Below, piece by piece: positions 1 through 64,000 of a stretch of DNA of 64,000 nt. This DNA is from Streptomyces marianii (GTDB taxonomy: Bacteria > Actinomycetota > Actinomycetes > Streptomycetales > Streptomycetaceae): contig NZ_VAWE01000001.1 in assembly GCF_005795905.1 (NCBI RefSeq), positions 6,499,001 to 6,563,000 of the forward strand, written 5' to 3'. The notes under the pieces were generated by a model that was given only the letters and a program-made list of their open reading frames with translations, made no database searches and had not been told where the DNA came from. Position 1 is the stretch's first letter, and each line of letters begins with the position of its first letter. Both the position numbers and the translations under genes were made by a program.

Positions 1-1
1 G

Positions 2-724
2 CCGGCGCTCGCTGCGGTGTACCGCGCCCAGCTGTCCCGGGCCCGTGTCGCGCGGATACCGCTGCTCTTCGTCGCCACGTTCCAGTCCGTCGGGATCATG
101 GTGCTGATGCGCGGTGTGGTCGATGGCGGAGCGGAGGCGCGGGCCGTGGTGGCCGGGTCGTCCGTCCTGGTCGTGGCCTTCGTCGCGCTCAATCTGCTGG
201 CCCAGTACTTCGGCCAGCTTCGCGCTTCCGGTGGTCTGGACCACTATGCGACGCTGCCGGTGCCGCCGGCGGCGGTGGTGCTCGGGGCGGCGGGGGCCTA
301 CGCCTCGTTCACCGTGCCGGGAACGGCCGTGACGGCGGTCGTCGGCTCGGTGCTGTTCGGGTTGCCCCTGACCCATCTGTGGGTACTCGTGGCGGTGATC
401 CCGCTCGCGGGCGCCGCGCTGGCCGGGCTCGGCGCGGCACTCGGGCTGCTCGCGCCACGCCAGGAACTGGCGACGCTCCTCGGTCAGTTGGGCATGTCCG
501 CGGCCCTGCTGCTGGGGGTGCTCCCGGCGGGGCGGCTGCCGGGGCCGATCGCGCTCGCGCGGGATCTGGTGCCGTCCACGTACGGAGTCGAGGCTTTCGC
601 CCGTACGTTCGACGCCCATCCGCACTGGCCGACGGTCGCGATGGACCTCGCGGTCTGTGCGGCCGTGGGGGTGGTCTCGCTGGCCGTCGCGACCCGGGCG
701 TACCGGCGGGCCGCGGTCCGCTGA
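2..724 (+). CDS. ABC-2 type transporter permease, 5' end cut by window edge
   Basis: Integral membrane subunit of an ABC exporter. The frame is open from the first complete codon, and the sequence before the first internal GTG (position 17) continues without a stop, so the true start is probably outside the window. About six hydrophobic segments can be seen, for example around the IPLLFVATFQSVGIMVLM stretch and near the C-terminus, with short basic loops such as RAYRRAAVR at the end. This is the usual build of ABC-2 permeases of drug or lipid exporters; the ATPase partner would be expected just upstream. The substrate cannot be told from the sequence. Confidence 0.7.
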   Translation, partial: PALAAVYRAQLSRARVARIPLLFVATFQSVGIMVLMRGVVDGGAEARAVVAGSSVLVVAFVALNLLAQYFGQLRASGGLDHYATLPVPPAAVVLGAAGAYASFTVPGTAVTAVVGSVLFGLPLTHLWVLVAVIPLAGAALAGLGAALGLLAPRQELATLLGQLGMSAALLLGVLPAGRLPGPIALARDLVPSTYGVEAFARTFDAHPHWPTVAMDLAVCAAVGVVSLAVATRAYRRAAVR

Positions 725-772
725 GTCACGGCCGGTGAGGCGGGCCACAGGGACGTTTGGCACGATGTCAGG

Positions 773-1396
773 GTGACAGCACCCCTGACGCCGCCCCAGC
801 GGCCCGCCCCGCACGACTCGTCCCGGAGCCACCCGCATCCCGCGCCGGACCCGGACGGAGAAGGGCTGGAGATGAGGAGCGAACTGCGCCGGGCGGCGGT
901 CGTCCTGGTGGCCGTGACGCTCGCCGGCATCGTGCTCGGTCTGCTGTGGCTGTGGCTGGCTCCGAAGGTGCCGCTGGTCTCGACCGACAAGGCGGTCTTC
1001 TTCGCGGACACCGAAGGCGAGGAGGCGGCGGGCGCGGACGGCACGTTCGTCCTGCTGGCGCTCGGCTTCGGCGTGCTCAGCGCAGCGGTCACCTTCTGGT
1101 TCAACCGCCGCGGGGGCATCGCTGTCGTCGCCGCGCTCGCCCTCGGCGGCGTCCTCGCGTCCGCTGTCGCCTGGGGCACGGGCTATCTGCTCGGACCCGA
1201 GCAGGACGTCGTCGCCCACGCCCGCGCGGTCGGCCAGGGCGTCGTCTTCGACGCGCCGCTCCGCCTCCGCGCGAAGGGCGCGCTGCTGGCCTGGCCCATC
1301 GCGGCGATGGTCGTGCACCTCGCCCTCACCGCCCTCTTCGCCCCGCGCGACCCCGAGCCGGAGTGGCCTCCGCTGGGCCCGGAACACCGGCGCTGA
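773..1396 (+). CDS. DUF2567-type integral membrane protein
   Basis: A 207-residue protein of unknown function. It has a Pro/His-rich cytosolic N-terminus of about 35 residues, a first membrane helix at about 40-62 (VVLVAVTLAGIVLGLLWLWL), an outside loop with an acidic patch, and three more helices at about 95-110, 117-140 and 172-192. This matches the actinobacterial DUF2567 family in size and topology. The GTG start lies about 50 bp after the ABC permease stop, so the two may be co-transcribed. No catalytic motif is visible. Function is not assigned. Confidence 0.65.
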   Translation: MTAPLTPPQRPAPHDSSRSHPHPAPDPDGEGLEMRSELRRAAVVLVAVTLAGIVLGLLWLWLAPKVPLVSTDKAVFFADTEGEEAAGADGTFVLLALGFGVLSAAVTFWFNRRGGIAVVAALALGGVLASAVAWGTGYLLGPEQDVVAHARAVGQGVVFDAPLRLRAKGALLAWPIAAMVVHLALTALFAPRDPEPEWPPLGPEHRR

Positions 1397-1776
1397 CCGC
1401 CCGGCGGGCGGGGCCCGGTGCGTCGGGCCGGTTTGACGGGTGGGCTCGTGGCCACCGCCGACCGGTGACGGTTCTCGCGCGCGGCCCCGCGCCGAGCGGG
1501 CCGCCGCTCACTGCGGTTCTGCGGTCGGCTCGCGCTCACACACGGCCCTGTGCCCCGGGCGGGCCCCGCGCACCTCGTGCTCGTCGTCCGGCCGGCAGGG
1601 GGGACCGGCAGGTCGGGGGCGGTCGGCGGCGGGGCCGCCCGCGCGAGCACCCCGCATGCGTCGCCCCGCGGCCGCCGAGCATGCCGCCTGCGGAGCCGCG
1701 GCGCCCACGTCGTGCCGGTCGACGCCCCCGCGCTGCCGCGTGGTCGAGGCATGCGGCTCGGCGTCCGCGCGGCGAG

Positions 1777-1818
1777 CCGTCGCCGTCCCGCCGCCCGGAG
1801 GAGGCGGGACGGCGACGG
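1777..1818 (-). terminator. Strong hairpin terminator of the bL37 gene
   Basis: A perfect 16-bp inverted repeat (1777-1792 with 1803-1818, 10-nt loop) starts 8 bases after the stop codon of the 24-codon gene on the minus strand. Stem and position fit an intrinsic terminator of the streptomycete kind, which often lacks a U-tract. The rest of 1397-1776, about 380 bases, shows no gene I can support. Confidence 0.8.
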
Positions 1819-1825
1819 TCGCTCG

Positions 1826-1900
1826 TCAGGCCGGCCGACGGCCGTGGTTCGCCCGGCGCTTCCTCAGCCGCCACTTCCGTTTGCGCGTGCGCTTGGACAC
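1826..1900 (-). CDS. Small ribosomal protein bL37, 24 residues
   Basis: A 24-codon gene with a GTG start, well below usual ORF cut-offs. The product is extremely basic (begins MSKRTRKRKW and ends ANHGRRPA). It matches the actinobacterial 50S protein bL37, a 24-residue protein first seen in mycobacterial ribosome structures that also ends in ANHGKRP-like sequence. An AGGAGG ribosome site sits 4 bases upstream of the GTG (1901-1910 region), and a 16-bp terminator follows the stop, so this is a complete stand-alone transcription unit. No other gene overlaps it. The ribosomal role is from family knowledge; the gene itself is directly visible. Confidence 0.85.
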   Translation of the reverse strand: MSKRTRKRKWRLRKRRANHGRRPA

Positions 1901-2093
1901 TGCACCTCCTCGGGTCGGCATGTCCTTCGGGCGTAGCGAAGGACGGGCCGGCCGTCGAGGGGGCGTGCGGGGCGCGGGCGGTGCACGCGGAGGCGCTGAA
2001 CGGGGTCCGTACCGGGGGACCGCGGGCGGCGTACGCGGGGCACCGAGCGCGCCCCGGGCGTCAGGAGGCCGCGGGGTAGCGCGCTCGGTGACG

Positions 2094-2591
2094 CTACACG
2101 CGCCCGATCGGTGCCAGGACGGCGTTCGTCAGCGAGGCCAGGTCCGAGGGGGACAGCTCCACCTCGAGCCCGCGCCGGCCCGCCGAGACGCAGATCGTCG
2201 GGTGCGCGGAGGCGGAGGCGTCCAGCACCGTGCGCAGACGCTTGCGCTGGCCCAGCGGGGAGATGCCGCCACGGACGTAGCCCGTGGTGCGCTCCGCCGC
2301 CGCCGGGTCGGCCATCGACGCGCGCTTGCCGCCGACCGCCGTGGCCAGCGCCTTGAGGTCCAGTTGCCCGGCGACCGGCACGACGGCGACCGTCAGCTCT
2401 CCGTCCACGTCGGCGACGAGCGTCTTGAAGACCCGCTCCGGCGCCACGCCCAGTGCCTGTGCCGCCTCCTCCCCGTACGACGGGGACGCCGGGTCGTGCT
2501 CGTACGCGTGCACGGTGAACGCCGTACCCGCGGCCGTCAGCGCCACCGTTGCCGGCGTGCCTCCCTGCTGCTTCCTGGCCTTCTTCGCCAC
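2094..2591 (-). CDS. ybaK: YbaK/EbsC-type aminoacyl-tRNA deacylase
   Basis: A 165-residue single-domain protein of the YbaK/EbsC family, which hydrolyses Cys-tRNA(Pro) and similar misacylated tRNAs in the cytosol. Family features visible are the KTLVADVDGELTVAVVP strand, the invariant lysine of VFKTL, KALATAVGGKRASMADP and the GGISPLGQRKRLRTVLD segment near residues 108-124. The basic N-terminus MAKKARKQQ is typical of the actinobacterial members. It is read with the same polarity as the Lon-domain gene 34 bases upstream. Which tRNA it edits cannot be told from the sequence. Confidence 0.85.
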   Translation of the reverse strand: MAKKARKQQGGTPATVALTAAGTAFTVHAYEHDPASPSYGEEAAQALGVAPERVFKTLVADVDGELTVAVVPVAGQLDLKALATAVGGKRASMADPAAAERTTGYVRGGISPLGQRKRLRTVLDASASAHPTICVSAGRRGLEVELSPSDLASLTNAVLAPIGRV

Positions 2592-2625
2592 GGTCCTGCT
2601 ACTCCCTCGCCCCGGTCGGTCCGGC

Positions 2626-3366
2626 TCAGTTCGGGCTCGTCGGCGAGCGGGTCAGATCGACCGCGGGCAACGACGGCAGATGACGTATCACCGCGGTCTC
2701 GGACCGCAGCAGCTTCAGCTCCTCGCGCAGCCGGGTCGCCGTGTCCGGAGCCTGCAGCAGTTTCTGCTTCGACGGCGTGTCGAGCACGGCGGCGGCGGCG
2801 ACCAGGTACGAGACCACCGACGGCTCGTCCGGAAGCTCCGAGGTCGTCGACAGTGAGCGCTCCCGCGCCCCGGCCAGCCGCTTCTGGTAGTTGCGGAACG
2901 CCCGCAGCACGCCTTCGGCCAGCATGCCCGCGCCCTCCCCCGACTCCTCCGGGATCTCCTCGAGCTCGGCCGTCAGGAACGGTCCGCTCGCGTCGACCGA
3001 GAGCAGTTTGACCCGGGTGGTGCCGGTGGCCAGCACCTCGAAGCTGCCGTCGGCGCGTTCCCGGATCGTCGCGGCGTCCGCGATGCAGCCGACGCGGTGG
3101 AACGCCTGGAGAGGGTCCGGGCCGAAGCCCGCGGCGGGGCCCTTCTCGGGCCGGGCGGTCTGGTCGGGCATCCCGGGCGCGGTCGGAGCGACCTCGCGGC
3201 CGTCGCGGATGGCGACCACGGCGAACCGGCGGGGCTCGGACTCGTCGGTCTTCAACAGCTCGCGCATCATGGCGCGATAACGCTCCTCGAAGACGTTCAG
3301 CGGCAGCACGAGGCCGGGGAAAAGCACCGCGTTGAGCGGAAAGAGAGGCAGGCGAGCGGTGGTCAC
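2626..3366 (-). CDS. Lon substrate-binding (LAN) domain protein
   Basis: A 246-residue protein consisting of a Lon N-terminal/substrate-binding domain without ATPase or protease. The N-terminus has the diagnostic PLFPLNAVLFPGLVLPLNVF (residues 7-26) and the following FEERYRAMM. The C-terminal half is helical. The GTG start at 3366 is chosen because it lies 5 bases after the stop of the upstream gene, giving a tight operon, and because the family begins with this motif; the open frame continues upstream but overlaps that gene. Such stand-alone proteins are common in actinobacteria; their role is not established. Confidence 0.8.
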   Translation of the reverse strand: MTTARLPLFPLNAVLFPGLVLPLNVFEERYRAMMRELLKTDESEPRRFAVVAIRDGREVAPTAPGMPDQTARPEKGPAAGFGPDPLQAFHRVGCIADAATIRERADGSFEVLATGTTRVKLLSVDASGPFLTAELEEIPEESGEGAGMLAEGVLRAFRNYQKRLAGARERSLSTTSELPDEPSVVSYLVAAAAVLDTPSKQKLLQAPDTATRLREELKLLRSETAVIRHLPSLPAVDLTRSPTSPN

Positions 3367-3371
3367 AGCGG

Positions 3372-4448
3372 TCAAGCGTAGTGGTCGCCGGGCACGGCGC
3401 GTCCGGCCGCCCGTCCCTGGCCGGCAACGGCCGTGCCGGCGGAGCGGACGCGCCGCCCGCCGCGGATCGGCGTCGAGGACGCCACCTCGATGCGGACCCC
3501 GTCCCGCGCCTCCAGGAACTGGCCCAGCGGATCGTCCGTCACCTGGCTCCACGGGAACGACGTGGCGTACGGGCCGATCGAGCGGAACTGCTCCAGCGCC
3601 TCGTTCCAGCGGCTCCGCGCGATCAGCACGTACACGAGGAGGTTGCGGACCTCGGCGGGCCAGGGGTCACCGGGCCGGTACCGGGCGGACAGTTCCGCCG
3701 CCCGGTCGGCGGCCGTGTCGATCCGGTCCGTCTGTACGGCCGTGACGCCCCCCGCGAGCAGCAGTGTGAGGGCGGCGCGCACCGGCAGGGCCTGCACCAG
3801 CGAGCCGGGCAGGGAGTCCTCGGCCGCGCGCTCGGCGAAGTCGAAGCACTCCCGGTGCGAGCCGTGCCAGACCGCCGAGAGGTAGCGCAGCGCGGCGACA
3901 TGGCAGCCGTAGTGGTGCGAGGAACGACGCACCGCCTGCCCCCACAGCGCCTCGAAGGCGGTGTGCGTGGCGTGCGTGCCGCGGGCGTGGTCCAGGGCCA
4001 GCCGCCAGGGGACGGGGTCGCGCGGGTCGGCCTCGGCCGCGGCGTGGACGAGGGGGCCGACCTCGCGCAGCCGCTCGACGCTCGCGGGCGACCCCCAGGC
4101 CCTGCGGACTTCGAGTTCGGCCTTCACGAGCAGGGCGTCGGGGTCGCGCGGCGTGGCGGCGAGCCAGCCGGCGAGCCAGTCGGGCCTGTTGTACGCGAAC
4201 GCCGCGAGCCGTACGACGTAGCGGTCGCGGTTCTCCCACTCGGCCGCTCCCCGGGTGGTGGCGAGCAGCTTGGCGGCCGGTTCGTGATCGCCGAGCGCGG
4301 CGGCCAGAAGCGCGGGCCCGAGATCCCCGTCCGGGGCGTCGAGCAGGACCGCATCGTCCGGGGGCAGTCCGTCGGCGAGCCGCGGGGTGTGCCGGACCAT
4401 ACGAGCGGTGCTGATCAGGGCGCGCAGCAGAGACATGGTGCGGACCAT
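3372..4448 (-). CDS. Helical-repeat (TPR-like) protein of unknown function
   Basis: I do not recognise a characterised family. The product of about 358 residues is rich in Ala, Leu and Arg, with repeated helix pairs such as WLAATPRDPDALLVKAELEV and FRSIGPYATSFPWSQVTDDP that look like TPR/SEL1-type solenoids. No signal peptide or catalytic motif is seen. The start is uncertain: ATG at 4448 or at 4436 are both possible and neither has a clear ribosome site. The frame is open to about 4580, but codons there have low GC in the third position, which argues against coding. It is coupled to the Lon-domain gene downstream. Confidence 0.55.
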   Translation of the reverse strand: MVRTMSLLRALISTARMVRHTPRLADGLPPDDAVLLDAPDGDLGPALLAAALGDHEPAAKLLATTRGAAEWENRDRYVVRLAAFAYNRPDWLAGWLAATPRDPDALLVKAELEVRRAWGSPASVERLREVGPLVHAAAEADPRDPVPWRLALDHARGTHATHTAFEALWGQAVRRSSHHYGCHVAALRYLSAVWHGSHRECFDFAERAAEDSLPGSLVQALPVRAALTLLLAGGVTAVQTDRIDTAADRAAELSARYRPGDPWPAEVRNLLVYVLIARSRWNEALEQFRSIGPYATSFPWSQVTDDPLGQFLEARDGVRIEVASSTPIRGGRRVRSAGTAVAGQGRAAGRAVPGDHYA

Positions 4449-4623
4449 TGAAAGCCGCAGGTCGGGGTCGCGCCAGAGGGCATCTGTGAAGTTTTGGTAG
4501 GAGGTGGAATGGTTGTCCTGGCTCGGGTCAAGAAAACGCAAAGGAGCGCGCATTCGCGGTGCATTCGGGGCGCGCGACACGCTCGACGGGAGCGCCTTCC
4601 GCGCCCCGGTGGCCGGGCACCGC

Positions 4624-6207
4624 TCAGCTGCGTCTCAGCAGCCGGGACGCGCCCGCCGCCACCGTCGTCGCGAGTATCCAGCCCAGCAGCACCAGCGCCG
4701 CGGCGCCCCACTGCCAGTGGCCCTCCAGCCGCCAGTGGCCGTCCTGGCCCAGATTGATCACCGGCAGGAGCAGATCGAGGGCGTAGAGCGAGGGGTTCCA
4801 CTCGGGATTCTCGCCCGGCTTCATCGCGTCGGGGGCGTAGCGGGAGAACGCCAGCGCGCCGGCGGCCCAGAGCACCGCCATCCACAGTGCCGCGCGGCCC
4901 GGACGGTAACCGTACGCGACCGTCCAGTCCTGGACGTAGCCCCAGAGCTTCGCGGCGAGCGGCAGCGTCTCGCGGCGGCGGCGCTGCTTGGCGAGGAGCA
5001 CCTCGCGGGCGTCCGCGTCCTCCCCGCTGTTGCGCAGTACGGTCGCCAGCCGCTCGTACGGCTCCGGCTGGTACTCGGGAGTGGCCGCGGCGACCCATTC
5101 CAGTCGCCGCGCGAGCGGGAAGCGGCTGTAGGGCACGAGGTTCTCGTAGACGAACCCGCCCATCGCCAGCCCGCCCGGACCCGGCCAGCTCGTCGAGTGG
5201 TCGATGAGCGTGACGACCTTCGCCCCGTTCAGCACCACGCGCCCCTGTTCCGGCCGCTCCCCGGTGAAGCGCAGCTCCGGAGTGACGATCCGGCGCAGCG
5301 ACAGCTCCTCCCGGCGCGCGCCCGACAGCACGAACCGGGCGTGGTGGAGGTCGACGGCGTCACCGAACCGGCCGTCGTCCAGCCGCACGCCGCCATGGCA
5401 CTCGAAACGCTGCTCCCGAGCGCCCGCCCGGTGCCCCGGGGCGTCGAAGGAGAGACCGAACGGTGGAGTGGCGCCCTGGTCGCCCGCGCAGTCCACCCAC
5501 GCCCTGGTCAGGTACAGCGTGCGCTCCACCGTCAGCTGGGGGGCGTTCAGTGCGCGCCGGCCCTCGGCCGCCCGCAGCCGGCTTCCGCGCAGGCTCAGCG
5601 ACACCCCGACCTTCGCGCCGCGCAGACTGACCTCCCCGTACGTCTCGATCAGCTCGGCCTGCAGATCCTGACCGACCGACAGGCCGTCGGCGGTGATGGC
5701 CCTGCCGTGCCGGTCCGGCCGCACCCGGATCTGGTTGATCAGCAGATCCGTGCCTATCTGCGCGTCCGTGAGCCGTATTCCCTGCTCGACGCGGCAGCGC
5801 GGAAGATGCAGATCGCCCTCGGTGTGCAGCCGGGCGGCCTCCAGCCGGGGCATCGCGCACCCCAGCAGCCGCAGCGTGGTGAACCGCGACTCCGGCAGCG
5901 TCAGCTCGCTCTCGAAACGGCACCCGGTCAGCTCGACGTACGGGGCGATCGTGCCGCCCGCGAGCGTGAGCTTCCCCGTCACGTACGCGCCCAGCAGCTT
6001 CAGCGCACAGACCCGCCCCGGGCGCGCCGGTGGGCCGCTGAGCAGCAGCAACGCGATCACATCGGCGCGGACGCTCCGCCCGGGGCCCCACTCCAGTTCG
6101 GAGAAGGGGTCGTTCAGCAGCGGATTGCCGTCGCGAAGATCGCAGGTCATTCCGTACTCGAACGAGGTCCACATCGTGCGTTCCGCCGTGGTGAGATCGT
6201 TGGGCAT
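4624..6207 (-). CDS. Pentapeptide-repeat-like membrane-anchored protein
   Basis: About 527 residues. The first two thirds consist of short beta-strand repeats of the pentapeptide/quadrilateral-helix kind (stretches such as CALKLLGAYVTGKLTLAGG and CRVEQGIRLTDAQIGTDLLI). The C-terminal third has about two to three membrane helices (ALWMAVLWAAGALAF; ALVLLGWILATTVAAGAS) before a basic tail. Streptomyces homologues are often labelled oxidoreductase, but no cofactor motif is visible and I do not support that. ATG 6207 is chosen because the family begins close to an LTxAE motif; TTG at 6231 has a better ribosome site (GGAG 5 bases upstream) and remains possible. It is divergent from hisD. Confidence 0.6.
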   Translation of the reverse strand: MPNDLTTAERTMWTSFEYGMTCDLRDGNPLLNDPFSELEWGPGRSVRADVIALLLLSGPPARPGRVCALKLLGAYVTGKLTLAGGTIAPYVELTGCRFESELTLPESRFTTLRLLGCAMPRLEAARLHTEGDLHLPRCRVEQGIRLTDAQIGTDLLINQIRVRPDRHGRAITADGLSVGQDLQAELIETYGEVSLRGAKVGVSLSLRGSRLRAAEGRRALNAPQLTVERTLYLTRAWVDCAGDQGATPPFGLSFDAPGHRAGAREQRFECHGGVRLDDGRFGDAVDLHHARFVLSGARREELSLRRIVTPELRFTGERPEQGRVVLNGAKVVTLIDHSTSWPGPGGLAMGGFVYENLVPYSRFPLARRLEWVAAATPEYQPEPYERLATVLRNSGEDADAREVLLAKQRRRRETLPLAAKLWGYVQDWTVAYGYRPGRAALWMAVLWAAGALAFSRYAPDAMKPGENPEWNPSLYALDLLLPVINLGQDGHWRLEGHWQWGAAALVLLGWILATTVAAGASRLLRRS

Positions 6208-6422
6208 GTCGACGCCCTGCGGCTCGGTCAATGCCGCTCCCTCGCTTTCCCCCGGTCCGCCTACCCGGTCTCGTACTGCCGTTCTTCCCGCTGGGTAACG
6301 CACTGAACACGAGTGGTCATGACCGACATCGGTGCCGTGCGGGGCGGGCCGGCCGCCCGGGGCCCCGGGTCCCACGGGGGAGCACGCGGTTCACGTCCCG
6401 TGACCGTCAGACGGGTGGGCGT

Positions 6423-6439
6423 GTATCAGCCAGTGATAC
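6423..6439. promoter_or_regulatory. Palindrome upstream of hisD, possible operator
   Basis: A perfect inverted repeat GTATCA-N5-TGATAC lies 41 bases before the hisD start in the divergent region between the pentapeptide-like gene and the his operon. A second looser repeat (ACGGAA at 6438-6443 with TTCCGT at 6458-6463) overlaps it. AT-rich symmetric sequence is rare here, which suggests a protein-binding site. No regulator gene is next to it, so the regulator is unknown. Confidence 0.4.
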
Positions 6440-6479
6440 GGAAGGCCGGTACGCGGATTCCGTCTGAGAGAATTGAGCC

Positions 6480-7814
6480 GTGATCTCTCGTATCGACCTC
6501 CGCGGCGACGCCCTCCCCGAGGGCGCCGCGCTGCGCGACCTGCTGCCCCGTGCCGAGTTCGACGTGGAAGCCGCCCTGGAGAAGGTGCGGCCCATCTGCG
6601 AGGACGTGCGGCATCGCGGGACGGCGGCGCTGATCGAGTACGCGGAGAAGTTCGACGGCGTGCTCCTGGACCGGGTGCGGGTGCCAGAGAAGGCCCTCGT
6701 GGAGGCGCTCGAACAGCTCGACCCCGAGGTCAGGGCCGCCCTGGAGGAGTCCGCCCGCCGGGCCAGGACCGTCCATCGCGCCCAGCGCCGCGAGGCGCAC
6801 ACCACCCGGGTCGTGCCCGGTGGCACGGTGACCGAGAAGTGGGTTCCGGTCGGGCGGGTCGGGCTGTACGCGCCGGGCGGCCGTTCGGTCTACCCCTCGT
6901 CCGTGATCATGAACGCGGTGCCCGCGCAGGAGGCCGGCGTCGAGTCCGTCGCGCTCGCCTCCCCGCCGCAGAAGGAGTTCGGCGGACTGCCGCACCCGAC
7001 GATCCTCGCCGCCTGCGCGCTGCTCGGCGTCGACGAGGTGTACGCCGTGGGCGGCGCCCAGGCCGTGGCGATGTTCGCGTACGGCACCTCGGGACCGGAC
7101 GGGTGTGCGCCCGCGAACATGGTGACCGGCCCCGGCAACGTCTGGGTCGCCGCCGCCAAGCGCTACTTCACGGGCCGTATCGGCATCGACACCGAAGCCG
7201 GTCCCACCGAGATCGCGGTCCTGGCCGACGCCACCGCCGACCCGGCCCACGTCGCGGCCGACCTGATCAGCCAGGCCGAGCACGACCCGCTGGCCGCCGC
7301 CGTGCTGGTCACCGACTCGCCCGGGCTCGCGGACGCGGTCGAGCGCGAGCTGGAGTCCCAGATCGCCGCGACCAAGCACGTCGAGGACCGGATCGTCCCG
7401 GCCCTGTCCGGGAAGCAGTCCGCGATCGTCCTCGTCGACGGCGTCGAGGAGGGCCTGCGCGTCGTCGACGCGTACGGCGCCGAGCACCTGGAGATCCAGA
7501 CCACCGACGCTGCCGCCGTGGCCGACCGGGTGCGCAACGCGGGTGCGATCTTCGTCGGCCCCTGGGCGCCGGTCTCCCTCGGCGACTACTGCGCCGGGTC
7601 CAACCACGTGCTGCCGACCGGCGGCTGCGCCTGCCACTCCTCCGGTCTGTCCGTCCAGTCCTTCCTGCGTGGCGTCCACATCGTCGACTACACGCGCGAG
7701 GCGCTCGCCGACGTCGCCCACCACGTGGTGACCCTCGCCGAGGCGGAGGACCTCCCGGCGCACGGCGCCGCCGTGAAGGCAAGGTTCGACTGGAAGGTGC
7801 CCTCGAGCAAGTGA
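6480..7814 (+). CDS. hisD: Histidinol dehydrogenase
   Basis: Catalyses the last two NAD-dependent oxidations of histidine synthesis, L-histidinol to L-histidine, in the cytosol. At 444 residues it has the family's normal length. Visible signatures are [20 protein letters not shown] near the middle of the N-terminal domain, the [12 protein letters not shown] segment, [11 protein letters not shown] and [19 protein letters not shown] with its zinc-ligand His, and [13 protein letters not shown]. The GTG start is the first gene of the his operon; its stop overlaps the hisC start by 4 bases. A palindrome upstream may control it. Confidence 0.97.
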
Positions 7815-8980
7815 GCACGACCGACATCGGCATCGACGACCTGCCCATCCGCGAGGAGCTGCGTGGCAAGTCGCCGTACGGCGCGCCACAGCTCGACGTG
7901 CCCGTGCAGCTGAACACCAACGAGAACCCGTACCCGCTGCCCGAAGCGCTCGTCGAGCGGATCGCCGAGCGGGTGCGCGAGGCCGCGCGTGGCCTCAACC
8001 GCTACCCGGACCGGGACGCGGTAGAACTGCGCACCGAACTGGCCGGGTACCTCACCCGCACCGGGAAGCACCCGGTCGCCCTCGAGAACGTCTGGGCGGC
8101 CAACGGCTCCAACGAGATCATCCAGCAGCTGCTGCAGACCTTCGGCGGGCCGGGGCGCACCGCCATCGGCTTCGAGCCGTCGTACTCGATGCACGCGCTG
8201 ATCGCGCGCGGCACCGGCACCGGCTGGATCTCCGGCCCGCGCAACGACGACTTCACCATCGACGAACGGGCGGCCGCGGCTGCGATCGCCGAGCACCGGC
8301 CCGACGTCGTCTTCATCACCTCGCCCAACAACCCCACCGGCACCGCCGTCGCACCGGAGACGGTCCTCGCGCTGTACGAGGCCGCCCAGCAGGCCAGGGC
8401 GGACGGCGCGGGGGCGCTCGTCGTCATCGACGAGGCATACGTCGAGTTCAGCCACCGGCCCTCGCTGCTCCCGCTGATCGAGGGCCGGCCGAACCTCGTC
8501 GTCTCGCGCACCATGTCCAAGGCATTCGGCGCCGCGGGACTGCGTCTCGGCTATCTCGCCGCGCACCGCGCCGTGGTCGACGCCCTGCAGCTGGTACGCC
8601 TCCCGTACCACCTCTCGGCCGTCACCCAGGCCACCGCCCTGGCCGCCCTGGAGCACACCGATACGCTGCTGAAGTACGTCGAGAGGCTCAAGGACGAGCG
8701 GGACCGGCTGGTGGACGGGCTGCGCGCCATCGGCTTCGAGGTGACCGACTCCGACGCCAACTTCGTGCAGTTCGGGCGGTTCGACGGCGAGGGCGGCGCC
8801 CACGCGGCCTGGCAGAGGATCCTCGACCGGGGGGTCCTGGTCCGTGACAACGGCGTACCGGGCCGGCTGCGGGTGACCGCCGGTACCCCCGAAGAGAACG
8901 ACGCGTTCCTCGATGCGGTGCGCGCACTGAAGAGTTCCGTGGGGGACGCCCCCACACCCCCGAAGGAGCAGAAGCGATGA
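7811..8980 (+). CDS. hisC: Histidinol-phosphate aminotransferase
   Basis: PLP-dependent transamination between imidazole acetol phosphate and histidinol phosphate, with glutamate as amino donor. The 389-residue product is a type I fold aminotransferase: [11 protein letters not shown] near the N-terminus, SPNNPTGTA, the [10 protein letters not shown] aspartate that holds the PLP pyridine, and the Schiff-base lysine in [17 protein letters not shown]. The GTG start overlaps the hisD stop (GTGA) and the stop overlaps hisB (ATGA), so translation is coupled. A longer in-frame reading back into hisD is a shadow of that gene. Confidence 0.96.
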
Positions 8981-9570
8981 GCCGGGTAGGACGCGTCGAG
9001 CGCACCACCAAGGAGACCTCTGTCGTCGTCGAGATCGATCTCGACGGCACCGGGAAGGTCGATGTGGCGACCGGGGTCGGTTTCTACGACCACATGCTCG
9101 ACCAGCTGGGCCGCCACGGTCTGTTCGACCTGACCGTCAAGACCGACGGCGACCTGCACATCGACAGCCACCACACCATCGAGGACACCGCCCTCGCGCT
9201 GGGTGCCGCCTTCAAGCAGGCCCTCGGCGACAAGGTCGGCATCTACCGCTTCGGTAACTGCACCGTGCCGCTGGACGAGTCGCTCGCCCAGGTGACCGTC
9301 GACCTCTCCGGCCGCCCGTACCTCGTGCACACCGAGCCGGAGAACATGGCACCGATGATCGGCGCGTACGACACCACGATGACCCGGCACATACTGGAGT
9401 CCTTCGTGGCCCAGGCGCAGATCGCGCTCCACGTCCACGTGCCGTACGGACGCAACGCCCACCACATCGTGGAGTGCCAGTTCAAGGCGCTGGCGCGGGC
9501 GCTGCGCTACGCCTCGGAGCGCGACCCGCGCGCAGCCGGAATCCTGCCGTCCACGAAGGGTGCCCTCTAG
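8977..9570 (+). CDS. hisB: Imidazoleglycerol-phosphate dehydratase
   Basis: Manganese-dependent dehydration of imidazole glycerol phosphate to imidazole acetol phosphate. At 197 residues it is the monofunctional form, without the histidinol-phosphatase domain of enteric HisB. Metal-binding histidine motifs are visible: [28 protein letters not shown], and the second set [20 protein letters not shown] near the C-terminus. The start overlaps hisC by 4 bases. Since HisB is monofunctional here, a separate histidinol phosphatase must exist elsewhere; none is in this window. Confidence 0.97.
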
Positions 9571-9572
9571 TC

Positions 9573-9737
9573 GTGAACGGGCTTTCCACGGTTCTGATCG
9601 TCGTCGGGTTCTTCCTGATCGGCGGCATCATCTCCTTCGCCAAGCAGCAGATGCCCAAGGGCCTGATCGCGCTGCTGTCCGTCGGCGCCGCCATGTGCCT
9701 CGCCGCCGGCGTCCTGCGACTGGACGTGTGGTCATGA
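9573..9737 (+). CDS. 54-residue membrane protein inside the his operon
   Basis: A small gene between hisB and hisH. The GTG start is 2 bases after the hisB stop and the stop overlaps hisH by 4 bases, so it is translated as part of the operon. Two membrane helices are clear: about residues 4-20 ([17 protein letters not shown]) and 31-47 ([18 protein letters not shown]), joined by the polar loop [10 protein letters not shown] know no function; the tight coupling on both sides argues that it is a real gene conserved in place, not a chance frame. Confidence 0.75.
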
Positions 9738-10375
9738 GCGGGCGGAGGAACGTCGTCGTCTTCGACTACGGCTTCGGCAACGTACGGTCCGCCGAGCGGG
9801 CTCTCGCACGCGTCGGCGCGGACGTCGAGATCACCCGCGACTTCGACCGGGCGATGAACGCCGACGGGCTGCTCGTGCCGGGCGTCGGCGCCTTCTCCGC
9901 GTGCATGACGGGGCTGCGGGAGGCCCGCGGCCACTGGGTCGTCGACCGCAGGCTCTCCGGAGGCCGCCCCGTCATGGGCATCTGCGTGGGCATGCAGATC
10001 CTCTTCGAGCGCGGCATCGAGCACGGCGTCGAGACCGAGGGCCTCGACGAGTGGCCCGGGGTCGTCGGCCCGCTGAATGCCCCGGTCGTGCCGCACATGG
10101 GCTGGAACACCGTCAAGGCCCCCGAGGACTCGGAGATGTTCGCCGGCCTCGACGCCGACGCCCGCTTCTACTTCGTGCACTCCTACGCCGTGCGCGACTG
10201 GGACTTCGAGGCGACCAGCGCGGCCATGGCCGTCCCGAAGGTCACCTGGGCGACCCACGGCGAGCCCTTCGTCGCGGCCGTCGAGAACGGCGCCCTGTGG
10301 GCCACCCAGTTCCACCCCGAGAAGTCCGGCGACGCCGGCGCCCAGCTGCTCACCAACTGGATCGAGACCCTCTGA
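9734..10375 (+). CDS. hisH: Imidazole glycerol phosphate synthase, glutaminase subunit
   Basis: Class I glutamine amidotransferase that supplies ammonia to HisF for ring closure of the imidazole. The 213-residue product shows the N-terminal DYGFGNVRS, the oxyanion LVPGVGAF, the nucleophile Cys84 in [11 protein letters not shown], and the His/Glu pair in QFHPEKS near the C-terminus. The ATG start overlaps the small membrane protein's stop. It is separated from hisF by priA and a RidA gene, as is usual in Streptomyces. Confidence 0.96.
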
Positions 10376-10377
10376 TC

Positions 10378-11106
10378 ATGGCTCAGAAGCTTGAACTCCT
10401 CCCCGCCGTCGACGTCCGCGACGGCCAGGCCGTCCGCCTCGTCCACGGCGAGTCCGGCACGGAGACCTCCTACGGATCCCCGCTGGAGGCCGCCCTCACC
10501 TGGCAGCGGGCGGGCGCCGAGTGGCTGCATCTGGTCGATCTGGACGCCGCCTTCGGCACCGGTGACAACCGGGAGCTGATCGCCGAGGTGGCCGGTGCCA
10601 TGGACCTCAAGGTCGAGCTGTCCGGCGGCATCCGCGACGACGCCTCGCTCGCCGCCGCCCTCGCCACCGGCTGCACCCGGGTCAACCTCGGCACCGCCGC
10701 ACTGGAAACCCCCGAGTGGGTCGCCAAGGTCATCGCCGAGTACGGCGACAGGATCGCGGTCGGCCTGGACGTACGGGGCACGACCCTGCGCGGCCGCGGC
10801 TGGACCCGTGACGGCGGGGACCTCTACGAGACCCTGGCCCGGCTCGACTCCGAGGGCTGCGCCCGCTACGTCGTGACCGACATCGCCAAGGACGGCACGC
10901 TCCAGGGCCCCAACCTGGAACTGCTGCGCAACGTCTGCGCCGCAACCGACAAGCCGGTCGTCGCCTCCGGCGGCGTCTCCTCCCTCGACGACCTGCGCGC
11001 GCTCGCCGGGCTCGTCCCGATCGGCGTCGAGGGCGCGATCGTCGGCAAGGCGCTGTACGCCGAGGCGTTCACGCTGGAAGAGGCCCTGGAGGCGGTGTCC
11101 CGGTGA
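10378..11106 (+). CDS. priA: Bifunctional HisA/TrpF isomerase PriA
   Basis: A 242-residue TIM-barrel enzyme that isomerises both ProFAR (histidine path) and phosphoribosyl anthranilate (tryptophan path). The PriA type is inferred from the actinobacterial his-operon setting, close likeness to the mycobacterial protein, and the lack of any trpF in this trp region. Seen in the sequence: catalytic Asp12 in [10 protein letters not shown], phosphate-binding LSGGIRDD, the [10 protein letters not shown] loop with its tryptophan, catalytic Asp172 in TDIAKDG, and [11 protein letters not shown]. It starts 2 bases after hisH and overlaps the ridA-like gene by 4. Confidence 0.95.
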
Positions 11107-11501
11107 GCGACGACATCCGACGCGTCGGTTCCGCCGGCCCCTGGGAGGACGCCTTCGGGTACTCCCGCGCGGTCGAGCTGCCGAACGGCCTGGTGCTGGT
11201 GTCCGGCTGCACCTCGGTCGTCGACGGCGTGGTCGTCGACGGCGGTCCGTACGACCAGGCCGTCAACGCCTTCAACGCGGCGCTGGCCGCGCTGAAGGAG
11301 CTGGGTCTGGACAGTGAGCACGTCGTACGCACCCGGATGTACCTCACGCACGCCCGGGACGTCGACGAGGTGGGCCGGGCCCACAAGGAACTGTTCGGCG
11401 GTGTGCGCCCGGCCGCGTCGATGCTCATCGTCTCCGGGTTCGTCGACCCGCGGCTGGTCGTCGAGGTCGAGGTCGAGGCGTACCGCGGGGAGAGCGCATG
11501 A
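11103..11501 (+). CDS. RidA/YjgF family protein in the his operon
   Basis: A 132-residue single-domain protein of the RidA (YjgF/YER057c) family, which hydrolyses reactive enamine/imine intermediates such as those leaking from PLP enzymes. Visible features: [26 protein letters not shown], the family arginine in [19 protein letters not shown], and [24 protein letters not shown] at the end. The GTG start overlaps the priA stop and its stop overlaps the hisF start, so it is made together with the pathway. Its exact substrate is not known; protection of the pathway is an inference. Confidence 0.85.
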
Positions 11502-12268
11502 CCCTCGCCGTCCGAGTCATCCCCTGCCTCGACGTGGACAACGGCCGCGTCGTCAAGGGCGTCAACTTCCAGAACCTGCGCGACGCGGGCGACCCCGTCG
11601 AGATGGCCAAGCTGTACGACGCGGAGGGCGCCGACGAGCTCACCTTCCTCGACATCACGGCCTCCTCCGGCGACCGGGAGACCACGTACGACGTGGTGCG
11701 ACGCACCGCCGAGCAGGTGTTCATCCCGCTCACGGTCGGCGGCGGGGTCCGCTCCGCGGACGATGTCGACAAGCTGCTGCGGGCCGGCGCCGACAAGGTC
11801 GGCGTCAACACCGCGGCGATCGCCCGGCCCGAGCTGATCCGTGAGATCGCCGAGCGCTTCGGGCGCCAGGTGCTGGTGCTGTCCGTCGACGCCCGCCGCA
11901 CCCCGGAGGGCACCGTCACCCCGTCCGGCTACGAGGTCACCACCCACGGCGGACGGCGCGGCACCGGCATCGACGCCGTCGAGTGGGCCCACCGCGCGGC
12001 CGAGTTGGGCGCGGGGGAGATCCTGCTCAACTCGATGGACGCGGACGGCACCAAGGACGGCTACGACACCCGGATGATCGAGGCCGTCCGCAAGCACGTC
12101 ACGGTCCCGGTGATCGCCTCCGGCGGCGCGGGCAGGGTCGGCGACTTCGCCCCCGCCATCGCGGCCGGGGCGGACGCGGTGCTGGCGGCGTCCGTCTTCC
12201 ACTTCGGTGATCTGCGGATCTCCCAGGTCAAGCAGGCGCTGCGCGAGGCGGGGCACCACGTCCGCTGA
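11498..12268 (+). CDS. hisF: Imidazole glycerol phosphate synthase, cyclase subunit
   Basis: TIM-barrel cyclase that makes imidazole glycerol phosphate and AICAR from PRFAR and ammonia from HisH. The 256-residue product shows catalytic Asp in [18 protein letters not shown], the LTVGGGVRS phosphate loop, the second catalytic Asp in [22 protein letters not shown] and [13 protein letters not shown]. It is the last gene of the his operon, with its start overlapping the RidA gene by 4 bases. The next gene converges from the other strand 86 bases away. hisI lies separately 0.8 kb further on. Confidence 0.97.
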
Positions 12269-12354
12269 CCCATTCCCGTTCCACCCTTGGCCCGGCCCGT
12301 CCCTGACGGCTCGAGGGCCCGACAGCCTGGCGGCTGCCTCGGCCAGGGTGGGAG

Positions 12355-12987
12355 TCAGCCCATCCCCAGCTGCGTCCTGCCGACCCGGTCGACCGCCTCC
12401 TTGTCGCCCTCGACCTCCACGTGCGCCGCGTCCTGCCGGCCGAAGGCGTACATGGTCAGCTCGCCGGGCTCACCGGTCACCGTCACCACCGGGGCACCGC
12501 GGTGCGCCACCGCCGTCTGCCCGTTCGGACGCCGCAGCACCAGCCCCACCGGCGCCTTGCGGCCCAGCAGCCGGGCCGACTTCTCCAGCCGGGACCACAG
12601 CGCGTCCGCGAACACCGGATCCAGCTCCCGCGGCGTCCAGTCGGCCTGCGCCCGCCGCACGTCCTCGGCGTGCACATAGAACTCGACCGTGTTCGACGCC
12701 TCGTCCACCGGCTTGATCGCGAACGGCGACATCCTCGGCGGGCCGGTGCGGATCAGCCGGATCAGCTCCTCGAACGGCCTCGCCGCGTACTCGGCCTGCA
12801 CCCGGTCCAGCCTGCTCCTCAGGGGACCCAGCACGATCCCCGCGGCCTCCGGCCGCCGCTCGCGCACCACGACGTGGGCCGCGAGGTCCCGGGTGTTCCA
12901 CCCCTCGCACAGCGTCGGGGCGTCCGGGCCCGCCGCCTCCAGCAGATCGGCGAGCAGAAGTCGTTCACGCTTCGCATGGGTCGACAT
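12355..12987 (-). CDS. TIGR03085 family (DinB-like fold) protein
   Basis: A 210-residue protein of the actinobacterial TIGR03085 family, distantly related to mycothiol-dependent maleylpyruvate isomerase/DinB proteins. The N-terminal part [20 protein letters not shown] is followed by [17 protein letters not shown], where the His is the usual metal ligand, and a second possible ligand lies in [13 protein letters not shown]. The substrate is unknown. The ATG at 12987 is taken because the family begins a few residues before LLADLL. It is convergent with hisF and divergent from hisI. Confidence 0.75.
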
Positions 12988-13071
12988 GGCCGCCAGCCTA
13001 CGACCGGCACGCCACGTCCGCCCAGTGGACGCACGCCCGTCACGCCCCCGCGGGCGCGGCACAATGGCGGC

Positions 13072-13431
13072 ATGACCAGCACCCCCAGCGCACTCGACCC
13101 CGCCATCGCCGCCCGCCTCAAGCGCAGCGCCGACGGCCTGGTCCCGGCCATCGCCCAGCAGTACGACACCGGTGAGGTGCTGATGCTCGGCTGGATGGAC
13201 GACGAGGCACTGCACCGCACCCTCACCACGGGGCGCGCCACCTACTGGTCCCGCAGCCGCCGGGAGTACTGGGTAAAGGGCGACACCTCCGGCCACGTCC
13301 AGCACGTGAAGGCCGTCGCCCTCGACTGCGACGCCGACACCGTCCTCGTGAAGGTCGACCAGATCGGGGCCGCCTGTCACACCGGCGACCGCACCTGCTT
13401 CGACGCCGGCGTGCTCGCTCTGGGCCAGTAG
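13072..13431 (+). CDS. hisI: Phosphoribosyl-AMP cyclohydrolase
   Basis: Zinc/magnesium enzyme that opens the adenine ring of PR-AMP, the third step of histidine synthesis. The 119-residue product is monofunctional, without a HisE pyrophosphohydrolase domain. Visible are the [17 protein letters not shown] segment, [19 protein letters not shown], the Mg-binding aspartates in [15 protein letters not shown] and the zinc cysteines in [10 protein letters not shown]. It lies apart from the main his operon and 11 bases before trpE, so his and trp synthesis are linked in one transcript here. Confidence 0.96.
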
Positions 13432-13442
13432 GGTCGTACGTC

Positions 13443-14963
13443 ATGGATCTCGAGACGTTCCGCAAGCTGGCGGCCGACCGCCGCGTCATCCCCGTGAGCC
13501 GGCGCCTCCTCGCGGACGGCGACACCCCGGTCGGCCTCTACCGCAAGCTCGCCGGCGAGCGTCCCGGCACCTTCCTCCTCGAGTCGGCCGAGGGGGGCCG
13601 CTCCTGGTCCCGGTACTCCTTCGTCGGCGTACGGTCCGCCGCGACCCTCACCGTCCGCGACGGCCGGGCGCACTGGCTCGGCACCCCGCCCGTGGGCGTC
13701 CCCACGGACGGCGACCCGCTGCAGGCCCTCCGGGCGACCGTCGAGACCCTCCACACCCCCCGGCAGGACCTCGACGAGGGCATGCCGCCCTTCACCGGCG
13801 GCATGGTCGGCTACCTCGGCTACGACATCGTCCGCCGGCTGGAGCGGATCGGCGAGCACGGCAGGGACGACCTGCGGCTCCCCGAGCTGACCATGCTGCT
13901 CACCTCCGACCTCGCCGTGCTCGACCACTGGGACGGCTCCGTGCTGCTGATCGCCAACGCGATCAACCACAACGACCTCGACACCGGCGTCGACGAGGCG
14001 TATGCGGACGCCGTCGCCCGGCTCGACGCCATGGAGGCCGACCTGGCCCGGCCCGTCGAGAGCCGGCCGCGCGCGCTCCCCGCCTCCGAACTGCCCCCGT
14101 ACACCGGGCCCATGTGGAGCGGCGAGGACTTCCGGGCCGCCGTAGAGGACGTCAAGGAGCGCATCCGTGCGGGCGAGGCCTTCCAGGTCGTGCCGTCGCA
14201 GCGGTTCGAGACCCCCTGCGAGGCGAGCGCCCTCGACGTCTACCGGGTGCTCCGGGCGACCAACCCCAGCCCGTACATGTACCTGCTGCGCTTCCCCCAC
14301 GAGGAGGGCGGGTTCGACGTCGTCGGCTCCAGCCCGGAGGCGCTGGTCAAGGTCGAGGACGGGCGCGCCATGGTGCACCCCATCGCCGGCACCCGCCCGC
14401 GTGGCGCGACCCCGCAGGAGGACCAGGCGCTCGCCGACGAGCTGCTCGCCGACCCCAAGGAGCGGGCCGAGCACCTCATGCTCGTCGACCTCGGCCGCAA
14501 CGACCTGGGCCGGGTCTGCGAGCCGGGCTCCGTCGAGGTCGTCGACTTCATGTCGATCGAGAAGTACTCGCACGTCATGCACATCGTCTCGACGGTGACG
14601 GGCCGGGTCGCCGAGGGCCGCACCGCCTTCGACGTGCTCACCGCCTGCTTCCCCGCGGGCACCCTCTCCGGTGCCCCCAAGCCCCGTGCGATGCAGATCA
14701 TCGAGGAACTGGAGCCGTCGCGGCGCGGTCTGTACGGCGGCGCCGTCGGCTACCTCGACTTCGCCGGCGACTCCGACACGGCGATCGCCATCCGTACCGC
14801 GCTGCTCCGCGACGGCACCGCCCATGTGCAGGCCGGGGCGGGCATCGTCGCGGACTCGGACCCGGTCGCCGAGGACAACGAGTGCCGCAACAAGGCGGCC
14901 GCGGTGCTGCGGGCCGTGCACACCGCGAACCGGCTGAACGGCGGCGGGACGCGTAAGGGATAG
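13443..14963 (+). CDS. trpE: Anthranilate synthase component I
   Basis: Converts chorismate and ammonia to anthranilate; the glutaminase partner TrpG is not in this window. The 506-residue product has the tryptophan feedback motif LLES-x10-S at residues 45-59, so inhibition by tryptophan is expected. The C-terminal chorismate-binding domain is complete: [59 protein letters not shown] and [11 protein letters not shown]. It follows hisI by 11 bases and precedes a TIGR02234 membrane protein by 7. Confidence 0.96.
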
Positions 14964-14970
14964 TGAGGGC

Positions 14971-15618
14971 GTGACTGCTGTACCCGTACCCCATTCCAGC
15001 GGAGAGACCGAGCGGACGGCCGGGGCCGCCGCGAGCGGCCGGCGCAGCCTCGCGGCGACCCTCTTCCTCGGCGCCGTCGGCGCCGCCGTGGTGCTGCTCG
15101 CCTCCGGGCAGACCTGGGCCGAGGGCACGGCCGCCGTCGGAGCCGGCAGCGTGCCGCTCGAGGCCGACGGCCGTGACGTCACCGGGCTGCCCGCGGCGCT
15201 CGCCGTCGTCGGCCTCGCCGCACTCGTCGCGGTCTTCGCGGTCCGCCGGGCGGGCCGTGTGATCGTGTCCGCCCTGCTCGCGCTGAGCGGGGCCGGGGCC
15301 GCGGCCGCCGCCCTCCTCGGCGCCTCCGACGGGGCGGCGCTCGACGAGAAGGCCCGGCAGACCACCGGCGACACGGCCGCGGCCGTCGACGGCCTCGCCC
15401 ACACGGCCTGGCCGTACGTCACCGCCGTCGCCGGGCTGCTGATCCTGGCCGCCGGGCTGCTCGCCCTGCGGTACGGCTCCTCGTGGCCCGCCATGTCGGG
15501 GCGCTACGAGCGCGAGGGCGGCGCCCCGCGCGGGGCCGGCCCGGCCGCCGACCCGGACCGGCCCGAGGAGCTGTGGAAGGCCCTCGACCGGGGTGAGGAC
15601 CCCACCGGCGACCGGTGA
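14971..15618 (+). CDS. TIGR02234 membrane protein associated with trp genes
   Basis: A 215-residue protein with four membrane helices (about residues 26-43, 71-88, 92-110 and 138-157) and a polar tail ending in ELWKALDRGEDPT. This architecture and its position right after trpE match the actinobacterial TIGR02234 family (Trp biosynthesis-associated membrane protein). Seven bases separate it from trpE, so it is in the same transcript. The role is not known; the recurrent neighbourhood only suggests a link to tryptophan synthesis or export. Confidence 0.75.
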   Translation: MTAVPVPHSSGETERTAGAAASGRRSLAATLFLGAVGAAVVLLASGQTWAEGTAAVGAGSVPLEADGRDVTGLPAALAVVGLAALVAVFAVRRAGRVIVSALLALSGAGAAAAALLGASDGAALDEKARQTTGDTAAAVDGLAHTAWPYVTAVAGLLILAAGLLALRYGSSWPAMSGRYEREGGAPRGAGPAADPDRPEELWKALDRGEDPTGDR

Positions 15619-15734
15619 GACGTTCCCTCCGCGATCAGTGACGACCCCCACGTCCCGGCAGCCCCACGGGTACGGGACAATGGGGCGCAGGGCATCCGAC
15701 CCACCCCCAGCGCAACACCAACGAGGAGCACTTC

Positions 15735-15995
15735 ATGGCGGGCAGCAGCCACGGACACACCCCGGCCGCCTGGACCGGTGTCACCATCTCCTTCATCGGC
15801 TTCAGCATCGCGGGAGTCTTCATGGTGGCCGCAAACCCGCTCGGGTTCTGGGCCGGCATGGGCGTCGTCGTCCTCGGCGGGGTCGTCGGCGTCGCGATGA
15901 AGGCCGCCGGCCTCGGGCAGAAGGAGGCGGCCGTGCCCGTCCCCGCCCGCACCCCGGCCGCGCAGCCGGTGGCGGCCGAGGCGACCGCCTCCTGA
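15735..15995 (+). CDS. HGxxPAAW family small membrane protein
   Basis: An 86-residue protein with the family's name-giving motif SHGHTPAAW at residues 5-13, followed by two membrane helices (about 14-34 and 40-57) and an Ala/Pro-rich tail. A GAGG ribosome site precedes the ATG. The family is confined to actinobacteria and repeatedly sits between trpE and trpC. No biochemical role is known. The 116 bases upstream show no other gene. Confidence 0.8.
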   Translation: MAGSSHGHTPAAWTGVTISFIGFSIAGVFMVAANPLGFWAGMGVVVLGGVVGVAMKAAGLGQKEAAVPVPARTPAAQPVAAEATAS

Positions 15996-16072
15996 CCGCG
16001 GAGATCCCCGCCAGAGGCGCGGCCCGGCGAGCCCGGGCTGCGCCTCTGCGCACGACCGGGGACAATCACGGG

Positions 16073-16609
16073 GTGGATGCCACACCTGCCGCCACCCCCG
16101 TTCCGGGACCGTCCGCCGAAGCGGGACCGTCCCACGCCGCCGCGCCGGGACCCGAACCCGCACCCGGGCCCTGGTACCTCCAGGGTCCGCCGCCGGTGCC
16201 CCCCGCGCCGCCGCCCCTGCACCGCCGCCTCGCGGCGCCGCTGGCCACGATGGGCGTCGTCGTCGGGGCCTTCGCCTACGTGGGCGCCGTCGACCCGAAC
16301 GAGCCGGGCCACTACCCGGTCTGCCCGCTGCTGCAGTTCACCGGGATCTACTGCCCTGGCTGCGGCGGGCTGCGCAGTGCCCACGCCTTCGTCCACGGCG
16401 ACCTGGACACGGCCTTCGGCGCCAACGCCCTCGCCGTCGCCGGATACCTGGTCTTCGCCGTGCTCTGGGCCGTGTGGCTCGTCCGCGCGGCCAGGGCGAA
16501 ACCGGTACGAATCGCTCTGGGGCCCGTCTGGTGGTGGGGTCTCGGCGCGCTCCTGGCCGTTTTCACGGTTGTCCGGAACCTGCCGTTCGGCTCGGGGCTC
16601 ATCCCCTGA
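16073..16609 (+). CDS. DUF2752 membrane protein
   Basis: A 178-residue membrane protein. A Pro/Ala-rich cytosolic N-terminus of about 60 residues leads into the DUF2752 domain, recognisable by the [22 protein letters not shown] motif region (two cysteines in CPGCGG), and three helices follow. The GTG start gives a protein of the usual length. The CPGCG pair could bind metal or be redox active, but this is inference. It lies between the HGxxPAAW gene and trpC. Confidence 0.75.
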
Positions 16610-16736
16610 TCCGGGGAAGAAATCCCAGGTAGTGGGACGGGCTGTCAACCGGATGCGGAGCCATCGCCTTCATCCGGATACCATCGGGATTGCCGACAGT
16701 GATCCATCATCAACATCCCGGAAGGGGGCCGCTCGC

Positions 16737-17546
16737 GTGAGTGTGCTCGACGAGATCATCGAAGGCGTGCGCGCCGACCTCGCAGAGCGGCAGGCGCGGG
16801 TCAGCCTCGACGAGCTCAAGGAGCGTGCCGCCAAGGCGCCCCAGGCCAAGGACGGCGTCGCCGCGCTGCGCGGCGACGGCGTGAAGGTCATCTGCGAGGT
16901 GAAGCGCTCCAGCCCCTCCAAGGGCGCGCTCGCCGCGATCGCCGACCCCGCCGGCCTGGCCGCCGACTACGAGGCGGGCGGCGCGGCCGTCATCTCCGTC
17001 CTGACCGAGCAGCGGCGCTTCGGCGGCTCGCTCGAGGACCTGGAAGCCGTGCGGGCCCGGGTGGACATCCCCGTGCTCCGCAAGGACTTCATCGTCACGT
17101 CCTACCAGCTGTGGGAGGCCCGTGCGTACGGCGCCGACCTGGCCCTGCTGATCGTCGCCGCCCTCGACCAGGAGGCCCTCGTCTCCCTGATCGAGCGCGC
17201 CGAGTCGATCGGACTCACGCCGCTCGTCGAGGTCCACGACGAGGACGAGGTCGAGCGGGCCGTGGACGCCGGAGCCAAGATCATCGGTGTCAACGCGCGT
17301 GACCTCAGGACCCTCAAGGTCGACCGCTCCACCTTCGAGCGGGTCGTCCCCGAGGTCCCCGCGGGGATCGTCAAGGTCGCCGAGTCCGGCATCCGAGGCC
17401 CGCACGACCTGATCGCGTACGCCAACGCCGGCGCCGACGCGGTGCTGGTCGGGGAGTCGCTGGTCACCGGTCGGGACCCGAAGGCCGCCGTGGCCGACCT
17501 GGTCGCCGCCGGCGCCCACCCGGCCCTGCGGCAGGGGAGGGACTGA
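16737..17546 (+). CDS. trpC: Indole-3-glycerol-phosphate synthase
   Basis: Cyclises carboxyphenylamino-deoxyribulose phosphate to indole-3-glycerol phosphate. The 269-residue product is a stand-alone IGPS with no TrpF domain, as expected where PriA does the isomerisation. Visible: the signature [10 protein letters not shown] with its catalytic lysine, [24 protein letters not shown] and [12 protein letters not shown]. The GTG at 16737 is preceded by an AAGGGGG ribosome site. The frame is open further upstream, but that stretch has poor codon use and starts inside the DUF2752 gene. Confidence 0.96.
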
Positions 17547-17554
17547 CCCACCCC

Positions 17555-17773
17555 GTGACCGCCGTCGTCCGCCGCGCGCACACCGCCACCGGGCCGGGCC
17601 TTCCCCGGCCGGGCCGGGCGGCCGGGGGCGCCTGCGTGCCGCACGCCCCGCTGGCGCGCGGCTGCCGTCCCCGCGGCTGCCGCGCCCCGGCCCGGCGGGT
17701 GCACGGACGACGGGTCAGGTACGTCATCGGGGACGAGCCCGGCCAGGTCAACGGCATGCGATGGCGCCGCTGA
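17555..17773 (+). CDS. trpM: Tryptophan biosynthesis modulator TrpM
   Basis: A 72-residue, Arg-rich protein (net charge strongly positive) starting with GTG 8 bases after the trpC stop. The second half, LARGCRPRGCRAPARRVHGR followed by a VRYVIGDEPGQVNGMRW ending, matches TrpM of Streptomyces, which sits between trpC and trpB and has been shown in S. coelicolor to influence tryptophan supply and growth. The first 30 residues are less typical and the exact start could be internal. Two cysteines in CRPRGC are conserved-looking. The molecular mechanism is unknown. Confidence 0.8.
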   Translation: MTAVVRRAHTATGPGLPRPGRAAGGACVPHAPLARGCRPRGCRAPARRVHGRRVRYVIGDEPGQVNGMRWRR

Positions 17774-17842
17774 GCGACACGCTCAGCACCGCACGTCATC
17801 ACTCATTTCTCTTCGGCTCACACGCATACGAGGAGTTCTGGC

Positions 17843-19143
<1,301 letters not shown>

Positions 19144-19147
<4 letters not shown>

Positions 19148-19956
19148 CCGGGAACATCCGACTGCTGAGCGACACGCTCGCGCGGGCGAAGTCCGAGGAC
19201 CGGGCCGCCCTCATCGCCTATCTTCCGGCCGGTTTCCCCACGGTGGACGGCGGCATCGAGGCGATCAAGGCCGTTTTCGACGGCGGCGCCGACGTCGTGG
19301 AGGTGGGCCTGCCGCACAGCGACCCGGTGCTCGACGGACCGGTCATCCAGACCGCCGACGACATCGCCCTGCGCGGCGGCGTCCGGATCGCCGACGTGAT
19401 GCGCACGGTCCGCGAGGCCCACACGGCCACCGGCAAGCCGGTGCTCGTGATGACGTACTGGAACCCGATCGACCGGTACGGCGTCGAGCGCTTCACCGCC
19501 GAGCTCGCCGAGGCGGGCGGCGCGGGCTGCATCCTGCCGGACCTGCCCGTCCAGGAATCCGAGCTGTGGCGCGAGCACGCCGACAAGCACGGGCTCGCCA
19601 CGGTGTTCGTCGTCGCGCCCAGCAGCAGGGACGAACGGCTCGCCGAGATCACGGCCGCGGGCTCGGGCTTCGTCTACGCCGCCTCGCTGATGGGGGTCAC
19701 CGGCACCCGGGAGTCCGTCGGCGCCCAGGCCCAGGACCTGGTGGGACGCACCCGCGCCGGCACCGAGATGCCCGTGTGCGTCGGGCTGGGCGTCTCCAAC
19801 GCCGAGCAGGCCGCCGAGGTCGCGGGCTTCGCCGACGGGGTGATCGTCGGTTCGGCCTTCGTCAAGCGGCTGCTCGACGCCGAGGACCACGAGGCCGGGT
19901 TCTCCGCGGTGCGGGCGCTTGCGGCCGAGCTGGCAGAGGGCGTCCGCAAGCGCTGA
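19144..19956 (+). CDS. trpA: Tryptophan synthase alpha chain
   Basis: Splits indole-3-glycerol phosphate into indole and glyceraldehyde 3-phosphate and channels indole to TrpB. The 270-residue TIM barrel shows [15 protein letters not shown], the catalytic Glu and Asp in [32 protein letters not shown] [16 protein letters not shown], and [23 protein letters not shown] at the phosphate site. HSDP replaces the more usual FSDP, a change seen in actinobacteria. A 13-bp hairpin about 70 bases after the stop ends the trp transcript. Confidence 0.96.
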
Positions 19957-20024
19957 CGGCGGGCCCGTCCGGTCACGGACGAGTGATCTGATCGGACCGG
20001 CTCACCCGTCCGGGTGGACATGGG

Positions 20025-20054
20025 ACCGGGGAGGCGCATGGGCGCCTCCCCGGT
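20025..20054 (+). terminator. Hairpin terminator after trpA
   Basis: A perfect 13-bp stem (20025-20037 with 20042-20054) with a 4-nt loop ATGG and a short T-containing flank. It lies between trpA and the next gene, whose start is only 15 bases further on, so it likely ends the trp transcript and may also affect read-through into the thioredoxin gene. Confidence 0.75.
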
Positions 20055-20068
20055 TCGTTGCTGTGGGC

Positions 20069-20896
20069 GTGAGCGAGAACAACCAAGACGGAAGGCGGGC
20101 CGCGCGCGAGCGGCTCATGCGCGATCGCGAGCTGCAGAAGGCCCGCGAGAAGCGACGGCGCCTGTTGATCGTGTCCGCCGCCGTGGTCGGCGTCCTGGGC
20201 CTGGCCGCGGTCGTCGGCGTGATCGCGGCGGGCGGCGGGGGCAAGGACGAGGGCTCGGCCGCGGACGGCCCGGTGGTCGCCCCGAGCGGCGCCCAGGGCG
20301 AGGACGCGCTCGCCCTCCCGGCGGGCGCCGACGACGCGCCGTCCACGCTCACGGTCTGGGAGGACTTCCGCTGCCCGGCCTGCGCCCAGTTCGAGAACGT
20401 GATGAGGGACACCATCCACGACCTGACCGCCTCGGGGCAGCTCAGGGTCGAGTACCACCTCGCGACGATCATCGACGGGGGCATGGGCGGCGACGGATCG
20501 CACCGCTCGGCGAACGCCGCCGCGTGCGCGCAGGACGCCGGGAAGTTCGTGGAATACCACGACGTGCTGTACCAGAACCAGCCGCCGGAGACCGATGACG
20601 CCTTCGCGGACAACAAGCGGCTGATCGAGCTGGCGGGCAAGGTGCCGGGGCTCGTCACCCCCGCGTTCACGGAGTGTGTGGAGTCCGGCAGGCACGACGG
20701 CTGGGTGGACAAGTCCGGTCAGGCGTTCCAGGAGAAGAACTTCCGGGGCACCCCGACGGTGCTGCTCAACGGCGAGTCCGTGTTCCCGCAGAAGGGCAAC
20801 GAGCAGATCAGCCCCGAGAACCTGCGCAAGTGGGTCACCGAGGCCAACAAGGGCAAGAAGCCGGGCTCCGCGCAGCCGAGCCCCGCGGCCTCCTGA
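20069..20896 (+). CDS. Membrane-anchored DsbA-like thioredoxin-fold protein
   Basis: A 275-residue protein with an Arg/Lys-rich cytosolic N-terminus (residues 1-31), one membrane helix (about 32-55) and an outside thioredoxin domain. The redox motif is CPAC at Cys102-Cys105 in DFRCPACAQFE. The cis-proline loop FRGTPTVLLNGE confirms a DsbA/DsbG-type fold. It probably oxidises or isomerises disulfides of exported proteins. The GTG at 20069 is chosen (GTG at 20063 is also possible); no clear ribosome site precedes it. The neighbour lgt also acts on exported proteins. Confidence 0.85.
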   Translation: MSENNQDGRRAARERLMRDRELQKAREKRRRLLIVSAAVVGVLGLAAVVGVIAAGGGGKDEGSAADGPVVAPSGAQGEDALALPAGADDAPSTLTVWEDFRCPACAQFENVMRDTIHDLTASGQLRVEYHLATIIDGGMGGDGSHRSANAAACAQDAGKFVEYHDVLYQNQPPETDDAFADNKRLIELAGKVPGLVTPAFTECVESGRHDGWVDKSGQAFQEKNFRGTPTVLLNGESVFPQKGNEQISPENLRKWVTEANKGKKPGSAQPSPAAS

Positions 20897-20911
20897 CGGG
20901 CCGGCGCTCCC

Positions 20912-20948
20912 GGTGGGCGTTCCGCGGCACGGCCGGGGGACGCCCACC
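20912..20948 (+). terminator. Hairpin after the DsbA-like gene
   Basis: A 9-bp perfect stem (20912-20920 with 20940-20948) starting 16 bases after the stop. The loop of 19 bases can fold further. It plausibly ends the short transcript before the lgt promoter region. Confidence 0.5.
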
Positions 20949-21203
20949 CGCGTGGTCCGCCGGGTCGCGTGTCCGCGCGTCAGCGTGCTCGTGCGCCCGC
21001 CGGGCCGGGTGTCCGCGCCTCCGGGTGTCCACGTGCTCGTGCGCCTGCTGCCCGTGCGCCCACGTGTCGGTGCGGCCGCGTGTCCTCGTGGGCGTACCGC
21101 GCCGAGGAGGGCGGAGGCCGCGCCGCGCCACGGGGCTCGTTATGCAGACGTTGCGCGGTCGCTTGCCGTGCCCGGGGCCCGGCAAGGTAGCGTCGGACCT
21201 GCC
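20949..21203. other. Spacer before lgt with degenerate direct repeats
   Basis: About 255 bases without a supportable gene. A 14-base word occurs at 20984-20997 and again at 21032-21045, inside a GTGTCC/CGTG-rich run that looks like an eroded 48-bp tandem repeat. The lgt promoter must lie in the last 100 bases, but I cannot point to clear -35 and -10 boxes. Confidence 0.4.
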
Positions 21204-22169
21204 ATGGACCTTGCCTACATTCCCAGCCCGTCCACGGGTGTCGTCCACCTCGGACCGCTTCCGCTGCGCGGCTACGCCTTCTGCATCATCATCGGTGTCT
21301 TCGTGGCCGTCTGGTACGGCAACAAGCGCTGGATCGCCCGCGGCGGCAAAGCCGGCACGGTGGCCGACATCGCCGTGTGGGCCGTCCCCTTCGGCCTCGT
21401 CGGCGGCCGTCTGTACCACGTGATCACCGACTACCAGCTGTACTTCGGCGAGGGTGAGAACTGGGTCGACGCGTTCAAGATCTGGGAGGGCGGCCTCGGT
21501 ATCTGGGGCGCCATCGCGTTCGGCGCGGTCGGCGCGTGGATCGGCTGCCGCCGCCGGGGCATCCCGCTGCCCGCGTACGCCGACGCCATCGCACCGGGCA
21601 TCGCGTTCGCCCAGGCGATCGGCCGCTGGGGCAACTGGTTCAACCAGGAGCTGTACGGGAAGCCGACCGATCTTCCGTGGGCGCTCGAGATCAGTGAGGG
21701 CGCGAACCGGGAGGCCGGCCTCTACCACCCCACGTTCCTCTACGAGTCGCTGTGGTGCGTCGGCGTGGCGCTGCTGGTGATCTGGGCGGACCGCCGCTTC
21801 AGGCTCGGCCACGGGCGCGCCTTCGCGCTGTACGTCGCCGCGTACTGCGCCGGCCGGGCGTGGATCGAGTACATGCGCGTCGACGAGGCGCACCACATCC
21901 TCGGCCTCCGGCTGAACGTCTGGACCGCGCTCCTGGTCTTCGTCCTGGCCGTGGTCTACATCGTGCTCTCCGCCCGGTTCCGCCCGGGCCGCGAGGAGAT
22001 CGTCGAGCCCGCGGCGGTGCAGCAGGACAAGGCGGGCTCCGGCTCTGGATCCTCCGGCTCTGGATCCTCCGGCTCTGGATCCTCCGGCTCCGGGGCCCTG
22101 CCGCCGGCCGAGGGCGCTGAGGACGCCGAGGGCGACCCCGCGGACTCGGGGTCCGCGAACAGAAGCTGA
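21204..22169 (+). CDS. lgt: Prolipoprotein diacylglyceryl transferase
   Basis: Inner-membrane enzyme that transfers diacylglycerol from phosphatidylglycerol to the lipobox cysteine of prelipoproteins. The 321-residue product has seven membrane helices. Visible are YHVITD with the conserved histidine (His72), the Lgt signature GRWGNWFNQELYGKP (residues 140-154), and YHPTFLYESLW. After the last helix (about residue 257) comes a 60-residue cytosolic tail rich in Gly, Ser, Glu and Asp, built in part from three perfect 15-bp repeats. Such tails are common in Streptomyces Lgt and are not needed for the fold. Confidence 0.95.
   Translation: MDLAYIPSPSTGVVHLGPLPLRGYAFCIIIGVFVAVWYGNKRWIARGGKAGTVADIAVWAVPFGLVGGRLYHVITDYQLYFGEGENWVDAFKIWEGGLGIWGAIAFGAVGAWIGCRRRGIPLPAYADAIAPGIAFAQAIGRWGNWFNQELYGKPTDLPWALEISEGANREAGLYHPTFLYESLWCVGVALLVIWADRRFRLGHGRAFALYVAAYCAGRAWIEYMRVDEAHHILGLRLNVWTALLVFVLAVVYIVLSARFRPGREEIVEPAAVQQDKAGSGSGSSGSGSSGSGSSGSGALPPAEGAEDAEGDPADSGSANRS
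22041..22085 (+). repeat. Three perfect 15-bp tandem repeats in lgt
   Basis: Three identical copies of the 15-base unit GGCTCTGGATCCTCC encode a GSGSS-type linker in the C-terminal tail of Lgt, followed by a partial fourth. Because the unit is a multiple of three, copy-number change would keep the frame. Confidence 0.9.
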
Positions 22170-22201
22170 CCGGGAGCCTAGGCTCCGCACAAGGCGTTCC
22201 C

Positions 22202-22236
22202 CAGGGCCGCCCGGCCGTCACGGCCGGGCGGCCCTG
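22202..22236 (+). terminator. Strong hairpin terminator after lgt
   Basis: A perfect 16-bp GC stem (22202-22217 with 22221-22236) with a 3-nt loop TCA, 32 bases after the lgt stop. It faces the convergent CoA lyase gene and could serve both directions. Confidence 0.8.
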
Positions 22237-22528
22237 ATCCGTCTGCGGGGCCATCGCCCGGCCGCCTGCGACGAGCGTGCGCCGCCCGGGCCCTTCGGGC
22301 CGGGCCGCCGGCGTACGGGACACGGGACGCATCCGCCGCAGCGCGTGGTCGTCGGCGGCGCGGGATGCACCCGCCGCCGTGCGTGTCGACGGCGGAACCT
22401 GCGCCCGTCCGCGTGCCTCGTCCGCTTTCTCCGCGCTGCCCGAGCACGGTCGGTGGGTTCGCTGCCGTCAGCGGCCGGGCAACAGGCGTCGACTGCCCGA
22501 CTGCCCGACTGCCCTGCCGCAGTCCGCG
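22237..22528. other. Spacer between lgt terminator and CoA lyase gene
   Basis: About 290 bases. Short open frames exist on both strands, but their codon use and composition are those of GC-rich non-coding DNA. I see no gene, RNA or repeat that I can support here. Confidence 0.4.
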
Positions 22529-23326
22529 TCACGCGCCGTCGCGGCCGGCGAGGGAGAGGGTGCGGTGGGCGGCGGCGACGACCGCCGCGTCCACGAAGCG
22601 GCCGTCGGGGAGGGCGAGGGCGCCCGCGTCCGTCGTCGCCGCCTTGACGATCTCCTCGGCCGCCTCGACCTCCTCGGGGCCGGGCAGATAGGCGCGCTCG
22701 ATCACCGGGAGCTGCCGGGGGTGGATGGCGGCCCGGCCGAGGAAGCCCAGGGAACGGCCGTGGGCGCAGGAGGCCGCCAGCCCGTCCAGGTCGCGGATGT
22801 CGGGGAACACCGACTGCGTCGGCGGCGGCAGCCCCGCCGCGCGGGCGGCGACGACGACGCGGCTGCGCGGCCAGTCCAGTCCGGTGTCGTTCCGCACGCC
22901 CAGGTCCGCCCGGAGATCCGCCTCGCCGAGCGCGATGCCGCGCACCGCGGGGTCGGCGGTCGCGATGGCGTAGGCGTGCTCCACGCCGCCGGCCGACTCC
23001 AGCAGCGCGTAGAGCGCTTTCCCCGGGGCCAGCTTCGCCGGGACCCGGATGTCGGAGGCGTGTGTCACCTTGGGGATGCGCAGCGCCGCCAGGCCCGGCA
23101 GAGGGGCCAGCGGGGCGATGTCGCGTTCCGCGTGGATGCGGACGTGGACCGGCACGGGCTGGGGGGAGGAGAGCAGTTCGACGGTGGACGCGAGCGCGTA
23201 GGCCTTGCGGTGCGGCGCGACCGCGTCCTCAAGGTCGACGATCACGATGTCGGCGCCCGCGGAGAGCGCCTTCTGCACCACCTCGGGGCGGTCTCCGGGG
23301 ACGTACAACCAGGTCAGCGGGGTCAT
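22529..23326 (-). CDS. HpcH/HpaI (CitE-type) CoA ester lyase
   Basis: A 265-residue TIM-barrel lyase of the citrate lyase beta/malyl-CoA lyase family, which cleaves beta-hydroxyacyl-CoA thioesters such as malyl- or citramalyl-CoA. Visible: WLYVPGDRPEVVQKALSAGA, the metal/acid segment DIVIVDLEDAV, ALLESAGGVEHAYAIA with a metal-binding Glu, GIALGEADLRADLG with the second, and GFLGRAAIHPRQLPVIERAY. The ATG overlaps the CoA-transferase stop (ATGA), so it acts with that enzyme: CoA is loaded on an acid, then the ester is split. The acid is not known. Confidence 0.85.
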   Translation of the reverse strand: MTPLTWLYVPGDRPEVVQKALSAGADIVIVDLEDAVAPHRKAYALASTVELLSSPQPVPVHVRIHAERDIAPLAPLPGLAALRIPKVTHASDIRVPAKLAPGKALYALLESAGGVEHAYAIATADPAVRGIALGEADLRADLGVRNDTGLDWPRSRVVVAARAAGLPPPTQSVFPDIRDLDGLAASCAHGRSLGFLGRAAIHPRQLPVIERAYLPGPEEVEAAEEIVKAATTDAGALALPDGRFVDAAVVAAAHRTLSLAGRDGA

Positions 23327-24573
23327 AGCACGCCTTCGCTGCGCAGGGCGGCGATCCGGCCGGGGGTGAGCCCGAGTTCGCCCAGGACGGTGTCGGTGTC
23401 CGCGCCGTGCGGCCGGCCGGCCCAGCGGATTCCACCAGGGGTCTCGGAGAGGCGGAAGAGGATGTTCTGCATACGGATCGGGCCGAGTTCCGGATCGGGG
23501 ACCTCGGTGACGCTGTCCAGCGCCCGGTACTGGGGGTCGTCCATGACGTCCCGTACGTCGTAGACGGGGGCGACCGCGGCCTCGGCCTTGTCGAAGGCGG
23601 CGATGACCTCGTCCCGGGTGTGGCGGGCGATCCAGGTGCCCACGGCCTCGTCGAGCACGTCGGCGTGCTCGGCCCGCCCGCTGCCCGAGGAGAACCACGG
23701 CTCGGAGATCAGCTCCGGACGGCCGACGAGCCGCATCACGCGCTCGGCCACGGACTGCGCGGAGGTGGAGACGGCGAGCCAGGAGCCGTCGGCCGCCCGG
23801 TAGGTGTTGCGCGGGGCGTTGTTGCGGGAGCGGTTGCCGGTGCGCGGCTGGACGTAGCCGAGCTGGTCGTACCAGATGGGCTGCGGCCCGAGCACGGTGA
23901 GGATGGGTTCGATGATGGCCATGTCGACGACCTGGCCGCGGCCGGTGGAGGCGCGCGCGGTGAGTGCGGTCATGACGGCGTAGGAGGTGGCGAGGGCCGC
24001 GATGGAGTCGGCGAGACCGAAGGGCGGCAGCGTGGGCGGGCCGTCCGGCTCGCCGGTGATCGCGGCGAACCCGCTCATGGCCTCGGCGAGGGTGCCGAAA
24101 CCGGGCCGGTGGCAGTACGGGCCGAACTGGCCGAAGCCCGTGACCCTGGCCAGCACCACCCGGGGACTGGCGGCGCTGAGTTCCTCCCAGCCGAGCCGCC
24201 ACCGTTCCAGCGTGCCGGGGCGGAAGTTCTCGATGACGACGTCCGCGGTGGAGGCGAGCCTCAGGAAGGTCTCCCGCCCGCCGTGAGTGGACAGGTCGAG
24301 CGTGATGGTCCGCTTGTTGCGGCCGAGCAGTTTCCACCACAGCCCGACGCCGTCCTTGCCGGGGCCGTGACCCCGTGACGGGTCGGGTTTGCGAGGGTGC
24401 TCGACCTTGATCACATCGGCGCCGAAGTCGCCGAGCATCGTCGCGGCGAGCGGCCCGGCGAAGAGGGTGGCGAGATCGAGGACGCGCAGCCCGGCGAGCG
24501 GCCCGTCCGTGGCGGGCGCCCCGGCCGGGGCGGACTGGCGGGCGGCGAAACCGTCGGCGTCGGGGTCGTGCAT
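23323..24573 (-). CDS. CaiB/BaiF family CoA-transferase
   Basis: Class III CoA-transferase of 416 residues. Conserved elements: GLRVLDLATLFAGPLAATMLGDFGADVIKVEHP with GDFGADVIKVE, LGRNKRTITLDL, VVIENFRPGTLERWRLGWEEL, and catalytic Asp189 in PPFGLADSIAAL. An AAGGAG ribosome site 6 bases upstream fixes the ATG at 24573. It is coupled to the CitE-type lyase. A pair of this kind occurs in malate/citramalate or itaconate-type C4-C5 acid use, but no hydratase accompanies it here, so the substrate stays open. Confidence 0.88.
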   Translation of the reverse strand: MHDPDADGFAARQSAPAGAPATDGPLAGLRVLDLATLFAGPLAATMLGDFGADVIKVEHPRKPDPSRGHGPGKDGVGLWWKLLGRNKRTITLDLSTHGGRETFLRLASTADVVIENFRPGTLERWRLGWEELSAASPRVVLARVTGFGQFGPYCHRPGFGTLAEAMSGFAAITGEPDGPPTLPPFGLADSIAALATSYAVMTALTARASTGRGQVVDMAIIEPILTVLGPQPIWYDQLGYVQPRTGNRSRNNAPRNTYRAADGSWLAVSTSAQSVAERVMRLVGRPELISEPWFSSGSGRAEHADVLDEAVGTWIARHTRDEVIAAFDKAEAAVAPVYDVRDVMDDPQYRALDSVTEVPDPELGPIRMQNILFRLSETPGGIRWAGRPHGADTDTVLGELGLTPGRIAALRSEGVL

Positions 24574-24882
24574 GGGGGCTCCTTGCGAGTCTCCTGTGTG
24601 TGCGGGTGTGCGGGTGTGCGGGTGCGCGTGAGTGCGGCGACGGGGGCGTCGGGAACGGCCGGTCGGGGCGTGTGCGGGTGCGGTGCGTGGGGGCGGACGG
24701 GCTGCGTGGGGCCGGGCCGGAGTGCGGGCTCGGTGGCGTGCGGCGGGCCGCGACCGTCTGAGCAGGCGTGGGTCCGGGCGGCTGTCGGGGACGGGGCCCG
24801 CAGCGCCGTCCAGGGCGGACGGCCCGTCGCGGGACCGGGCCGCGCGTCCGCGGCGGACACTCCGCGGGCGGACCACCCCGGC
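24574..24882. other. Spacer with 8-bp tandem repeat, ribokinase to CoA-transferase
   Basis: About 310 bases without a supportable gene. Three copies of the 8-base unit TGTGCGGG lie at 24599-24622, about 25 bases upstream of the CoA-transferase start. The stretch next to the ribokinase stop (about 24848-24876) can form an imperfect GC hairpin. A promoter for the CoA-transferase/lyase pair is expected here but cannot be located with confidence. Confidence 0.4.
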
Positions 24883-25791
24883 TCAGCCGTCCGTGGCGCC
24901 CTCCAGCCGGCCGGCGTCGATCTCGGGGCGGTACGGCATGGACGTCGAGGCGCCGGGGCGCTGGACGGACAGCGCGGCCGCGGTGGACGCCCAGGCCATC
25001 GCCTCGGCCGTCGGCCGGCCCTCGACCAAGGCCACGGTGAGGGCGCCGACGAAGGTGTCCCCCGCGGCCGTCGTGTCGACGGCACGCACCCGGGGTGCCG
25101 GGACCGTGACGATCCCGGTGTCACGGGCGGCGTGGATGCTGCCTGCCGAGCCGAGGGTGATCACCACCTCCGGCACCTCCCGGAGCAGCGCCTCCGCCGC
25201 CGCCGGGGGGTCGGCGATTCCGGTGAGCAGTGCGGCCTCGTGCTCGTTGGGCACCAGCAGGTCGGTGACCGCGAGCAGCTCGGGCGGAAGGGAGCGGGCC
25301 GGGGCGGGGGTGAGGACGGTCCGTACCCCGTGCCGGTGGGCGGCCTCGGCGCCGGCGATCACTCCGGCGAGGGGCAGTTCGAGCTGGAGCAGCAGCGCGT
25401 CCGCGGCGCCGATGAGGGTCTCGTCGCCGGGTGTGAGGTGGTCCACGGTCGCGTTGGCACCCGGGATGACGACGATCGCGTTGCCGCCCTCGTCGTCCAC
25501 CACGATGTGCGCGGTTCCGGACGGCCCTTCTGCGGTGCGGAGCAGATCGGTGTCGACCGCGGAGTGTTCGAGCGTCTCCCGCAGTACGGCGCCGTAGTCG
25601 TCCGTGCCGACGGCGCCGATCATCGCCACGTCGCCGCCGGCCCGGGCGGCGGCGACGGCCTGGTTGGCGCCCTTGCCACCGGGAACGGTACGGAACTCCC
25701 GGCCCGTCACGGTCTCCCCGCGCAGCGGAGCCCTCGGGACGTGGACGACGAGGTCCATGTTGGTGCTGCCGAGTACGACGATGCCGGTCAT
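24883..25791 (-). CDS. rbsK: Ribokinase (PfkB family)
   Basis: ATP-dependent phosphorylation of D-ribose to ribose 5-phosphate, or of a close sugar. The 302-residue product has the N-terminal GSTNMDLVVHVPR, the PfkB signature GGKGANQAVAAARAG, the VPNEHEAALLTG segment and the C-terminal DTTAAGDTFVGALTVAL with the catalytic Asp. No ribose transporter genes are adjacent. Its ATG overlaps the stop of an ADP-ribosylglycohydrolase gene by 4 bases, so the sugar may come from hydrolysis of an ADP-ribosyl or ribosyl compound. The functional link is inference. Confidence 0.88.
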   Translation of the reverse strand: MTGIVVLGSTNMDLVVHVPRAPLRGETVTGREFRTVPGGKGANQAVAAARAGGDVAMIGAVGTDDYGAVLRETLEHSAVDTDLLRTAEGPSGTAHIVVDDEGGNAIVVIPGANATVDHLTPGDETLIGAADALLLQLELPLAGVIAGAEAAHRHGVRTVLTPAPARSLPPELLAVTDLLVPNEHEAALLTGIADPPAAAEALLREVPEVVITLGSAGSIHAARDTGIVTVPAPRVRAVDTTAAGDTFVGALTVALVEGRPTAEAMAWASTAAALSVQRPGASTSMPYRPEIDAGRLEGATDG

Positions 25792-27281
25792 GGGCGCGGG
25801 TCCTCCCGGAGAGTGATGCGGTCGCACGTGAGGCGGGCGAGCGAGTCGAAGCCGATGCCGTCGAACCCTCCGACGGTGGTGGCGAGACGGTTCTTGAGCG
25901 GGGCGGTCCAGCGCTCGGGCAGCCGGTCGGGGCGTCCGGCGAGCAGCCCGGCCAGCGAACCGGCCGTGGCGCCGTTGGAGTCCGTGTCCCAGCCGCCCGA
26001 CACGGCACGGCAGACGGAACCGGTGAAGTCGCCGTCGGCATGGGTGAGCGCGGCGGCGAGCAGAGCGGCGTTGGGGACGACGTGCACCCAGTGGTAGGTG
26101 CCGTGCGCGGCGTGCAGCCGGTCCACGACCGTGTCGAAGTCCCCGTGCGCGGCGGCGGTGGCGATCGCGTGCCGCACGGCCCGCGCGAGTCGCGAACGGG
26201 GCGGGACGACACGGAGCCCCTCGCGCAGGCACGCGTGCACGTCGGCGCCGCCGCCGGCCGCGACGGCGAGTGCGGCCGCGACGAACATGGCCCCGTACAC
26301 GCCGTTCGCGGTGTGGGTGAGCACCGCGTCGCGGTGGGCCTGTTCGGCCGCGGCGGCCGGGTCGCCCGGGTGGGTCCAGCCGTGGACGTCGGCGCGGATC
26401 GCCGCGCCGATCCACTCCCGGAAGGGGTTGTGCCGGGTCGCGGTCTCCGGCGGTTCCACGCCGTGCAGGAGATTGCGGTACGCGACCCGCTCGGCGGTGA
26501 AGGTACGGCCTGCGGGGAGTTCGTCCAGCCAGAGCCGGGCCACGTCGGCGGTGCCGAAGTCCTGTCCGTACTGCTGGAGGAGGAGCAGGTTCAGCAGCGG
26601 GTAGTCGAGGTCGTCGTCCTCGGGCACGCCGTCGATGTTCTCGGCGAGCGAGGTGGGGGCGGAGCGGCGGTTCCAGGGGTGGGCGGCCAGCAGTCCGGGG
26701 GGCACGCCCTCGGCGGTGAACCAGGTCGACAGCGGCCAGTTGCCGGCGGCGCGGGCGAGTGCGCGGATGGCGTGCAGGGGGAGCTTCTCCACGGGCTTGC
26801 CGAGCAGACAGCCGGCCGCCCGGCCGAGCCAGGCGGCGTGCAGCCGCTGCTCCAGCGGCTCGCGCGGACCGCCGCCCGGCGGGCCTTCCGGCAGGTCGTC
26901 CGTCCCGTGCCGTGGCGGCTGGTCCGGCCTGACGGAGGACGTGTGCGCGGGCAGGTCGTCCGTCCCGACCCGCGCCCCCACCGGCGAACGGGACGCGGGC
27001 CAGTCGGGACACGCGGCCCGGATGGCCGGCAGGCTCGTCGGCTCGCGGTCGGCGAACGGAGCGGGGAGCGCTTCCAGTTCGTCCAGCAGCCGGGTCGCCA
27101 GCGTCCGCAGCCCGGGGTCGGCGGGCCGGGGCGAGGCACCCGCGGCCGGGGGCGCGGGGGTGCCGCCCGCGGTACGCCAGCGGAGTGCGGCCGCAGAGGC
27201 GTCGCGGCCGTCCTCTGCGGCCTGTCGGAGTTCGTGGCCTACCAGGTCCTCGGGCTGGACCCAGGTGAGCCGGAGGTTCAC
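25788..27281 (-). CDS. ADP-ribosylglycohydrolase paralogue 1, divergent active site
   Basis: A 497-residue member of the ADP-ribosylglycohydrolase (DraG/ARH) superfamily. About 180 N-terminal residues form a variable region (begins MNLRLTWVQPEDLVGHELRQ); the catalytic domain starts near AAWLGRAAGCLLGKPVEKL. Where ordinary members have Asp-Asp-Thr it has PEDDDLDYPLLNLLLLQQYG; the distal metal motif WDTDSNGATAGSLAG is intact. The GTG start overlaps the stop of paralogue 2, and its own stop overlaps the ribokinase. The metal site looks functional, but the substrate probably differs from that of DraG. Confidence 0.8.
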   Translation of the reverse strand: MNLRLTWVQPEDLVGHELRQAAEDGRDASAAALRWRTAGGTPAPPAAGASPRPADPGLRTLATRLLDELEALPAPFADREPTSLPAIRAACPDWPASRSPVGARVGTDDLPAHTSSVRPDQPPRHGTDDLPEGPPGGGPREPLEQRLHAAWLGRAAGCLLGKPVEKLPLHAIRALARAAGNWPLSTWFTAEGVPPGLLAAHPWNRRSAPTSLAENIDGVPEDDDLDYPLLNLLLLQQYGQDFGTADVARLWLDELPAGRTFTAERVAYRNLLHGVEPPETATRHNPFREWIGAAIRADVHGWTHPGDPAAAAEQAHRDAVLTHTANGVYGAMFVAAALAVAAGGGADVHACLREGLRVVPPRSRLARAVRHAIATAAAHGDFDTVVDRLHAAHGTYHWVHVVPNAALLAAALTHADGDFTGSVCRAVSGGWDTDSNGATAGSLAGLLAGRPDRLPERWTAPLKNRLATTVGGFDGIGFDSLARLTCDRITLREDPRP

Positions 27282-28444
27282 CGGGCGTCCGTCAGCCGGG
27301 CGAAGGCGGCCTCGTGCGCCCGGCGCCGCCGGGTGTCGCGGGCGAAGACCTCCTGGGCGACCTCCGTGAGCGTGCGGGCCGGGGCGTGCAGATCCAGACG
27401 GCTGGCCTCGGAGACGGTCTTGACCCATTCGGCCGGGACCGGCTCCTCGCCGTACAGCGCGCCCGCGATCGCGCCGGACATCGTGGCGATCGAGTCGCAG
27501 TCCCGGCCGTAGTTCACCGAGCCCAGCACGGTCCTGCGGTAGTCGCCGTCGCCGATGAGCAGCATGCCCAGCGCGATGGGGAGTTCCTCGACGGAGTGCA
27601 GCCGGGAGGGGCGGCGGGCGGCGAGGGAGGGGGAGCGGTAGTCGGGCCCGACCGTGTCGAAGGGGGCGACCGCCTCGCGCAGGGGACGGAGCGCGGGCTC
27701 GAAGTCGCCGTACCGGCAGGCGACTTCGGCCACCGCCTCGATCGCGGAGCGGGTGCCGTCCTTGGCGAGGGACAGAGCGGTCTCGATGACGGTCTCCGGG
27801 CCGGCGCCGGGTGTGCAGGCCGCGGCGACGGCGGCTGCGAGGACGCCGGCGGCCTCGCGCCCGTAGGAGGACTGGTGGGCGCCCGCCACGTCCAGGGCCT
27901 CCGCGTAGGCGGCGGCCGGGTCGGCGGCGTTGACCAGGCCGACGGGGGCCATGTACATGGCCGCACCGCAGTTGACGATGTTTCCGGCCCCGGCCTCGCG
28001 CGGGTCGACATGGCCGTAGTGCAGCCGCGCCGCGAGCCACTTCTCGGCGAGGAACACCCGCTGCAGGGGGAGGGCCTCGGCCTCCAGCTCGGGAATCCAG
28101 CGGGGGGTGGAGACGAGGTCCGGTACCAGGTGGTCGGCGACGGCGTACGCGTCGAGGTGGTCCCGGACGGTGGCGTAGACGCGGACCAGGGCATGCGTCA
28201 TCAGGGTGTCGTCGGTGACGTGCCCGTCGCCCTTGTGGTACGGCGCGATGGGGCGGGCGGTGCGCCAGTCGTCGCCGTGCCAGGGGCCCACGATGCCCTG
28301 GACGCGGCCGCCGTGGCGCTCCACGATCTGCTCCGGCGTGTAGCCCTCGACCGGCCCGCCGAGCGCGTCGCCCACCGCCGCGCCGACGAGAGAGCCCGTG
28401 ATGCGGTCGTCGAGCGCGGCGACCGGGTGCGCTGAGAGTGTCAT
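27278..28444 (-). CDS. ADP-ribosylglycohydrolase paralogue 2, canonical
   Basis: A 388-residue ADP-ribosylglycohydrolase with a complete dinuclear metal site: the start ITGSLVGAAVGDALGGPVEG, the Asp78-Asp79-Thr80 motif in GHVTDDTLMTHAL, and NYGRDCDSIATMSGAIAGAL near residue 320. The family removes ADP-ribose from arginine or other acceptors, or hydrolyses related N-ribosides. The ATG at 28444 is chosen because the conserved domain begins 15 residues later. Its stop overlaps the GTG of paralogue 1. A 73-base gap separates it from paralogue 3, so an internal promoter is possible. Confidence 0.85.
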   Translation of the reverse strand: MTLSAHPVAALDDRITGSLVGAAVGDALGGPVEGYTPEQIVERHGGRVQGIVGPWHGDDWRTARPIAPYHKGDGHVTDDTLMTHALVRVYATVRDHLDAYAVADHLVPDLVSTPRWIPELEAEALPLQRVFLAEKWLAARLHYGHVDPREAGAGNIVNCGAAMYMAPVGLVNAADPAAAYAEALDVAGAHQSSYGREAAGVLAAAVAAACTPGAGPETVIETALSLAKDGTRSAIEAVAEVACRYGDFEPALRPLREAVAPFDTVGPDYRSPSLAARRPSRLHSVEELPIALGMLLIGDGDYRRTVLGSVNYGRDCDSIATMSGAIAGALYGEEPVPAEWVKTVSEASRLDLHAPARTLTEVAQEVFARDTRRRRAHEAAFARLTDAR

Positions 28445-28517
28445 GTCGGAATTGTCCACCCGGGGTGGGTGCGGGTCGGGCAGGCCGCGTCGGGGATTCG
28501 CGCACGGGAGAGGCGAG

Positions 28518-30530
28518 TTACGGGCCCGTGGTCCGGTCGGCGCCGTGCAGGGGGGCGGCCCCGGCCGACGACAGGAGGGGCGCCGCGCCCGGCGGTGCGG
28601 TGGACGGCGGGCTGGGCGGCGCGTCCGGCGGACGGACCCCACGGGCGAGCCGTCCCGCGAGTTCGACGAGGTCCGTGCCGGCGAGACGGGGGAGGACGCA
28701 GCCGGCCAGGGTACGGCAGGCGTCCCGCCACGCCGCCGGCACCGCCGCGCCGCCGGAGAGGGCCCCGGACAGCGCGCCGGCCAGGGCGGGCGCCGAGTCG
28801 GCCACGCGTGACAGGCACGCGGCGGCCGGCAGCGCCCCGGCCATCCCGCCGCGCGCCGCCGTCACCAGGGCGAGGGCGACGGGCACGGTCTCGGCGGCGG
28901 CGATGCCGTAGCTGTAGACGTGGTCGACGATCTGGTGCTCCAGCAGGGGCACGAGGGAGAAGGCTTCCTCGGCGCCACGGGCGAGCGCGAGGGCGTGCCG
29001 GGCGTTGCGGCCGATCTCGGTGGCCTCGGGGAGTTCGGCGAGGGCGGCGCCGACGGCCGCGTCCACCCCTGCGCCGCCGAGCGCCGCGGCGACGGCGGCC
29101 GCCATGGCGCGGGCGCCGTGCACTCCGTCGCCGTCCTGGGTGTAGCGGGCGTCGAACTCGGCGAGGTCGGCGGCGTTCCGCGGATCGCCCGGGTGGACGA
29201 CGGCGAGCACGGCGGCCCGGACGCAGGCGGCGTCGTCGAAGTAGTGCGGGTTGTCGTGGCCGGTGGCGGGCGGGCGCAGCCCGGTCGCGAGATTGCCGAG
29301 TCCCGCGCGCACGGAGATCCGGGCGCGGAGGGGCGGCACGGCCGCCTCGACCTCGGGGGCGCGGGCCTCGGCCGCGGCGATCTTTCCGGCCAGGGAGTTC
29401 CAGGCGGCATCGACGGCAGCGCGCATACGGCGATAGGGGTCGAGTCCGTCGAAGCGCTCACCGGCGGAGGCGAGGACGGTCTCGGCGGTGAAGGCGGCCC
29501 ACTCGGCGTCGTCGGACGGGCCCAGGCGCAGTGGTTCCGGGGGCTGGTTCAGGGCGATGGGGACCGGGAGCGTGGTCGTGGCGTTCTGTTCGGCGAACGT
29601 GTCCAGCTCACGGGTGAGACGCCGGGTCCACTCCGGCATCCGGGCGGCCCGGTGCCGGGCGGCGGGCCACCCGGCGGCGTCACCGGCGGCGAGGCCCAGC
29701 AGCAGCCCCTCGATCCGTGCGCGGTACGCGTCGTGGGCGGGGGTAGCGGTGCGCCCCCGGGAGCCGGGGGCCTCGCCGGGGCGGACCGCGGTCCGGTGCG
29801 GCCAGGAGGAGTAGCCCCAGCCCGACACGGGACCGCCGGCGCCGTGCGTGTCCCGTGGCCGGGCCCGCCCGGCGGCCGTGCCGCCGTCCGCCGCCGGGCC
29901 GCGCGACCGGCTGCCCGGCGCCGTGTGCCGCCGCAGCGGGTCCGCGCCGTCCCCCGGCCGCCCTGCCGGGCGCGAGTGCTCCGGTTTCCCCGGGCGCTGC
30001 CGCGCGGTGCGGTCCGCACCCAGCACTCCGGCCGAGGGCCCGGGCGCCGGGCGGGGACGAGCACCGGGCGCAGCGTCGCCGCCCGCCGGGCAGGTGCCCG
30101 CCGGCGCCCCGCGGTGCCTCTCCGCCTGGTCCTCGTCCCCGTCGTGCCGGTCCTGTTCTTGACGCCTGCCTTCGTTGTGCTGGCCTGTCCGGTCGTCGCT
30201 CCCGTTGTGTCGGTCTTCGTTGTGCTGGTCCTCTTCCCGGCGGCTGTCTTCGTCGTGCCTCTCCGCCTGGTCCTCGTTCTTGTCGTGTCGGTCTTCGCCG
30301 TGCCGGCCCTCCTCCCGACTGCCGCCCTCGCCCTCCCCGCTCCCGCCGCGGCGATCGTGCCCCGCCGCGTCCTCCCCGTCCCGGAACGGCCCGGGGTCCG
30401 GGGCCGGCGCTCCCTCGCCGCGGGCCTCGTCGGATGCGCCCGAGGAGCCCGACGTCAGGTCCGGAGGGGAGTCCGGGGTGCCGGGGGCGGGGTGGTCCGG
30501 GGTGGCCGGGTCGAGGGGGCGGGGGGTCAT
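28518..30530 (-). CDS. ADP-ribosylglycohydrolase paralogue 3 with long disordered N-terminus
   Basis: A 670-residue protein. Residues 1 to about 268 are low-complexity: a Pro/Asp-rich start, a highly charged His/Asp/Glu/Arg stretch (about 74-140) in which EDQAERH occurs twice and related EDRH words recur, then Arg/Gly/Pro-rich sequence. The catalytic-like domain begins at RIEGLLLGLAAGDAAGW. The proximal motif is SDDAEW; the distal motif, normally RDADT, is RVADSAPALAGALSGAL, lacking one metal ligand. The ATG overlaps the stop of paralogue 4 (ATGA). An internal GTG near residue 235 is a possible alternative start. It may be a binding or regulatory paralogue. Confidence 0.65.
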   Translation of the reverse strand: MTPRPLDPATPDHPAPGTPDSPPDLTSGSSGASDEARGEGAPAPDPGPFRDGEDAAGHDRRGGSGEGEGGSREEGRHGEDRHDKNEDQAERHDEDSRREEDQHNEDRHNGSDDRTGQHNEGRRQEQDRHDGDEDQAERHRGAPAGTCPAGGDAAPGARPRPAPGPSAGVLGADRTARQRPGKPEHSRPAGRPGDGADPLRRHTAPGSRSRGPAADGGTAAGRARPRDTHGAGGPVSGWGYSSWPHRTAVRPGEAPGSRGRTATPAHDAYRARIEGLLLGLAAGDAAGWPAARHRAARMPEWTRRLTRELDTFAEQNATTTLPVPIALNQPPEPLRLGPSDDAEWAAFTAETVLASAGERFDGLDPYRRMRAAVDAAWNSLAGKIAAAEARAPEVEAAVPPLRARISVRAGLGNLATGLRPPATGHDNPHYFDDAACVRAAVLAVVHPGDPRNAADLAEFDARYTQDGDGVHGARAMAAAVAAALGGAGVDAAVGAALAELPEATEIGRNARHALALARGAEEAFSLVPLLEHQIVDHVYSYGIAAAETVPVALALVTAARGGMAGALPAAACLSRVADSAPALAGALSGALSGGAAVPAAWRDACRTLAGCVLPRLAGTDLVELAGRLARGVRPPDAPPSPPSTAPPGAAPLLSSAGAAPLHGADRTTGP

Positions 30531-31522
30531 GACAGTGCCTCGGAGTCGTCGTACGGAGTGAGCAGGTCCGCGATGTCCAGGACGTGGTGGCCGCGCATCG
30601 AGGGGAGGCAGCTTCCGCGGACGGGGCCGATCGCGGCGGCCCAGTCCGGCGGGATGGCGGAGGCGCCCGACATCGCGCCGGCCAGCGCGCCCGCGACCGC
30701 CGCGGTGGTGTCGGCGTCGCGGCCCATGTTCACCGCGGTCAGCACCGACGTGCGGAAGTCGCCGCGGGCCGCCGCGAACGCCCCGAAGGCGAGGCCGACG
30801 GCCTCGGGAGCCAGGTCGGTCCACGGGTAGCCGCCGATGACGACCGCGGAGCGGACCGTCCGTTCGCGACCGAGCGGGTCCGTCCCGGCGCGTTCCGCCG
30901 CGACGACCGCCCGGCGCATGGAGCGCGAGGTCCAGGAGTCGAGGGGGACGACGGACAGGGCCGCGCCGATCACTCCCGCAGGGCCGGCCCCGGTCATCGC
31001 CGCGGCCACCCCCGCCGCCACCGCCTGCCCGCCGTAGATGCCCTCGCCGTCATGGCTCACGGAGCCGTCGACGGCCACCAGCCGCGCGGCCTCGTCGGGC
31101 CGGCCCGCGGCGAACACGCCGAACGGCGCCGCCCGCATCGCCAGCCCGTCGCTCCAGGCGTGCCGGTGCTGCGCGGTGATGGGAGCCGCCAGCCCCCGGC
31201 GCAGGTTCTCCAGCGTGCCGCGCTCGCTGAAGCCGGCGCCCCGGAACGGCCCCTCGTCCAGGTCCGCGATCCAGTGGTGCCAGGCCTTCTCGACATGTGC
31301 CACCGTCAACGCCGACCCGTGCCGGGCGAGCAGCAGCCCGGAGAAGATCGCGTACTCCGTGTCGTCCGTGCCGGCGGGGCTGTCGGTCACGAAGCCCTCG
31401 ATGCGGCCCCAGCGGCGGCGGATCTCGGACGGCCGCATGTTCTCCGCCGGTGCGCCGAGGGCGTCGCCCACCGCCAGTCCCAGAAGCGCGCCGCGGGCCC
31501 GATCGCATGCAATCCAGTCCAC
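30527..31522 (-). CDS. ADP-ribosylglycohydrolase paralogue 4, canonical
   Basis: A 331-residue ADP-ribosylglycohydrolase and the first gene of the operon. Conserved elements: RARGALLGLAVGDALGAPAE near the N-terminus, Asp-Asp-Thr-Glu in PAGTDDTEYAIFSGLLLARH, and NMGRDADTTAAVAGALAGAM. The GTG at 31522 is chosen because AAGGAG lies 7 bases before it; a GTG 18 bases further upstream in the same frame has no such site. The stop overlaps paralogue 3 by 4 bases. This member resembles bacterial DraG-like hydrolases most closely. Confidence 0.85.
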   Translation of the reverse strand: MDWIACDRARGALLGLAVGDALGAPAENMRPSEIRRRWGRIEGFVTDSPAGTDDTEYAIFSGLLLARHGSALTVAHVEKAWHHWIADLDEGPFRGAGFSERGTLENLRRGLAAPITAQHRHAWSDGLAMRAAPFGVFAAGRPDEAARLVAVDGSVSHDGEGIYGGQAVAAGVAAAMTGAGPAGVIGAALSVVPLDSWTSRSMRRAVVAAERAGTDPLGRERTVRSAVVIGGYPWTDLAPEAVGLAFGAFAAARGDFRTSVLTAVNMGRDADTTAAVAGALAGAMSGASAIPPDWAAAIGPVRGSCLPSMRGHHVLDIADLLTPYDDSEALS

Positions 31523-31645
31523 CGCGCCACTCCTTCGCACCCCCTCGGGCCTGTTCCCCGATCTGTCCCCCGCGGGGCGCCGGGTGGGGGCACGGGGAAC
31601 ATCGGTTCACACGTCCGGCCCAAGGGCGGAGCGCACCGCCCTGCC

Positions 31646-31665
31646 AGGTAAGTAAAGCCTGCCTT
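31646..31665. promoter_or_regulatory. Weak iron-box-like sequence upstream of VIT gene
   Basis: AGGTAAGTAAAGCCTGCCTT lies about 90 bases before the VIT-family transporter and is one of few AT-containing stretches in the divergent region. It matches only about half of the DmdR/IdeR iron-box consensus (TTAGGTTAGGCTCACCTAA on either strand). It is listed because an Fe/Mn transporter is a sensible target; it could be chance. Confidence 0.25.
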
Positions 31666-31754
31666 GCTGGCGCGCCCCTTACATCGCGCGTACTTTCGAG
31701 AGCGGAAAAAGGGGCGGGACGCAGGAGCGGACCGCTCGGGTCGAGGGGAGAGCT

Positions 31755-32483
31755 GTGTCCATCATCGAGACCGAGGCGACGCTTCACGAGGCGCACCGCG
31801 ACAACCACACGCACCGTGACGTCAACGGCGGCTGGCTGCGTCCCGCGGTGTTCGGCGCGATGGACGGACTCGTGTCCAACCTGGCCCTGATGACCGGGGT
31901 CGCCGGCAGCTCCGCCTCCCCGCAGACCATCGTGATCACGGGCCTCGCCGGCCTCGCGGCCGGCGCCTTCTCGATGGCCGCCGGCGAGTACACCTCGGTC
32001 GCCTCGCAGCGCGAGCTCGTCCAGGCGGAACTGGACGTCGAGCGCCGTGAGCTGCACAAGCACCCGGTCGACGAGATGGAGGAGCTGGCCGCGCTGTACG
32101 TGGCCCGCGGAGTCGAGCCCGGACTGGCCCGAGAGGTGGCCATCCAGCTGTCCAGGGACCCGGAGCAGGCACTGGAGATCCACGCCCGCGAGGAGCTGGG
32201 CATCGACCCGGACGAACTGCCCTCGCCGGCCGTCGCCGCCGTCTCGTCGTTCGGATCGTTCGCCCTGGGTGCGATGCTGCCGGTCCTGCCGTACCTGTTG
32301 GGCGCCACCTCGCTGTGGCCCGCGGTGCTGCTGGCGCTCCTGGGGCTGTTCGCCTGCGGCGCGCTGGTGTCCCGGGTGACCGCCCGCGGCTGGTGGTTCA
32401 GCGGGCTGCGGCAGCTGGCCCTGGGCGGTGCCGCGGCGGCGGTGACGTACGGGATCGGAAGCCTGGTCGGGGCCGCGGTGTAG
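31755..32483 (+). CDS. VIT/CCC1-family Fe/Mn transporter
   Basis: A 242-residue membrane protein of the VIT1/CCC1 family, which moves Fe(II) or Mn(II) out of the cytosol. The N-terminal half has FGAMDGLVSNLALMTGVAGS in helix 1 and AAGAFSMAAGEYTSVASQRE in helix 2, both family hallmarks with metal-contacting residues. A cytosolic Glu-rich helical insert (about residues 80-155, including EMEELAALYVARG) is the metal-binding domain. Two to three helices complete the C-terminal half. A GTG start with GAGGGGAG upstream. Metal preference cannot be judged. Confidence 0.88.
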   Translation: MSIIETEATLHEAHRDNHTHRDVNGGWLRPAVFGAMDGLVSNLALMTGVAGSSASPQTIVITGLAGLAAGAFSMAAGEYTSVASQRELVQAELDVERRELHKHPVDEMEELAALYVARGVEPGLAREVAIQLSRDPEQALEIHAREELGIDPDELPSPAVAAVSSFGSFALGAMLPVLPYLLGATSLWPAVLLALLGLFACGALVSRVTARGWWFSGLRQLALGGAAAAVTYGIGSLVGAAV

Positions 32484-32511
32484 GGCGTGCTCCGCAAGTG
32501 GCGCCGCCACG

Positions 32512-32535
32512 GCCTCCGGGGCCTTCCCCGGAGGC
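32512..32535 (+). terminator. Hairpin terminator after VIT gene
   Basis: A perfect 10-bp stem (32512-32521 with 32526-32535) with loop CCTT, 28 bases after the VIT stop. It separates the VIT transcript from the gltB leader. Confidence 0.7.
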
Positions 32536-32894
32536 TGTGACCTATGCCCTCTGCCCTATCGGGCCGCGAGGTGCGACACTTGTTCTTGGCCTCACACCAT
32601 GAGCCGTTACCCGGCGGTTTCGAATCCTTAACCGCGGGGCATGAGCCACAAGCGCTGCGGGCAACGAAGCCTGCTCAGCATCCCGGGTCCGTGGACGCCG
32701 ATCCCAAGCCGATCTTGTCCGCACCCTCCCCCACCTGCGCCGCTATCAGATCCCCATAGCGCGGTGTCCGCATGTTGGAATGGGCTATCCGCTTCCCGAG
32801 AACCGCTCCATCATGTAACCTGCACGAAATTTCAGCGGAGGGCCAACGTCGTCCCTCGGCACCGCCACATGCCACGACGACGACGGGAGAGCCG
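32536..32894 (+). promoter_or_regulatory. Long gltB upstream region with inverted repeats
   Basis: About 360 bases without a gene, noticeably less GC-rich than its surroundings. Two inverted repeats stand out: GCGGTT-N10-AACCGC at 32614-32635 and CGCTAT-N9-ATAGCG at 32741-32761. GTTAC at 32606 and TTAAC at 32628 resemble GlnR half-sites, but the middle box does not fit. The region must hold the gltBD promoter and probably a regulated leader. I cannot assign it to a known riboswitch class. Confidence 0.45.
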
Positions 32895-35800
32895 ATGCGT
32901 TCCGACGCCTGGTCGCCCATGGACGGTCGCCCCGCTCCGCAGGGGATGTACGACCCCCGTAACGAACACGACGCCTGCGGCGTCGGGTTCGTGGCCACCC
33001 TCACCGGTGTTGCCAGCCATGAGCTGGTCGAGCAGGCGTTGACCGTTCTGCGCAACCTCGAGCACCGCGGCGCCACCGGCTCCGAGCCCGACTCCGGCGA
33101 CGGGGCCGGCATCCTGCTCCAGGTGCCTGACGCCTTCCTGCGCGAGGTCGCCGGATTCGAGCTCCCCGAGGCCGGTTCGTACGCCGTCGGCATCGCCTTC
33201 GTCCCCCAGGGCGCCGAGGACGAGGCTGTCTCACGGATCGAGACGATCGCCGCCGAGGAGGGTCTCGACGTCCTCGGCTGGCGTGAGGTCCCCGTCGCGC
33301 CCGAGCTGCTCGGCGCCACCGCCCGCTCGACGATGCCCGCCTTCCGCCAGCTCTTCGTGAGCGGGGGCACCTCCCGGGCCGAAGGCTCCGGGGGAGGCGC
33401 GATCAGCGGTATCGCCCTCGACCGCAAGGCGTTCGTGCTGCGCAAGCGCGCAGAGCGCGAGGCCGGCGTGTACTTCCCGTCGCTCTCGGCCCGCACCATC
33501 GTCTACAAGGGCATGCTGACCACCGGCCAGCTGGAGCCCTTCTTCCCGGACCTCTCGGACCGCCGTCTCGCCACCGCCGTGGCCCTGGTCCACTCGCGCT
33601 TCTCCACGAACACGTTCCCGAGCTGGCCGCTCGCCCACCCGTACCGCTTCGTGGCGCACAACGGTGAGATCAACACCGTCAAGGGCAACCGCAACTGGAT
33701 GCGGGCCCGTGAGTCGCAGCTGGTCAGCGAACTGTTCGGAGAAAGGGACCTGGACCGGATCTTCCCGGTCTGCACCCCGGACGCCTCCGACTCCGCCTCC
33801 TTCGACGAGGTCCTGGAGCTCCTCCACCTCGGCGGCCGCTCGCTGCCCCACAGCGTCCTGATGATGGTCCCCGAGGCGTGGGAGAACCACGACTCCATGG
33901 ACCCGGCCCGGCGCGCCTTCTACCAGTACCACTCCACGATGATGGAGCCCTGGGACGGCCCGGCCTGCGTGACCTTCACCGACGGCGTCCAGGTCGGCGC
34001 GGTCCTCGACCGCAACGGCCTGCGCCCCGGCCGCTACTGGGTCACCGACGACGGCCTGGTCGTGCTCTCCTCCGAGGTCGGCGTCCTGGACATCGACCCC
34101 GCCAAGGTCGTCCGCAAGGGCCGCCTCCAGCCGGGCCGGATGTTCCTCGTCGACACCGCCGAGCACCGCATCATCGAGGACGACGAGATCAAGGCGTCGC
34201 TGGCCGCCGAGCACCCCTACGAGGAGTGGCTCGAGGCCGGGATCATCGAACTCGGCGACCTGCCCGAGCGCGAGCACATCGTCCACACCCACGCCTCGGT
34301 CACGCGCCGCCAGCAGACCTTCGGCTACACCGAGGAGGAGCTGCGCGTCCTGCTCGCGCCGATGGCCCGCACCGGCGCCGAGCCGATCGGCTCCATGGGC
34401 ACCGACTCGCCGATCGCGGCCCTCTCCGAGCGCCCGCGGCTGCTCTTCGACTACTTCACCCAGCTGTTCGCGCAGGTCACCAACCCGCCGCTGGACGCCA
34501 TCCGCGAGGAGCTCGTCACCTCGCTGATCTCCTCGCTCGGTCCGCAGGGCAACCTGCTGGAGCCGACCGCGGCGTCCTGCCGCTCGGTCACCCTGCCGTT
34601 CCCGGTGATCGACAACGACGAGCTGGCCAAGCTCATCCACATCAACGCCGACGGCGACATGCCCGGCATGAAGGCCGTCACCCTGTCCGGACTCTTCCGG
34701 GTCTCCGGCGGCGGCGACGCCCTGGCCGCCCGGCTGGACGAGATCTGCGCCGAGGCCGACGCCGCCATCGAGGGCGGCGCCCGGCTGATCGTGCTGTCCG
34801 ACCGGCACTCCGACGCCGAGCACGCGCCGATCCCGTCGCTGCTGCTCACGGCCGCGGTCCACCACCACCTCATCCGCACCAAGCAGCGCACCCACGTGGG
34901 CCTGCTGGTCGAGGCCGGCGACGTCCGCGAGGTGCACCACGTCGCGCTGCTCATCGGCTTCGGCGCCGCCGCGGTCAACCCGTACCTGGCGATGGAGTCG
35001 GTGGAGGACCTGCTGCGCGCCGGTACGTTCATCGAGGGACTGGAGCCCGAGCAGGCGATCCGGAACCTGATCAAGGCCCTCGGCAAGGGCGTTCTCAAGG
35101 TCATGTCCAAGATGGGCATCTCGACCGTCGCCTCCTACCGCGGCGCACAGGTCTTCGAGGCCGTCGGTCTCGACGACGCCTTCGTCGCCAAGTACTTCGA
35201 CGGCACCGCGACGAAGATCGGCGGGGCCGGCCTCGGCGTCGTCGCCGAGGAGGTCGCCGCCCGGCACGCCAAGGCGTACCCGGCCAGCGGCATCGCGCCG
35301 GCGCACCGCGCGCTGGAGATCGGCGGCGAGTACCAGTGGCGCCGCGAGGGCGAGCCGCACCTGTTCGACCCGGAGACCGTCTTCCGCCTGCAGCACGCCA
35401 CGCGCACCAAGCGCTACGACATCTTCAAGCAGTACACGGGCCGGGTGAACGAGCAGTCCGAGCGCCTGATGACGCTCCGCGGACTGTTCGGCTTCAAGTC
35501 CGACCGCCCGTCGATCCCCCTCGACGAGGTCGAGCCGGTCAGCGAGATCGTCAGGCGCTTCTCCACCGGCGCCATGTCGTACGGCTCCATCTCCAAGGAG
35601 GCGCACGAGACCCTCGCCATCGCCATGAACCAGCTGGGCGGCAAGTCCAACACCGGTGAGGGCGGCGAGGACCCGGACCGCCTGTACGACCCGGCGCGCC
35701 GCTCCAGCATCAAGCAGGTCGCCTCCGGCCGCTTCGGGGTGACCTCCGAGTACCTGGTCAACGCGGACGACATCCAGATCAAGATGGCCCAGGGCGCCAA

Positions 35801-37476
35801 GCCCGGCGAGGGCGGCCAGCTGCCCGGCCCCAAGGTCTACCCGTGGGTCGCCAAGACCCGGCACTCCACCCCGGGTGTCGGCCTGATCTCCCCGCCACCG
35901 CACCACGACATCTACTCGATCGAGGACCTGGCGCAGCTGATCCACGACCTCAAGAACGCCAACCCGGCCGCCCGCATCCACGTGAAGCTGGTGTCCGAGG
36001 TCGGCGTCGGCACGGTCGCCGCGGGCGTCTCCAAGGCCCACGCGGACGTGGTCCTCATCTCCGGCCACGACGGCGGCACCGGTGCCTCGCCGCTCACCTC
36101 GCTGAAGCACGCGGGCGGCCCCTGGGAGCTCGGCCTCGCCGAGACCCAGCAGACGCTGCTGCTCAACGGCCTCCGTGACCGGATCGTCGTGCAGACCGAC
36201 GGTCAGCTGAAGACCGGCCGCGACGTCGTCATCGCCGCGCTCCTCGGCGCCGAGGAGTTCGGTTTCGCGACCGCCCCGCTCGTCGTCTCCGGCTGCGTCA
36301 TGATGCGCGTCTGCCACCTGGACACCTGTCCGGTCGGCATCGCCACGCAGAATCCGGTCCTGCGCGAGCGCTTCACCGGCAAGGCCGAGTTCGTCGTCAA
36401 CTTCTTCGAGTTCATCGCCGAGGAGGTCCGTGAACTGCTCGCCGAGCTGGGCTTCCGCACTCTGGACGAGGCGGTCGGTCACGCCGAGCTGCTGGACACC
36501 ACCCGGGCCGTGAACCACTGGAAGGCCCAGGGCCTCGACCTGGCGCCGCTGTTCCACGTGCCCGAGCTGCCCGAGGGCGCCGTCCGCCACCAGCTGGTCG
36601 AGCAGGACCACGGCCTGGAGAAGGCCCTGGACAACGAGCTGATCAAGCTGTCCGCGGACGCGCTGGCCGCGGCCACCGCCGAGGAGGCCCAGCCGGTCCG
36701 CGCCCAGGTCGCGATCCGGAACATCAACCGGACCGTCGGCACCATGCTCGGCCACGAGGTGACCAAGAAGTTCGGCGGTGCCGGCCTGCCCGACGACACC
36801 ATCGACATCACCTTCACCGGATCGGCCGGCCAGTCCTTCGGCGCCTTCCTGCCGCGCGGCGTCACGCTGCGCCTGGAGGGCGACGCCAACGACTACGTCG
36901 GCAAGGGTCTCTCCGGCGGCCGGGTCGTCGTCCGCCCCGACCGCGGCGCCGACCACCTGGCCGAGTACTCGACCATCGCGGGCAACACCATCGCCTACGG
37001 CGCCACCGGCGGCGAGCTGTACCTGCGCGGCCGCACCGGCGAGCGCTTCTGCGTCCGCAACTCCGGTGCACTGGTGGTCTCCGAGGGCGTGGGTGACCAC
37101 GGCTGCGAGTACATGACCGGCGGCCACGCCGTCGTCCTCGGCGAGACGGGACGCAACTTCGCGGCCGGCATGTCCGGCGGTGTCGCGTACGTCGTCGACC
37201 TCGACGAGGACAACGTCAACGCCGGCAACGCGAACGCCGTCGAGACCCCGAGCGACGCCGACAAGGAGTGGCTGCACGACGTCGTGCGCCGCCACCACGA
37301 GGAGACGGGTTCCACCGTGGCCGAGAAGCTCCTCGCCGACTGGCCCGCAGCAGCGGACCGGTTCAGCAAGATCATCCCGACCACGTACAAGGCCGTGCTC
37401 GCCGCCAAGGACGCCGCTGAGCTCGCCGGTCTCTCCGAGCGGGAGACCACCGAGAAGATGATGGAGGCGGCGACCC

Positions 37477-37484
<8 letters not shown>
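32895..37484 (+). CDS. gltB: Glutamate synthase large (alpha) subunit
   Basis: Converts glutamine and 2-oxoglutarate to two glutamates, with electrons from GltD. The 1529-residue product has all domains in order: a 27-residue propeptide, then Cys28 as mature N-terminal nucleophile in [12 protein letters not shown]; class II amidotransferase; central domain; FMN-binding synthase domain with [14 protein letters not shown]; the 3Fe-4S cysteines in [19 protein letters not shown]; and the C-terminal beta-helix with repeated Gly-rich turns. The ATG at 32895 has GGGAGA upstream; the frame is open 41 codons further but without support. The stop overlaps gltD by 8 bases. Confidence 0.97.
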
Positions 37485-38937
<1,453 letters not shown>

Positions 38938-38956
38938 CCGGGCAGTCCCACCAGCC

Positions 38957-38976
38957 GGACCGTGTGCTGACGGTCC
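38957..38976 (+). terminator. Hairpin after gltD
   Basis: A 7-bp perfect stem GGACCGT/ACGGTCC with a 6-nt loop, 19 bases after the gltD stop and followed by an AT-containing stretch. A modest candidate for the end of the gltBD transcript. Confidence 0.5.
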
Positions 38977-39102
38977 CTCATATACGTCCCGTACAAAGGC
39001 GTACGGAACAGACGCGGCGCCTGCCCCCGTCCCCGACCGGATGATGGGCGGGCGCCGCGGCATCTTCCGGGGTGACGGTACGCGCGCGTAGCCTCGCGGT
39101 CC

Positions 39103-39507
39103 GCGCGCCCGGGTGGTGCGTGTCCGGATTCCTGCCCGGATTCCTGCCCGGATTCCGGGTATTCGTCTCCTGTGCATCCCGGTCCGGCGCGTGGTCTCAC
39201 GGCGCGGGCGCGGCCCGCAGTGGCAGCCGGGAGTCCGGCGAACGGGCGCGCCCGGGTGGTGCGTGTCCGGATTCCTGCCCGGATTCCGGGTATTCGTCTC
39301 CTGTGCATCCCGGTCCGGCGCGTGGTCTCACGGCGCGGGCGCGGCCCGCAGTGGCAGCCGGGAGTCCGGCGAACGGGCGCGCCCGGGTGGTGCGTGTCCG
39401 GATTCCTGCCCGGATTCCGGGTATTCGTCTCCTGTGCATCCCGGTTCCGCGCGTAGTCTCACGGCACGGGCGCGGCCCGCAGCGGCACCCGGGAGCCCGG
39501 CGAACGG
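39103..39507. repeat. Three tandem copies of a 131-bp unit upstream of VWA gene
   Basis: Copies lie at 39103-39245, 39246-39376 and 39377-39507. Copies 1 and 2 are identical except that copy 1 has one extra 12-base GGATTCCTGCCC unit (143 instead of 131 bp). Copy 3, next to the gene, differs at several positions; one change turns GCGTGGTCT into GCGTAGTCT, creating a better -10-like TAGTCT. The array ends 10 bases before the VWA start codon. 131 is not a multiple of three, so it does not encode repeats. It looks like a recent duplication of the promoter/5' leader. The rest of 38977-39102 shows nothing I can name. Confidence 0.9.
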
Positions 39508-39517
39508 AGACACGTCC

Positions 39518-40240
39518 ATGGCGGCCATCAGCCTGCGCAAGATCGAGGAGACCGCTCCGGCGCTCGTCAGCCTCTACAAGTCCGCGGCGGTGTCGCTGGC
39601 GAAGCACGGGCTGAGCGGCCGGCGTGCGGCGGTCTACCTGGTGCTCGACTACTCCGGTTCCATGAGGCAGTACTACGGGGACGGCAGCGTCCAGGCCCTC
39701 GCGGACCGTGTCCTCGGGCTCTCGGCCCATCTGGACGACGACGGGCGCGTCCCCGTCGTCGTCTTCTCCACGGACATCGACGCCGAAACCGACATCGAAC
39801 TCGCCGACCACGAGGGCCGGATAGACCGGATCGTGGCCGGGCTCGGTCACATGGGCAGGACCAACTACCACCTCGCGATGGACGCGGTCATCGACGACTA
39901 TCTGGACAGCGGTGCAACCGATCCCGCACTCGTCGTCTTCCAGACCGACGGCGGCCCCAGCAACCGGGCCGCTGCCGAACGCTATGTGTGCAAGGCGGCC
40001 AGGCTGCCGATGTTCTGGCAGTTCATCGGCTTCGGCGACCCCGACAGCAGGCAGTTCGACTTCCTGCGCAGACTCGACGACCTCGCGGTCCCCGCCAAGC
40101 GCCCCGTCGACAACGCGGGCTTCTTCCACGCCGGGCAGGACCCGCGGAAGGTCCCGGACACGGAGTTGTACGACCGCCTGCTGTCCGAGTTCCCGGCATG
40201 GCTGGCGAACGCGCGGGCGATGGGCATCGTGCGCGCCTGA
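39518..40240 (+). CDS. VWA-domain protein (TerF-like)
   Basis: A 240-residue cytosolic protein made of one von Willebrand factor A domain. The MIDAS metal site is complete: Asp44-x-Ser46-x-Ser48 in LVLDYSGSMRQYY, the Thr in GRTNYHLAMD, and the Asp in FQTDGGPSNRAA. It resembles the VWA proteins that accompany tellurium-resistance/TerD-type systems in Streptomyces, but no ter genes are in this window. The ATG at 39518 has GGAGA 8 bases upstream; the frame continues back into the tandem repeats and is not used. It probably binds a protein partner through Mg2+. Confidence 0.8.
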   Translation: MAAISLRKIEETAPALVSLYKSAAVSLAKHGLSGRRAAVYLVLDYSGSMRQYYGDGSVQALADRVLGLSAHLDDDGRVPVVVFSTDIDAETDIELADHEGRIDRIVAGLGHMGRTNYHLAMDAVIDDYLDSGATDPALVVFQTDGGPSNRAAAERYVCKAARLPMFWQFIGFGDPDSRQFDFLRRLDDLAVPAKRPVDNAGFFHAGQDPRKVPDTELYDRLLSEFPAWLANARAMGIVRA

Positions 40241-40253
40241 CGCCGGGTACCCC

Positions 40254-40376
40254 GTCGGACGTCGACCGGGCCGCGGTACGAGGTGGCCGCCGGTCGGACC
40301 CCGACCGTGCCGCGGTACGAGGTGGCCGCCGGTCGGACGTCGACCGGGCCGCGGATACGAGGTGGCCGCCGTCGGA
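40254..40376. repeat. 39-bp tandem repeat, three copies, downstream of VWA gene
   Basis: Three copies of a 39-base unit (40254-40292, 40293-40331, 40332-40370) plus the start of a fourth, beginning 14 bases after the VWA stop. Copies 1 and 2 differ at three bases; copy 3 has a one-base insertion balanced by a one-base loss. The unit (starts GTCGGACGTCGACCGGGCCG) contains the partly symmetric GTCGGACGTCGAC. No coding role is seen although 39 is a multiple of three. Confidence 0.85.
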
Positions 40377-40453
40377 GTGACGTGGTGGCCGTCACGGCGA
40401 TCCGCTCCGGATACCCGACGGCAGATGTCCGGTATTCGGGGTTTCCTTGGCCC

Positions 40454-40924
40454 ATGAGCAACAGCTGGGCAGACTTTCAGGCGGCGGAGCCGGACTTCGC
40501 CACGGTGGTGCGGGAGCGCTTCGAGAAGTACAAGCACCATGTCCTCGCGACCCTCCGCAAGGACGGATCACCACGGCTCAGCGGGCTGGAGGTGACCTTC
40601 CGTTCCGGCGAGCTGTGGCTGGGGATGATGCCGGACTCCCGCAAGGCGCTGGACCTGCTGCGCGACCCGCGGTTCGCGATCCACGCCAACCCGGGCGCGG
40701 ACGACTCCATGGCCGACGGGGACGCCCGCATCGGCGGACGGGCCGTCGAGGTGACCGACCCGGAGGCGAAGGCCCCGTTCCAGTCGGCGACCGAGGCTCC
40801 GGAGCCGTTCCACCTCTTCCGAGTGGAGCTGACGGAGGTCGTGCGGATCGGGGTGGAGGGCGACGAACTGGTCGTCCGCGACTGGCAGCCGGGCCGTGGC
40901 CTGCGGACCGTGCGGCGCCGCTAG
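40454..40924 (+). CDS. Pyridoxamine 5'-phosphate oxidase-like (split-barrel) protein
   Basis: A 156-residue split-barrel flavin- or F420-binding protein of the PPOX-like superfamily. The typical order of strands is visible: HHVLATLRKDGSPRLSGLEV, GELWLGMMPDSRKALDLLRD, PRFAIHANP, and a C-terminal HLFRVELTEVVRIGVEGDEL. It has no clear catalytic residue. Members can be F420-dependent reductases, haem-binding proteins or FMN proteins, so a specific function is not given. It stands alone, starting 77 bases after the 39-bp repeats. Confidence 0.8.
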   Translation: MSNSWADFQAAEPDFATVVRERFEKYKHHVLATLRKDGSPRLSGLEVTFRSGELWLGMMPDSRKALDLLRDPRFAIHANPGADDSMADGDARIGGRAVEVTDPEAKAPFQSATEAPEPFHLFRVELTEVVRIGVEGDELVVRDWQPGRGLRTVRRR

Positions 40925-41033
40925 GTGTAGTGACCCGAGCGTGGACAACGCAGGGCCGGGCTGCGCGAGGTGGTGTCGGTGCCCCGTTCGCCCGGTCACC
41001 GGACCGGCGCCCCGCGCGGTGCCGAGCGGAGGC

Positions 41034-42605
41034 TCAGAGCCCGGCCACCTTGGCGCTCGCCGACAGTTCGTAGACCAGCGTCACCGTGCGGTGGCCTCCC
41101 GGTGGGAGGGCGATGTCCCAGCGGGCGATGCCGTCGGCGTCGAGCACGTCGGGCGGCGGCGAGCAGGCTTCCTTGCGCAGGGACACCTCCACGGCCGAGA
41201 CCTCGGAGACCGGGATCCGTTCGCGGAGGGCGACCATCCGCTCGTCGTGCTCCCCGGGTGCGGAGAACCGGGACAGGTGCAGCCGGACCGTGCGGGTGAC
41301 CACGGTCCGCTGCGTGATGCCGGCGGTGCCGCGGGTCTCCTCGGTCTCCCGCACCACGCGGTGGTCGTCGGAACTGCCGAAGGCCAGCTCGACGGGAGCG
41401 CCGGGTGCCGTGAAGGCCAGCGTGCCACGGCCGGTGAAGCCGCTGTCGCGGATCAGGTCAACGGGCCCGGCGAGCAGCGCGTGGCCGGACCGGTTGTCGC
41501 CCCGTACGACCTGTGTGACCAGCGGTGACAGCTCGGGCGAGCAGGCGTACTCGCTGCGCGCGGCCGAGGTGAAGGCGGAGACGGGCACCCGGTGGGCACG
41601 GCCGTCGCCGGCCACCGAGACCGGAGTCGGTGACTCCAGCACCCTTGCCTCGCCGCCGTCGTCCACCCCGGGCAGACCGACCACCGGGGCCGGGCCGAGG
41701 TCCCCGACCTCCTCCTCGCGCAGTTCGACGTCGACCGTGCGGCGCTCGGCCGCAGAGCGGTCCCTGAGCGACAGCCGGTCCTCGTCGAGCCGCGGTGGGT
41801 CGGTGGCCAGCGCCGAACGGGCCGTCGAGAACGTCAGCCGCACGCCCGACCAGTCCTCGCCGGTGCGCTGCCAGACCATCGCGTCGGTCTCCAGCGTCAG
41901 GGTCCCGCCGTCGAGCACGGCCCGGTAGGCGGGCCGCCACAGGGCACACGGAGTCAGATGACTCAGCCGGAGCCGGGCCGGACCGGCCGCCGCGGCGTCC
42001 ACGGTCAGCTCGATGTGGCCGGTCAGCTCGGCGGGCTCCGTCTCGGTGAGGGCCAGCGCCCGGCGGGTCTCCCCGAGTCCGGCCGCGACGGCGGCCAGCC
42101 GGGCTTCCACGGTGCGGAGCTCCTCGCCGTAGGTGTCGCGCTCGGTGTCCACCCGGTCCAGTTCGCGGGACCAGCGCTCCGGTTCGGTCTCGCCCGCCCC
42201 GGCGCCCTCGCCGATCTCCCGCAGCAGATCGGCGGCGAGCCGGCCGAGCAGGTCGAGGCGGGCCCGAAGACGGTCGCGCCGCTGTTCCAGGGCCTTCTGT
42301 TCCTCTTCGAGTTCATGCTCGCCACGGCGGAGCGCCGAGTCGTCGCCGGTGGGCGGCTGCGGGCTCCGCGGCGTCCAGTCGCGGACGATCCGCAGATCGA
42401 GCACGCTCGCCGGACGGTCCGGGTGATCGGTCGTCAGCTCGGCGTGCAGGGTGCGGTCGAGGGCCAGCGCGCTGACCGGCCCGAGACGCAGCAGCTGGAC
42501 ACCGGCCGCGAGATCCAGCACGGTGACGCGCTCGACGTGGGCCCGGTCCTCCAGGCAGGTCGCGGCGGTGACGGGCAAGGGAATCGGCAACGGGGCCGTG
42601 GGCAT
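41034..42605 (-). CDS. DUF4139 protein, second of a pair
   Basis: A 523-residue protein. An N-terminal beta-rich region is followed by a long charged coiled-coil (about residues 95-185, including EHELEEEQKALEQRRDRLRA), then a large beta domain of the DUF4139 type with CALWRPAYRAVLDGGTLTLE, VWQRTGEDWSGVRLTFSTA and a C-terminal immunoglobulin-like part. The ATG at 42605 lies 4 bases after the stop of the next DUF4139 gene, with GGAGGAG upstream, so the two form an operon. No signal peptide, so probably cytosolic. Function unknown. Confidence 0.7.
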   Translation of the reverse strand: MPTAPLPIPLPVTAATCLEDRAHVERVTVLDLAAGVQLLRLGPVSALALDRTLHAELTTDHPDRPASVLDLRIVRDWTPRSPQPPTGDDSALRRGEHELEEEQKALEQRRDRLRARLDLLGRLAADLLREIGEGAGAGETEPERWSRELDRVDTERDTYGEELRTVEARLAAVAAGLGETRRALALTETEPAELTGHIELTVDAAAAGPARLRLSHLTPCALWRPAYRAVLDGGTLTLETDAMVWQRTGEDWSGVRLTFSTARSALATDPPRLDEDRLSLRDRSAAERRTVDVELREEEVGDLGPAPVVGLPGVDDGGEARVLESPTPVSVAGDGRAHRVPVSAFTSAARSEYACSPELSPLVTQVVRGDNRSGHALLAGPVDLIRDSGFTGRGTLAFTAPGAPVELAFGSSDDHRVVRETEETRGTAGITQRTVVTRTVRLHLSRFSAPGEHDERMVALRERIPVSEVSAVEVSLRKEACSPPPDVLDADGIARWDIALPPGGHRTVTLVYELSASAKVAGL

Positions 42606-42609
42606 GGCT

Positions 42610-44790
42610 TCAGCTCCTCCGGTTGCCGCCGGCGAGGGCCTTGCCGGCCGGGATGCGGATCTCGTAGCCGCCGTCGAGCGCGGCGGTGGCGCCGGCGGGA
42701 AGGTCCACCCGCCAGATGCGGGTACCGGGCGCGTGGTGTTCGGGTCCTTCACCGTCCACGGGTGCCGTCCAGTCGGCCCGTTCCTCGATCCTCGCGTCCG
42801 GTTCCGAGGTGACCGGCACGCGCTCGCGGACCTCCACGGTGACGTGGCTCCCGAGCCGGTTGGCCAGCTCCACGTGGATCCGGTGGTCGAGCACGGTGGT
42901 GTTGTTGCGCAGGCCCGCGGTGGATTCGTGCAGCTCGGTGCGGCGGGTGACCCGGACGGCCTCCGCCGGGCCGAGACCCACGCGGCGGACCCCGCCCGGG
43001 GCGAGCGTGGGCAGTGCGGCGGTCAGCACGAAGCGGTCGTCGACGGTGACCTCCACCGGGCCGGCCAGGAGGGCCCGGTCGGTGGCGTTGGACAGTACCA
43101 GCGTGGCGTACACGGTCTCCTCCACGGACGGCACGCAGAGGTACTCGGTGCGCAGACCGACGGGCATCTCGGCGACGGTGACGGTGTGCCAGGTGCCGTC
43201 CGACGGGATGTCGGCGCGGGCGGCGGCGTCGTAGCGGTGGTCGAAGGAGCCCGCCGACTCGCGGGGCGGCACGGCGTGCCCGGGCAGCGGCAGCGCGGCC
43301 ACCGCCTCGGCCCGGCGGCGGTACTCGGCGGCCACCGGGTCGCCGGGGGAAGCGGGGAAGAGCCGCCCCCTGCGACTGTGCTGCTCGTCCGGGCCGCTCA
43401 GGACGAGGGCGGCGTAGTCGAGCTCGGCACCGCTCGGCCGTGGAGGACCGGCCGCCGGTGGCGCGGCGGAACTGCCGGGGGCGGCCGGAGCCATGGGGAC
43501 GCGGGCCGCGAAGGCCGCGCCGCGCGTGCGCGGCCCGGCGCCCGGTCGCGCCCCGGCCGGGCGTGCGAGATCGCGTGCCCCGCCGCCGAAGGCTTCCGGG
43601 GCGGCGCCGGGCGGACCGCCGGGGTCCGGGAGCGCGGCGGGCGGGGAGCCGTAGCCCTGCGGAGCCGGTGGCGGTGGCAGTGGCGGTCGGGGAACGGGCG
43701 CGGAGCCGGCGGCCACCGGAACGGGTACGGAGCCTGCCCCGGCGGCGGGGCGCGGGCCCGCAGCGTCGTAACCCGTGAACAGGTCGGCGAGCCCTGCCGG
43801 GGGCTCGCGCCAGCCGGAGGGCGCGGGGGCGGGCTGACGGCGCCCGATACGGACCGAGCGGAGCCTCGGCAGGTCCGTGCGCCGCCGCAGGTCGGCGGTG
43901 GACACGCCGATGCGTACGCCCGTCCAGTCCTCGCCGGTGCGCTGGGCGACCGAGGCGCGCAGCACCAGTCGGCCGCCCCCGTCGCCCTGACGGTGGGTGA
44001 GCCGGTAGGCGGGCACCCAGACCGCGCCCGGCACCCCGTACTCCAGCTCCACCTCGACCTCCGCCGCGTCCGTCCCCGGCTCCCGCTCGCCGTCCCCGGA
44101 TCCGGACCCGGCTTCCGCTCGCGCTCCGACCCCGACCCCGGACCCGGCTTCCGCTCGCGCTCCGACCGCGGCTTCGGCCCCGGTTTCGGCTCTGCTGAGG
44201 GTCAGGACGACGGAGACCGTGGTCTCCACATCCGCCGACGGTGCTTCGGTGGAGGCGCGTTCGAGCCTGGCCACGGCGACGTCGAACTCGTGGTCGACCG
44301 CGCGCAGCGCCTTCTCCAGTTCGGCGAGCCGGGCGTGCAGAACCGTCAGCCGCTCGTCGACGAAGTCGCCGAGTCCCAGCCAGGCGTCGACCGGTGTGCG
44401 GCGGTGCGGGTCCTCGCGCCTGCGGGCGGGCGGGACCGGACGCAGCGCCTCGACCTCCCCGATCAGACCGAGTTGACGGTCCCTGCGCCCCTCCGCCGCC
44501 GCGCGCTCGTCGCGCAGCCGTTCGACCTCGCGCCACAGGCCGCCGGAGTTCTCGGCGGGGGCCGGCTCCGCCTCGACCTCCACCCGGGCCTCGACGACCC
44601 GTACGCCGGACCCGCCCAAAACCCGGGCCCGCAGGGAACCGGCGTCCAGCGAGCGGGGGAGTCCCTTCACCCGCACCCGGCCGTCCGCCGGTACGACTCC
44701 CCGGGCCAGCCGGCGGCAGAGCGCACCCCGCGCGTACACCACCACCGAATCGAGGGCAGATCCCCACCGCTGCGCCGTCTCGGCCGTCAT
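42610..44790 (-). CDS. DUF4139/MuiA-family protein, first of a pair
   Basis: A 726-residue protein with the same plan as its downstream partner: N-terminal strands (SALDSVVVYARGALCRRLAR), coiled-coil (about 85-175), DUF4139 with PGAVWVPAYRLTHRQG, then VAQRTGEDWTGVRIGVSTA. It differs by two low-complexity inserts: an Ala/Gly/Ser/Glu run with EAGSG repeats near residue 200 and a Pro/Ala/Gly-rich stretch of about 130 residues near 330-460. The family also includes proteins named mucoidy inhibitor A, though function is not proven. ATG 44790 is taken; GTG at 44820 is possible. Confidence 0.7.
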   Translation of the reverse strand: MTAETAQRWGSALDSVVVYARGALCRRLARGVVPADGRVRVKGLPRSLDAGSLRARVLGGSGVRVVEARVEVEAEPAPAENSGGLWREVERLRDERAAAEGRRDRQLGLIGEVEALRPVPPARRREDPHRRTPVDAWLGLGDFVDERLTVLHARLAELEKALRAVDHEFDVAVARLERASTEAPSADVETTVSVVLTLSRAETGAEAAVGARAEAGSGVGVGARAEAGSGSGDGEREPGTDAAEVEVELEYGVPGAVWVPAYRLTHRQGDGGGRLVLRASVAQRTGEDWTGVRIGVSTADLRRRTDLPRLRSVRIGRRQPAPAPSGWREPPAGLADLFTGYDAAGPRPAAGAGSVPVPVAAGSAPVPRPPLPPPPAPQGYGSPPAALPDPGGPPGAAPEAFGGGARDLARPAGARPGAGPRTRGAAFAARVPMAPAAPGSSAAPPAAGPPRPSGAELDYAALVLSGPDEQHSRRGRLFPASPGDPVAAEYRRRAEAVAALPLPGHAVPPRESAGSFDHRYDAAARADIPSDGTWHTVTVAEMPVGLRTEYLCVPSVEETVYATLVLSNATDRALLAGPVEVTVDDRFVLTAALPTLAPGGVRRVGLGPAEAVRVTRRTELHESTAGLRNNTTVLDHRIHVELANRLGSHVTVEVRERVPVTSEPDARIEERADWTAPVDGEGPEHHAPGTRIWRVDLPAGATAALDGGYEIRIPAGKALAGGNRRS

Positions 44791-44885
44791 CCGCCCGCCC
44801 CCGCCCCCAGTTGCGTCCACGTGGAGCGAAGCCTACGCGAGCGGCTCCCCACCCGGCGGCGTCCGGCCGACCCGGACCCGGCCCC

Positions 44886-45251
44886 GCTCGGCCCGGCGGT
44901 ACCGGGCGCCGGCGCCTATGGCGGCGTCGGCGGTACGCGGCTAAGGAGGTTCCGGGCCCCGGCTTCGCGGTAGTGGACGTGCTGGGTCCCGGTGGTGTCG
45001 GACGTCTGGGCCTGTGGTGGCGTCGGAGCGTTCCGGCGGCTTGTGCTGCTCCGGCGGTTCCCGGCCCTGCTCGGCCCGGCGGTACCGGGCGCCGGCGCCT
45101 ATGGCGGCGTCGGCGGTACGCGGCTAAGGAGGTTCCGGGCCCCGGCTTCGCGGTAGTGGACGTGCTGGGTCCCGGTGGTGTCGGACGCCGGCGCCTATGG
45201 CGGCGTCGGAGCGTTCCGGCGGCTCCGGCTGTCAGCGGCACTGGGCCGGCC
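44886..45251. repeat. 183-bp tandem duplication between DUF4139 and acyl-CoA dehydrogenase genes
   Basis: A 183-base unit (44886-45068) is repeated from 45069. The first 120 bases of both copies are identical; the second copy then diverges. Within each copy the word GGCGCCTATGGCGGCGTCGG occurs, and it occurs again in the second copy's last part (about 45190), so smaller repeats are nested inside. The flanking 44791-45433 region (643 bases) shows no gene I can support; it must carry the DUF4139 operon promoter. A long open frame across it on the plus strand is a product of composition. Confidence 0.8.
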
Positions 45252-45433
45252 CCCGGCGGTACCGGCCGCACTGCGGGACCGGCGGGGTCGGCGGGCACCC
45301 GCGTACCGGCGGGCCGGGCCCGCCGACGGCCGGGCGGCCCACCGGCGACAGAGGCGGTTCGGCAGCGCCGGCGCACCGACGCCTCCGTACGCCGTGCGCC
45401 CGCCCGCCGGCCACGCCCCGTGCTGCCGCCCGG

Positions 45434-46444
45434 CTACGCCCGGGCCGGGGCCGAGCCCTCCAGCACCGCCGCCCTGCACTGCGCCGGGGTGCCCCACGCG
45501 TCCCGCAGCGGGCGCGCCTTGCGCAGCCACAGGGACAGGTCCAGCTCGTCGGTGTAGCCGACGGCGCCGTGGAGCTGGAGCGCGGTGCGGGCGGCGGCGT
45601 ACGCGGCCTCGCCCGCGGCGGTCTTCGCCGCCGCGACATCCGCGGCGGCGAGCGTGAGTGCCGCCCCGTGTACGAGCGGGCGGGCGAACTCCAGGGCGAT
45701 CAGCGTGTCCGCCAGCCGGTGCTTGACCGCCTGGAAGGAGCCGATCGGCGCCCCGAACTGGCTGCGCTGCCGCACGTGGGCGACGGTCCGCTCCAGCAGC
45801 GCGAGCCCGACGCCGAGCGCCTGGGCCGCCGTCACGAGCCGCGCCCAGTCCGTCGCCTGCCGCACCGCCGCCGCGACGTCGGGCCCGGCGGCGACCACCT
45901 CCCCGCCCGTGCCCGGCACGGAGAGCCGCCGCACCGGGTCGACGGAGGCGCGCACCGGCCCGTGCCCGGCGGCGATCCGCAGTGCCAGGCCGTCGCCGTC
46001 GCCGTCACCGTGGTCGACCACGAGCAGGCGGTCCGCCGCGTCCGCGTCCAGGGCGTACGGACCCGTCCCCGGCGTGTGCAGCGAGAGCAGCAGGCCGCCC
46101 GACGCGATGCCGGGCAGCAGGTGTTCGGCGAGTGCGGGCTCGTTCAGGGCCGCCACGAGCACCGCGCCCGCGACCGTCTCCACCAGTGGGCCCGGCGCGG
46201 CGTGCCGGCCCAGTTCGACGAACGCGAGGGCCAGTTCGACCGGCAGCGGCCCGACCCCCTCGTACGCCTCGGGCACGGCCAGCGCCAACACGCCGGAACC
46301 GGCGATCCGCGACCACAGCGCCCGGCCGGGTGCGGGGTCGCCCGCCGCCCAGGCGCGCGCCACCGTGGGCGTGTCCGCGGCCGACAGCAGCGCGTCCAAC
46401 GAGCGGACGAACGCCAGCTGTTCGTCGGTCGGCAGGAAGCGCAT
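45434..46444 (-). CDS. Acyl-CoA dehydrogenase, small subunit type (steroid-ring cluster)
   Basis: A 336-residue acyl-CoA dehydrogenase-like protein, shorter than the usual 380. Conserved parts are FLPTDEQLAFVRSLDALLSA, SQFGAPIGSFQAVKHRLADT and ALQLHGAVGYTDELDLSLWL near the C-terminus. It begins 2 bases after the stop of a second, full-size dehydrogenase. Steroid-degrading actinobacteria have heteromeric dehydrogenases built from one such long and one short subunit, so these two are likely partners in HIP side-chain or ring oxidation. Numbered FadE names cannot be given safely. Confidence 0.8.
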   Translation of the reverse strand: MRFLPTDEQLAFVRSLDALLSAADTPTVARAWAAGDPAPGRALWSRIAGSGVLALAVPEAYEGVGPLPVELALAFVELGRHAAPGPLVETVAGAVLVAALNEPALAEHLLPGIASGGLLLSLHTPGTGPYALDADAADRLLVVDHGDGDGDGLALRIAAGHGPVRASVDPVRRLSVPGTGGEVVAAGPDVAAAVRQATDWARLVTAAQALGVGLALLERTVAHVRQRSQFGAPIGSFQAVKHRLADTLIALEFARPLVHGAALTLAAADVAAAKTAAGEAAYAAARTALQLHGAVGYTDELDLSLWLRKARPLRDAWGTPAQCRAAVLEGSAPARA

Positions 46445-46446
46445 GG

Positions 46447-47598
46447 TCAGCGGCGTCCCTTCGGCAGGCCGAGCAGCCGCTCGGCGATGATGTCGCGCTG
46501 GATCTCGTTCGTGCCCGCGTAGACCGGCCCGGCCAGGGCGAACACGTACCCCTCCGCCCACCCGCCGGGTCCGTCCGCCGGCTCGCCCGCCGCGCCGAGC
46601 AGGTCGAGCGCCGTCTCGTGCAGGGCGATGTCGTACTCGGACCAGAACACCTTGTTCAGGCTCGACTCCGCGCCGATCACCGAACCGGCCGCGAATCGCG
46701 AGGCGCCCGCGCACGTGAACAGCTGGTACGCCCGCGCGCCGATCACCGCGTCCGCGACGCGGTCGCGCAGCGCCGTGTCGGAGGGGTCGGCCGCGGCGCC
46801 CCACAGCTCCACCAGGCGCCGCGCCGCGGCAAGATAGCGGCCGGGGGAGCGGAGCGTGAGCCCCCGTTCGCTGCCCGTCGTCGACATGGCGATGCGCCAG
46901 CCCTGCCCCGGTTCGCCGATCACGTCCTCGTCCGGGACGAACACGTCGTCCAGGAACAGCTCGGCGAACGCGGGCTTCCCGTCCAGCCGGCGGATCGGCC
47001 GGACCGTGACCCCGGGGGCCCGCAGGTCGAACATCAGGTACGTCAGCCCCCGGTGCGGCCGCCCGGCGTCCGGGTCGGTGCGGAAGATGCCGAACGCCCG
47101 GTCCGCGAACGCCGCCCGCGACGACCACGTCTTCTGGCCGGACAGCAGCCAGCCGCCCGCCGTTCGGACCGCTCGGGAGCGCAGCGACGCGAGGTCCGAG
47201 CCGGCCTCCGGCTCGGACCAGGCCTGGGCCCACACCACCTCGCCGCTCGCCATGGGCGGCAGGATCCGCTCCCGCTGCTCCTCCGTGCCGTGGTCGAACA
47301 GGGTGGGCGCCAGCAGGCTGATGCCGTTCTGGGAGACCCGGCCGGGGGCGCCCGCCGCGTAGTACTCCTCCTCGAACACCAGCCACCGGAAGACGTCCGC
47401 CCCGCGGCCGCCGTACCGCTCCGGCCACGACACCGCCGACCAGCGGCCGGCGGCCAGCCTCGCCTCCCACCGCCGGTGCTCGGCGAAACCCTCCCCGGTC
47501 TCCAGCGAGGGCAGTGGCACGTCCGGGACGTGCGCGCGCAGCCAGGCGCGGGCCTCGGCGCGGAACGCGTCCTCGTCCGCCGTGTGCGTCAGGTCCAT
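46447..47598 (-). CDS. Acyl-CoA dehydrogenase, large subunit type (steroid-ring cluster)
   Basis: A 383-residue FAD enzyme. Visible: WAQAWSEPEAGSDLASLRSR (flavin/substrate loop), GQKTWSSRAAFADRAFG, FLDDVFVPDEDVIG and VYAGTNEIQRDIIAERLLG. The position of the usual catalytic Glu in YEGT is Ala here, so the base must lie elsewhere or in the partner subunit. It resembles FadE30-33 class enzymes of the mycobacterial KstR2 regulon. The ATG at 47598 has GAGGTG upstream and sits 50 bases from the divergent ipdF start, with a KstR2-like operator between. Confidence 0.85.
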   Translation of the reverse strand: MDLTHTADEDAFRAEARAWLRAHVPDVPLPSLETGEGFAEHRRWEARLAAGRWSAVSWPERYGGRGADVFRWLVFEEEYYAAGAPGRVSQNGISLLAPTLFDHGTEEQRERILPPMASGEVVWAQAWSEPEAGSDLASLRSRAVRTAGGWLLSGQKTWSSRAAFADRAFGIFRTDPDAGRPHRGLTYLMFDLRAPGVTVRPIRRLDGKPAFAELFLDDVFVPDEDVIGEPGQGWRIAMSTTGSERGLTLRSPGRYLAAARRLVELWGAAADPSDTALRDRVADAVIGARAYQLFTCAGASRFAAGSVIGAESSLNKVFWSEYDIALHETALDLLGAAGEPADGPGGWAEGYVFALAGPVYAGTNEIQRDIIAERLLGLPKGRR

Positions 47599-47614
47599 CA
47601 GCGCACCTCGGTTC

Positions 47615-47634
47615 CCTAACAAGTGTTTGGTAGG
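47615..47634. promoter_or_regulatory. KstR2-like operator between acyl-CoA dehydrogenase and ipdF
   Basis: CCTAACAAGTGTTTGGTAGG lies in the 49-base divergent gap. Its core read on the minus strand, ACCAAACACTTGTT, fits the known KstR2 motif AnCAAGnnCTTGnT with a single mismatch. The core word AACAA-NN-GTTTGGT recurs at the other divergent promoter of the cluster (56186-56204) and I noticed it nowhere else in the window. Binding here would repress both directions. Confidence 0.8.
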
Positions 47635-47647
47635 TTAACGTGCCGGT

Positions 47648-48436
47648 GTGACGGACAACAAGGCTCAGTACGTTCCGGGGCACGCGCTGCTGGCCGGCCG
47701 GACCGCCGTCGTCACGGCCGCCGCCGGGGCCGGGATAGGCGGGGCCACCGCCCGGCGGCTCCTGGAGGAAGGTGCGCGGGTCGTCATCGGAGACGTCCAC
47801 GCGCGACGCCTGAAGGAGACGGAGGAGGCGCTCGCGGACGAGTTCGGTCCGGACGCCGTCGCCTCACTGGTCTGCGACGTCACCGACGAGACGCAGGTGC
47901 GGGCCCTCTTCGGCGAGGCGGCACGGCTGCACGGCGGCCTCGACGTCGTCGTCAACAACGCGGGCCTCGGCGGGACGGCCGCGCTCGTCGACATGACCGA
48001 CGCCCAGTGGTCCCGCGTCCTCGACGTCACCCTGAACGGCACGTTCCGTTGCACCCGGGCCGCGCTGCGGGCCTTCCGCGACACCGGCCGCGGCGGAGTC
48101 GTCGTCAACAACGCCTCCGTGGTCGGCTGGCGTGCCCAGGCCGGACAGGCCCACTACGCGGCCGCCAAGGCCGGGGTCATGGCCCTCACCCGGTGCGCCG
48201 CCGTCGAGGCGGCGGGGTTCGGGGTCCGCGTCAACGCCGTGGCGCCCAGCCTCGCCATGCACCCGCACCTGGTGAAGGTCACCTCCGCCGAACTGCTGGA
48301 GGACCTGACCGCCCGGGAGGCCTTCGGCCGGTACGCCGAGCCCTGGGAGGTCGCCAACGTGATCGTCTTCCTCGCCAGCGGATACTCCTCGTACATGACC
48401 GGCGAGACCGTGTCCGTCAGCTCCCAGCATCCCTAG
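47648..48436 (+). CDS. ipdF: SDR dehydrogenase IpdF (HIP catabolism)
   Basis: A 262-residue short-chain dehydrogenase, the same length as mycobacterial IpdF (Rv3559c), with which it shares the start YVPGHALLAGRTAVVTAAAG and the end of the type SGYSSYMTGETVSVSSQHP. Cofactor motif TAAAGAGIGG at 23-32, catalytic Ser157, Tyr170 and Lys174 in GQAHYAAAKAG. In steroid degraders IpdF oxidises the 5-hydroxyl of the hydroxylated HIP-CoA intermediate. The GTG start is 13 bases after the operator, so its promoter is directly controlled. kstR2 follows 154 bases downstream. Confidence 0.9.
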   Translation: MTDNKAQYVPGHALLAGRTAVVTAAAGAGIGGATARRLLEEGARVVIGDVHARRLKETEEALADEFGPDAVASLVCDVTDETQVRALFGEAARLHGGLDVVVNNAGLGGTAALVDMTDAQWSRVLDVTLNGTFRCTRAALRAFRDTGRGGVVVNNASVVGWRAQAGQAHYAAAKAGVMALTRCAAVEAAGFGVRVNAVAPSLAMHPHLVKVTSAELLEDLTAREAFGRYAEPWEVANVIVFLASGYSSYMTGETVSVSSQHP

Positions 48437-48590
48437 TGCCGTGACCGCACTGGGGGCCGCGGTGGACCGGACATCCGCAGGCCCGGGGCGGGACCGGGTA
48501 CCCCCGCCACCCGCACCGGACCGGGCGTGTCCGGCATCCGGAGGGGACCGGCCGTCCGCGGGCCGCCCCGAGCCGGACCAGAATGGACAC

Positions 48591-49205
48591 GTGGCCACGA
48601 CCAAGAAGAAGAACCAGGTGAGCGCCTCGCCCGAGCGGCGCCGCGAACTCCTCGGCACCGCCGCCGAGGTGTTCGCCGCCCACGGCTACAACGCCACCAC
48701 CGTGCGCAGGATCGCCGACGAGGCGGGAATGCTCGCGGGCAGCCTCTACTACCACTTCGACTCCAAGGAGTCGATCGTCGACGAGATCCTCTCCACCTTC
48801 CTCGACGAGCTGTGGGCGGGGTACGACGCCGTCCTCGCCGCCGGGCTCGGGCCGAGGGAGACCATCGAGGCGCTCGTCACCGAGTCCTTCCGGGAGATCG
48901 ACCGGCACCGCGCGGCCGTCGCCATCTACCAGAAGGAGTCCCGGCACCTCTCCGCCCTGCCGCGCTTCCGCTATCTCGCCGACTCCCAGGAGAAGTTCGA
49001 GAAGGCGTGGCTGGGGACGCTGGAGCGCGGGGTCGCCTCGGGCGCCTTCCGGGACGACCTGGACGTCCGGCTCACCTACCGCTTCGTCCGCGACACGGTG
49101 TGGGTCGCGGCGTCCTGGTACCGGCCGGGCGGCCACCACGCCCCCGAGGAGATCGCCCGGCAGTACCTGTCGATGGTCCTGGACGGCATCGCCGTACGGG
49201 ACTGA
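48591..49205 (+). CDS. kstR2: TetR-family repressor KstR2
   Basis: A 204-residue TetR regulator. The HTH is at about residues 14-60 (RRELLGTAAEVFAAHGYNAT, then VRRIADEAGMLAGSLYYHF). The ligand domain contains YRFVRDTVWVAASWYRPGG, nearly the same as in mycobacterial KstR2, which senses HIP-CoA and represses C/D-ring catabolic genes. The GTG at 48591 gives the family's length; the poorly coding 154 bases upstream are taken as spacer. It lies between ipdF and fadA6 as in Mycobacterium. The two operators in this window are its expected targets. Confidence 0.9.
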   Translation: MATTKKKNQVSASPERRRELLGTAAEVFAAHGYNATTVRRIADEAGMLAGSLYYHFDSKESIVDEILSTFLDELWAGYDAVLAAGLGPRETIEALVTESFREIDRHRAAVAIYQKESRHLSALPRFRYLADSQEKFEKAWLGTLERGVASGAFRDDLDVRLTYRFVRDTVWVAASWYRPGGHHAPEEIARQYLSMVLDGIAVRD

Positions 49206-49265
49206 GCCCCGCACGTCCGCCGACCCCCGGCCCTCCCGGGCCGCCCAACGACCTACGGAGCAGCC

Positions 49266-50423
49266 ATGGCCGATGCATTCATCGTCGAAGCGGTCCGCAC
49301 CCCGGTGGGCCGGCGCGGGGGCGGCCTCGCCGCCGTGCACCCCGCCGATCTGGGCGCGCACGTCCTGAGGGCCCTGGTCGACCGCGCCGGGATAGACCCG
49401 GCGGCCGTGGACGACGTCGTCTTCGGCTGTCTCGACACGGTCGGCCCGCAGGCCGGCGACGTCGCCCGGACGAGCTGGCTGGCCGCCGGGCTGCCCGAGG
49501 AGGTGCCCGGCGTCACCGTCGACCGTCAGTGCGGCTCGTCGCAGCAGGCCGTGCACTTCGCAGCCCAGGGCGTGATGTCGGGCACCCAGGACCTCGTCGT
49601 CGCCGGCGGTGTGCAGAACATGTCCCGGATACCCATCGCCTTCGCCTCCCGGCGGGCGGCCGAGCCCCTGGGACTCACCGAGGGGCCGTTCGCCGGCAGC
49701 GAGGGCTGGCGCGCCCGGTACGGCGACGCGCCCGTCGACCAGTTCCACGGCGCCGAGCTCATCGCACGGAAGTGGGGCATCACCCGCCGCGCCATGGAGG
49801 AGTTCGCCCTCGGCTCCCACCGGCGGGCCGTGCGTGCGATCGACGAGGGGCGCTTCGCGCGGGAGACCGTCGCGTACGGCAGCGTCACCGAGGACGAGGG
49901 CCCGCGCCGCGACACCACCCTGGAGCGGATGGCGGTCCTCCCGCCCGTGGTCGAGGGCGGCACGATCACCGCCGCCTGCTCCTCCCAGGTGTCGGACGGG
50001 GCTGCGGCGATGCTGCTCGCGAGCGAACGCGCCGTACGGCGGCACGGGCTGACCCCGCGCGCCCGTGTGCACCACCTCTCGGTGCGCGGCGAGGACCCGA
50101 TCCGCATGCTGTCGGCGCCCGTCCCGGCGACGGCCCACGCGCTGAAGAAGACCGGCCTCACCATCGACGACATCGACCTGGTCGAGATCAACGAGGCCTT
50201 CGCGCCGGTCGCCCTCGCCTGGCTCGAGGAGACGGGCGCCGACCCGGCCCGCGTCAACGTCAACGGCGGCGCCATCGCCCTCGGGCACCCCCTGGGCGCC
50301 ACTGGGGTCCGGCTGATGACCACGCTGCTGCACGAACTGGAACGCACCGGCGGCCGGTTCGGGCTCCAGACGATGTGCGAGGGCGGCGGCCAGGCCAACG
50401 TGACGATCATCGAACGGATGTAG
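49266..50423 (+). CDS. fadA6: Acetyl-CoA acetyltransferase FadA6
   Basis: A 385-residue thiolase of the steroid C/D-ring pathway. Catalytic residues: nucleophile Cys89 in TVDRQCGSSQQAVHFAAQG, GGAIALGHPLGATG with the catalytic His, and the second Cys in TMCEGGGQANVTIIERM. Length and the start ADAFIVEAVRTPVG match mycobacterial FadA6 (Rv3556c), which thiolyses the ring-opened CoA ester late in HIP breakdown. It follows kstR2 by 60 bases with GGAG before the ATG, so ipdF-kstR2-fadA6 is likely one transcript. Confidence 0.9.
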   Translation: MADAFIVEAVRTPVGRRGGGLAAVHPADLGAHVLRALVDRAGIDPAAVDDVVFGCLDTVGPQAGDVARTSWLAAGLPEEVPGVTVDRQCGSSQQAVHFAAQGVMSGTQDLVVAGGVQNMSRIPIAFASRRAAEPLGLTEGPFAGSEGWRARYGDAPVDQFHGAELIARKWGITRRAMEEFALGSHRRAVRAIDEGRFARETVAYGSVTEDEGPRRDTTLERMAVLPPVVEGGTITAACSSQVSDGAAAMLLASERAVRRHGLTPRARVHHLSVRGEDPIRMLSAPVPATAHALKKTGLTIDDIDLVEINEAFAPVALAWLEETGADPARVNVNGGAIALGHPLGATGVRLMTTLLHELERTGGRFGLQTMCEGGGQANVTIIERM

Positions 50424-50554
50424 GGACGCACACCGGGCGCGGGCCCCGGCGTGCCGATCGCCGGGGCCGGACCGACCGCATTTCCCGGGCGCGCGGGGCG
50501 GAACCGCCGAGTGGGAGAGCCGGGACCGCGGCGGAGCGTGCTAGGTTGTGAGGG

Positions 50555-50583
50555 TTGCAGTTTGGTACCCATGAACTTTATGC
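50555..50583 (+). promoter_or_regulatory. Candidate promoter of the cold-shock gene
   Basis: TTGCAG (50555-50560), 17 bases, then TTATGC (50578-50583) fit a vegetative-type promoter. The implied 5' leader of about 75 bases is AT-rich for this genome and includes a T-run (TCGTTTTTCC at 50618-50627), as is common for cold-shock genes with structured leaders. Confidence 0.5.
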
Positions 50584-50665
50584 GCGCCTGACGGGAATGA
50601 TCCGCAGGCGCTTTATCGTTTTTCCGGCATCTCCGGATGGGGCCCCTACCTATCGGGAGAATGAC

Positions 50666-50869
50666 ATGGCCACCGGCACCGTGAAGTGGTTCAACTCGGA
50701 AAAGGGCTTCGGCTTCATCGCGCAGGACGGCGGCGGCGCCGACGTCTTCGCCCACTACTCCAACATCGCCACCCAGGGCTTCCGCGAGCTCCAGGAGGGC
50801 CAGAAGGTCAGCTTCGACGTCACGCAGGGCCCGAAGGGCCCGCAGGCGGAGAACATCGTCCCCGCCTGA
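50666..50869 (+). CDS. Cold-shock protein (CspA family)
   Basis: A 67-residue single cold-shock domain. Both RNA-binding motifs are visible: RNP1 in [11 protein letters not shown] and RNP2 in DVFAHYSNI, after the start [11 protein letters not shown]. It binds single-stranded RNA/DNA and prevents secondary structure. GGGAGA 5 bases upstream of the second ATG in ATGACATGGCC decides the start. A 16-bp terminator follows 21 bases after the stop. It sits with a DEAD-box helicase gene inside a steroid-catabolic cluster, which is unusual. Confidence 0.93.
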
Positions 50870-50890
50870 CCCTCGGGACGCGTACCACGC

Positions 50891-50927
50891 GGCCGGGGCC
50901 CGCACCTTCGCGGTGCGGGCCCCGGCC
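50891..50927 (+). terminator. Strong hairpin terminator after cold-shock gene
   Basis: A perfect 16-bp stem (50891-50906 with 50912-50927) with a 5-nt loop TTCGC, followed by TGTGCTGTGCT. It separates the cold-shock mRNA from the helicase gene 35 bases further on; partial read-through would co-express the helicase. Confidence 0.85.
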
Positions 50928-50961
50928 TGTGCTGTGCTCAGCACCAGGAAGGCAATTTCGC

Positions 50962-52692
50962 ATGACTCGTTCCGCACGCCCCGCACGCAAGCGGCCGGCC
51001 GAGCGCACGGCGAAGCGGGCCCCGAAAGGGGCCGGCGGTGTCGGCCGTACGGTGGGCCCGCAGGACTTCACCGTTCCGGAGCCCCGTGTCCCTGCCCTGG
51101 CCGCCGTCCGGGCCTTCGAGGAGCTGACGGACCTGCCGGCGGCGCTGCTGAAGGCCCTCGCCGCGCAGGGGGTCACGGAGCCGTTCCCGATCCAGGCGGC
51201 GACGCTGCCGAACTCGCTCGCCGGCCGTGATCTCCTCGGGCGCGGGCGTACCGGATCCGGCAAGACCCTCGCCTTCGGGCTGGCGCTGCTCGCCCGTACC
51301 GCCGGGCGCCGGGCGGAGCCGGGTGCTCCCCTCGGGCTCGTGCTCGTTCCCACACGGGAGCTGGCGCAGCAGGTGACGGACGCCCTCACCCCCTACGCGA
51401 CCGCGGTGAACCTGCGTCTGGCGACGGTCGTCGGAGGGCTGTCGATCACCAAGCAGGCCAACCAGCTGCGGCGCGGAGCCGAGGTGCTCGTGGCGACGCC
51501 GGGCCGGTTGCAGGACCTCGTCGAGCGGGGCGACTGCCGTCTCGGCGAGGTGGCGGTCACGGTGCTGGACGAGGCCGACCAGATGGCCGACATGGGTTTC
51601 CTCCCCCAGGTCACCGCCTTGCTGAAGCAGGTGGAGCCCGGCGGGCAGCGCATGCTGTTCTCGGCCACCCTGGACCGGAACATCGACCGGCTGGTACGGG
51701 GGTTCCTGAGCGACCCCGTGGTGCACTCGGTCGACCCGTCCGCCGGTGCCGTCACCACCATGGAGCACCACGTCCTCCACGTCGCCGACGAGACCGACAA
51801 GAAGGCCGTCACCGTGCGCATAGCGGCCCGCGACGGCCGCGTCATCCTCTTCCTCGACACCAAGCGTTCCGTGGACCGTCTGGTCAAGCGGCTGCTGGCC
51901 AGCGGTGTACGGGCGGCGGGCCTGCACGGGGGCCGCACCCAGCCCCAGCGCAACCGCACCCTCGACCAGTTCAAGAACGGCCAGGTCAGCGCGCTGGTCG
52001 CCACCAACGTCGCCGCCCGCGGCATCCATGTGGACGACCTGGATCTCGTCGTGAACGTCGATCCGCCGATGGACCACAAGGACTATCTGCACCGGGGCGG
52101 CCGCACCGCGCGGGCGGGCGAGTCGGGCAGCGTCGTGACCCTCGTACTGCCGGACCAGAAGCGGGAGATGACCCGGCTGATGGCGGACGCCGGGATCACT
52201 CCGTGTACCGCCGCGGTCAGGTCCGGGGACGAGGAGCTGGCCCGGCTGACCGGAGCCCGCGAACCGTCTGGTGTGGCGGTGACCGTCGAGGCGCCCCCCG
52301 CCCCCCAGTCGGCCGCCGCGAAGTCCCGGCCGAAACGGAGGCGCGCGCAGGGCGGCGGCCGTGCCGGTGGACGTGGCGAGGCCGTCCGCGAGGACACCGG
52401 TGCTCGCACCGACGGCGGGCGCCGGACCGGTGCGCGAGACGAGGCCGGCCGCACGGAGCGGGGATCGGCCGACGGCGGGCGTGCCAAGGGCGGCCGCGCA
52501 GCCCGGGGCGGTACCGGCCGTGACGACGGCGGACGTGCGAGGGGCGGCCGCGCCGCCCAGGGCGGCACCGGGCGCGGCGAAACCGGACGCACCGGTGCCG
52601 GGCGGGCCGGGGGCGGCGCGGGGCAGCAGCGCGGACGCACCGCGGGCCGGCCTCAGGGCGGGTCCAGGGGCAGCAGCGCCGCGGCCCGCTGA
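50962..52692 (+). CDS. DEAD-box RNA helicase with Arg/Gly-rich tail
   Basis: A 576-residue ATP-dependent RNA helicase. Motifs in order: Q-motif region EPFPIQAATLP, Walker A GRTGSGKT (Lys101), PTRELAQQ, DEAD in VTVLDEADQMADMGF, SAT in LFSATLDRNIDRL, ATNVAARGIH and HRGGRTARAGESG. From about residue 450 the protein is a long Arg/Gly/Ala-rich, RGG-like tail with repeated GGRA and RTG words, typical of cold-shock helicases that bind RNA non-specifically. AGGAAGG lies upstream of the ATG. It follows the cold-shock gene, with which it likely works in RNA remodelling. Confidence 0.93.
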   Translation: MTRSARPARKRPAERTAKRAPKGAGGVGRTVGPQDFTVPEPRVPALAAVRAFEELTDLPAALLKALAAQGVTEPFPIQAATLPNSLAGRDLLGRGRTGSGKTLAFGLALLARTAGRRAEPGAPLGLVLVPTRELAQQVTDALTPYATAVNLRLATVVGGLSITKQANQLRRGAEVLVATPGRLQDLVERGDCRLGEVAVTVLDEADQMADMGFLPQVTALLKQVEPGGQRMLFSATLDRNIDRLVRGFLSDPVVHSVDPSAGAVTTMEHHVLHVADETDKKAVTVRIAARDGRVILFLDTKRSVDRLVKRLLASGVRAAGLHGGRTQPQRNRTLDQFKNGQVSALVATNVAARGIHVDDLDLVVNVDPPMDHKDYLHRGGRTARAGESGSVVTLVLPDQKREMTRLMADAGITPCTAAVRSGDEELARLTGAREPSGVAVTVEAPPAPQSAAAKSRPKRRRAQGGGRAGGRGEAVREDTGARTDGGRRTGARDEAGRTERGSADGGRAKGGRAARGGTGRDDGGRARGGRAAQGGTGRGETGRTGAGRAGGGAGQQRGRTAGRPQGGSRGSSAAAR

Positions 52693-52700
52693 TGCAGTGA

Positions 52701-52734
52701 CCGGGACCACGGGGCAGCCGCCCCGCGGTCCCGG
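52701..52734. terminator. Bidirectional hairpin between helicase and ipdC
   Basis: CCGGGACC-ac-GGGGC-agcc-GCCCC-gc-GGTCCCGG: a 13-bp interrupted stem with a 2x2 internal loop and a tetraloop. It starts 8 bases after the helicase stop and lies 41 bases after the ipdC stop on the other strand, so it can end both convergent transcripts. Confidence 0.75.
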
Positions 52735-52775
52735 CCCGGGGACGCGGGCCGCCGCCCGGGGCCGGTGGCAACGGT

Positions 52776-53825
52776 TCAGTCCACGGTCCGCAGCCCCCGC
52801 AGCACCCCCTCCGCCTCCGCCATCACCCGGCCGACCAGCTCCGCGCAGCTCGGCAGGTCCCCGATCACGCCCGCGACCTGGCCGGACGCCATCACACCGA
52901 GATCGGTACGGCCCTCGACCATCGCCGCCCGCAGCAGCATCGGGGTGTTGGCGGCGAGCAGGACCTGGCTCCAGGAGAGGTCCTTGCCGTGCCGCAGCGC
53001 CAGGCCGTCGCGGACCATCTCCGGCCAGGACAGCCCGGAGAGCTTCCGGAAGCCCGCCGCCCTGCGCAGCGCGTGCAGCAGGGCGCGGGTGCGACCGGAA
53101 CGTTCGAGGGTCTCGACGAGGTCGGAGCGGAGCATACGGTGCGGCAGGCCGTCGACGGCGGTGGTGACCGTGACGTCCCTGACGGACGCCGCCAGATAAC
53201 GGGCCTTCACCGCGTCCGGCACCGTCGAGTCGGACGTGAGCAGGAAGCGCGTGCCCATGGCGATGCCCGCGGCCCCGTACGCGAGCGCCGCCACCAGACC
53301 GCGCCCGTCGTGGAAACCGCCCGCCGCGACGACCGGGATGTCCACGGCGTCCACCACCTGCGGCAGCAGCACGGTCGTCGCCACGTCGCCGGTGTGCCCG
53401 CCGCCCTCGCCGCCCTGCACGATCACGGCGTCGGCACCCCAGGCCGCGACCTTCTCGGCGTGGCGCCGCGCGCCGACCGACGGGATCACGACCACGCCCG
53501 CGTCCTTGAGCTCCGCGATCAGCTCCCGGGACGGGGCCAGCGCGAACGACGCCACCCGTACGCCCTCGTCGACGACGATCCGCACCCGTTCCCGGGCGTC
53601 CCCTGCGTCGGCCCGCAGATTGACCCCGAACGGCGCCTGAGTGCGGGCCTTCACCTCGCGGACCGCCTGCCGCAGCCGGGCCGGCGTCATCGTCGCGGAG
53701 GCCAGGACCCCCAGGGCGCCGGCGTTCGCGGCCGCCGAGACCAGCCGAGGTCCCGCGACCCAGCCCATGCCGGTCTGGACGACGGGGTGCCGCACTCCGG
53801 TGAGCTCGGTGAGCGCCGTCCTCAT
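52776..53825 (-). CDS. ipdC: IpdC, flavin-dependent reductase of HIP catabolism
   Basis: A 349-residue FMN protein of the nitronate monooxygenase/2-nitropropane dioxygenase fold. It is very close to mycobacterial IpdC (Rv3553): PVVQTGMGWVAGPRLVSAAA at the start, VNLRADAGDARERV, the FMN phosphate region VQGGEGGGHTGDVATT, AAGGFHDGRGLVAALAYGA and LSWSQVLLAANTPMLLRA near the end. In HIP catabolism it reduces a ring intermediate. The label nitronate monooxygenase would be misleading here. The ATG overlaps the ipdB stop by 4 bases; it is the last gene of echA20-ipdA-ipdB-ipdC. Confidence 0.9.
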   Translation of the reverse strand: MRTALTELTGVRHPVVQTGMGWVAGPRLVSAAANAGALGVLASATMTPARLRQAVREVKARTQAPFGVNLRADAGDARERVRIVVDEGVRVASFALAPSRELIAELKDAGVVVIPSVGARRHAEKVAAWGADAVIVQGGEGGGHTGDVATTVLLPQVVDAVDIPVVAAGGFHDGRGLVAALAYGAAGIAMGTRFLLTSDSTVPDAVKARYLAASVRDVTVTTAVDGLPHRMLRSDLVETLERSGRTRALLHALRRAAGFRKLSGLSWPEMVRDGLALRHGKDLSWSQVLLAANTPMLLRAAMVEGRTDLGVMASGQVAGVIGDLPSCAELVGRVMAEAEGVLRGLRTVD

Positions 53826-54571
53826 CGGGCGCCGATCTCACGGTCGCGCCGGCCGTCCGGATCGAGCACCTCGCGGACGAGCCGCAGCTCCTCGGTGGTG
53901 GGTTCGCGGGTGCGCGGGACGGAGCCGCCGCCGGGGACGGCGAGCGGGAAGCCGGTCGCCTCCCGGACCTCCTCCAGGGTGACGCCCGGATGCAGGGAGG
54001 CGAGCCGCATCGACCGGTCCGGCGTCTCGAAGTCGAAGACCCCCAGGTTCGTGACGACGCGAGGGATCCGGTGGAAGCGCGCCCCGCCCGCGCGGTCGTA
54101 CCCGACGCCGCTGACCATGTCGACCTTCTCGACGAAGACCCGGGTCGAGTGCCGGGGGACCCAGTAACTGACCCGGTTGTTGAGGGTGTTCACCGGCGCC
54201 CCGCGCACCCCGAGGAGCTGGCGCGCCGGCCGGGACCAGTCGCCGATGCAGGAGATGTTCTGGTTGCCGTACCGGTCGAGCTGGCTCGCGCCCATCATGA
54301 CGTGCCGCTTGCCGCCGGTGACCACCGTGAGATGGCGACGGTACGGAAGCCAGCCCTCCACCTCCCCGTCCGGACCGACGAGCAGCGCCTCGCCGTCGGT
54401 GAGCAGGAGGTCGGGGGAGAAGGTGCGCCGGGCGAGCCGGGCGCCGAGGGAGGGGATCAGCCCCATGGGGCTCGCCAGCACCTCGCCGTCGCCGCGCCAC
54501 GCCTCGGCGCAGGCGATCACGCAGTACTCGGAGCGGGACGGCACGGGGGTGCGGACCTGGTCGACGCTCAC
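53822..54571 (-). CDS. ipdB: IpdB, beta subunit of steroid ring-C hydrolase
   Basis: A 249-residue class I CoA-transferase-fold protein (mycobacterial IpdB has 250). With IpdA it opens the last steroid ring of COCHEA-CoA by a retro-Claisen hydrolysis and is not a transferase. Visible: the start DQVRTPVPSRSEYCVIACAE, LASPMGLIPSLGARLARRTF, VMMGASQLDRYGNQNISCIG and VFDFETPDRSMRLASLHPG. The usual transferase catalytic Glu is replaced by Ala or Gln in the GASQ segment. The GTG start at 54571 overlaps ipdA by 4 bases. Confidence 0.9.
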   Translation of the reverse strand: MSVDQVRTPVPSRSEYCVIACAEAWRGDGEVLASPMGLIPSLGARLARRTFSPDLLLTDGEALLVGPDGEVEGWLPYRRHLTVVTGGKRHVMMGASQLDRYGNQNISCIGDWSRPARQLLGVRGAPVNTLNNRVSYWVPRHSTRVFVEKVDMVSGVGYDRAGGARFHRIPRVVTNLGVFDFETPDRSMRLASLHPGVTLEEVREATGFPLAVPGGGSVPRTREPTTEELRLVREVLDPDGRRDREIGAR

Positions 54572-55419
54572 CGCTGCTCCTCGTGCCAGGCCCGCACGGC
54601 GGACCGGTAGGCGTGCTCGTCGGGACCCGACAGGAAGCGCTCGGCGAACTCCGGCCACGGCGTGGTCGCGTACAGCTTCTGGAAGGACTCGTCACGGGCG
54701 TGATCGGGGGCGCAGGACGTGAAGTGCGCCCCGTCCGGGGCCTCGACGACGCCCGTGACGGTGTGCCGTCCGACGAGCAGGGTCTGCGGGGCGGCGTCCT
54801 TGGTCAGCTCGGCCGTCTCCACGAGCCGCTCGCACGAGACGTACGCCTCGTCGGCCGCCTCGCAGAAGAGGTCGTCGAAGTAGGGGTCGGGCCCGAGGTA
54901 CTGGCCGTTGCCGAGCCGGTCGGCACGGTTGAGGTGGACCAGGGCGGCGTCCAGGCGCAGTGCCGGGACCGCGACGAACTCCTCGCCGTCGCCGTACGGC
55001 GAACGGACCGTGCGCAGTTCCGGGTTGACCCGCATGACGTCCGAACCGAGGCCGGCCCGCACGGGCATGAAGGGGAGCCGGTTGGCCGCGGCGTGCAGCC
55101 CCCACATGAACATCGCCTCGTCCAGCTCCGTCATCGCGATCGTGCCCGCCTCGCGGGCCGCCCGGAAGTGGGGCTCCAGCGGTACGGAGTCGAGCGTCGC
55201 GAACGGCGCGACCAGCCTGCGCACCCGCCCCGCCGCACACAGCATCCCCACGTCCGGGCCGCCGTAGGAGACGACGGTCAGGCCGGTGGCCCCGGACCGC
55301 AGCAGCGCCCGTACCAGGGCCATCGGTTTGCGGCGCGAGCCCCAGCCGCCGATGCCCAGGGCCATGCCGCTGCGCAGCCGCCCCGCGACGTCGTCGGCGG
55401 TCATCGTCTTGTCCGCCAT
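54568..55419 (-). CDS. ipdA: IpdA, alpha subunit of steroid ring-C hydrolase
   Basis: A 283-residue CoA-transferase-fold protein. Conserved: MALGIGGWGSRRKPMALVRA, VSYGGPDVGMLCAAGRVRRL and TELDEAMFMWGLHAAANRLPF. A glutamate of this last stretch (Glu98 or Glu101) is the likely counterpart of the IpdA Glu implicated in ring-opening catalysis in the known enzyme. IpdAB hydrolyses the ring-C diketone of COCHEA-CoA. ATG 55419 is 3 bases from the echA20 stop, and its stop overlaps ipdB. Confidence 0.9.
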   Translation of the reverse strand: MADKTMTADDVAGRLRSGMALGIGGWGSRRKPMALVRALLRSGATGLTVVSYGGPDVGMLCAAGRVRRLVAPFATLDSVPLEPHFRAAREAGTIAMTELDEAMFMWGLHAAANRLPFMPVRAGLGSDVMRVNPELRTVRSPYGDGEEFVAVPALRLDAALVHLNRADRLGNGQYLGPDPYFDDLFCEAADEAYVSCERLVETAELTKDAAPQTLLVGRHTVTGVVEAPDGAHFTSCAPDHARDESFQKLYATTPWPEFAERFLSGPDEHAYRSAVRAWHEEQR

Positions 55420-55422
55420 GGG

Positions 55423-56166
55423 TCAGGCCTCCTTGCCGAAGGTGTCCCGGACGCGGCCCGCGGTCCCGGCGAGGTTCGCCTCGAAGGTGAAGCCCTGCTC
55501 GTACCGGTAGCTGCGGTGCACGTCCACCGGGTCGATGCCGTTGATGGCGGCCTTGGCCAGCCGGATGAGACGGCCGTCCTTGGCGGCGACCTCGCGCGCC
55601 AGCCCCAGGGCCGCGGCCCGGAGCCCGTCGCGGGGGACGACCCGCCAGACCGAACCGTGGGCGCGCAGTTCGGCGGCCGTCACGGTGCGGGAGGTGTAGT
55701 ACAGGGTGCGCATCAGGTGCTGGGGGACGAGCCGGGCGAGGTGCGTGGCCGCCCCGAGCGCGCCCCGGTCCAGCTCCGGCAGCCCGAAGACGGCGTCGTC
55801 GGAGGCCACCACGGCGTCGGCGTTCCCGACGAGTCCGATCCCGCCGCCCAGACAGAAGCCGTGCACGGCGGCCACGACGGGGACCTCGCACTCGTAGACG
55901 GCCCCGAAGGCCTCGTGGCAGCCCCGGTTGGCGCCGATCAGGGCCTCGTGCCCGGCGTCGCGCTGCAACTCCTTGATGTCGACGCCCGCGTTGAAGCCGC
56001 GGCCCTCGGCGGCCAGGACCACACAGCGGACCTCCGGGTCCCGGCCGGCGCGGCGCACGGAGTCGGCGAGTGCGTACCAGCCGTGGACGGGGAGGGCGTT
56101 GACGGGCGGGAAGTCGACCGTCACGACGCGAACGCCCTTCTCCGGGCTTGCGGTGGAGACACCCAT
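55423..56166 (-). CDS. echA20: EchA20, crotonase-fold ring-D hydrolase
   Basis: A 247-residue crotonase-family protein, the same length as mycobacterial EchA20 (Rv3550), which opens steroid ring D of HIEC-CoA. Close matches: VTVDFPPVNALPVHGWYALAD, AEGRGFNAGVDIKELQRD (oxyanion-hole strand), HGFCLGGGIGLVGNADAVVA and FGLPELDRGALGAATHLARL, LVPQHLMRTLYYTS. It is the first gene of the minus-strand operon; a KstR2-like operator lies 20 bases upstream of its ATG. Confidence 0.9.
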   Translation of the reverse strand: MGVSTASPEKGVRVVTVDFPPVNALPVHGWYALADSVRRAGRDPEVRCVVLAAEGRGFNAGVDIKELQRDAGHEALIGANRGCHEAFGAVYECEVPVVAAVHGFCLGGGIGLVGNADAVVASDDAVFGLPELDRGALGAATHLARLVPQHLMRTLYYTSRTVTAAELRAHGSVWRVVPRDGLRAAALGLAREVAAKDGRLIRLAKAAINGIDPVDVHRSYRYEQGFTFEANLAGTAGRVRDTFGKEA

Positions 56167-56185
56167 CAGCGGATCAGCTACCTTT

Positions 56186-56204
56186 CCACCAAACGTTTGT
56201 TAGG
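56186..56204. promoter_or_regulatory. KstR2-like operator between echA20 and SDR genes
   Basis: CCACCAAACGTTTGTTAGG lies in the 66-base divergent gap. Its 14-bp core ACCAAACGTTTGTT matches AnCAAGnnCTTGnT apart from the two symmetric G/C positions, and its middle CAAACGTTTG is a perfect palindrome. It shares the 17-base frame CCTAACAA-NN-GTTTGGT with the operator at 47615-47634 on the complementary strand. KstR2 is encoded between the two sites. Confidence 0.8.
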
Positions 56205-56232
56205 TGACTGCTCGTCAGGAAGGTAGCAGCCG

Positions 56233-57159
56233 ATGGAGCTGGACGGGAGGGTCGCGGTCGTCACCGGCGGAACGCGCGGTGTCGGCGCGGGCATCGCAAG
56301 GGCGTTCCTGGCGGCCGGGGCGGACGTCGTCGTCTGCGCCCGCAGACCACCCGGCGCACCCGTCGCCTCCGCAGGACGCACGGCCCGGTTCCTGCCCGTC
56401 GACCTGCGGGAGCCGGCGGCCGTCGACGACTTCCTCGCCGAGGTCGCCCGCAGCCACGGCCGGCTCGACGCCCTGGTCAACAACGCCGGCGGGGCGCCGT
56501 ACCGGCTGCTGCGGGACGGCGGCCCGGCGCGGCACGCGCGGGTGCTGGAACTGAACCTGGTCGCACCGCTGACGGTCTCGCTCGCCGCGCACGGACTGCT
56601 GCGCGCCGCACGCGGGTGCGTGGTGATGGTCGGCAGCGTGAGCGCGACCCGGCCGTCGCCGGGAACCGCCGCCTACGGAGCGGCCAAGGCGGGGCTGGAG
56701 AGCCTCGCCCGGTCCATGGCGGTGGAGTGGGCGCCGGAGGTCCGGGTGAACACGGTCGTGCCCGGAATGGTGCGCACGGAACTGTCGCACCTGCACTACG
56801 GCGACGAGCAGGGGGTCGCGGCGGTGGGCCGCACCGTACCGCTGGGCCGGCTCGCCGAACCGGGCGAGATCGGCGACGCGGCCGTGTTCCTCGCGTCCCC
56901 AAGGGCGGCGTACATCAGCGGGGCGTCCCTGCTGGTCCACGGAGGAGGGGAGCGCCCCGCGTTCCTCGGCGCCGCGACGGTCAACGGGGGCGGGTCGGGC
57001 GGCGGGCCCGCGGTCGCCGGTGGGGCGGTGGTGGACGGCGCCAGGGCCGGGGTGGACCGCGACCGGTCCGGTGCGGGCGGCGAAGGGCCCGGTGCGGGCG
57101 GCGCCGCGGGCAGGACGGCCTGCGCCCCCGCGAGGGCCGCCGACGACAAGGAGGGCTGA
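56233..57159 (+). CDS. SDR-family dehydrogenase (Rv3549c-like) with Gly-rich tail
   Basis: A 308-residue short-chain dehydrogenase/reductase. Cofactor motif TGGTRGVGAG at 11-20, LVNNAGG, catalytic Ser in GSVSATRPSPG and Tyr148-x3-Lys152 in AAYGAAKAG. The position, divergent from echA20, is that of Rv3549c in the mycobacterial KstR2 regulon, so a role in C/D-ring oxidation is likely; the exact step is not settled. The last 50 residues or so after LLVHGGGERPAFL are a Gly/Ala/Arg-rich extension absent from the usual 255-260-residue enzyme. The downstream SDR starts 1 base after its stop. Confidence 0.82.
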   Translation: MELDGRVAVVTGGTRGVGAGIARAFLAAGADVVVCARRPPGAPVASAGRTARFLPVDLREPAAVDDFLAEVARSHGRLDALVNNAGGAPYRLLRDGGPARHARVLELNLVAPLTVSLAAHGLLRAARGCVVMVGSVSATRPSPGTAAYGAAKAGLESLARSMAVEWAPEVRVNTVVPGMVRTELSHLHYGDEQGVAAVGRTVPLGRLAEPGEIGDAAVFLASPRAAYISGASLLVHGGGERPAFLGAATVNGGGSGGGPAVAGGAVVDGARAGVDRDRSGAGGEGPGAGGAAGRTACAPARAADDKEG

Positions 57160-57160
57160 G

Positions 57161-58084
57161 ATGAACGCAGTTGCCGGGATCTGCCGTGACCGGGTGGTGG
57201 CCGTGACGGGTGCGGGCCGTGGGCTGGGGCGCGCACACGCGCTGGCGTTCGCGGCGGAGGGCGCGCGGGTCGTGGTCAACGACCTGGGAGTCGGGCCGGA
57301 CGGCACCCCTGTCGGGGACAGCCCGGCCGGCCGGGTCGTCGAGGAGATCCGCGCGCGGGGCGGCGAGGCGGTGCCCCACTCGGGCGACGTGGCCTCGGCC
57401 GAGGGAGCCGCCTCGCTGGTGGCGACGGCGCTCGGCTCCTTCGGGCGGCTCGACACGCTCGTCAACAACGCCGGCTTCCTGCGCGACCGGATGCTGGTCA
57501 ACCTCGACGAGGACGACTGGGACGCCGTGGTGCGGGTCCATCTGAAGGGCCACTTCCTGCCCCTGAGGCACGCGGCGGTCCACTGGCGGGCCGAGACCCG
57601 GGCGGGGCGCGAGCCCTCGGCCCGCGTCGTCAACACCTCCAGCGGGGCGGGCCTGCTGGGCTCGGTCGGCCAGGGGGGCTACAGCGCGGCCAAGGCCGGC
57701 ATCGTGGGCCTGACCCTCGTCGCGGCGGCGGAACTGTCGCGCTACGGCGTCCAGGTCAACGCCATCGCCCCGGCCGCGCGGACGCGCATGACGGAGCGGA
57801 CCTTTGCCGAGGCGATGGCGGCGCCGGAGGACCCCGGAGCCTTCGACGCGATGGCGCCGGAGAACGTCTCGCCCCTGGTGGTGTGGCTGGGCTCGACGCC
57901 GTCCGCGGGCGTGACCGGCCGGGTCTTCGAGGCGGAGGCGGGCCGGATCACGGTCATGGAGGGCTGGCGGCGGGGCCCCACGGCCGACCGCGGTGCCCGC
58001 TGGACCCCGGCGGAGGCGGGGGAGGAGGCACTGAGACTCCTCGCGGAGGGGACGCCGCCGCAGCCGGTGTACGGGGCGCGGTAG
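57161..58084 (+). CDS. SDR-family dehydrogenase (Rv3548c-like)
   Basis: A 307-residue short-chain dehydrogenase of the longer, multifunctional-enzyme-type class. Cofactor motif TGAGRGLGRAHALAF, NDLGVGPDG loop, LVNNAGFLRDRML, catalytic Ser in NTSSGAGLLGS and Tyr/Lys in GGYSAAKAG. The C-terminal extension MEGWRRGPTADRGARWTPAE is normal for this class. It matches the place of Rv3548c in the mycobacterial regulon. An AAGGAGG ribosome site overlaps the end of the previous gene, so both SDRs are one operon under the operator at 56186. Confidence 0.85.
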   Translation: MNAVAGICRDRVVAVTGAGRGLGRAHALAFAAEGARVVVNDLGVGPDGTPVGDSPAGRVVEEIRARGGEAVPHSGDVASAEGAASLVATALGSFGRLDTLVNNAGFLRDRMLVNLDEDDWDAVVRVHLKGHFLPLRHAAVHWRAETRAGREPSARVVNTSSGAGLLGSVGQGGYSAAKAGIVGLTLVAAAELSRYGVQVNAIAPAARTRMTERTFAEAMAAPEDPGAFDAMAPENVSPLVVWLGSTPSAGVTGRVFEAEAGRITVMEGWRRGPTADRGARWTPAEAGEEALRLLAEGTPPQPVYGAR

Positions 58085-58088
58085 CCGG

Positions 58089-58132
58089 CCCCGCCGGCCG
58101 GACCCGGGTGCCCGGGCCCGGTGACGGCGGGG
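58089..58132. terminator. Nested hairpin between SDR and HExxH genes
   Basis: An outer stem CCCCGCCG/CGGCGGGG (58089-58096 with 58125-58132) encloses an inner CCCGGG-N2-CCCGGG hairpin. It follows the SDR stop by 4 bases in the convergent gap and probably ends that operon. The remaining 58133-58229 shows nothing else I can name. Confidence 0.65.
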
Positions 58133-58229
58133 CGCGGTCAGGGGCGCCGGCGCGGGCGCTCGCGACAGGATGACCGCCGCCCGTGGTCCGCTGCCTGTCG
58201 TTCGGTGTGGCGGGGTGACGGAAGCTCCC

Positions 58230-60167
<1,938 letters not shown>

Positions 60168-60216
60168 CCAGGCCGGGCGCCCCTCGCGCCGCACCGGCCG
60201 CGCACTGACCTGAGGG

Positions 60217-60268
60217 CGCGGCGGGGAAGCCGTCGCCGGCACCGCCGGCGTACGTCCTCCCCGCCGCG
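60217..60268 (+). terminator. Large two-part hairpin after sprT
   Basis: An 11-bp perfect outer stem (60217-60227 with 60258-60268) encloses a 7-bp GC hairpin (60234-60240 with 60244-60250). It starts 50 bases after the sprT stop and is its likely terminator. Confidence 0.7.
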
Positions 60269-60711
60269 TTCCAGCTCCGGCACCGACAGCTCGTCGGTCA
60301 CCTCGCGCCAGGCCGGACACGAACGGCGACTCCTACGGCGCCGCCGACCGGTACCGGCCCCGGGTAAAGCCGTGGACCCAGCCGAATGCCCGCGCCAAGC
60401 ACGGCAGTTCCAGCGCCGCGTCCCCGGGGAAGCCGCCTCCGCGACCGCCCGGTACAGCCCGGACAAGCCCCGCAGTGCCCCGTCCCGCCCGCCGCCCCCA
60501 GCCGGCGCCGCCGCCGGGCCCCAGCCCCCGTCCCGACGAGCCACGACGACCCCGCCCGCTGCGCCCGGCCGTTCACCCACCGTGCCTGCACCGCTGCGAC
60601 CCGCTTCCGCGAACGGCAGGGTCGGAGCGTCCCCGGCGGCCGGAGCGACCGCGTCCCGGATCCCGAACACCCCCCGACCGTCACCCCCCGGCCGACGTAA
60701 GCTCACACTCC
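60269..60711. other. Spacer between sprT terminator and chorismate mutase
   Basis: About 440 bases of Pro/Arg-coding-like, C-rich sequence with several overlapping open frames but no supported ribosome site or conserved product. I see no RNA gene or clear repeat. The chorismate mutase promoter should be near the right end. Confidence 0.4.
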
Positions 60712-61050
60712 ATGACCACCAGCGAGACGAGCGGCACCGACGACTCCGTCCTGGCCGAGCTCACCAGGCTGCGCGAAAGCATCGACAACATCGACGCGGC
60801 CGTCGTCCACATGCTCGCCGAGCGCTTCAAATGCACCCAGCAGGTCGGCCACCTCAAGGCCGAACACGATCTCCCGCCCGCCGACCCGGCCCGCGAGGCC
60901 CGCCAGATCGCCCGGCTGCGCCGGCTCGCCGAGAGCGCCAAGCTCGACCCCGGCTTCGCCGAGAAACTCCTGAACTTCATCATCGCCGAGGTCATCCGTC
61001 ACCACGAGCAGATCGCCGACACCCCCGGCGCCGCCACCGGCAAAGGCTGA
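60712..61050 (+). CDS. Chorismate mutase (AroQ type)
   Basis: Rearranges chorismate to prephenate, the entry to phenylalanine and tyrosine. The 112-residue all-helical product has the AroQ pattern: LTRLRESIDNIDAAVVHMLAERFKCTQQVGHLKA with the N-terminal Arg and Lys of the active site, then DPAREARQIARLRRLAESA and FAEKLLNFIIAEVIRHHEQI. No prephenate dehydratase domain is fused. It competes with TrpE, also encoded in this window, for chorismate. No signal peptide, so it is the cytosolic form. The gene stands 53 bases before pepN. Confidence 0.9.
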   Translation: MTTSETSGTDDSVLAELTRLRESIDNIDAAVVHMLAERFKCTQQVGHLKAEHDLPPADPAREARQIARLRRLAESAKLDPGFAEKLLNFIIAEVIRHHEQIADTPGAATGKG

Positions 61051-61103
61051 TCAACACACATACCCCCGTGTACGGGACCGGGGCCATCGGGCAGCATGGC
61101 CCC

Positions 61104-63599
61104 ATGCCCGTACTCACGCATGACGAAGCGCAGACCCGAGCCCAGCTCCTGGACGTCCGCCGCTACTCGGTCGAACTCGACCTCACCACCGGCGAGACCT
61201 TCGCTTCACGCACCGTCATCGAGTTCACCGCCCGCGCCGCCGGCGACACCTTCGTCGAACTCAAGCCCGCGGCCCTGCGCTCGGCGACCCTCGACGGACA
61301 GCACCTCGCCCCGGAGAAGCTCGTCGACAACCGGCTCCCGCTCACCGGGCTCACCGAGGGAGAGCACGAGCTGCGCATCGACGCCACCATGCGCTACTCC
61401 CGCACGGGCGAGGGCATGCACCGCTTCACCGACCCCGCCGACGGCGAGACGTACGTCTACACCCAGCTCTTCCTCGACGACGTGCAGCGCGTCTTCGCCG
61501 CCTTCGACCAGCCCGACCTCAAGGCGGTCTTCGAACTGTCGGTGACCGCCCCCGAGGGCTGGACCGTCCTCGCCAACGGCGTCACCACCGACCACGGCGA
61601 CGGCCGCTGGACCGCCGCACCCACCCCCCGCATCTCCACCTACCTCGTCGCCGTCGCCGCCGGACCCTGGCACTCCGTACGCACCGAGCACCGGGGCCTG
61701 CCCTTCGGCATCCACTGCCGCCGCTCCCTCGCCCGCCACCTGGACGAGGACGCGGACGAGATCCTCGACATCACGCGGCAGTGCTACGACCGCTACCACG
61801 AGAAGTTCGAGGAGCCCTACCCCTTCGACTCCTACGACCAGGCCTTCGTACCCGAGTTCAACGCCGGCGCCATGGAGAACCCCGGACTCGTCACCTTCCG
61901 CGACGAGTTCGTCTACCGCTCCGCCGTCACCGACACCGAACGCCAGACCCGTGCCATGGTCATCGCCCACGAGATGGCCCACATGTGGTTCGGCGACCTC
62001 GTCACGCTCCGCTGGTGGGACGACATCTGGCTGAACGAGTCCTTCGCCGAGTACATGGGCTACCAGACCCTCACCGAGGCCACCCGCTTCACCGACACCT
62101 GGACCGACTTCGCCATCGGCCGCAAGTCCTGGGGATACGACGCCGACCAGCGCCCCTCCACCCATCCCGTCGCCCCCGACCCGGACAAGGTCCCCGACAC
62201 CGCCTCCGCGCTGCTCAACTTCGACGGCATCTCCTACGCCAAGGGCGCCTCCGCGCTCCGCCAACTGGTCGCCTGGCTCGGCGAGAAGGACTTCCTCGCC
62301 GGGATCAACATCCACTTCGCGCGCCACCGCTTCGGCAACGCCACCCTCGCCGACTTCATCGACTCCCTCGCCGAGGCCACCGACCGCGACGTGCACACCT
62401 GGGCCGCCACCTGGCTGCGCACCACCGGCGTGGACACCCTCACACCGCGGATCACCACGGGCACCGGCACCTGGCGCCTCGACATCGACCAGGACGGAAG
62501 CCGGCCGCACCGCATCGCCGTCGGCGCCTACGACCGCGACCCCGTCGACGACCGCGCGCTCGTCCTGCGCGAACGCTTCGAGACCGACGTGCCCCAGGCC
62601 GAGAGCGGCACCGTCCGCACCGGCCGCCGCCCCGACCTCGTCGTCCTCAACGACGGCGACCTCACCTACGCCAAGATCCGCCTCGACTCCGCGTCCGAGG
62701 AACCGGCCCTGCGCGGTCTCTCCGGTATCCCCGACGCGCTCACCCGCGCCGTCGTCTGGAACAGCCTCCGCGACATGGTCCGCGACGGCAGGCTCGAACC
62801 CGCCGCATACCTGGAGACCGCCCGCGCCCACCTCCCGCACGAGCGCGACCTCGCCGTCGTCCAGGGCGTCCTCGCGTTCGCCCGGGCCCAGATCGCCGAC
62901 CGCTACCTCACGCCCGGGGAACGCCCCGCCGCGCTCGCCCTGCTCACCGGCCTCACCCGCGACCTCATCCGCCGCACCGAGGACGGCAGCCACCCCGACC
63001 TCCGCCTCACCGCCGTACGCCACTTCATCGACGCCGCCGCGCACCCCAACGGACTCCACGACTGGCTCGCCGACGGCAGCGTGCCCGGCGGCCCCGCCCT
63101 CGACGCCGAGCTGCGCTGGCGCGTCCTCGGCCGGCTCGCCGTCCTCGGCGCCACCGACGAGGCCGAGATCGCGGCGGAACTCGACCGCGATCCCAGCGCC
63201 ACCGGGCAGGAGGGCGCCGCCCGCTGCCGTGCCGCGCTGCCCACCCCGGAGGCGAAGGCGGCCGCGTGGTCCCGGCTGTTCGACACCGACGACCTGTCCA
63301 ACTATGTCTTCGCCGCGACCGCGCAGGGCTTCTGGCAGGCCGAACAGGCCGAACTCGTCAGCGCGTACGTGCCGCGCTTCTTCCCGGCGGCCGTCGCCCT
63401 CGCCGACCGGCGCGGGCCCGCGATCGCGGAAGCGGCCGGGCGCTACGCCTTCCCCCTCCACGCCGTGGACGCGCAGACGCTGCGCCTCGGCGAGGAGTGC
63501 CTGCGCGACGCGACGATGATCCCGCTGCTCCGGCGCAAGCTGGTGGACCAACTGGACGACCTGCGGCGGGCGCTGGGGGTGCGCGGGCACGGCGCGTAG
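61104..63599 (+). CDS. pepN: Aminopeptidase N
   Basis: Zinc-dependent M1 aminopeptidase that removes N-terminal residues from peptides in the cytosol. The 831-residue product has the exopeptidase motif GAMEN (255-259), the zinc site HEMAH at 289-293 with the third ligand Glu312 in LNESFAEYMGY, and the C-terminal ERAP1-like helical domain. The end LLRRKLVDQLDDLRRALGVR is typical. The ATG at 61104 fits the family N-terminus; the longer open frame upstream covers the chorismate mutase gene in another frame. A 12-bp hairpin follows. Confidence 0.96.
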   Translation: MPVLTHDEAQTRAQLLDVRRYSVELDLTTGETFASRTVIEFTARAAGDTFVELKPAALRSATLDGQHLAPEKLVDNRLPLTGLTEGEHELRIDATMRYSRTGEGMHRFTDPADGETYVYTQLFLDDVQRVFAAFDQPDLKAVFELSVTAPEGWTVLANGVTTDHGDGRWTAAPTPRISTYLVAVAAGPWHSVRTEHRGLPFGIHCRRSLARHLDEDADEILDITRQCYDRYHEKFEEPYPFDSYDQAFVPEFNAGAMENPGLVTFRDEFVYRSAVTDTERQTRAMVIAHEMAHMWFGDLVTLRWWDDIWLNESFAEYMGYQTLTEATRFTDTWTDFAIGRKSWGYDADQRPSTHPVAPDPDKVPDTASALLNFDGISYAKGASALRQLVAWLGEKDFLAGINIHFARHRFGNATLADFIDSLAEATDRDVHTWAATWLRTTGVDTLTPRITTGTGTWRLDIDQDGSRPHRIAVGAYDRDPVDDRALVLRERFETDVPQAESGTVRTGRRPDLVVLNDGDLTYAKIRLDSASEEPALRGLSGIPDALTRAVVWNSLRDMVRDGRLEPAAYLETARAHLPHERDLAVVQGVLAFARAQIADRYLTPGERPAALALLTGLTRDLIRRTEDGSHPDLRLTAVRHFIDAAAHPNGLHDWLADGSVPGGPALDAELRWRVLGRLAVLGATDEAEIAAELDRDPSATGQEGAARCRAALPTPEAKAAAWSRLFDTDDLSNYVFAATAQGFWQAEQAELVSAYVPRFFPAAVALADRRGPAIAEAAGRYAFPLHAVDAQTLRLGEECLRDATMIPLLRRKLVDQLDDLRRALGVRGHGA

Positions 63600-63661
63600 G
63601 GCGGGCGCGTTGCGGGTGCGCGGCGCGTGGAGGGGGCGCCGCGCCGCCCCCCGCGCGGGCA

Positions 63662-63691
63662 CCCGTCGCCGGGCCCCGCCCCGGCGACGGG
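63662..63691 (+). terminator. Hairpin terminator after pepN
   Basis: A perfect 12-bp stem (63662-63673 with 63680-63691) with a 6-nt loop, about 62 bases after the pepN stop. The following 63692-63870 holds no supported gene; two loosely similar segments of about 60 bases occur near 63722-63770 and 63780-63835. Confidence 0.7.
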
Positions 63692-63874
63692 CGGCCCCGT
63701 GGCGCGGTGCCTCGTGCCCGCACGGAATCGGAACCTCTCGTACTGGCGTCCGTGGCGGTGATTCCGTCGTGCGGGAGGCGGAACGTCCTCGTATCGGCGC
63801 CTGTGCGGAGATCGCGTCGCCCGAGTGCGGTTCCGTCGCCGGGGGTCGGTCCCGCATTCGCCCCTGGACCGTGG

Positions 63875-64000
63875 CGCGTTGAGCGGGGCGGTTCTGTACC
63901 TGCCGGGCGTGATGCTGTGCCGGACTGTTCGACACTCCGGCGCGTTGCCCGGGGCGGTTCTGTACCTGCCGGGCGTGATGCTGTGTCGGACCGTTCGACA
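63875..64000. repeat. 66-bp tandem repeat cut by right window edge
   Basis: A 66-base unit at 63875-63940 is repeated from 63941 to the end of the window (60 bases present) with about five differences. The shared part includes GGGGCGGTTCTGTACCTGCC and a GTGATGCTGTG word. More copies may lie beyond the edge. No coding frame is supported. Confidence 0.8.

Follow-up and report, generated by a model that had tools for sequence, protein, structure and literature searches.

Can the block of genes in this stretch of Streptomyces marianii DNA (the window, 64,000 nucleotides in all) degrade steroid rings C and D, and what would supply it with substrate? The earlier note read the block as a complete-looking KstR2/HIP module. 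All the genes that it named are present at about the coordinates that it gave, and the block is a genuine KstR2/HIP-type cluster, its members being assigned by synteny, by trees, or by matches to solved structures or family models (Table 1). The proteins tested grouped away from generic crotonases, thiolases and transferases, and an origin by chance or artefact was rejected on the evidence of models, structures and trees. Both of the acyl-CoA dehydrogenases that had been noticed are there, as FadE31 and FadE32, but the 788-amino-acid open reading frame at 45434 is two genes.

Table 1. Features of the KstR2/HIP-type block, in window coordinates
Feature	Position	Strand	Basis
FadE32-like acyl-CoA dehydrogenase, beta-type subunit	45434..46450	-	position and identity to fadE32-position genes
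FadE31-like acyl-CoA dehydrogenase	46447..47601	-	identity to fadE31-position genes and tree
Putative KstR2-type operator AACAAGTGTTTGGT, divergent fadE31/ipdF gap	47618..47631	.	motif match
IpdF (SDR)	47648..48436	+	PRK07831 model
KstR2 (TetR family), likely start GTG 48591	48588..49205	+	structure matches
FadA6 thiolase	49266..50423	+	PRK07801 model and tree
DEAD-box RNA helicase, interposed, outside pathway	about 50686..52692	+	
IpdC (flavin-dependent reductase)	52776..53825	-	identity to in-block IpdC
IpdB, 249 aa	53822..54571	-	6co6_B match
IpdA	54568..55419	-	6co6_A match
EchA20 (crotonase)	55423..56166	-	PRK07938 model and tree
Putative KstR2-type operator, AACAAACGTTTGGT on minus strand, divergent echA20/SDR gap	56188..56201	.	
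SDR-1, Rv3549c position	56233..57159	+	PRK07856 model
SDR-2, Rv3548c position	57161..58084	+	PRK07791 model

IpdF passed its NCBIfam equivalog cut-off (440.6 versus 336); FadA6 (692 versus 591), EchA20 (414.5 versus 260) and SDR-1 (366 versus 255) also passed equivalog cut-offs, and SDR-2 passed a subfamily cut-off (475 versus 373). Trees placed FadA6 in the FadA6 clade at 100/100, distinct from FadA5, and EchA20 in its clade at 100/98. Identity to in-block genes was 62 to 68% in other families for IpdF (77% in two f17 genomes), 58 to 68% for SDR-2, and 50 to 62% for SDR-1 (the genes of G063, G258 and G232). No IpdC-specific NCBIfam model was reached for IpdC, which was 61 to 74% identical to the in-block IpdC of other families and scored 189 bits to FabK-type 5gvj. 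KstR2 scored 228 bits to 2ibd and 193 bits to the KstR2 structure 4w1u, with the next family at 75 bits. Within the acyl-CoA dehydrogenase pair, tree placement covers FadE31, which fell in the FadE31 clade at 100/100, separate from FadE30, and was 60 to 65% identical to fadE31-position genes in six genomes and 73% in G151. FadE32 was placed by synteny and identity (43 to 50% to the fadE32-position gene in G188, G258, G214 and G202, and 56% in G151); against the IpdE2 model it reached only 109 of 450 bits.

IpdA and IpdB scored 328 bits to 6co6_A and 285 bits to 6co6_B, respectively, versus 90 and 62 bits to glutaconate CoA-transferase. In alignments, IpdA keeps the Glu residue that is altered in variant 6coj, and IpdB has Gly at the Gly-beta57 position. 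The pair is thus of the hydrolase type, with Glu-alpha105 present and the transferase Glu replaced by Gly-beta57; these residue roles follow the available part of PMC5380842, together with the 6coj variant seen in the alignment.

Is the block complete? By synteny and tree, it is not: fadD3, fadE30 and fadE33 do not occur in it. Family models and synteny revealed no FadD3 in it, and at 45% identity FadD3 occurred in 0 of 80 fetched related loci, some of which are partial. Synteny and tree likewise revealed no IpdE1-IpdE2 (FadE30-FadE33) pair in the block, which rules out a complete set with FadE30-type dehydrogenases. No complete reference cluster was obtained from the plasmid-collection loci. 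Activation of the entry acid and the first dehydrogenation are not encoded in the block. The M. tuberculosis KstR2 regulon, as listed in the available part of Crowe et al. 2017 (PMC5380842), includes fadD3 and fadE30. With that Mycobacterium/Rhodococcus cluster (Rv3548c-Rv3564) the block shares ipdABC, echA20, fadA6, kstR2, ipdF, fadE31/32, two SDRs, the KstR2-type operators and the IpdAB hydrolase residues; it differs in lacking the three genes, in an inserted DEAD-box helicase and in an operator variant, CTAACAARYGTTTGGTRG. The relative order is, as had been claimed, that of mycobacteria (the mycobacterial-type cluster of G258), except for those three genes.

The putative KstR2-type operators sit at both divergent promoters and are the sole perfect matches of the Streptomyces-form box in the 9.0-Mb genome. 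AACAAGTGTTTGGT is one mismatch away from ANCAAGNNCTTGNT, which we take to be the KstR2 operator motif and which the G258 cluster contains three times without a mismatch. A box within three mismatches of the 18-mer lay upstream of echA20 in all 80 fetched loci. KstR2 presumably represses four transcription units through the two divergent operators. An additional box, AGCAAGCGCTTGGT at G000:C1:1151638, lies upstream of a gene that we take to be of the CaiB/BaiF type (AMACR). This gene was rejected as an extra KstR2 target because 18 of the 20 IpdB-negative genomes examined likewise have CTAAGCGCTTGCT, or a version one mismatch away, upstream of it.

Where would the missing steps be encoded? A search of the rest of the genome for fadD3, which the earlier note had proposed, did find a FadD3-family ligase, not in the block but 1.7 Mb away, in a locus that we call S2 (G000:C1:4.80-4.86 Mb). 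The ligase scored 818 bits (model cut-off, 657) and is accompanied by a FadE30-like dehydrogenase gene; these two most likely provide entry-acid activation and the first dehydrogenation. In trees, the ligase falls outside the clade of in-block FadD3, and the FadE30-like protein falls within the FadE30 clade, grouped with family f14 and not with in-block FadE30; genome G143 carries both the S2 type and the in-block type. S2 also encodes an IpdE2-like subunit (142 of 450 bits), heteromeric acyl-CoA dehydrogenases and NDP-forming CoA ligases. Its oxidoreductases are an FMO-type monooxygenase, LLM enzymes and an HsaB-like flavin reductase (45% identity; 173 of 230 bits, under the model cut-off), and it further holds Ltp2-like/DUF35 retro-aldolases, two amidohydrolase-2 proteins and a PF04199 cyclase-family hydrolase. 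This content is unlike that of the fetched mycobacterial-type sterol genes, and S2 is the candidate for an as yet undescribed ring A/B route. Membership of S2 in the KstR2 regulon was rejected, as a scan of the locus for the Streptomyces form of the KstR2 box gave nothing at up to two mismatches; the mycobacterial KstR2 motif has a single one-mismatch site there, inside the FadD3-like gene.

S2 shares a second putative operator, TCTGACGnnnCGTCAGA, with several dispersed homologues of sterol side-chain genes, and it encodes a TetR_C_38 protein that is a candidate to bind it. With at most one core mismatch, 13 sites occurred in 120 kb. The five fetched regions of this genome together held 21 sites versus 3 for the reversed pattern, a count that is circular for regions S3 to S6, since the presence of boxes had led to their choice and S2 was where the motif had been defined. 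Genome-wide, at two mismatches, there were 79 sites per strand versus 15 in the reversed control. When no more than one mismatch was allowed, 12 sites lay outside S2; 7 of them adjoin a homologue of a mycobacterial sterol-region gene and the other 5 have no adjacent sterol gene. A genome-wide reading of the motif was rejected.

CYP125, FadA5 and Ltp2 are sterol side-chain enzymes. The genome encodes homologues of CYP125 (56% identity to the synteny-labelled gene), FadA5 (61%; steroid thiolase model, 692 versus 515), ChsH1 (54%), Ltp2 (65%; model, 657 versus 469) and an Ltp3-type protein (66%), where the names cyp125, fadA5, chsE1E2, chsH1H2, ltp2 and ltp3/ltp4 were assigned by synteny and are presumed to apply. 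Overall, the homologues of actinobacterial side-chain genes show 34 to 66% identity and are dispersed over at least three loci, several adjoining TCTGACGnnnCGTCAGA boxes; the operator is unlike what we take to be the KstR motif. The CYP125, FadA5, ChsE/ChsH/Ltp2 and Ltp3/Ltp4 homologues lend support to the sterol link in the earlier note's proposal.

The supply of HIP by the classical 9,10-seco pathway (KstD, KshAB, HsaACD) is another matter, as neither kstD, kshA nor hsaC, the other genes proposed for the search, was found in this genome. All five proteins that matched the whole PF00890 profile belong to families other than KstD; a PRK12834 flavoprotein was rejected as KstD (35 to 41 bits to KstD-type structures; best match, flavocytochrome c). 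KshA was represented by a single 33-bit Rieske match, with a query that was presumed to be KshA from synteny and that reached no NCBIfam model at 1e-70. HsaC gave no match at 1e-5, in a run without a positive-control genome. In local searches, the HsaC query, which passes the HsaC model, found 54% matches in G202 and G063, and the KshA query found a 57% match in G202. HsaA and HsaD had no match in the loci of this genome that were compared (the window, S2, S3, S4 and S6). With these three enzymes not found and the FadD3-family ligase distant, the genome does not show classical 9,10-seco degradation to HIP within the strain; rings A and B may be removed otherwise or supplied already degraded, or the enzymes may be too divergent to detect. 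The strain may thus degrade sterols through a middle step that has yet to be described.

Any notion that the block is unusual for the genus is contradicted by its distribution, with IpdB in 210 of the 295 Streptomyces sampled. In raw genome counts that ignore kinship, 204 of the 295 had both IpdB and the S2 marker, 6 IpdB alone, 2 the S2 marker alone and 83 neither. A CYP125 match was present in 33/36 IpdB-positive versus 4/44 IpdB-negative genomes (80 of the 295), and a FadE30-like gene at 1e-80 in 18/18 versus 0/10 Streptomyces of the class sample. With KshA and HsaC as its requirement, a published survey classed 55 of its 57 Streptomyces genomes as unable to degrade steroids and retained two as putative degraders (available part of PMC4810484). 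We found no description of the split block/S2 arrangement in Streptomyces in the literature searched, although one may exist.

On these data, we consider it probable that the block serves a sterol catabolic system as its ring C/D module under KstR2 control, with S2 as the candidate ring A/B route. By analogy with characterised orthologues (available parts of PMC5380842 and PMC6678751), IpdC and IpdF would carry out redox steps, followed by ring D hydrolysis by EchA20; ring C would be opened by IpdAB in a retro-Claisen hydrolysis, leaving FadA6 and FadE31-FadE32 to complete the chain. A bolder form of this reading is possible but tentative: most Streptomyces would have a complete, scattered sterol pathway, in which the S2 regulon opens rings A and B by new, non-9,10-seco chemistry and supplies the KstR2 block with HIP-CoA or a close relative.

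Alternatively, the cells may take up HIP or ring A/B-degraded acids from other bacteria and degrade only rings C and D, with the side-chain genes serving partial sterol conversion to C19/C22 products. We regard this as unlikely: it would explain why side-chain and C/D genes are present while KstD, KshA and HsaC were not found, but it gives no function to the large, co-occurring and commonly boxed S2 gene set, and cells that removed side chains and left the nucleus closed would presumably gain little carbon, at odds with how widespread the trait is. That the block acts on a non-steroid hydrindane or cyclic terpenoid (e.g., hopanoid or diterpenoid derived), with S2 as the upper pathway, is a poor prospect; the failure to find three ring A/B steroid enzymes and the distinct content of S2 fit such a substrate, yet the CYP125, FadA5 and Ltp2 homologues argue against it, as does the tracking of the block by CYP125 across genomes. 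Finally, a classical route with enzymes too divergent for our searches, or outside the searched set, is very improbable despite the HsaB-like reductase, the confinement of the HsaA/HsaD comparison to fetched loci, the two retained Streptomyces, and the naming of ksdD, hsaA and hsaC/hsaB as induced in Streptomyces sp. SCUT-3 in feather medium (available part of PMC7181669), because the same queries find 52 to 57% orthologues in G202, a genome of another family, and the HsaC, Rieske and PF00890 results in this genome stand against it.

If sterol carbon does flow through the block as a ring C/D module, a large group of degraders has been overlooked, Streptomyces being abundant in soil. The S2 regulon would then be a defined, genetically tractable set in which to seek an undescribed opening of rings A and B, of use in understanding sterol turnover and in steroid biotechnology. 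Because the FadD3/IpdE1E2 step is missing, the true effector of Streptomyces KstR2 also becomes directly testable. As a minor observation, the DEAD-box RNA helicase gene between fadA6 and ipdC, which had gone unmentioned in an otherwise confirmed gene list, is present in 23 of the 80 related loci.

Our data suggest that the block, which lies in a 9.0-Mb genome of the genus Streptomyces, most plausibly serves a sterol pathway as its module for rings C/D; a side-chain module of that pathway is present too, and the ring A/B step is not accounted for. Here and throughout, we infer gene functions from homology. Gene calling and family scans recovered every gene that the earlier note had listed for the block (table), and the DEAD-box helicase insertion recurs in 23 of 80 related loci. 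IpdA scored 328 bits against structure 6co6 and 90 against glutaconate CoA-transferase, and IpdB scored 285 and 62, respectively. In alignments, IpdA keeps the Glu that is altered in entry 6coj and IpdB carries Gly at the Gly-beta57 position, residues whose meaning is taken from excerpts of PMC5380842. KstR2 gave 228 bits to 2ibd, 193 to the KstR2 structure 4w1u, and 75 for the next family. In trees, FadA6 was placed in the FadA6 clade (100/100 for its split from FadA5), and EchA20 grouped within the EchA20 clade (100/98). Therefore, the proteins tested do not group with generic proteins, the outcome named beforehand as counting against this assignment.

Features of the block, of locus S2 (the second locus of the same genome), and of their surroundings (bare coordinates, window, which spans G000:C1:6499001-6563000; G000:C1, the Streptomyces marianii contig)
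Feature	Position	Remarks
Two acyl-CoA dehydrogenases, IpdF, KstR2, FadA6, IpdC, IpdB, IpdA, EchA20, two SDRs (block)	45434-58084	gene calling, family scans
DEAD-box RNA helicase	50686-52692	between fadA6 and ipdC
KstR2-type box AACAAGTGTTTGGT	47618
Relative of this box	56188
Trypsin-like serine protease frame	59330-60208	overlaps ORF 58734-60167; by eye from translation
CTAAGCGCTTGCT motif	G000:C1:1151638	also at orthologues; upstream of a CaiB/BaiF-type gene in Streptomyces with and without IpdB alike
S2 locus	G000:C1, about 4802-4858 kb
S2: two FadE30-type and two FadE33-type dehydrogenase genes
S2: Ltp2-like thiolases		31 and 46%; alongside a ChsH2-like DUF35 protein
S2: FadD3-family ligase		818 vs 657 bits
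S2: HsaB-like flavin reductase		173 of 230 bits
S2: FMO-type flavoprotein
S2: NDP-forming CoA ligase
S2: amidohydrolase-2 proteins		second assigned via its 91% counterpart in genome G261
S2: LLM enzymes
S2: PF04199 protein
S2: TetR protein
KbpA gene, plus 812-aa and 987-aa genes	G000:C1:4836319-4848785	NCBIfam KbpA 288 vs 250

The description of the block as complete-looking did not hold. Its gene order is identical to that of the mycobacterial-type cluster of genome G258 (fadE33, fadE32, fadE31, fadD3, fadE30, ipdF, kstR2, fadA6, ipdC, ipdB, ipdA, echA20, and two SDRs; labels by synteny with the Rv table in PMC5380842), but fadD3, fadE30, and fadE33 are absent. The FadE33/IpdE2, FadD3, KstD, HsaC, and HsaA proteins of G258 also passed NCBIfam cut-offs. 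One dehydrogenase of the block is FadE31 (60 to 65% identity, 73% in genome G151; clade 100/100), and the other is FadE32 (43 to 50%, 56% in G151). Since the three genes are missing, the block does not, judging by gene content, encode the HIP-CoA synthetase or the first dehydrogenase (IpdE1-IpdE2). We collected 80 loci by IpdB; 79 are titled Streptomyces and one "Actinobacteria bacterium", and some are truncated. With the thresholds applied, 7 of them have FadE30 inside the block, 9 an EchA13-like gene, 1 FadE33, and none FadD3. FadE30 is retained in the blocks of G269, G216, and G143 (L167-L170); G269 and G216 also carry an EchA13-like crotonase there, as does G143 by tree. Excerpts of PMC5380842 tie EchA13 to 7-hydroxy HIP from cholate, so bile acids may be a further substrate in Streptomyces of this type.

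IpdB was present in 210/295 sampled Streptomyces genomes and in 73/296 sampled genomes of the class; the block is common across the genus and no single-strain curiosity. Its two divergent intergenic regions are occupied by the KstR2-type boxes, the only perfect matches to AACAARYGTTTGGT genome-wide. Allowing up to three mismatches to the 18-mer, we found a box upstream of echA20 in all 80 loci; ipdF was recovered in 68 loci, and in 60 of these a box lies no more than 400 bases from its match. Given this uniqueness and conservation, KstR2 probably regulates the block's four transcription units and, judged by this box, no other target.

The earlier note had proposed searching the rest of the genome for kstD, kshA, hsaC, and fadD3, and the first three were not found. 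Five of 44 PF00890 matches cover the whole profile (three succinate dehydrogenase/fumarate reductase flavoproteins, one L-aspartate oxidase, and one PRK12834 flavoprotein), and none of the five is KstD; the PRK12834 flavoprotein was considered and rejected as not KstD-like. The HsaC query matched nothing at 1e-5 and the KshA query gave one Rieske match of 33 bits, in runs made without a positive-control genome. When searched locally, these queries recovered 54 to 57% matches in G202, a genome of another family, so true orthologues should have shown up. A published survey of steroid degraders (PMC4810484) set a minimum of six out of eight enzymes, with KshA and HsaC obligatory; of 57 Streptomyces, two were kept and 55 excluded. 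Ring A/B enzymes may nevertheless be present but undetected: excerpts of PMC7181669 report induction of genes named ksdD, hsaA, and hsaC/hsaB when Streptomyces sp. SCUT-3 is on feather medium, which counts against absence of ring A/B genes in Streptomyces. Cross-feeding, with the strain using HIP from outside, may be another explanation, and the substrate of the block may also be a terpenoid.

The fadD3 search did return a FadD3-family ligase. In this genome, FadD3 and FadE30 find their best matches 33 kb from each other in S2, 1.7 Mb from the block, and S2 is conserved in G261, G173, and G112. Using the first amidohydrolase as S2 marker (at 1e-180), we found both IpdB and the marker in 204 of the 295 Streptomyces, neither in 83, IpdB alone in 6, and the marker alone in 2 (raw counts, kinship ignored).

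A palindrome, TCTGACGnnnCGTCAGA, is common to the S2 promoters of four genomes, and a copy with one mismatch lies upstream of the FadE30-like gene of G036 (family f14). Allowing one core mismatch, the 120-kb S2 stretch contains 13 sites and the window has none. The five regions retrieved from our genome have 21 sites in all versus 3 for the reversed pattern, a partly circular comparison, since the motif was read from S2 and further regions were picked for holding such boxes. Seven of the 12 sites that occur outside S2 with no more than one mismatch adjoin homologues of mycobacterial sterol-region genes: FadA5 (61%) and CYP125 (56%) as a divergent pair; a ChsE subunit, after which come ChsH2 (36%), another ChsE subunit (34%), ChsH1 (54%), and Ltp2 (65%); a hydratase-like gene (56%) whose G258 counterpart is next to kstD; LLM enzyme (51%); the counterpart (56%) of a 399-aa gene; and two weak Ltp-like cases (29 to 34%). 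The other five have no sterol-region homologue beside them. Ltp3/Ltp4/DUF35-type homologues (66, 55, and 44%) lie ∼19 kb from one box. The labels CYP125, KshA, FadE, and Ltp are presumptive and follow synteny, save where a model cut-off is cited. CYP125 was found in 33/36 genomes with IpdB versus 4/44 without it (80 of the 295 examined, kinship ignored). Among the latter four, the match is partial in G431, G296 and G371 are <80% complete, and G371 and G455 carry the S2 marker; the three IpdB genomes without CYP125 (G418, G439, and G480) also lack the marker.

Because S2 co-occurs with the block and shares its operator with side-chain genes, it is the natural candidate for the ring A/B step of the sterol pathway. 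Against this role, the Streptomyces KstR2 box is missing from S2, its FadD and FadE30-like proteins are by tree not orthologous to the in-block ones, and G143 holds both FadE30 types.

Three genomes of family f17 (G151, G259, and G055; L151-L157) have a second locus with FadE30 (64 to 65%), FadD, Ltp2-like, and FadE33-like genes, joined in G151 and G055 by an HsaB-like gene; these loci yielded no S2-type operator within one mismatch. The G151 block itself is without FadE30 and FadD3. In our genome, the S2 genes flank the KbpA, 812-aa, and 987-aa genes, which together resemble a kbpA-afsK-afsR locus, the 812-aa and 987-aa genes being presumptive afsK and afsR.
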